Below, in pieces: positions 1 through 25,425 of a stretch of 25,425 nucleotides of DNA. The notes under the pieces are model-generated. The model was not told the origin of the DNA and made no database searches. It saw only the letters and a list, made by a program, of their open reading frames with translations. A program made the position numbers and the translations under genes. The DNA is from a virus, in the IMG/VR virus record IMGVR_UViG_3300020220_000295, positions 1-25,425 of that record. One strand, given 5' to 3'. Numbering within the stretch: position 1 is the stretch's first letter; every line of letters starts with the position of its first letter.

Positions 1-328
1 CCGCCTCAAGATATACTTTCATCTTCTCGGATGTTTTAATGGATTGTCCAAAAGGTTTTTCTTTATAAACTTCGGGGTCTGCTTCTCCTTGATAGTATTC
101 TCTTTTTTGTTTTAACTTCATACGATATTGAAATTCCAGTGCTGTCTTCTCAGTTGAGAAATCGTTGTAGAAGTTTAAATATTTATTGTGCTGGTAAGGA
201 ATGTCTAGCGAGATTTGTGCTAGGTCTGCTGAGTATTGTTTGTTTTTGAATTGGAAGTCAATCTTTGAATCTTCTTCCCATTCTGATCTAACATGATTAA
301 AGAGTGTTTTCAGGTCATCAAATTTCAT
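1..328 (-). CDS. uvsY: UvsY recombination mediator (3' end cut by window edge)
   Basis: In T4, UvsY loads the UvsX recombinase onto gp32-coated single-stranded DNA during recombination-dependent replication and repair. The first 109 codons are visible, beginning MKFDDLKTLFNHVRSEWEED; the frame stays open to base 1, so the C-terminus lies outside (T4 UvsY has 137 residues). Seen here are the family pattern of a short acidic helical start, then NKYLNFYNDFSTEK, then a basic helix with KLKQKREYYQGEADPEVY, which resembles the R-x-Y-Y-x-G region of T4 UvsY. The start ATG overlaps the stop of the preceding gene as ATGA, so translation is probably coupled, and no separate promoter is evident. It belongs to replication and recombination although it sits directly behind structural genes; I recall this order from cyanophages. 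Assignment rests on remembered family pattern and position. Confidence 0.85.
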   Translation of the reverse strand, partial: MKFDDLKTLFNHVRSEWEEDSKIDFQFKNKQYSADLAQISLDIPYQHNKYLNFYNDFSTEKTALEFQYRMKLKQKREYYQGEADPEVYKEKPFGQSIKTSEKMKVYLEA

Positions 329-840
329 AATTTTTTATTTTTCTTATCTCGTAATTCAAATTTTGTATATTTAAAAGTTGCATCTGCTGTAAAATAATTT
401 ACTTCAGTATCTTCAACATCAAATCTTACTTCGGTTAGTGATATTGGAAAAAGATTTTCAAATGATACATATGCAGCAATTTTATTATTACTATTTGTAA
501 TTTCTAATCTTCCATTAGAAGTTTGTAATTCTTTGTGTGCATGTTCTTCATACAATCCAAATTCTTTTATCCAATTTTGAATAGACATATAATTTTTTAA
601 TTCTTCATCAATAATAAATGTGAGATTTAAATCTCCAGTCTGTATGCCACCAGCACCTGCTAATGGGATAGATCTAAATCTGGTTGGGACATCAATTGAA
701 GGTAAATTGATATCGGGTATATTTGCACGTTGGCAAAAGAAATCTACTCCTGGAAATAAATCCAAGTCCATTTTAAATCCTGTAGGAGCAAGAAAATTTC
801 TATTTTTTGGTTGCTCCGAATACCACTTAGACTGTGCCAT
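325..840 (-). CDS. gp3: Tail completion / tube-associated protein, gp3-like
   Basis: A 171-residue protein beginning MAQSKWYSEQPKNRNFLAPT. In cyanophage T4-likes the gene between gp23 and uvsY is, as I recall, annotated gp3 (tail completion and sheath stabilizer; T4 gp3 has 176 residues), and length and position agree. The sequence itself looks like a tail-tube fold: FKMDLDLFPGVDFFCQRANIP near residues 22-42, then alternating beta-strand-like segments (GDLNLTFIIDEELKNYMSIQNWI), so a tube-initiator (gp54/gp19-like) identity is possible. There is no signal peptide or membrane segment. It follows the gp23 terminator, has a CTAAATAA element 13 bases before its ATG, and shows no convincing Shine-Dalgarno sequence. 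Its stop overlaps the uvsY start. A tail structural role is likely; the exact gp number is less sure. Confidence 0.65.
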   Translation of the reverse strand: MAQSKWYSEQPKNRNFLAPTGFKMDLDLFPGVDFFCQRANIPDINLPSIDVPTRFRSIPLAGAGGIQTGDLNLTFIIDEELKNYMSIQNWIKEFGLYEEHAHKELQTSNGRLEITNSNNKIAAYVSFENLFPISLTEVRFDVEDTEVNYFTADATFKYTKFELRDKKNKKL

Positions 841-852
841 AGTGTTTTATTT

Positions 853-860
853 TTATTTAG
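853..860 (-). promoter_or_regulatory. Possible late promoter CTAAATAA before gp3
   Basis: The minus strand reads CTAAATAA between the gp23 terminator and the gp3-like ATG. It differs from the T4 late octamer TATAAATA, and the same variant occurs at 4417-4424. T4-like geometry would give a leader of only about 7 bases, which is very short, so the call is tentative. Confidence 0.4.
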
Positions 861-866
861 GTGCAT

Positions 867-893
867 AAAAAAAGACCCCCTTTTGGGGGGTCT
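867..893 (-). terminator. Intrinsic terminator after gp23
   Basis: On the minus strand an 8-bp stem AGACCCCC / GGGGGTCT closes a CAAAA loop and is followed directly by seven T residues. It lies 20 bases after the gp23 stop and faces the right way to end the major capsid transcript. The T tract is on the minus-strand side only, which fixes the orientation. Confidence 0.93.
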
Positions 894-912
894 CCATAAC
901 TATCAAACTGAA

Positions 913-2304
913 TCAGTTGATGTTGGTGATTTGTACTCTTCTGTAGTACTGGTTGCTGTTAGCATTCATTGCCTCGCCAGCAGGTGCTGAACCATAGTTA
1001 CCATCAGTAGTAACGAATGGGTTGGCGACCATACCGTAGCGAGTCTTGAATCCAATCTTAGGCTGGAAGGTGTCTTGACCAATGCTACGAACCATTTGGA
1101 GAGGAACGTATGGGCAATAGAATAGACCAGCATCATAAGGTGAGGTGCCCTTATAACCCATTACATAGTAGTGCTTAGAAGCAGTGCTTTGGGTGTAGGA
1201 AGGACCACCGAATGGATCGATGTAAACCTTAACGCGACCGTTGAGGGTGCCAGCGAATACGTTACCAGTGTCATCAACATTCATTGAAGTGCTGAGAGCA
1301 GGAGCGTAATCGAGAGCGCCAGTTAGGTTGAGAGCTGAAGCAACGTCTGCTGAGCAGATGATAAAGTTGCCCTTTCCTCTACGTGTTTCTTGAGCGATAG
1401 CATTAGCGTCGCGGTCAATCTGGAATAGAAGACCCTTAAACTTTTCTGCCATCCAACGACCATTTGAGTCGATGTCAAGATCATAAATTCCCTGGTTAGC
1501 AACATTTTGCTGAGCGCCTTTCTTAGCAACGAAATAAACTGTGCGAATAATTTCACGGTTGATTTCAGCAAGAATCTCCGAAGAGAGAATGTTGGCAAGC
1601 TCTTGCTCAGCATCAAGACCGTGGATTGCCTTAAGGTCTTGTGCAAGCTCTAGAGTGTATTCAGCTTTGAGAGCGCGTGACTTGGCGGTAACCGAAGTCT
1701 TCTCAATGCTGAATGCCATCTCGCGGAATAGACGACCTGCTTCGCCCATTTGCTCAAGGTCAGCACGTGACATCTTGCTGCCTTGCTCGTATGTGCCAGG
1801 AGTGCTGTCATTAAGAACTGCAGGGTTGTTACCCTCCATGTCTCCACCCGAACCTGCTTGGTTACGGACGTTGTAAGCACCCTGAGTGGCGTCGAAACCA
1901 CCAGAGAAACCTGCATCAGGCTCGTTGTATAGTGCCTCTTCTCCGCCTTGATTCTCATACTTAGCCTTCATGGCAAAGATGAGTCCAGTAGGACCGCTCA
2001 TTGGTTGTACGCCACAAATATCGTATGCAACGAGGTTGGGCATTGAGCGACGAATTAGGCTGATGAGCACAGGATCGAAACCAGCAAGTGCGCCAGTACT
2101 AGCTGCTGCACCTGTTACGTTGGTTGCACCAGCAAAGTTTACTGCAACTTCGCTGAGCACACCGCGCTCCTCGCGCATGAATTTTTCTTGATTTTCTAGC
2201 AGTACAGCGGTAACAGCCTTTCTATGTGGATCTTTAATCTCAGCGAGACCAGAGTGACTAAGAACGGGTGACCACTTTTCCTGCAATGCTTGTGCATTGA
2301 ACAT
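913..2304 (-). CDS. gp23: Major capsid protein gp23
   Basis: The hexamer-forming shell protein of the T4-type head, 463 residues (T4: 521). It starts MFNAQALQEKWSPVLSH, typical of cyanophage gp23, and has the family regions GFDPVLISLIRRSMPNLVAYDICGVQPMSGPTGLIF near residues 74-109 and an Ala-rich helical middle. The N-terminal propeptide is expected to be removed by gp21; the L-x-E rule points to LSE at residues 50-52 as the likeliest site. The ATG has a strong AAGGAGAA ribosome binding site (2311-2318) and an AATAAATA late octamer upstream, and the gene ends at an intrinsic terminator. By eye it is clearly richer in G+C than its neighbours, consistent with codon selection for very high expression. 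No gp24-type vertex paralogue follows. Confidence 0.97.
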   Translation of the reverse strand: MFNAQALQEKWSPVLSHSGLAEIKDPHRKAVTAVLLENQEKFMREERGVLSEVAVNFAGATNVTGAAASTGALAGFDPVLISLIRRSMPNLVAYDICGVQPMSGPTGLIFAMKAKYENQGGEEALYNEPDAGFSGGFDATQGAYNVRNQAGSGGDMEGNNPAVLNDSTPGTYEQGSKMSRADLEQMGEAGRLFREMAFSIEKTSVTAKSRALKAEYTLELAQDLKAIHGLDAEQELANILSSEILAEINREIIRTVYFVAKKGAQQNVANQGIYDLDIDSNGRWMAEKFKGLLFQIDRDANAIAQETRRGKGNFIICSADVASALNLTGALDYAPALSTSMNVDDTGNVFAGTLNGRVKVYIDPFGGPSYTQSTASKHYYVMGYKGTSPYDAGLFYCPYVPLQMVRSIGQDTFQPKIGFKTRYGMVANPFVTTDGNYGSAPAGEAMNANSNQYYRRVQITNIN

Positions 2305-2355
2305 TTGTTTTTCTCCTTAGGAAAATTTGTGGTGATGATTTATAATATACTTAAT

Positions 2356-2363
2356 TATTTATT
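2356..2363 (-). promoter_or_regulatory. Late promoter AATAAATA for gp23
   Basis: The minus strand reads AATAAATA in the gap between gp22 and gp23, matching the NATAAATA late consensus described for marine T4-like phages. It lies about 50 bases before the gp23 ATG and ahead of a strong ribosome binding site, so it can drive a separate capsid transcript. Confidence 0.65.
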
Positions 2364-2372
2364 CAAATTTGA

Positions 2373-3500
2373 TTATGACCAGCGAGCAATTGCAGCCATG
2401 TAAGCTTTCATTTGAGGTGAAATATCTTCACTGTCGATTTCGGCTGGTGTTTCATCAATCGCTTCCTTAACAACTTGCTTAGGGAAATATGATTCTCTAA
2501 GGGTAAGAAGTTTCTCGCGGAAGTTATCTTCCGAGATAAACTCTACACCTTCTGATAATGAGGCGAGTTTTTCTTTCTGTGTATCAGCAAGACCTTCTGA
2601 AATTTGATTTAAGATTACGGTTTTGTTGAAACCAGAGAGGGCGTTATTTAATTCAATATTGCGCTCAATTTGTTCGTTTAGGCGCGACTCCATCTCACAA
2701 AGCTCTTCTGTCATTGTCTCGACTACATCAATTTTTTCGTCGGGGATTGACAGATGATTTTCTTCAAATACTGCTTTGAGACCCTTCATGAAATTCTCTT
2801 GAATTTCAAGTCTTAATCCAGCATCGATAGCAACTTGGTTTTCTTCAACCCATTTACCAATGGTGTAATTTAAAGTGCCATCGATTTGCTCAGCAAGTTC
2901 TGATTTGATTGCTTCTACTTCTTCAAGAAGTTTAGCGGCATACTGCTCTTCAATCATCTTAACTTGCTCAACGATTTTTGATTTAACTGCTGCTTCAAAA
3001 ATCGTAGAAGCTCTTTCTTTGAATTCTGGTGAAAGTGTTTCTCCTTCTGTTAAAGCATTGATGTCTTCTTCAGAAGAATATTCAATTGCTTCCATTCCAA
3101 ACACCTTGGTGTTGTTAGGACCACCAGGAATTTGATAACCCGATGATTTAATTGAGGGGGCAGGATCTTGGTGGTTATCTCTTACAACATGCCCATCTTG
3201 TACTTTCTTTTTGCCTTTCGCAGCTTTTGCTCCAGGATCGCTAGGACCTTGAGGCTCTTCGAAAGTTGATCCACCAATTACTTCTTGTGATTGACCTGGG
3301 ACTACAGATGTGGGCACAGATGGCATTGGATCTCTTCCACTAGATGCTTTTGCATTAACTGCTGTATTTGTTTGGCCAGTTACGGGTTGCATATAACCAC
3401 TGGCAACAGGGTTACCAGGAACTACTGAAGATCCAACAGATGGCATTGGGTCGTTCTCTGCAAGAAGATCTTCAAACTTTTCGTTTAACATATCTGACAT
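2373..3500 (-). CDS. gp22: Prohead core scaffold protein gp22
   Basis: The internal scaffold around which gp23 assembles, digested by gp21 on maturation. It has 375 residues, longer than T4 gp22 (269), and lies between gp21 and gp23 as expected. From about residue 135 on it is a charged, Glu/Lys-rich helical protein with probable coiled coil (for example IVEQVKMIEEQYAAKLLEEV). The first 130 residues are different: low complexity with a repeated motif, DPMPSVGSSVVPG at 17-29, DPMPSVPTSVVPG at 57-69 and a degenerate DPAPSIKSSGYQIPGG at 112-127, then a Lys-rich patch (AKAAKGKKK). Several L-x-E tripeptides (such as LAE at 13-15) could be gp21 sites. The C-terminus is AYMAAIARWS. An AATAAATA octamer and an AGAGGGT ribosome binding site precede the ATG. 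Confidence 0.92.
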   Translation of the reverse strand: MSDMLNEKFEDLLAENDPMPSVGSSVVPGNPVASGYMQPVTGQTNTAVNAKASSGRDPMPSVPTSVVPGQSQEVIGGSTFEEPQGPSDPGAKAAKGKKKVQDGHVVRDNHQDPAPSIKSSGYQIPGGPNNTKVFGMEAIEYSSEEDINALTEGETLSPEFKERASTIFEAAVKSKIVEQVKMIEEQYAAKLLEEVEAIKSELAEQIDGTLNYTIGKWVEENQVAIDAGLRLEIQENFMKGLKAVFEENHLSIPDEKIDVVETMTEELCEMESRLNEQIERNIELNNALSGFNKTVILNQISEGLADTQKEKLASLSEGVEFISEDNFREKLLTLRESYFPKQVVKEAIDETPAEIDSEDISPQMKAYMAAIARWS

Positions 3501-3544
3501 TTGGTATACCCTCTTTAAAACAGTACAAACTTTAATTCTATCAT

Positions 3545-3552
3545 TATTTATT
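3545..3552 (-). promoter_or_regulatory. Late promoter AATAAATA for gp22
   Basis: The minus strand reads AATAAATA in the 56-base gap between gp21 and gp22, about 45 bases before the gp22 ATG. It is the same octamer, at nearly the same distance, as before gp23. Confidence 0.6.
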
Positions 3553-3556
3553 AAAA

Positions 3557-4201
3557 TTACAAACTAGAAATAAAATCACTAAAGACTTTTAGTGATCTTT
3601 CTTCTAGATTGCGTCTAGTAGATTCAGAAATATATCTCTCATATTTAGCAATTTTTGCCTCTTTTAAGCGACCATTATCCCAAACCCACTCTTTTCCTTC
3701 CATAATTCCATTTACAAATGCATCTGGTGCGGAGGGATCTGCTACAATATCTGCAGCTGTTGCGAGCATAAAATCATCTCGCACATAATTAACGCCTTGT
3801 CTTTCTTCAAGTGATCCCATGCCACGAGAAGAAACTCCCAACTTAACACCTTCTCCAAGTAAAGACTTAGCGATACTGCCCATAGGAGTTGACAAAATTT
3901 GTGCTCTTCCAACAAAATTGGATCCTTCTGCTTGAAGTTTCACAATTTTATGTGACACTCTATCAAGATTAACTGTAGGACCATCTGGATGACCTAATTC
4001 ACCGAGAGCACGTCCAGTCATAATATGCTCTTCGTTGTATCTACCAACTTCTCTTTCTAAAACAGAAAAAGGATAGACACGACCATTACGGTTTTTGATA
4101 TCTGCTTGAAGGAAAACTCCTTCAATATACAGATTTTTTTTACCGTTTGATTCTTCTTCTAGAATTTGAATATCTTCGATACTCTCGGTGATTAGTTTCA
4201 T
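3557..4201 (-). CDS. gp21: Prohead core serine protease gp21
   Basis: The maturation protease that cleaves gp22, gp23 and core proteins after L/I-x-E. At 214 residues it matches T4 gp21 (212). Conserved segments are visible: YIEGVFLQADIKNRNGRVYP near 25-44, GELGHPDGPTVNLDRVSHKI near 67-86, which holds the probable catalytic His71, and LGVSSRGMGS near 121-130, which holds the nucleophile Ser (124 or 125). The C-terminal part (ESTRRNLEERSLKVFSDFISS) is likely a removable helical tail. The start overlaps the gp67-like stop as ATGA, so the two are probably translationally coupled. Confidence 0.95.
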   Translation of the reverse strand: MKLITESIEDIQILEEESNGKKNLYIEGVFLQADIKNRNGRVYPFSVLEREVGRYNEEHIMTGRALGELGHPDGPTVNLDRVSHKIVKLQAEGSNFVGRAQILSTPMGSIAKSLLGEGVKLGVSSRGMGSLEERQGVNYVRDDFMLATAADIVADPSAPDAFVNGIMEGKEWVWDNGRLKEAKIAKYERYISESTRRNLEERSLKVFSDFISSL

Positions 4202-4398
4202 TGATCTGATTCCTCTTCTGTTTCTGTTGATACTTCAGTTTCTTCCTCTTCTGGAGAATCAAAATATGTTGAAGCAACAGTTGATTTATACATGCTCAAT
4301 GCGTCTGCTGCCTTAGCATATAAAACATCATTAATTTTATCAATTGCTTCGGATTTATTTCCATCTATGATGGAAGATACAATATCGATAGTGTCCAT
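4198..4398 (-). CDS. gp67: Small acidic prohead core protein, gp67-like
   Basis: A 66-residue protein starting MDTIDIVSSIIDGNKSEAID. It has a helical first half (KINDVLYAKAADALSMYKST) and a strongly acidic Glu/Thr-rich tail (from about residue 48). T4 gp67 (80 residues), a prohead core component encoded between gp20 and gp21, has the same design of helical start and acidic tail, and the position matches exactly. Direct sequence similarity is weak at this length, so the assignment rests on position and composition. No gp68-like gene follows. The ATG has an AAAGG ribosome binding site and a CTAAATAA element upstream. Confidence 0.75.
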   Translation of the reverse strand: MDTIDIVSSIIDGNKSEAIDKINDVLYAKAADALSMYKSTVASTYFDSPEEEETEVSTETEEESDQ

Positions 4399-4416
4399 GT
4401 GATATAACCTTTGTAA

Positions 4417-4424
4417 TTATTTAG
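4417..4424 (-). promoter_or_regulatory. Possible late promoter CTAAATAA before gp67-gp21
   Basis: The minus strand reads CTAAATAA across the end of gp20, including its TAA stop. T4-like spacing would start the transcript about 13 bases before the gp67-like ATG and keep the AAGG ribosome binding site. It is a variant octamer, so the call is tentative. Confidence 0.42.
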
Positions 4425-6027
4425 TATTCTTGCTACTTGATGGTGGTGCTGGCGGCGGAGGATTTGCCGATAACTCTAAAGCTTTGGCATTCATTGTATT
4501 AGTGTGCACAGGATCAGACACCATTTTATTACTAATATCTGTCTTCATTTGTTTATCTATCTCAATATACTCAACTTCAGTTTGCATTAGTATTTGCTTT
4601 CTTACATACTCAATTGAATAATATTTGCCAACATATGGATCAATTTTTAACAATACATCAAGACGAGAATTCATTAATTCTGCTTGGCGTAACTCAACGA
4701 AATGATTGTCAAAAAGAAAATCATATTGAATGTTTTCTTCCATATCTTCCCAGTCTTCTGGGGTGAGAATACCTTTAAGAATTAATTGTGTCTTTAAAAT
4801 ATCATGTAAGATGTATGCAAACTTTTTACGAAGTCTTCCTACAAATTTTGCAAACTTTAATTCGTCTCTTAAAATTTCTGTAGTCTTTCCTAGATTGAAT
4901 GATTTATTATCATCGGTTAATCTAGACGGAGGAAGATTAAGAGAGTTGTAAAGTTTTTTTCTAAAATATTCTACGTCTTTTAATTCGCCAAGATTTTGTC
5001 CACCAGGAAGAGTGGTAATTTCTGTGCCTCTACCACCTTCACGACGAGGAAGCCAAAAATCCTCAAGCATACTCATGTGCTTTTTGTCGTCGCGGATTTC
5101 TCCTGTCTGTGCATCATAAACTAATTTATTGCGATAACGATTCATTACCTCTCTGAGATATTGCTCTGCTTTAATCTTTGGAAGGTTACCTACATCAATA
5201 TAAAAAATTCTTCTTTCTGGTGCTCTAGATAATCTGTAGATAACTAATGAATCCTCAATCATTCTCAATTGATTAAGTGATTTAATAGATTTATGCAGAT
5301 AACTAAGATTCATTTTTTTGTTGAGATCCATTAATCCACAAGGAGCAAATGTAATCGCATCTGCTGCTAATCTAACTCCTCCTTGCATTGGATCTGGACC
5401 ACCAGCAAAACTGATAAACCCTTTTGGATTGTAAAGATAATACTCAATAGTATCTCCATAATCATAGGCTAAAGCAGAAGGATTAGAATTTAATGTAGAA
5501 ATTCTTTCTCTGTCCTTTTGCTCAATTCTTTGCTTTACTTTTTTAATCTTTAGAGGATCAATGAAACGTAATTCAACAATACCACCTTTTGGATTATTTA
5601 AATCAATTACTTTATGGTAATATGTCCTACCATCAATATACCAATTTCTAAACAATTCATGCGCTTTTTTGTCAAACTGCAACAACGATTTAATATAATT
5701 AAATTCTGTGCGAATTCTATTTTTAATACCTTCACTAACATCCAAGTTAGATAATTCTATTTGCACAGGAGATTCATCTTCATCACTATTAATTGCTTCA
5801 TTAACAATTTCATCAATAGCTGTATCAACTTCTGGATGCAGAGACATATCTCTGTATCTACGGATGAGATCAAACTCATTTCTTGCTACGCCATCAATAT
5901 CCACATAATGACCAAAATAACCACCAGCAATGGTGGCTACTCCATCATCAGCATTAGGAGGAATTGGCGATTGTCCTTTTGGTTTTTGATTTGGTCCGTT
6001 AATAGAAAAGCCAAACAACTGACTCAT
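4417..6027 (-). CDS. gp20: Portal vertex protein gp20
   Basis: Forms the dodecameric portal at the head vertex, which initiates prohead assembly, is the DNA channel and docks the gp17 terminase and later the neck. It has 536 residues (T4: 524). Family-typical stretches include GGYFGHYVDIDGVARNEFDLIRRYRDMSLHPEVDTAIDEIVNEAI (about 35-79), the stem/clip region with FIDPLKIKKVKQ, and SLVIYRLSRAPERRIFYIDVGNLPK and the following segment with YRNKLVYDAQTGEIRDDKKHMSMLEDFWLPRREGG, the region used for cyanomyovirus g20 diversity surveys. The C-terminus is low complexity and Pro-rich (ANPPPPAPPSSSKNTK). A perfect TATAAATA late octamer lies 31 bases upstream. Confidence 0.97.
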   Translation of the reverse strand: MSQLFGFSINGPNQKPKGQSPIPPNADDGVATIAGGYFGHYVDIDGVARNEFDLIRRYRDMSLHPEVDTAIDEIVNEAINSDEDESPVQIELSNLDVSEGIKNRIRTEFNYIKSLLQFDKKAHELFRNWYIDGRTYYHKVIDLNNPKGGIVELRFIDPLKIKKVKQRIEQKDRERISTLNSNPSALAYDYGDTIEYYLYNPKGFISFAGGPDPMQGGVRLAADAITFAPCGLMDLNKKMNLSYLHKSIKSLNQLRMIEDSLVIYRLSRAPERRIFYIDVGNLPKIKAEQYLREVMNRYRNKLVYDAQTGEIRDDKKHMSMLEDFWLPRREGGRGTEITTLPGGQNLGELKDVEYFRKKLYNSLNLPPSRLTDDNKSFNLGKTTEILRDELKFAKFVGRLRKKFAYILHDILKTQLILKGILTPEDWEDMEENIQYDFLFDNHFVELRQAELMNSRLDVLLKIDPYVGKYYSIEYVRKQILMQTEVEYIEIDKQMKTDISNKMVSDPVHTNTMNAKALELSANPPPPAPPSSSKNTK

Positions 6028-6057
6028 AGTTTAAATCTCACATAATAACTTCTAAGA

Positions 6058-6065
6058 TATTTATA
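6058..6065 (-). promoter_or_regulatory. Late promoter TATAAATA for gp20
   Basis: The minus strand reads TATAAATA, the exact T4 late octamer, in the 45-base gap between gp19 and gp20. Expected transcription start is about 25 bases before the gp20 ATG. Confidence 0.72.
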
Positions 6066-6072
6066 TTATAAT

Positions 6073-6690
6073 TTAGGGGTCTTTAATTTCAACGCCAGAA
6101 GGAGTACCAACACCAGCAGTTGATAAAGTTACACCACTATTTTCAACTGTCCAATATTGTACTTGGAATTCAACAGTAAAATCTTCAATCTGATCATTGC
6201 TATCATAAGCAAGATCAATTTGAGAAACGTTAGTTGGGAAGCAATACCATAACTTATACTGTCTCAATATAGAAGCGTTAGTTTGACCATCTCTTTCTAG
6301 TTGTTTTACTAGAAGGTGCGCGGTATATCCTGTGCTATCATTTGCTGGTTTGTGTCTATCTGCTCTGTTTCCATCATGTGAGTTAATTTCTGACATCCAC
6401 TTTTCCATCGCGCTGCGAATAAGAAAGTTTCTATCATTAATAAAAGTTGCTGTCCAAGTATCAAATGTGCGATCTCCAGCAATTTTTACTGTTCTTCCTC
6501 TGTAAGGAACTTCAATAACACCTAAGTTTGATGCTGGGAGAGCAGCCGATTTACACAGCATGTTAGTCAATGCTGCATCAGCAGGGACAGATGCAAATGA
6601 TGTTGGATATTGTACATCGACGACAAATAGATTTGGTTTTACGCCTTGATTTACTTTATTTAAAAAGCCTGATACACTACTGGAGTACAT
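6073..6690 (-). CDS. gp19: Tail tube protein gp19
   Basis: The subunit whose stacked hexamers form the inner tail tube through which DNA passes. It has 205 residues (T4: 163). It begins MYSSSVSGFLNKVNQGVKPN and carries the family pattern GVIEVPYRGRTVKIAGDRTFDTWTATFINDRNFLIRSAMEKWM around residues 57-99, ending in beta-rich segments (DFTVEFQVQYWTVE). It follows gp18 after 30 bases with a GAGGTAAC ribosome binding site and no late octamer of its own, so it is probably co-transcribed with the sheath gene. Confidence 0.95.
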   Translation of the reverse strand: MYSSSVSGFLNKVNQGVKPNLFVVDVQYPTSFASVPADAALTNMLCKSAALPASNLGVIEVPYRGRTVKIAGDRTFDTWTATFINDRNFLIRSAMEKWMSEINSHDGNRADRHKPANDSTGYTAHLLVKQLERDGQTNASILRQYKLWYCFPTNVSQIDLAYDSNDQIEDFTVEFQVQYWTVENSGVTLSTAGVGTPSGVEIKDP

Positions 6691-6720
6691 GGTGGTTACC
6701 TCGAAAAATGTTTATTAAAA

Positions 6721-8436
6721 TTAAACTTGACCTGTGACTTCTGAGAAGCTTGCACCAGATCTCGTTGCAACAAATGTAATTGTAATAAAGTTAATTGATC
6801 TAGCTGGTTTAATATAAATTTCAGCAACAAATTCATTTCTATCGATAACATCTGCGGTATTATTGGTCTCGTCACAAACAACCAAATAATCTGTTACACC
6901 CGCTTTTGCTTTTACTTCAGTCATAAATGAATCTACAGTATTGAAGAAAGTAGATCTAGTTGTTGCATCGTTAAGCTCGAATAATACTCCTCTTGAAACT
7001 TGAAGTACTCTTTTTTCAATAGCAAGGAATAAACGACGCACGTTAATACGATCAAATGCACTGGGTGAAGCAAGAGCGGTTTTATCGCCAAAGAGCACAA
7101 CACCTTGTCCAGGGAAAGAAGCAATGGGGTTGATTCTTTTTTGATAGAGTTTATCTCTATCGGTCTTTGTAGGAGTATATGCTAACTTGATTACATTTCT
7201 TAGATTTCCTCTGTTTAATCCAGCGGGAGAAAACCAATCTTCTAGATTTGCTGAAGTTTGTACACAAAGTCCAGCAACATCTCCGTTACATGGAATATAA
7301 CGATAGGTATCGTTATATCTATCATAGATGTATTTGTATCCACTATCAAATACTGCATATGAGGTGCTCGATCCTACCGCTTGGAAGAATGCAATAATAT
7401 TATCTCTTTGAGTATCTGAGTTTGTAGTTGCGGTTACATTTTTGTATGGCGAGATAAAAGCAATACAATCTTTTCTATAATTTGCTACTTCAATAACTTT
7501 TTGTGCTTTTGCTACAGTATCTGTTTGAGATCCTAAACTTCCCCCTGCCAAAACAAAATCAATGACGACGTTTTCTGCATCATGGAATTTGAGAAGAGCA
7601 GCTTCAATATTGGTGGTTGATCCAGTATAAGAATCAACACCGCCAGTAAAATCATCTGCAGCAGCGATTGATTCTACATGTATATTATAATCAAATGAAA
7701 GAGCACTGCCAGTATTAGCTAAAGGAGTAGCTGCAAAAATATAGGATGATCTTGTATTAATTACATCAACATAATAATTTGATCCGCCCTCTGAATTCTT
7801 AGCCAACAGAGATTTAGAAACAAACAAGAAAGTTTCTAGAATTGTATTGGGTGTACCTGTGATGCTTCCTGATTTATCAATGAGCGCAATGTGAATCTCA
7901 TCATCAGCACCACCTGCAGCAGCTGCAGCAGCAGATGTGCCTGGTTTGCCTGCAATGGTATTCCACTTTGGTCCTGATGTGTAGAGAACCTCATTATCAT
8001 AATCTCCAGCAGCTGCTTCAATACCGTCGATATAAGCAATCACTAGTGAGTTGCCCCAGGTACCTGCAGATTTGGCAGCAAAATTCCATGTATATGTTGA
8101 TTTATTTGCTTCAAAATCTGAGACATCCTTGATCAATACTGCACTGCCAGTATTAACTGAATTTTTAAGTGCAGTATCTTCTACTCTTATTACTAAAAGT
8201 TGTCCACCATACGAGATAAATGTTGATGCCACATACCAATCTTCGAAATTGGCGTTATTTGGTTTACCAAATGTATCTACTAACTCTCTCTCACTAGCAA
8301 TAGATGTAGGCACTCCAACTGGACCTTTTGCAAAAGATCCAACAAAAGCAGCAACGTTGGATTGTGTATTAACAATAGTAGAATTGGTTAGGTCTCTTTC
8401 TCTAAGAACGATTCCTGGGGAAACTTGTCCTGCCAT
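6721..8436 (-). CDS. gp18: Contractile tail sheath protein gp18
   Basis: Forms the contractile outer tail sheath. It has 571 residues (T4: 659), starting MAGQVSPGIVLRERDLTNST, typical of the family. Conserved parts include NVAAFVGSFAKGPVGVPTSI near 27-46 and a C-terminal core with LYQKRINPIASFPGQGVVLFGDKTA, INVRRLFLAIEKRVLQVSRG and PARSINFITITFVATRSGASF, the part that binds the tube and neighbouring subunits. An Ala/Gly-rich insertion (KPGTSAAAAAAGGADDE) near residue 165 probably belongs to a surface-exposed variable domain. A CATAAATA late octamer and a GGAG ribosome binding site precede the ATG. Confidence 0.97.
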   Translation of the reverse strand: MAGQVSPGIVLRERDLTNSTIVNTQSNVAAFVGSFAKGPVGVPTSIASERELVDTFGKPNNANFEDWYVASTFISYGGQLLVIRVEDTALKNSVNTGSAVLIKDVSDFEANKSTYTWNFAAKSAGTWGNSLVIAYIDGIEAAAGDYDNEVLYTSGPKWNTIAGKPGTSAAAAAAGGADDEIHIALIDKSGSITGTPNTILETFLFVSKSLLAKNSEGGSNYYVDVINTRSSYIFAATPLANTGSALSFDYNIHVESIAAADDFTGGVDSYTGSTTNIEAALLKFHDAENVVIDFVLAGGSLGSQTDTVAKAQKVIEVANYRKDCIAFISPYKNVTATTNSDTQRDNIIAFFQAVGSSTSYAVFDSGYKYIYDRYNDTYRYIPCNGDVAGLCVQTSANLEDWFSPAGLNRGNLRNVIKLAYTPTKTDRDKLYQKRINPIASFPGQGVVLFGDKTALASPSAFDRINVRRLFLAIEKRVLQVSRGVLFELNDATTRSTFFNTVDSFMTEVKAKAGVTDYLVVCDETNNTADVIDRNEFVAEIYIKPARSINFITITFVATRSGASFSEVTGQV

Positions 8437-8466
8437 GTTTGTCTCCGTATAGACGATTCATTTTTA

Positions 8467-8499
8467 TCTAAAAGTATTTATGAAAATCTACTTTTTAGA
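8467..8499 (-). repeat. Imperfect inverted repeat at the gp17/gp18 junction
   Basis: On the minus strand TCTAAAAAGTA, a 12-base spacer and TACTTTTAGA can pair over 10 bp with one bulged A. It begins in the last codons and stop of terL and encloses the CATAAATA octamer. It is AU-rich and lacks a following T tract, so it is not a good terminator. Confidence 0.5.
8475..8482 (-). promoter_or_regulatory. Late promoter CATAAATA for gp18-gp19
   Basis: The minus strand reads CATAAATA, matching NATAAATA, in the 58-base gap between terL and gp18. It is about 40 bases before the gp18 ATG and probably drives gp18 and gp19 together. Confidence 0.65.
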
Positions 8500-10159
8500 A
8501 AGACCATAGATAGGAGACTTCTGTGTGTCTATCACCGTATTCATCAAGGTGCCAAGTATCACCACTTTCATCGGTAAAAATCCGATCTTCATCTTCTAAT
8601 CCATCAAGAATAAAACCAAATGGCGCCATGTCTTGCTCAATTTGATTTTTCTGTTCGTCATAGATTCTTTTTCTGACATCATTGTCAGTCATTTCTTTGA
8701 AGTATGGTTGCATTGCTAACCATGCAAAAATAACTAAACACATTGCTAGATCATCGTTGTGTCCTTCATCCGCTTCAAACGATCCATTTTTTTCAATAAA
8801 TGTTGTCAATTCTCCAATGATATCAAAATCAGTAATTAATAATTTATCATCTTCAATAAAAGTTTTTAAGTTTGCACATCCAACTTTCTTGACGGTTTTA
8901 GACATCTTAATGCCTAACTGAGTTTTAGTGCCAGAGAATCCTTGTCCCACAATTTGTCCTGCTCTACCTCGCATAGAGCACATGAGAACATTAGGATACT
9001 CTAAATCATAGTGTAAAATATCTGCAACTTGATCACCAATGTCATTGATCTCTGTCAACACATATGCTTTATTATAGTTAACTGCAACATCTCTAATAAT
9101 GTTTGGAAAAAGCATTGGTTTAATTGTATTATTTCTATACTTACCGACAATGGTATACGGCACTTTAGTTATATCATATACAATAAAAGCAGAATAGTCA
9201 TGTGACACTCCTCTGGAAACATCGGCGGTAATAATATAATCATGATCTTTTTCTGCTTTTTGGTATATTTGAAGACCTTTTAAATTATCTTGAATTGGGT
9301 CTTCATATACCATAGATCTTAATTTTGCTGCAGAAATTAAAGTATCTACAGATCCCAAGAAATTACATTCAAATTCTTGCTCAAACTGTCTAGCAGAAGT
9401 GTTGCGTATAGTTTCTTCTTTCCAATCTTGATCTCTTCCAGGCACTTGAGACCAATGTACTTCTAGAGGCACATAACCATTTTTACCACGCTCAGCATCA
9501 TGCCAAAGTTTATAAAACATATTCATACCCTGTGGGGTAGAAATAATAATAACCTTTGTTGTTTTACCAGACGAAATAGTAGGATATACTGAGCTAAAGA
9601 ATTGCTCTGCAATATGGTTTGGAATGAATGCAAATTCATCAAGAAAAATAATATTAAAAGAGTTACCTCTAACAGCGCTAGAAGAGGTTGAGGCAGCAAT
9701 TATCTTTGATCCATTCTCTAACTCTAATGATCCTTTATTCCATGCTACAATCCCTTGCTGCATCCACTTAGGAAGGTTTTCATATGCGAGTTGTAATCTT
9801 GATAATAATTCTCTAGAAGTTTCTGCTTTATTAGCAAGAATAGCAATTCTTACGTTTGCATTAAATATTGCAAAATATAATAGATATCCAATAACTGTAG
9901 TAGATTTACCTGTTTGTCTTGGAAGTTTTGCAATATTAAATCTATTCTCGTGAAAGTTTTTAATTAGTTGCTCTTGAAAATCATACATATCAAAAGGCAC
10001 AAGACCTTCATCAAGAGAAATAATTTTAATATATTTTTTTGCAAAATAAACAGGATTTTGCTCACAAAAAATCCATTCTTGTATTTGCTTTTGTGTAAAA
10101 TTTATTTTGGTATTCGCTTTTTTTAAATTAGGATTACCAAGGTATAGTGCATCACTCAC
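8495..10159 (-). CDS. gp17: Terminase large subunit gp17 (packaging ATPase/nuclease)
   Basis: Pumps DNA into the prohead through the portal and cuts concatemers. It has 554 residues (T4: 610). ATPase motifs: Walker A RQTGKST at 81-87, Walker B NIIFLDE at 169-175, coupling motif IIISTPQG at 204-211. Nuclease (RNase H-like) acidic residues: Asp313 in ITADVSRG, Glu370 in LTEINDIG and Asp469/470 in GHNDDLAM, corresponding to T4 D401, E458 and D542. The start is GTG: an in-frame TAA lies immediately before it and no in-frame ATG appears before residue 58, so GTG is needed to keep the conserved N-terminus. The start overlaps the end of the upstream 79-residue gene by 8 bases, so translation is probably coupled. 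Confidence 0.97.
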   Translation of the reverse strand: MSDALYLGNPNLKKANTKINFTQKQIQEWIFCEQNPVYFAKKYIKIISLDEGLVPFDMYDFQEQLIKNFHENRFNIAKLPRQTGKSTTVIGYLLYFAIFNANVRIAILANKAETSRELLSRLQLAYENLPKWMQQGIVAWNKGSLELENGSKIIAASTSSSAVRGNSFNIIFLDEFAFIPNHIAEQFFSSVYPTISSGKTTKVIIISTPQGMNMFYKLWHDAERGKNGYVPLEVHWSQVPGRDQDWKEETIRNTSARQFEQEFECNFLGSVDTLISAAKLRSMVYEDPIQDNLKGLQIYQKAEKDHDYIITADVSRGVSHDYSAFIVYDITKVPYTIVGKYRNNTIKPMLFPNIIRDVAVNYNKAYVLTEINDIGDQVADILHYDLEYPNVLMCSMRGRAGQIVGQGFSGTKTQLGIKMSKTVKKVGCANLKTFIEDDKLLITDFDIIGELTTFIEKNGSFEADEGHNDDLAMCLVIFAWLAMQPYFKEMTDNDVRKRIYDEQKNQIEQDMAPFGFILDGLEDEDRIFTDESGDTWHLDEYGDRHTEVSYLWSF

Positions 10160-10391
10160 TTAATTTTCCCAAATCTCTTTCTAAACTCTTTAATGTATTT
10201 AACCTTTTTTTCCACCCGTCACCTTTTGTTGTTCCTTTTGCTGGGTTAATACATGTATCATCGCCTATTGTTTTGTTATCACAAACTAAACTAGCAAGCT
10301 CTGTCTCGTTGCCTTTCTTGGTAGTGCCAGACCAAAAATGCTGACCACCAATCCAGCAAGCCCCGCATTTAGGGCAAGTTTTTGTTTGCAT
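10152..10391 (-). CDS. Small Cys-rich protein of unknown function, coupled to terL
   Basis: A 79-residue protein with no assigned function. It begins MQTKTCPKCGACW, giving C6-x2-C9-x2-C12, followed by further cysteines in LVCDNKTIGDDTCIN (about 37 and 47), so a zinc-ribbon-like fold is possible. The second half is basic and helical (KGDGWKKRLNTLKSLERDLGKL). The ATG has an AAGGAA ribosome binding site, and a sigma70-like promoter lies just upstream. Its end overlaps the gp17 start by 8 bases, which suggests a packaging-related or co-regulated role; that is inference from context. I recall similar small genes beside terL in marine T4-like phages but cannot name the family. Confidence 0.75.
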   Translation of the reverse strand: MQTKTCPKCGACWIGGQHFWSGTTKKGNETELASLVCDNKTIGDDTCINPAKGTTKGDGWKKRLNTLKSLERDLGKLSE

Positions 10392-10417
10392 ATTCCTTAC
10401 AGTAAGATTGAAGTATT

Positions 10418-10446
10418 ACTATATATGACAAAAAAATGTTTGTCAA
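10418..10446 (-). promoter_or_regulatory. Sigma70-like promoter before the 79-aa gene and terL
   Basis: On the minus strand a perfect -35 TTGACA (10441-10446) and a -10 TATAGT (10418-10423) are separated by exactly 17 bp. The predicted start is about 20 bases before the ATG at 10391. This is a host-type, early-class promoter, not a T4 late octamer. No late octamer is seen in the same gap. Confidence 0.7.
10426..10445. repeat. Inverted repeat over the sigma70-like promoter
   Basis: TGACAAA at 10426-10432 and TTTGTCA at 10439-10445 form perfect 7-bp arms around a 6-base spacer. The repeat covers most of the -35 hexamer and the spacer, where a repressor operator would be expected. It lacks a T tract on either strand beyond the arms, so it is not an obvious terminator. 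Confidence 0.5.
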
Positions 10447-10455
10447 GTAACACTG

Positions 10456-10755
10456 TCAGCAATTCCAAGCTCTTAATGATTTAGATAAACGATCTTGTCC
10501 AGTGTTATTACTATCTTTTTGTCTTTTACGCATTCCTTTCATCCTAGCACAGAATGACGCCCTACGGGGATTTCCAACCTTTTTTGAAGGTGCCTTAAGG
10601 TCGCTTCCAGGATTCTCACGCTCGTAAGATTTTCTTCCCTTTTCATTTAAACCACCTTCGGAATTTTTACCCGATTTTTTAGTCCAAGCAGCCCCCTCTT
10701 CTAAAGAAGTTTCGTATGCTTTTAGCTGCTCTTGTAACTCAGTAAAAGTTTTCAT
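10456..10755 (-). CDS. Small basic phage protein, DUF6321-like, unknown function
   Basis: A 99-residue basic protein. A helical N-terminus (MKTFTELQEQLKAYETSLEEGAAW) is followed by WTKKSGKNSEGGLNEKGRKSYE, NPGSDLKAPSKKVGNPRRASFCARMKGMR and a C-terminal DRLSKSLRAWNC. This pattern recurs in short proteins of many tailed phages, which I recall as DUF6321; no function is established to my knowledge. The Arg/Lys/Gly content would suit nucleic-acid or virion binding, but that is inference. The start overlaps the 91-residue gene's stop as ATGA. It ends just before the sigma70-like promoter of the terL unit. Confidence 0.8.
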   Translation of the reverse strand: MKTFTELQEQLKAYETSLEEGAAWTKKSGKNSEGGLNEKGRKSYERENPGSDLKAPSKKVGNPRRASFCARMKGMRKRQKDSNNTGQDRLSKSLRAWNC

Positions 10756-11027
10756 GATTGATATGAAACTGCTACTACTTTTACCTCAGCATTTGATGCA
10801 TATACTTTAAAACTAGTATCTTTTCTAATTACTAAACTTGTCCCAGGTGTTATACTAAATGATCCTACTGCTACTGCGGGTGATGCGTTGTTGAGGATGG
10901 TAACTAAATGAGTAGCATTGCTTTGAGCATCGTGTATTAAACGCAATTCAGTTGCTCCTCCAACAGTAGTAGCTGTATTAGCAGTAGTGGGTAATGCTGT
11001 TTCAATACCAAGAATTTTTAATCTCAT
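10752..11027 (-). CDS. Small beta-rich protein of unknown function
   Basis: A 91-residue protein starting MRLKILGIETALPTTANTAT. It is rich in Thr, Ala, Ser and Val with alternating strand-like segments (ATHLVTILNNAS, GSFSITPGTSLVIRKDTSFKVYASNAEVKVVAVSYQ), which suggests a small beta-sandwich such as a minor virion or decoration protein; I do not recognise the family. It sits between gp16 and the 99-residue gene, to which it is coupled by ATGA. An AATAAATA octamer overlaps the gp16 stop upstream, and GGTAAG may serve as ribosome binding site. Confidence 0.7.
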   Translation of the reverse strand: MRLKILGIETALPTTANTATTVGGATELRLIHDAQSNATHLVTILNNASPAVAVGSFSITPGTSLVIRKDTSFKVYASNAEVKVVAVSYQS

Positions 11028-11047
11028 TGTTTCTTACCGTTTATTTC

Positions 11048-11055
11048 TATTTATT
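11048..11055 (-). promoter_or_regulatory. Possible late promoter AATAAATA after gp16
   Basis: The minus strand reads AATAAATA across the gp16 TAA stop. T4-like geometry gives a leader of about 14 bases to the 91-residue gene, just enough for its GGTAAG site. The sequence also encodes the end of gp16, so the match could be chance. Confidence 0.45.
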
Positions 11056-11458
11056 CTTCCTCTGCTTTTCCGCGTTTTAACATCTTTTGAAGATCAGCAG
11101 TTGATCCAAAAAAGATAGAATTGTTTACTGTGTTTGGACTTGCTTTTTTATCTTCTTTATTTAAGTCTTTCATTTTCTTTTGTAGGTCAATAAGTTTATC
11201 TGTCATATCAGCAACTTGTTTGATTGCATTGACAGCAACCTCATATGCTCTAGGATGATTGCTTTCTTGTGCAACATCTAAAGCACCTTCTATTGCTTTT
11301 TGACCTTTTTCTATAAGATCATATAAATTGTTTCTTGTATGCACATAGTCGCTTTCCGCTTCCTCGGCAATATCTTTTTCTGATTTAACAATCTTAACTG
11401 TTTTTTCAGAAAGATCAATATTAAAAATTTCTTCCATGTTATCTTCAAACGTACTCAT
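11051..11458 (-). CDS. gp16: Terminase small subunit gp16
   Basis: Binds DNA and stimulates the gp17 ATPase to start packaging. It has 135 residues (T4: 164) and is highly charged and helical. It begins MSTFEDNMEEIFNIDLSE, and its central region (NNLYDLIEKGQKAIEGALDVAQESNHPRAYEVAVNAIKQVADMTDKLIDLQKKMKDL, about 43-100) matches the T4-type small-terminase pattern of antiparallel coiled-coil helices that form a ring. The start overlaps the gp15 stop as ATGA. It is separated from gp17 by three small genes. Confidence 0.93.
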   Translation of the reverse strand: MSTFEDNMEEIFNIDLSEKTVKIVKSEKDIAEEAESDYVHTRNNLYDLIEKGQKAIEGALDVAQESNHPRAYEVAVNAIKQVADMTDKLIDLQKKMKDLNKEDKKASPNTVNNSIFFGSTADLQKMLKRGKAEEE

Positions 11459-12252
11459 AGTAATGTAATTCCTTGATTGAAACCAAAATCGTCATCTGGC
11501 ATAATAAATGGATTATCTGCTGCATTAATTACACCATCATTATTATAATCTTGTTTTGCTTCTGGTGTAACTGTTAATTTAAGATTTCTCTTATGTTGTG
11601 CGGGAGTGCCAAGTGTTTCTGTAACAATAGCTTTTTTAATAACTTCAGCATTAATAACAGGACCGTATAGATATGTCTTTGCAGTAAATATTAAACTATA
11701 AACAATCTCTCGTCTAGTCATTAAATCATCTTCATAACTATCTTCCATATTGATGTTATTTAATACAATAGGAATATCTCTTTTTTCATCCATCTCTGGA
11801 ATCATATTTACTGTTACAGTAAATGCTGGTTGAAAATATGGCAAAATTTGCTCTAAAATTTGTAACGCATCATCTTGACTCTTTGATAAAATCCCTAACT
11901 CAAAATTTATATTATAAGGCACAGGCATATACTGCACCTTAGAGCTATCAGGATTAGTAGTTTCCTTTAAATATTTTGAAATTAAAGAAGTTTTTCTGCT
12001 AGAGTCATATGACAAATCTGTCATTTCAAATGACAAACGTGGCATAGTAATATTAACTTTTCCAACAGTAGGGTCCTGTTGAATTTTTGCTAAAAATTTT
12101 GCTTTAGGTCCATAGGCAATAGGCACCTTTTCCTGACGAATTATTGCGCCAGTATCTGGATCTTTTTTAGTTAATTGAATATTATTAAAAAGTGTGCCAA
12201 ATGCAACCACAGTTTTTCTTATAATGCTGTGATAAAAATAATTTCCTAACAT
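11455..12252 (-). CDS. gp15: Tail terminator / sheath stabilizer gp15
   Basis: Caps the finished tail as a hexamer, stabilises the sheath and provides the docking surface for the neck. It has 265 residues (T4: 272). The start MLGNYFYHSIIRKTVVAFGTLFNNIQL and the following IAYGPKAKFLAKIQQDP (near 46-62) are typical of the family, as is the central PVPYNINFELGILSKSQDDALQILEQILPYFQPAF. It overlaps gp14 by a single base (TGATG) and gp16 by four, within the neck operon. Confidence 0.95.
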   Translation of the reverse strand: MLGNYFYHSIIRKTVVAFGTLFNNIQLTKKDPDTGAIIRQEKVPIAYGPKAKFLAKIQQDPTVGKVNITMPRLSFEMTDLSYDSSRKTSLISKYLKETTNPDSSKVQYMPVPYNINFELGILSKSQDDALQILEQILPYFQPAFTVTVNMIPEMDEKRDIPIVLNNINMEDSYEDDLMTRREIVYSLIFTAKTYLYGPVINAEVIKKAIVTETLGTPAQHKRNLKLTVTPEAKQDYNNDGVINAADNPFIMPDDDFGFNQGITLL

Positions 12253-13157
12253 CAGAATGAATCTCCTAAATCTCCATATTCTCCAAAAGGATTGCCTTCA
12301 CTAAAATCAAGAATGGTATCCCCAGTGTCTTCATAATATTTATTATCTGCATTGTCATAATCTGCGATTGAGATATCAATAGTTTCAAATGTATTAATTA
12401 CCCACTGAGCACCACTTTCATTTCCAACTACCACATTGTTTGGAGTAAACTCTCCAGTTACATTAGAAACGACAAGTTTTCTAGTAATGATATTCCATTG
12501 TACTACTGTGCCATTAACAATCTTAGGTGGTTTTCCAGCAACAATAATTGTTTGTGTAATGGTCTCTCCAACGTCGAACGATCCTAGACCACCTGTTTGC
12601 ATTTGAATTGGGAATGCATAATTTGTAGTGTGCTCGATATCGTCAACTTCTTCTACGCCAGTATCAATATTAAAGTCTCCAGGATTTGCAATTTCGCAAG
12701 TCATTGTAAACATATATAGATTTCCTAGTTGATAGAAAGGTTCTTCTCTTTCTACGTATTTAATTTCATATAAATTAGTAGTTAATGGATAATAAATTAA
12801 ATCTCCTTCTGCTGGTCTTACTGTCAATACTTCATCAATCGCTGGTGTTACTACAGTATTCCAAATTCTACGTGATATAATAAACGTAATTTCATCCGAA
12901 ATTTTTAAACCAAACTTAGTCATTGCTTGTGATGCAGCACCGCCAAATCCTTCTACATTTACTAGCATCATCTCAACCATAAATGCTTCTTTAAAGTTTG
13001 ACATGATAACATCATTCAATGGTCTTTGTAAAAGAAGTTTTCTTGGCAGGTAGTAACAGTCAGATCCAAACAATTTGATCTGCTCATCTACTAAATCTTG
13101 TATCAAATTTTGCTCGGTTTGGTTGCCACCAAATTGAGGAAAGTAAAGATTTTTCAT
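12252..13157 (-). CDS. gp14: Neck / head completion protein gp14
   Basis: With gp13 it seals the filled head and forms the site where the tail joins. It has 301 residues (T4: 256). It starts MKNLYFPQFGGNQTEQNLIQ, then DLVDEQIKLFGSDCYYLPRK near 27-46, both family-typical, and has the segment VRPAEGDLIYYPLTTNLYEIKYVEREEPFYQLGN near 133-166. The acidic C-terminus (NKYYEDTGDTILDFSEGNPFGEYGDLGDSF) is also usual. Only one base lies between the gp13 stop and this ATG, so translation is probably coupled. Confidence 0.95.
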   Translation of the reverse strand: MKNLYFPQFGGNQTEQNLIQDLVDEQIKLFGSDCYYLPRKLLLQRPLNDVIMSNFKEAFMVEMMLVNVEGFGGAASQAMTKFGLKISDEITFIISRRIWNTVVTPAIDEVLTVRPAEGDLIYYPLTTNLYEIKYVEREEPFYQLGNLYMFTMTCEIANPGDFNIDTGVEEVDDIEHTTNYAFPIQMQTGGLGSFDVGETITQTIIVAGKPPKIVNGTVVQWNIITRKLVVSNVTGEFTPNNVVVGNESGAQWVINTFETIDISIADYDNADNKYYEDTGDTILDFSEGNPFGEYGDLGDSF

Positions 13158-13158
13158 A

Positions 13159-13965
13159 TCAACCTATCATAAAGTTTGCTGGCAATTGATATTCGATATT
13201 AATACGATCTTCAAGATCTTCAATCTCTTTTAATGCATCTTCATATAATTGACGCCCGTTTAATTGCACTCCTCCTGGAAGTTGCACATTATTAAATTTA
13301 ATAAGATTTTGCCCCCATTGTTTTTTAATTAATGCAGTAACATATCTTTTAATAAATTCATTGTTATAAACTTTATTAAAGTCTAGTGGATCTATAAGAC
13401 GATAACAATCAATAATAATATACCTGTCTTTGGTTAAATTTTTTGCTTCGTAATCAATATATAATCTTCCTTGAGATTTAGTAAAACGAATTTGCATAAA
13501 TGCACCAGTATTTAAAACCATATCTAATGTTTCTAGATATGATTTTGTCATATAATAATTAAGAATATCAAGTGATCCAAAAGCGTATAAATCATTTAAA
13601 AACATTTGATATTCAATACCAAATAAATCTCCACGAATACTACTAGATACGAAAGAAAACATTCTTTCAATTCCTATGACATGATCGGGCACTTCAATAT
13701 AATTTCTTCTTTCTTCCCAATCGGATCCACTTGCTGTTGTAGACGTAGCATTACTTGTTGTAAATCTAGTTACGTCTGCGTCGGTTATTTTGTGTTTTAA
13801 AAAGACTCTTTCAACTCCATCGAAATGACGGTCATTGAAATATTGAAAAGCATCATCGATAGCATCTTCAATTTGATCGTCATCAACGTTAATCTCTAAA
13901 ACAGGCGCACCTAATTTTCGTAAGCAATAATCTTTTAATTCTGCTCTACTAGATGGTTTTGCCAT
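13159..13965 (-). CDS. gp13: Neck protein gp13
   Basis: A head-completion protein that binds beneath the portal after packaging and works with gp14. It has 268 residues (T4: 309). It starts MAKPSSRAELKDYCLRKLGAPVLEINVDDDQIEDAIDDAFQYFNDRHFDG, the family's helical portal-adaptor region. It is the first gene of the gp13-14-15-16 operon. Its Shine-Dalgarno-like AGGGG lies in the 3' arm of a hairpin immediately upstream, and a perfect TATAAATA late promoter overlaps the 5' arm, so translation may depend on where the transcript begins. Confidence 0.95.
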   Translation of the reverse strand: MAKPSSRAELKDYCLRKLGAPVLEINVDDDQIEDAIDDAFQYFNDRHFDGVERVFLKHKITDADVTRFTTSNATSTTASGSDWEERRNYIEVPDHVIGIERMFSFVSSSIRGDLFGIEYQMFLNDLYAFGSLDILNYYMTKSYLETLDMVLNTGAFMQIRFTKSQGRLYIDYEAKNLTKDRYIIIDCYRLIDPLDFNKVYNNEFIKRYVTALIKKQWGQNLIKFNNVQLPGGVQLNGRQLYEDALKEIEDLEDRINIEYQLPANFMIG

Positions 13966-13997
13966 AAAAAAATACCCCTAGTTTCCTAGAGGTATTT
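13966..13997 (-). terminator. GNRA-loop hairpin and T tract between the 1777-aa gene and gp13
   Basis: On the minus strand AAATACCTCTAG and CTAGGGGTATTT pair over 12 bp (one U-G wobble) around a GAAA tetraloop. The 3' arm runs into seven T residues ending at the gp13 ATG. It can act as an intrinsic terminator for the upstream gene and also hides the AGGGG ribosome binding site of gp13. Confidence 0.85.
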
Positions 13998-14000
13998 ATA
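13993..14000 (-). promoter_or_regulatory. Late promoter TATAAATA for gp13 operon
   Basis: The minus strand reads TATAAATA, the exact T4 late octamer, and its last five bases are part of the hairpin 5' arm. Using T4 geometry, transcription would begin near 13987, giving a leader of about 22 bases that lacks most of the 5' arm. Confidence 0.72.
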
Positions 14001-14021
14001 CTGAAGTTATATTTATAAGGA

Positions 14022-17000
14022 TTATGCCTGTGCTTCTTCCCAGGAGAGACGAGCAAATAGCACACCTGATTGATTTGCAGAAAGATTCTGTGCTGTGATT
14101 GTAATTACATCAGGACCATCAGGATATGTGCCATCACCACCGATGATGGAGTGTCCAAGGTCTTTAACTCTAGATAGGTCAGCTGCTGTTACGGTAAAGT
14201 TGGTGCCTCCAGCAGCAGATGCATATAGAGCGAAGATAACGTCACCACCAACAATTATATCACCTGGGTTATGATAAATTACCTGAGATAGTGATCCAGA
14301 TCCAACCGCCTGTGCTTGCCAGTTTGCTGGAGTAAACGAAGTTGAGGTAGCATTAAGACGAACTGAAATTAGGAAAGCACCCTGGCTGTAAATACCTAGA
14401 GAGTTTAACAATAATTGCATTCTATTAATTACGTTTCTAATGCCAAAGTTTCTAGCAATAGAAGCTTCTACCGATGGTGCGATACGAATTGAAAGAATAG
14501 GAGCAGTTTGGTTGGGAGCAATAACAGAAGCGGTAGATCTTGGAGTAGTAAAGACGTATGATTTATCACTGTCAAATCTACCATCCATTATGGCGCTAAC
14601 ACCCCAATGCTGCATAGTAGGTGTGCAGTTTTGAGTTGCACAGAATACTGTAGATGCTGCGGTTGATATTGTGTATGCAGTGTGATTTGCTTCTGCTGAT
14701 CCTCTTCTAGCTACAGGTAATGTAACGTTGTTATTTGCTGTTACTGTTGCTGGTTGATCAACAAAAAATTGATTTGCACTATTAATACCAGTAATTCTTA
14801 GAGGAGTAACGAAGTTAAATTGTGTGATTGGCGGAACGATAATTTGACCAACTTTAAAGTTAGAGTTTCCTGCAGCTGCTAGAGTAACAACATTTGATCC
14901 AACTGTTGTAGAGGCGTTTGTTATCCCAGATGTACCACTTACATATGATGCTTCTCTAACGCATCCAGTTAATCTGTTTGGACCAATTACTAGTGTTGGA
15001 GCAGATGTATAACCAAAACCAGGATTAATAATTTCAACTTCTACAATTTGACCATTATTTAAAACGGCTTTAAATTGAGCACCAAAACCACCTCCACCTT
15101 TTACCATAATTGGTGGCTCATTACTATATTGAGCACCTTGTTGACCAACTGGTACTGTTACAGTAGCAATTTTACCACCTACAACTGTGCAAGTTGCAGT
15201 TGCTACTACTGGAGCAGATGCACCATTAAACCATGGTGATGCATTAGATGCGTTTGCAGTGACATCAGTGTAAGCAAAAAACTCGCCATCAATCAATGCT
15301 TCGCCATTAGTTACCGTGCCAACTGGCACGAAGAAGTTAGCAGCACTTGCTACATCAATGTTTCCTGGAGATGCTATAGTAAAACCAGAAGTAGTAATAG
15401 CAGTTGTTAATCTTGTCTCTTTAGGATTATTTGCAACTTCAAAACGTCCAGGTAAGTTACCAGATCTTAAGTATGCTTGTACTTCGGTGTTGTTATGTTG
15501 CATTTTATGGCAATACATTATATCGCCATCTTTTGCTCTTATACCCCAGCGAATGAATCCAGCACCATACCAAGTATAATCGATGTAAACCATCTGAATT
15601 TTATTGGTATCAATAGTATAATTAGAAGGACCAGTGCCATCTAATCTATCAATATTGAAATTGGTTGATGCTACTCTTGTTTCTACTACTTTAGTTGCTC
15701 TAACTGCAGCATCTTCTGCAAATACTTTAGTGATAGCTGAAGTATGGTAAGTACCACCAGTAATTGTTTGCTCTAATGCAAAACCAAGAGCAGTTGATTG
15801 AAGAATCATTGTTCCTGAAGCAGTAGATAAACCAACAACACCAGATGTTGGAGTGCTATTCAGCGTGAATGTTGTTGCACTTATAATATCGCGAATAAAG
15901 AATAAAGTATTGGCAGTTACGTTACCAAATGTGCTGCCAGTAAATGTAACTGGCATACCTTCAAATAATGATGCAGTTGATGAGCAAGTTACTACGTTTG
16001 ATGACGTTGTAGTATTAGTGCAAGCAACTCTAATTTCTTTAGATTGTACCGCTACTGGGTGGACATCATTAAACGCAACGTTTGAAGCGTTAGCAACTGA
16101 AATTCTTGATCCAACAGCAAGCGCAGGTAGTACTGTTATGTTGCCACCAGAGGCAGTAGATAGAGTAACGTTTGTTCCTCCAGGTACGGTACTTAAGGTA
16201 AGAGTACCCGCTGCAGGCGTTGATGTTACATAATAATATCTATTGGTAACTAAACCACCAATTGACGCACCAGAAAGGTGAACTAGTTGTCCTATTTGTA
16301 AACCGTGGGCGGCGGACAAGGTGATGACGCCCCCCGCAGCTGTCGTATTAGTAATGGTAAGAGTATTACCAGAACCAATTGTCTCTCCAAGTGGCGCACT
16401 AAGTGTAGCAGTGTTATTTGTAGGATTCCATGATGTAATTACTGTACCTGGTGAAACTGACATTGATCCAGAAAGTTGTAATCCAGGTCTGATATCAGTT
16501 AAACCAGGGTTTGCTGAGCTGAATTGAACTGTAGTTGCACCAGAAGAAACAGTTACTGCGTTGAGTCTTAATAAAGCAGACGTTGCTTGTGAGTTACCCA
16601 CAAAAGTAATAGCGGTGCTGTTAGCAACTGCGTTAGTAATAGGTGGAGTTATCGAAATTGAGTTACCAGTCACCGAAACAACTGTGGTATTTGATGGAAT
16701 ACCAGTACCAACAATTGTCATACCAGGAGAAATATTAAGACCACTAGCAAGCGCAAGAACGCTTACTGGTTGAGCAATTCCTGCTCCAGAAACACCAGGA
16801 ACTCCACCGAAAGTATAAGCTCCAGTCGCGCCCCCTGTCATTGCATTGGTAATGGTAACAGTGTTACCAACTACAGAAGATACAAATGTACCTGCAGGAA
16901 TGTTTGATCCAGAAACATGTTGACCAGCAACAACACCCGCAGAACTGTTTAGGTTAAACTGATATACATTATTACCACCACCGCTACCCGTTGGTGTTAC

Positions 17001-19355
17001 TGTTGCAAGTGTAGTTGAAGCAGACATATTGATCCATCCAATCTGGGTGCCTCCATTTGCCTGACCAGAATATGTGGTAATCTGTGAGTATGGAACTCCG
17101 TTATTACCTAAGTTAGTTGATGGAGTCGCTGCTCTATAGAATGGAGAAACATGGACAGATGTATCACTAGTAACAGCTTTCACAATATAAACTTGACCTC
17201 TTACAACAAGTTTATCTCCTTGATTAAGTTGTCTAGTAAACTTTGTGTTAACTCCTGTAATTAAAGACGATCCAGTCAATATATTAATACTTCCTCTCAA
17301 TACGGTAGTGCTGTTTCTTCTAACAGCAAAGAATCCTTGTCCATCAAATTCCCAGAAGAAACCATTAGTATCATCAAATAGACCCAATCTTGTAGTCGAT
17401 CCGCTAGATTGTCCTACGGTAACTTGAGCATCTCCACCAGGATTAGTATCTGTAGGAGTTGCTGTTAGAGTTAATGTAAACGTTTTTGGTGTTATTGCTG
17501 GAGTACCAGCTACAACGTGAGCTCTATTAAATAGAGCATTTTCTGACGAAACTGAAGATGCGACACCAGAGATAAACACTATTGATCCTGGTTGTAGTCC
17601 ATGATCTTGGTCTGTAGTAAATGTTGCAGTTGTACCAGATACAGAAATTGAAACTATATCGTAAGATGGTTTAAACAAAGAAGCAGTTGAGAATTGAATA
17701 CCTTTACCAGACTGATAACGGAAATATCTTCTTGTTTGTCGCAGAGCATAGTCAAATAAATTATTTGTTCCTGGAGAAATTTGTACGCCACCGTCAGTCG
17801 ATCTATGTAGTTGAGTGCCTTCTGGTCTTACAAAGATTTGTGTAGCAGGAGATGCCTGCGAAAGAACTGGCGTGAATGAAATTGTTGTTGCGCTTGCAAC
17901 TTGTGTTGTTACAGGTCGATTTATTCTTACAAATAATCCACTATTAAACGTGCCTACAACAAACGATCCCTCAGGAATATTCGTGCCAGTAATTCTGGAT
18001 CCGATGGCTGGGTTTGGAGCTGAAGCAAATTTAAGCACATTAGATCCAGCCACAGTGATAGCATTAGTATTTGCAGTTGTAGCAGCGGCTGCACTAGTTG
18101 CAGCTGGGATATAATATGTGAATGTAAACTCAGTTGGACACGAAGCAACAGTAAAACTACCTTGAGCATTGAGTCCTGCCGCTTGTAAGTTAGAAATGAA
18201 AATAGGAGCTCCAGGATATAAACCATGTCCCTGTAAACAGTTAACTGTAATTTCTCTAGGAGAAGCAGAAGTAGAAGTTACTGAAAAAATTCTTAAGGCA
18301 GATCCAATAACGTTAGTATTGAATATTTGACCTGAATATACTGTAGTGCTTCCCAATTTAACGAGATCATTTGTCGCCGTGAATAGTGATTTTGCTTTGT
18401 AGAAGAAAGATCTTGAAGCTGTATTAGATCCTAATAGGAAGAAAGTGCCATCAGCGGCAATTTCGTTTAGAGATTCTGATATGTTAATTGGGCTATTTGC
18501 TGTTAAGTTAGCACCAATAGCACTGATATCATTAGATACACCAAGAACTACAAAAGATCCAGCGCCAAAAGATCCTTGAGTTGGAGTTATACCACCAAAT
18601 ACTACACATGCACCAGTGTAAGTACCGTTAGCAGCAGAGGAGAAGAATTGAACTTGGCTAGTTGTTGCATTAGGAAGGACAGAAAATCTTACGTTAGTGA
18701 AGTTGGCTAGATTATTGGCTTCAACTACATAAACGAAACTGCCTTCTGAAGGAGCTGCTGGTAAAGAAAGACCACTAATTGTTGCAACGTTACCACTCAC
18801 AGAGATGCTTTGGTTAAGTAATGTAAAACCCATACCACCTAAAATAGGTGTTAGTGGAGAATCTGAAGGTCTTATATAATAGGATGGAAGGTTGTTATGT
18901 CCTTGAAGGAATTCCCATTTAGTAGGTTGAAGACCTAATTCAAAGTCAGTATCGATTAGAGACTGGGGTGTTGAGATTCTAAATTTATTAGCGGGATCAA
19001 CATAAGTTTCAGCAGGAAGCATTCTTACTGCTGAATAAATCTCTTCGGTATAGATAGATAACTTATCACTTGCAGAGTGTCCAGTAGTAGCAACCTTTAG
19101 AGTAAGAGTTGTGTAACCGTCCCATGGTTGAATACCAGGAACAGTGGAAGTTCCTATGTTTGCTTCGGCAGGTGGGGTGTAAACAGCAGAAACAATTCCT
19201 CTGACTGAATCTGAAAAATTATAAATGATTTCATTTCTGGTAACATTAGTAATAACTAAAATATTAGTTAAATCAATTTTTCCAGGCACAATAACTTTAG
19301 TGTTATTAGCTGCTCCTGGAACATAAGTGTAATTGTAAATTCTTACTCTTGCCAT
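14022..19355 (-). CDS. Large mosaic virion structural protein (fibre/adhesin-like)
   Basis: A 1777-residue Thr/Ser/Gly/Val-rich protein, starting MARVRIYNYTYVPGAANNTK, with no signal peptide or membrane span. It is built from repeat types common in phage tail and adhesin proteins. Units like GSRITGTNIPEGSFVV lie near residues 452-467, 808-823, 875-890 and 953-972. HGLxxGxxVxxSG units lie near 380, 583, 1015 and 1130 (the last two of the YYVTS...FTLNSTP kind). A Gly-rich unit ending NPGFGYTSAPTL lies near 1408-1455. FRYQSGKGIQFST (about 541), IDYTWYGAGFIRWG (about 1258) and YLRSGNLPGRFEV (about 1293) are motifs I recall from cyanophage structural proteins. The C-terminal 190 residues are less repetitive. 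A fibre or host-contact role is inferred. It has its own TATAAATA promoter and a CAGGAAA ribosome binding site. Confidence 0.85.
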   Translation of the reverse strand: MARVRIYNYTYVPGAANNTKVIVPGKIDLTNILVITNVTRNEIIYNFSDSVRGIVSAVYTPPAEANIGTSTVPGIQPWDGYTTLTLKVATTGHSASDKLSIYTEEIYSAVRMLPAETYVDPANKFRISTPQSLIDTDFELGLQPTKWEFLQGHNNLPSYYIRPSDSPLTPILGGMGFTLLNQSISVSGNVATISGLSLPAAPSEGSFVYVVEANNLANFTNVRFSVLPNATTSQVQFFSSAANGTYTGACVVFGGITPTQGSFGAGSFVVLGVSNDISAIGANLTANSPINISESLNEIAADGTFFLLGSNTASRSFFYKAKSLFTATNDLVKLGSTTVYSGQIFNTNVIGSALRIFSVTSTSASPREITVNCLQGHGLYPGAPIFISNLQAAGLNAQGSFTVASCPTEFTFTYYIPAATSAAAATTANTNAITVAGSNVLKFASAPNPAIGSRITGTNIPEGSFVVGTFNSGLFVRINRPVTTQVASATTISFTPVLSQASPATQIFVRPEGTQLHRSTDGGVQISPGTNNLFDYALRQTRRYFRYQSGKGIQFSTASLFKPSYDIVSISVSGTTATFTTDQDHGLQPGSIVFISGVASSVSSENALFNRAHVVAGTPAITPKTFTLTLTATPTDTNPGGDAQVTVGQSSGSTTRLGLFDDTNGFFWEFDGQGFFAVRRNSTTVLRGSINILTGSSLITGVNTKFTRQLNQGDKLVVRGQVYIVKAVTSDTSVHVSPFYRAATPSTNLGNNGVPYSQITTYSGQANGGTQIGWINMSASTTLATVTPTGSGGGNNVYQFNLNSSAGVVAGQHVSGSNIPAGTFVSSVVGNTVTITNAMTGGATGAYTFGGVPGVSGAGIAQPVSVLALASGLNISPGMTIVGTGIPSNTTVVSVTGNSISITPPITNAVANSTAITFVGNSQATSALLRLNAVTVSSGATTVQFSSANPGLTDIRPGLQLSGSMSVSPGTVITSWNPTNNTATLSAPLGETIGSGNTLTITNTTAAGGVITLSAAHGLQIGQLVHLSGASIGGLVTNRYYYVTSTPAAGTLTLSTVPGGTNVTLSTASGGNITVLPALAVGSRISVANASNVAFNDVHPVAVQSKEIRVACTNTTTSSNVVTCSSTASLFEGMPVTFTGSTFGNVTANTLFFIRDIISATTFTLNSTPTSGVVGLSTASGTMILQSTALGFALEQTITGGTYHTSAITKVFAEDAAVRATKVVETRVASTNFNIDRLDGTGPSNYTIDTNKIQMVYIDYTWYGAGFIRWGIRAKDGDIMYCHKMQHNNTEVQAYLRSGNLPGRFEVANNPKETRLTTAITTSGFTIASPGNIDVASAANFFVPVGTVTNGEALIDGEFFAYTDVTANASNASPWFNGASAPVVATATCTVVGGKIATVTVPVGQQGAQYSNEPPIMVKGGGGFGAQFKAVLNNGQIVEVEIINPGFGYTSAPTLVIGPNRLTGCVREASYVSGTSGITNASTTVGSNVVTLAAAGNSNFKVGQIIVPPITQFNFVTPLRITGINSANQFFVDQPATVTANNNVTLPVARRGSAEANHTAYTISTAASTVFCATQNCTPTMQHWGVSAIMDGRFDSDKSYVFTTPRSTASVIAPNQTAPILSIRIAPSVEASIARNFGIRNVINRMQLLLNSLGIYSQGAFLISVRLNATSTSFTPANWQAQAVGSGSLSQVIYHNPGDIIVGGDVIFALYASAAGGTNFTVTAADLSRVKDLGHSIIGGDGTYPDGPDVITITAQNLSANQSGVLFARLSWEEAQA

Positions 19356-19392
19356 GTTGTTGTTTCCTGCTAAAAGTTTCTTTTTCTGTGAA

Positions 19393-19400
19393 TATTTATA
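19393..19400 (-). promoter_or_regulatory. Late promoter TATAAATA for the 1777-aa gene
   Basis: The minus strand reads TATAAATA, the exact T4 late octamer, in the 57-base gap before the ATG at 19355. The expected start leaves a leader of about 30 bases that includes the CAGGAAA ribosome binding site. Confidence 0.72.
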
Positions 19401-19412
19401 TTAGAATAATTG

Positions 19413-20936
19413 TTAAAAACCAAACACAGTAATCATCGCATCAACATATGCTTTATTTGCAAGTGAATTAGATGCTACTGGTGAGGGACAAGTTTTATTC
19501 GATAAATCTTGTGCTGAAGAAAGATCTACTAAAGTAACTGTACCTGCAGGTAAAGTAGCGTTGGTTGCAGCGGTAGATGTTAATGTTAATTCAAAATTAC
19601 CTGAAGTTGTGAGATTATTTGCAATATTAATATTGCCAGCAAGTTTAATTGTTCTTGCTGCATTAACAACATCAAACGTTAAATTTCTATTTGCAGTTAA
19701 TGCTGTCGAAGAATTAGGCACAAAAGCAACATCAAAGTTTGCTGAAGTATCTTTTACTGCTAAAGTTGAAAACGCACCAGATGCTTTAGTAGTAGCACCG
19801 ATACTCATGTTGTTGATACTACCAGCGGTTGCTGGAGCAATTGTTACTGATCCAGTGCCAGTTGGGGAAAACTGAATTGCTGCGTTTGCTCCACTTGCTG
19901 TTAAGTTATTTGAGAAAGTTTTGTTGCCAGCAATTGTTTGAGCATCAACTGTATTAACAATTGGTTTTGCAGTTGTGCCATCAGTAGTTTCCCAAAGAGA
20001 GCTACTATTATTCCACTGAAGTCTCTGGAATGCTGTCACAGTTCCAGATCCATTAGTGGTTAAATTAACTTGCACGCCGCCATCTGCAGCGGTAATCGAA
20101 TTACCTCTTCTTAATTCAATTGTAGGATCTGCAATTGTAGTTACAGTTGAATTAATAGTAGTCGTAGTGCCATCTACAAGTAGATCACCTTTAATTCTGA
20201 CGGCACCAGTATTATCACCAACTGCCGCTGGGTCAATAATAAATTCTGCTGGTCCACGAAGCTCACCAGTTAAAGTGAGGTGACTGGCGGCACCAGAAAA
20301 TGAAACTGGAGCATCAATCGTTGTGATGCCCTTAATAGTAACAGTATCAGCAGTATCGCTACCGAGAATGACGTTTCCATTTGCATCCAGTGCTGTAAAT
20401 GCACCAGTGCCTCTTGTAGTAGATCCTATATTGATATTGTTGATGCTACCAACACCAGTTGATGTAATTGCAATGGTTGGAGTATTGCTGGCAGTTAATG
20501 TAATTAAATCTGTGTATGAAGTGCCATCTACATCATAAGCAGAAATTGCCAATGTGTTGCCGCTAGATTTTGCGGTCTTTATTTTTGTCCCTGTGACAAA
20601 CTGAGAATTTAGAGTTAAATTATCAGTATCTGCATTACCAATTGTTAAATCATGGAAAAATTGAGCATTATTGCTTGCATCAAATGTTAAACTTGCAGTT
20701 GCTCCATTACCACCTCTTAGTGATAGAGTCTTTGTGGCAGCTGGAATTAAATCTAAATCTGTGGTAAAAGTAAAACTACCACCAAAAGATCCTACTAGTG
20801 GAAAACCACCAACTTGAGTGCCATCATGAACTATCGCTGTTTTTTTATTAGTATCTACTGTAATTTCCGCTAGAGCACCAGTAAAACTACTATGTTGAGC
20901 TGTAGTGCCTCTACGGAATTGTACTTGTTTTGTCAT
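19413..20936 (-). CDS. Tail-fibre-like structural protein with RRGT N-terminus
   Basis: A 507-residue protein. The first 48 residues, MTKQVQFRRGTTAQHSSFTG then AEITVDTNKKTAIVHDGTQVGGFPLV, are the short module found at the start of many phage fibre and tropism proteins (QxRRGT...GE/AxxxDxxxxxxxxHDG). The body is Thr/Asn/Ser/Gly-rich beta repeats, including GSINNINIGSTTRGTGAFTAL (about 160-180) and its partner GSINNMSIGATTKASGAFSTL (about 370-390), and GDLLVDGTTTTINSTVTTIADPTIELRRGNS (about 248-278). The end, SNSLANKAYVDAMITVFGF, is typical of cyanophage fibre-like proteins. It likely assembles as a trimeric fibre; receptor-binding is inference. CATAAATA and a GAGAGG ribosome binding site precede it. 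No dedicated chaperone gene is seen next to it. Confidence 0.85.
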   Translation of the reverse strand: MTKQVQFRRGTTAQHSSFTGALAEITVDTNKKTAIVHDGTQVGGFPLVGSFGGSFTFTTDLDLIPAATKTLSLRGGNGATASLTFDASNNAQFFHDLTIGNADTDNLTLNSQFVTGTKIKTAKSSGNTLAISAYDVDGTSYTDLITLTASNTPTIAITSTGVGSINNINIGSTTRGTGAFTALDANGNVILGSDTADTVTIKGITTIDAPVSFSGAASHLTLTGELRGPAEFIIDPAAVGDNTGAVRIKGDLLVDGTTTTINSTVTTIADPTIELRRGNSITAADGGVQVNLTTNGSGTVTAFQRLQWNNSSSLWETTDGTTAKPIVNTVDAQTIAGNKTFSNNLTASGANAAIQFSPTGTGSVTIAPATAGSINNMSIGATTKASGAFSTLAVKDTSANFDVAFVPNSSTALTANRNLTFDVVNAARTIKLAGNINIANNLTTSGNFELTLTSTAATNATLPAGTVTLVDLSSAQDLSNKTCPSPVASNSLANKAYVDAMITVFGF

Positions 20937-20974
20937 TATGACGCCTCTCTAAATAACAGATGCTATTTCATATG

Positions 20975-20982
20975 TATTTATG
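20975..20982 (-). promoter_or_regulatory. Late promoter CATAAATA for the 507-aa fibre-like gene
   Basis: The minus strand reads CATAAATA, matching NATAAATA, in the 58-base gap after the giant repeat gene, about 40 bases before the ATG at 20936. Confidence 0.63.
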
Positions 20983-20994
20983 ATTAAACATTTT

Positions 20995-23900
20995 TTAGAA
21001 GATAGCAACAAACAAGGATGGTGGATCAAAAGATCTTACTTCGCTAGCGGCACTTTCTGATCCATATGTGTATGTAACTGTGTTACAAACAGGAGCAAAT
21101 CTGACTCTCGATTTAGAATCTCCTTTGATGTTGAAGATAATTGTGTTGGATAGAGAAACAATACCATACTGTCCAGATGTCGTACCAGAAATAGTAATCT
21201 GTCCAGATCCGATATATTTTTCGGTATTCTTTTCTGTGGCATTTCCGCTTGAAGTAGATGTGCCAGAAGCAATAAACGAAGAAATAACTTTGGTTTTTGC
21301 AAATCCAGAAGTCTTGTAAAGAGTTGTTTTTTCTTCTGGGTTGGATCCTTTTGAAATTGCACTTCCACCAACAGCAGAAATATTTCCACTGCCAACATAA
21401 GATTCTGTATTTTTCTCTTGTGCATAACCATTGAATCCAGTAATAACAAATCCTTTGAATACATTGGATTTGACTTCATTTGATTCACCAGAAATTTCGA
21501 TGTTTGTAACACCGCCATAAGATTGCTGCTGGGATTTGCTAGTAATAGCAGATCCAGTGACACTAAAGAGTTGTGTATTTTCTGGTGGGTTGGCACCGAA
21601 TACTTCTGCTCCACCAGATACAGTAGAAACAATACCACTGCCAACATATGATTCTGAGTGAATATTGAATGCGCTTCCTGCAGTGGAAACTTTTCCAAAT
21701 CCAGAATACTTTTCGGTATGAGTATTTCTTGCAGATCCACTGAATTGATACAGTAGAGTTTGCTCGATTGGGTTTGCGCCAAATACTTCGGCAACACCAT
21801 TTGTGGTAAATAGTGATCCAGATCCAATATGTCTGAATTCTGCCGTTGATGTTTGCTTACCAGTAATAGTTGCACTGCCGCTAGCAATAATTGTGCGAGT
21901 GCGAATTGTTGATGCTTGACCAGAAGATCTGAGTGTAGCAACTCCAGTTGCTTCGTATACATTGATTTCTCTGGTTGTTGCAGATCCAGTAGCAGTAAAT
22001 AGTTGTGTATTTTCTGGTGGATTGGCACCGAATACTTCTGCTGATCCAGAGAAAGTGCGAATTGATCCAATACCAATATAAGATATTGCTTTTCTTTCTC
22101 TGATATTTCCAATAATTGAAGTCTGCCCAGATCCAACAGAAACATAAGTATTTGTTTCTTGTGTTGTGGCAGATCCAGAAACTCTGAAGAGTTGTGTATT
22201 CTCTGGTGGATTTGGACCATATACTTCCGCAGCACCAGATAGAGCAGAGATAACACCCGATCCAAATATTCTGAGACGAATAATAATATTGAATCCACCA
22301 GTAATGACAATAGGTGTTGCAAATCCAACTTCTGATTTTGATAGATTTACTGAAGCAATTCCTGTTAAGGACTCTGTGCCAGATCCAGTTGAGCGATATA
22401 GGTTTGTTTCTCTGGTAGATGCAGATCCAGTAGCAGTAAATAGTTGTGTATTTTCTGGTGGATTGGCGCCGAATACTTCCGCTGCTCCAGAAATTGCTGA
22501 AATAATACCAGATCCAGCATAAGATTCTGTATGCTTAACAAGAGAATTAGATAGATTGGTATAACGAATTGCACCAATAAACTCTGTGTATACATGTGAT
22601 CTCTTGAGATTGCTTGCAGCACCACTGTATACAAACTGAGGACCAACTGAAATGTATTGCTGTATACTAATTTCTCTGGTTGCTGCTGCTCCAGATAGTT
22701 CGAAGAGTTGAATATTTTCTGGTGGGTTAGCACCAAAGGATTCTGCAGCTCCAAGTAAGGAAGCAATAGATCCAGATCCTGTGTAATTTGGTGCAAACTT
22801 TTGAATTGCAGTATCGGAGAAAGTGATTTCTCCAGAGGTGATAAAGTCTTGATATGTTGCAATTTCTTTGCTATCTGCAGCACCAGAAAGATTAATAGTA
22901 CCAGATGTTGCAGCAGTGTAAACTGCATATTCTGCAGTAGATGCTGCTCCAGTGAATACAGTTTGACCAGATCCAACTTCTGTATTTGTTTCACTATAAA
23001 CACCATCGCCAAATGCAGTAAACGTGCCTAATGCGATATATTTGATATCGAGTTTAACTCTAATAGTTGCGAAACCAGAAACATTAATGTTTCCAGATCC
23101 GACGAATACATTAATTTCTTTGCTATCTGCAGCACCCGAAAGATTAATAGTGCCAGATGTTGCAGCAGTGTAAACTGCATATTCTGCAGTAGATGCAGAT
23201 CCAGTGACACTAAAGAGTTGAGTATTCTCTTGTGGATTAGCGCCAAATACTTCAGCAGCACCAGATACGACACTAATAAATCCAGATCCAGTAAATACTT
23301 CGGATTCGGAATCAGCAGCAGCACCAAATAGATTGATTTGACCAGATCCAACTTCAACTGCTGTTTCTCTGTAAGATCCGACTCCAGTGACACTAAAGAG
23401 TTGTGTATTCTCTGGTGGATTAGCACCAAATACTTCGGCAGCACCAGATACAACACTAATAAATCCAGATCCGACGAATACATTAATTTCTTTGCTATCT
23501 GCAGCACCCGAAAGATTAATAGTGCCAGATGTTGCAGCAGTGTAAACTGCATATTCTGCAGTAGATGCTGCTCCAGTGAATACAGTTTGACCAGATCCAG
23601 TATATACCTCTGTTTCGGATTCATTAAGATTGCCAGAAATTGTAACTTGACCAGATCCGACAAATGCATCTGTCTCACTGTATAGACCATTATCAAATGA
23701 TACAATTGATCCAGATCCAACAAATGCATCTACTTCAACATAAGAAGCAACACCAGTGACACTAAAGAGTTGTGTACTCTCTGGTGGGTTAGCACCAAAT
23801 ACTTCTGCTCCAGTTTCGGCAAATGTAAGCGATCCAGATCCAATCTCAACTGCTGTTTCTCTGTAAGATCCGACTCCAGCAATACTGAATAGTTGTGTAT

Positions 23901-25425
23901 TCTCTGGTGGATTAGCGCCAAATACTTCAGCAGCACCAGATACAACACCAATTGATCCAGATCCAACAAATGCATCTACTTCAACATAAGAGGCAGCACC
24001 AGATACGTTGAAGAGTTGTGTATTCTCTAGTGGGTTAGCAATAAAGATTTCTACACAATTACCCGCAATGGTAATATTTCCAGATCCAATCTCTACATTA
24101 GATTCTCTGTAATTACCGACGCCTGTTGTAATGATATTGCCAGATCCAGTAAATGCATCTACTTCAACATAAGAGGCAGCACCAGTTATGTCGAAGAGTT
24201 GTGTATTCTCTGGTGGATTTGCTGCAAATACTTCAACAGCAGCACCAAATAGATTGATTTGACCAGATCCGACAAATGCATCTGTCTCACTGTATAGACC
24301 ATTGCCAATGACAACAGAGAATCCAGATCCAGTAAATGCATCTACTTCAATATAAGAGGCAGCACCAGTTATGTTGAAGAGTTGTGTATTCTCTGGTGGA
24401 TTAGCACCAAATACTTCGGCAGCACCAGATACAACACTAATAAATCCAGATCCGACGAATGTATAGGTGGCAATTTCTGCAGTAGATGCATTACCGAAGA
24501 AGTTGCTAACTCCAGTGCCAACATACGGGTATACTGATTTAAGTTTTGTTGAAGCGATTCCAGAAATAATTGCATCACCAGATCCAATCTCAACTGCTGT
24601 TTCTCTGTAAGATCCGACTCCAGTGACACTAAAGAGTTGTGTATTTTCTGGTGGATTAGCGCCAAATACTTCAGCAGCACCAGATACAACACTAATAAAT
24701 CCAGATCCAGTAAATACTTCGGATTCGGAATCAGTACCAGCACCAGATAGACTGATTTGCCCAGATCCATTAAATGCGTTTACTTCACTGTAAATATTTC
24801 CGCCATTAATATTAATTGATCCAGATCCGACGAATACATCAATTTCTTTGTAACTTGCGCTACCAGAGAAGTTGCTAACTCCAGCGCCAACATACGTGTA
24901 TACCGATACAAGTCTTGTTGGAGCGATTCCAGAAATAATTACATTACCAACTCCAGTTGCTTTGTATACATTGATTTCTCTGGTTGTTGCAGATCCACTA
25001 ATTGCAAATAGGATTGTAGATTCTCCAGCACCAGAAGTGAATTTGATATCCGCTGATCCAGAAGTGTTGATGAATCCAGATCCCTCGTAATCTGGAATAT
25101 ATCGAATATCAGATGCAGCACCAAAGAATTGTGAAGTACCGTATGGAATATTGCCACCATCAACTACATCTATCAATCCATATGTAATTTCACCAGGATC
25201 AATATCTAATATAAATCCATCATCAATAATTATTGCTGAATCTACAATTGATCCATAATCATTATCAAAGATTGAGGATTCGTTATACGATTCAGTATTA
25301 GATTCAACTGCAGCACCAAATACAGTTATTGCACCGAATGGATTGATGTTTCCAGTAGCAGCATTAAGTAACGATCCAAAGTCTTCTGGTCCAGTAACCC
25401 ATGGTAAGGTAGGAATTGAATCTTC
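20995..25425 (-). CDS. Giant Gly-Ser-Gly repeat protein, 5' end outside window
   Basis: At least 1476 residues; the frame is open to the right window edge. Translation from the edge begins EDSIPTLPWVTGPEDFGSLL, so the true start lies outside. The N-terminal visible part has YG/FG-spaced acidic segments (NDYGSIVDSAIIIDDGFILD). From about 25080 downward it is a long array of roughly 20-residue units of the type GSGxIxxxGxAxxxE, in which about 15 copies of the longer element AAEVFGANPPENTQLF recur. There is no Cys-rich, signal or membrane segment. The C-terminus differs: FNIKGDSKSRVRFAPVCNTV and SEVRSFDPPSLFVAIF. Beside two fibre-like genes it is probably an extended beta-structured virion or adhesin protein. 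I recall large repeat proteins at this place in marine T4-likes but cannot name it. Confidence 0.85.
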   Translation of the reverse strand, partial: EDSIPTLPWVTGPEDFGSLLNAATGNINPFGAITVFGAAVESNTESYNESSIFDNDYGSIVDSAIIIDDGFILDIDPGEITYGLIDVVDGGNIPYGTSQFFGAASDIRYIPDYEGSGFINTSGSADIKFTSGAGESTILFAISGSATTREINVYKATGVGNVIISGIAPTRLVSVYTYVGAGVSNFSGSASYKEIDVFVGSGSININGGNIYSEVNAFNGSGQISLSGAGTDSESEVFTGSGFISVVSGAAEVFGANPPENTQLFSVTGVGSYRETAVEIGSGDAIISGIASTKLKSVYPYVGTGVSNFFGNASTAEIATYTFVGSGFISVVSGAAEVFGANPPENTQLFNITGAASYIEVDAFTGSGFSVVIGNGLYSETDAFVGSGQINLFGAAVEVFAANPPENTQLFDITGAASYVEVDAFTGSGNIITTGVGNYRESNVEIGSGNITIAGNCVEIFIANPLENTQLFNVSGAASYVEVDAFVGSGSIGVVSGAAEVFGANPPENTQLFSIAGVGSYRETAVEIGSGSLTFAETGAEVFGANPPESTQLFSVTGVASYVEVDAFVGSGSIVSFDNGLYSETDAFVGSGQVTISGNLNESETEVYTGSGQTVFTGAASTAEYAVYTAATSGTINLSGAADSKEINVFVGSGFISVVSGAAEVFGANPPENTQLFSVTGVGSYRETAVEVGSGQINLFGAAADSESEVFTGSGFISVVSGAAEVFGANPQENTQLFSVTGSASTAEYAVYTAATSGTINLSGAADSKEINVFVGSGNINVSGFATIRVKLDIKYIALGTFTAFGDGVYSETNTEVGSGQTVFTGAASTAEYAVYTAATSGTINLSGAADSKEIATYQDFITSGEITFSDTAIQKFAPNYTGSGSIASLLGAAESFGANPPENIQLFELSGAAATREISIQQYISVGPQFVYSGAASNLKRSHVYTEFIGAIRYTNLSNSLVKHTESYAGSGIISAISGAAEVFGANPPENTQLFTATGSASTRETNLYRSTGSGTESLTGIASVNLSKSEVGFATPIVITGGFNIIIRLRIFGSGVISALSGAAEVYGPNPPENTQLFRVSGSATTQETNTYVSVGSGQTSIIGNIRERKAISYIGIGSIRTFSGSAEVFGANPPENTQLFTATGSATTREINVYEATGVATLRSSGQASTIRTRTIIASGSATITGKQTSTAEFRHIGSGSLFTTNGVAEVFGANPIEQTLLYQFSGSARNTHTEKYSGFGKVSTAGSAFNIHSESYVGSGIVSTVSGGAEVFGANPPENTQLFSVTGSAITSKSQQQSYGGVTNIEISGESNEVKSNVFKGFVITGFNGYAQEKNTESYVGSGNISAVGGSAISKGSNPEEKTTLYKTSGFAKTKVISSFIASGTSTSSGNATEKNTEKYIGSGQITISGTTSGQYGIVSLSNTIIFNIKGDSKSRVRFAPVCNTVTYTYGSESAASEVRSFDPPSLFVAIF
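22861..22975 (-). repeat. Near-identical internal DNA repeat, copy 3
   Basis: About 115 bases matching 23485-23599 with two substitutions seen by eye, in the same reading frame. Confidence 0.8.
23092..23196 (-). repeat. Perfect ~105-bp internal DNA repeat, copy 1
   Basis: This stretch is identical, base for base, to 23464-23568 by direct reading. The offset is 372 bases, exactly 124 codons, so frame is kept. A third copy at 22861-22975 matches the second with two mismatches, at an offset of 624 bases (208 codons). Confidence 0.85.
23464..23568 (-). repeat. Perfect ~105-bp internal DNA repeat, copy 2
   Basis: Partner of 23092-23196. Homology to the third copy (22861-22975) continues past this copy's end to about 23599, so different boundaries pair with different partners, as expected from repeated unequal exchange. 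Confidence 0.85.

Follow-up and report, generated by a model that had tools for sequence, protein, structure and literature searches.

Upstream of the neck gene gp13, on the minus strand of a T4-like virus fragment, a T4-type late promoter, a terminator-like hairpin and a ribosome-binding site share 35 bp (13966–14000), and the three quite probably act together as one compact switch, in which RNA ends, termination and translation are deduced steps. The element had been noticed earlier (the original prediction); we confirmed the observation, and its interpretation was partly supported.

The late promoter, hairpin and ribosome site upstream of gp13

The DNA analysed (the window) is 25.4 kb long and comes from IMG/VR. 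It belongs to a T4-like virus, and among named relatives the nearest are Synechococcus phages; all annotated genes in the examined part of it lie on the minus strand. The features that matter here are the following.

13159–13965, minus strand: gp13, neck/head-tail adaptor Ad2 (PHROG 211, E = 1.3e-48)
13963–13965, minus strand: ATG of gp13, directly 3′ of the U7 tract
13966–14000, minus strand: whole element, combining late promoter, terminator-like hairpin and ribosome site (sequence and fold; 31/31 nt in distant gp13 loci)
13966–13972, minus strand: U7 tract, abutting the gp13 ATG, with three U inside the 12-bp stem
13970–13981, minus strand: hairpin 3′ arm, CTAGGGGTATTT (fold, terminator scan, comparison with relatives)
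13975–13979, minus strand: AGGGG, Shine-Dalgarno-like, 9 nt 5′ of the ATG (duplex of the overlapping hexamer GGGGTA with the anti-Shine-Dalgarno sequence, −6.0 kcal/mol)
13982–13985, minus strand: GAAA loop (AAGA, AGGA, GAGA or GGAA in relatives)
13986–13997, minus strand: hairpin 5′ arm, AAATACCTCTAG (fold and terminator scan)
13987, minus strand: predicted +1 of the promoter-born RNA, from T4 geometry
13993–14000, minus strand: proximal late promoter of T4 type, TATAAATA, with little or no variation among relatives
14010–14017, minus strand: distal late promoter, a perfect TATAAATA 17 bp upstream of the proximal octamer
14022–19355, minus strand: 1777-aa virion structural gene upstream of gp13 (PHROG 5838)
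19393–19400, minus strand: late promoter TATAAATA of the 1777-aa gene (octamer search)

Only 56 nt separate the 1777-aa gene from gp13, and this gap holds two TATAAATA octamers (14017–14010 and 14000–13993). The hairpin (13997–13970) has 12 pairs, one of them U-G, and a GAAA loop, as had been predicted; the seven U said to follow the stem are in fact four, three being paired, so that the structure is accurately described as 9 bp plus U7 or as 12 bp plus U4. Its minimum free energy is −17.6 kcal/mol against a mean of −8.2 for dinucleotide shuffles (z = −4.15; 0 of 200 as good), and it ranks third in a terminator scan of the window, with a stronger nested pair at 895–871 ahead of it. As in an intrinsic terminator, a GC-containing stem runs directly into a U-run, but with only four G-C pairs and an A breaking the U-run, termination may be partial. 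The AGGGG lies in the 3′ arm, where it is the best ribosome site of gp13 and the sole good one, and the ATG comes directly after the U tract, both as originally described.

The AAATA of the proximal octamer doubles as the outer half of the hairpin 5′ arm. T4 geometry, in which +1 lies six bases 3′ of the last A of the octamer, places the start at 13987, leaving two of the 12 bases of the arm; here too the earlier description of a perfect octamer overlapping the arm was borne out. It had overlooked, however, the second perfect octamer at 14017–14010, whose predicted start (about 14004) lies 5′ of the hairpin. The distal promoter is present in the same layout in six other loci (L007, L090, L112, L135, L139 and L142); it is kept in several close relatives, and in several loci whose upstream gene ends in EAQA.

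The octamers were marked as late promoters on the basis of strand bias and spacing: the coding strand carries all 11 occurrences of ATAAATA in the window, 9 of which lie 20–51 nt before an ATG (with the ORF list). The octamer TATAAATA is not over-represented in the window (4 found, 2.7 expected), and, as expected of a T4-type late promoter, it precedes late genes in their own orientation. The cyanomyovirus late promoter motif is NATAAATA (PMC2984593), and in T4 about one helical turn separates the TATA box from the start downstream of it (PMC2988020). One of the 15 promoter-like sites in the window overlaps a U-tailed hairpin; the Markov controls gave none.

Computed masking of the ribosome site

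The energy needed to open the ribosome site was computed for RNA reading through from upstream and for RNA born at the promoter. Over 65 distinct leaders the median falls from 14.9 kcal/mol in the read-through RNA to 1.8 kcal/mol in the promoter-born RNA; gp13 leaders lacking a promoter have an open site (2.6 kcal/mol). By computation the Shine-Dalgarno sequence is sequestered in the 3′ strand, as in the T4 e, 49 and I-TevI leaders. For the window the corresponding values are 14.3 and 5.4 kcal/mol, the latter still elevated through the weak pairing that AGGGG can form with gp13 codons 3–6 (minimum free energy −7.0, z = −0.25). The computed opening energies support sequestration and release of the ribosome site, although the predicted release is only partial in the window RNA.

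Conservation of the element upstream of gp13

The motif AAATACCTCTANNNNACTAGGGGTATTTTTT matches at least 119 IMG/VR stretches. Among the matches listed, the 31-nt element sequence precedes gp13 in 111 of 111 readable copies, each with the TATAAATA octamer or its TAAATA core on the 5′ side, and the genes upstream of it have many different, unrelated C-termini. One cultured INPHARED phage, S-SCSM2R, carries the identical element as a single copy, located at 101639–101679 of PQ898602.1. The gp13-core pattern occurs at most once in each complete genome searched; a dispersed repeat was rejected, the CTAGGGG core being found once in S-SCSM2R and being absent from S-BM3 and S-RSM4. Between the window and distant carriers the element is identical at 31 of 31 nt, while gp13 agrees at no more than 23–54% of its four-fold degenerate sites, so the element is strongly constrained or was transferred. 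Carriers of a near-identical element are found on both sides of a branch with 99% support in the gp13 tree.

Protein-driven sampling of gp13, which is blind to the leader, yielded 234 distinct leaders. The promoter lies inside a U-tailed hairpin in 93 of 157 distinct promoter-bearing gp13 leaders, against 1.9% when the flanks were shuffled around the fixed promoter, the size of this class being threshold-dependent (77, 93 or about 160 leaders, according to the settings and the set used). The same layout is built from unrelated stems: AAATCCCTTCTT/AAGAAGGGATTT (the type of the cultured phage S-RSM4, with the promoter placed in the loop), AGACCCTTCTTAT/ATAAGAAGGGTCT, CTACCCTTCCTA/TAGGAAGGGTAT, GTCCTCTAC/GTAGAGGAC and, in the likewise cultured S-PM2, AAATCCCTATCTG/CAGGTAGGGATTT. 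Stems of the GAAGGG type covary, the outer pairs beside the CCC/GGG core being T-A, A-T or G-C with pairing kept (counted by script, as the MAFFT alignment was too gappy for pair counts). Taken by itself, the CTAGGGG family covaries weakly, since its 3′ arm hardly varies and changes in the 5′ arm are mostly C-to-U wobbles. The prediction that the overlap of stem and promoter would be conserved in related phages thus holds for gp13 leaders, and also before other genes (see below).

We also compared 950 pairs of leaders in which gp13 is a near relative and the upstream DNA unrelated. Identity is about 0.35 beyond −23, mostly 0.8–0.95 in the 5′ arm and about 0.97 in promoter and leader; the outer end of the 5′ arm is where it sets in, which indicates that the arm travels with promoter and leader. 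Masking is not obligatory for gp13, since in some relatives (L206–L215) a separate terminator precedes a late promoter that is not masked, and some close relatives possess the promoter and the ribosome site but lack the 5′ arm. Many other gp13 leaders have no promoter and an open GGAGG within the last part of the preceding gene. Identical or nearly identical gp13 genes can have different leaders (L219 versus L218; L215, L216 and L005), these being without promoter, with a separate terminator, without 5′ arm or with the full hairpin; such cases represent recent exchange of the upstream module. A recombination tract reaching into gp13 was considered, but 20-codon windows gave no clear sign of one, the first 60 codons being more similar both in protein and in DNA. 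No late promoter precedes gp13 in T4, P-SSM2 or Syn9, and a design common to T4 gene 13 was rejected accordingly. The element corresponds to no known RNA family in Rfam (best score 24 bits against a gathering score of 52).

The same layout upstream of other genes

Whole genomes were scanned for a late promoter inside a U-tailed hairpin. One or two sites were found per genome, Markov-shuffled controls of four genomes giving 0–1: gp13 and a RusA-like Holliday resolvase in S-PM2, gp13 and SSCSM2R_174 in S-SCSM2R, gp13 in S-RSM4 (first 140 kb) and gp13 only in the window. The resolvase leader (L447:15169–15200, which is S-PM2 115169–115200) has counterparts in L480–L559, and among RusA-like resolvase leaders from IMG/VR the layout is seen in 38 of 59 distinct cases. 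The second S-SCSM2R site (L469:1612–1645, which is S-SCSM2R 148611–148644) has the same architecture, ATAAATAGCCCCCGTAAGGGGGTTTTTTTCATG, before a hypothetical gene of PHROG 13937.

A gene-blind pattern was then used, with TAAATACC and GGTATTTTTTTATG fixed and 8–20 free bases between them. Among the matches listed it gave at least 111 readable elements (48 gp13, 26 RusA and 37 others); these counts are lower bounds, and they are not independent trials because the sequences are related. The layout was found before about a dozen gene families, including, by PHROG, tail fibre assembly, tail tube, baseplate wedge, homing endonucleases and HNH endonuclease. Each of the 49 distinct free interiors lengthens the stem, by 2–7 pairs; shuffled interiors reach 2 pairs in 15% of cases. 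In a hand-picked, structure-alignable set (n = 18), 95.8% of cells are paired, covariation is 0.382 (0.142 when shuffled, at most 0.124 when slid) and 28 double changes are seen (8.7 when shuffled, at most 5 when slid). The compensatory stem changes that had been anticipated in relatives were found, far beyond the gp13 junction, and this variety of stems and genes appears to be the strongest evidence for the element.

Comparison with known systems

The promoter/hairpin scan was run on T4 as a positive control. It recovered e, identified by position, and two sites that we take, from their opening codons, to be those of 49 and I-TevI. Further overlaps of late promoter and hairpin lie near 45638, 71916 and 71948 of T4 NC_000866. 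The likeness to T4 that had been proposed is therefore right in kind. T4 e, soc, 49 and I-TevI are described as having sequestered ribosome sites, and e and I-TevI as having late promoters that bypass them (PMC3014915, PMC2988022). Leaders of the T4 e type share with the window a late promoter in the 5′ arm, a ribosome site in the 3′ arm and a late RNA that loses the 5′ arm, the last point agreeing with the window sequence if +1 is as predicted. The T4 e leader reads TATAAATACCTTCTATAAATACTTAGGAGGTATTATG, with the same AAATACC/GGTATT closing stem as the window and likewise two late promoters; in e, however, both promoters lie within or over the stem, whereas the distal one of the window lies outside it, and e has no U-run between stem and ATG where the window has a terminator-like U7. 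The same geometry without a long U-run is seen in T4 49 and I-TevI. In T4 the role is temporal silencing of early and middle read-through, but the gene upstream of gp13 is itself late, a virion gene with its own promoter at 19393–19400. For this reason the element was filed as a variant of the T4 leaders rather than as a plain member; that it is a variant of the T4 e/49-type leader and works like those leaders is the best reading. T4 gene 49 is itself a resolvase gene and carries the T4 form of the trick seen before the RusA-like resolvases.

Leaders of the homing endonucleases mobE, segB and I-TevI have a hairpin masking the ribosome site and a late promoter bypassing it, with no U-tract reported in the accessible part of that source (PMC2988022); homing endonucleases are likewise among the genes behind the general element. 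T4 too has a hairpin at its wac/13 junction, separating the whisker gene from gene 13, but no late promoter is present there and the ribosome site is outside the hairpin.

PeSL cassettes, reportedly described by Arbiol in 2010 and Comeau in 2014, are said to be composites in which an early promoter follows a stem-loop. They are composite terminator/early-promoter stem-loop cassettes at shuffled junctions (PMC4503421), and share with our element a short conserved stem-loop and a promoter at junctions with exchanged upstream genes. The window element is such a conserved block, but its promoter is the late-type TATAAATA inside and overlapping the hairpin, with the ribosome site included, rather than an early (sigma-70) promoter after the stem-loop. 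What is new relative to T4 is the terminator-like U-run, use at virion genes behind a late gene, the near-fixed sequence at gp13 and recurrence at many genes. Novelty is judged here against the literature searched, which, the S-PM2 paper included, yielded no RNA-end, termination or translation data for these leaders.

Proposed mechanism and alternative explanations

From sequence, predicted fold, conservation, covariation and recurrence at other genes we infer a scheme whose RNA 5′ and 3′ ends, termination efficiency and translation are deduced. Polymerase arriving from the 1777-aa gene would transcribe AAATACCTCTAG-GAAA-CTAGGGGTATTTTTTT, the hairpin would form before the U-run and most transcripts would end there. 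In read-through RNA, and in RNA from the distal promoter, AGGGG would be folded into the stem and gp13 left untranslated. A T4-type late polymerase (gp55/gp33/gp45 system) would initiate at the TATAAATA inside the hairpin, with +1 near 13987; the resulting RNA, lacking the 5′ arm, would not stop at the U-run and would expose AGGGG, so that gp13 would be translated from a 22-nt leader. Across the class, such RNA would start either in the 5′ arm or in the loop. The net effect at the locus would be that the neck operon and the structural gene before it are uncoupled. The promoter AAATA also pairs with the U-run as the A-rich side, which is how the parts fit in 35 bp. Since the upstream gene has a late promoter of its own, insulation fits the locus better than the T4-like timing role first suggested, and insulation is the likely role at gp13. 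The 3′ arm of the terminator lies downstream of +1, so the promoter is not shielded from upstream polymerases. Against the switch stand the residual pairing of the ribosome site with codons 3–6, the possibly partial termination, the relatives without masking and the distal promoter, whose RNA would retain the whole hairpin and be silent or terminated, a product superfluous to the model.

The most serious rival, possible though doubtful, is that a plain terminator and a promoter are merely packed tightly and that hiding of the ribosome site is a by-product of the G-rich 3′ arm serving as Shine-Dalgarno sequence. A terminator needs a G-rich 3′ arm and a U-run anyway, and the relatives with a separate terminator upstream of an unmasked promoter fit this view; yet the class opening energy drops by 13 kcal/mol in the promoter-born RNA, and in T4 e, 49 and I-TevI masking is the documented function of the same geometry (PMC3014915, PMC2988022). 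That the block is kept mainly for homologous exchange of upstream fibre modules, as a recombination joint like the PeSL cassettes of T4-type phages, is unlikely, even though identity ends at the outer edge of the element where upstream genes differ, many different genes lie upstream of it and near-identical copies occur in gp13 clades split by the 99% branch. A pure homology block needs neither covarying stems nor the same layout with different stems at unrelated genes, and it sits poorly with a single gp13-core copy at most per complete genome searched.

Terminator hairpins often protect RNA 3′ ends, and the T4 wac/13 hairpin has no promoter, so the structure might be a processing or stability hairpin that protects the upstream mRNA 3′ end or offers a nuclease site, the promoter overlap being secondary. 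This seems improbable, as the octamer belongs to the stem in virtually all copies and genes with different neighbours are preceded by the same design. That an AT-rich octamer and a terminator overlap by chance would agree with the unremarkable TATAAATA count in the window, but it is contradicted by conservation, covariation and the 0–1 overlaps in Markov controls of four genomes, and the extension of the stem by every one of the 49 interiors (15% when shuffled) refutes it; its probability is negligible. The switch remains our preferred reading.

A probable recurrent class of insulated leaders

Beyond gp13, it seems rather likely, if less so than the switch itself, that T4-like phages of aquatic bacteria have a recurrent class of about 35 bp, TAAATACC-(covarying stem-loop)-GGTATTTTTTTATG, which merges terminator, late promoter and conditional ribosome site before at least 12 unrelated genes (neck, baseplate, tail tube, tail fibre, RusA resolvase, GIY-YIG-type homing and HNH endonucleases). 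Each gene would be readable from its own late promoter only, and the class would be a general insulation device. If so, genes could be shuffled without inheriting their neighbours' transcription, which suggests how late genes keep independent expression while neighbouring fibre genes swap; and a few isolated T4 cases (e, soc, 49 and I-TevI) would become a sequence class searchable in any T4-like genome. The parts are compact and testable, one arm being predicted to govern termination and translation with the promoter octamer untouched, and the culturable Synechococcus phage S-SCSM2R, bearing the identical element, makes the claim directly testable.

Two other sites in the window deserve mention. 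At 871–895 (minus strand) a strong separate terminator (GGAGACCCCCCAAAAGGGGGTC plus U-run) is followed by CTAAATA before the gene at 325–840, in a non-overlapping arrangement. At 10418–10446 (minus strand) a near-consensus sigma-70-like promoter (TTGACA-17-TATAGT) precedes the gene of the terminase large subunit, whose listed start is a GTG at 10159; no ORF of 80 aa or more is listed on the minus strand between 10160 and 10455.
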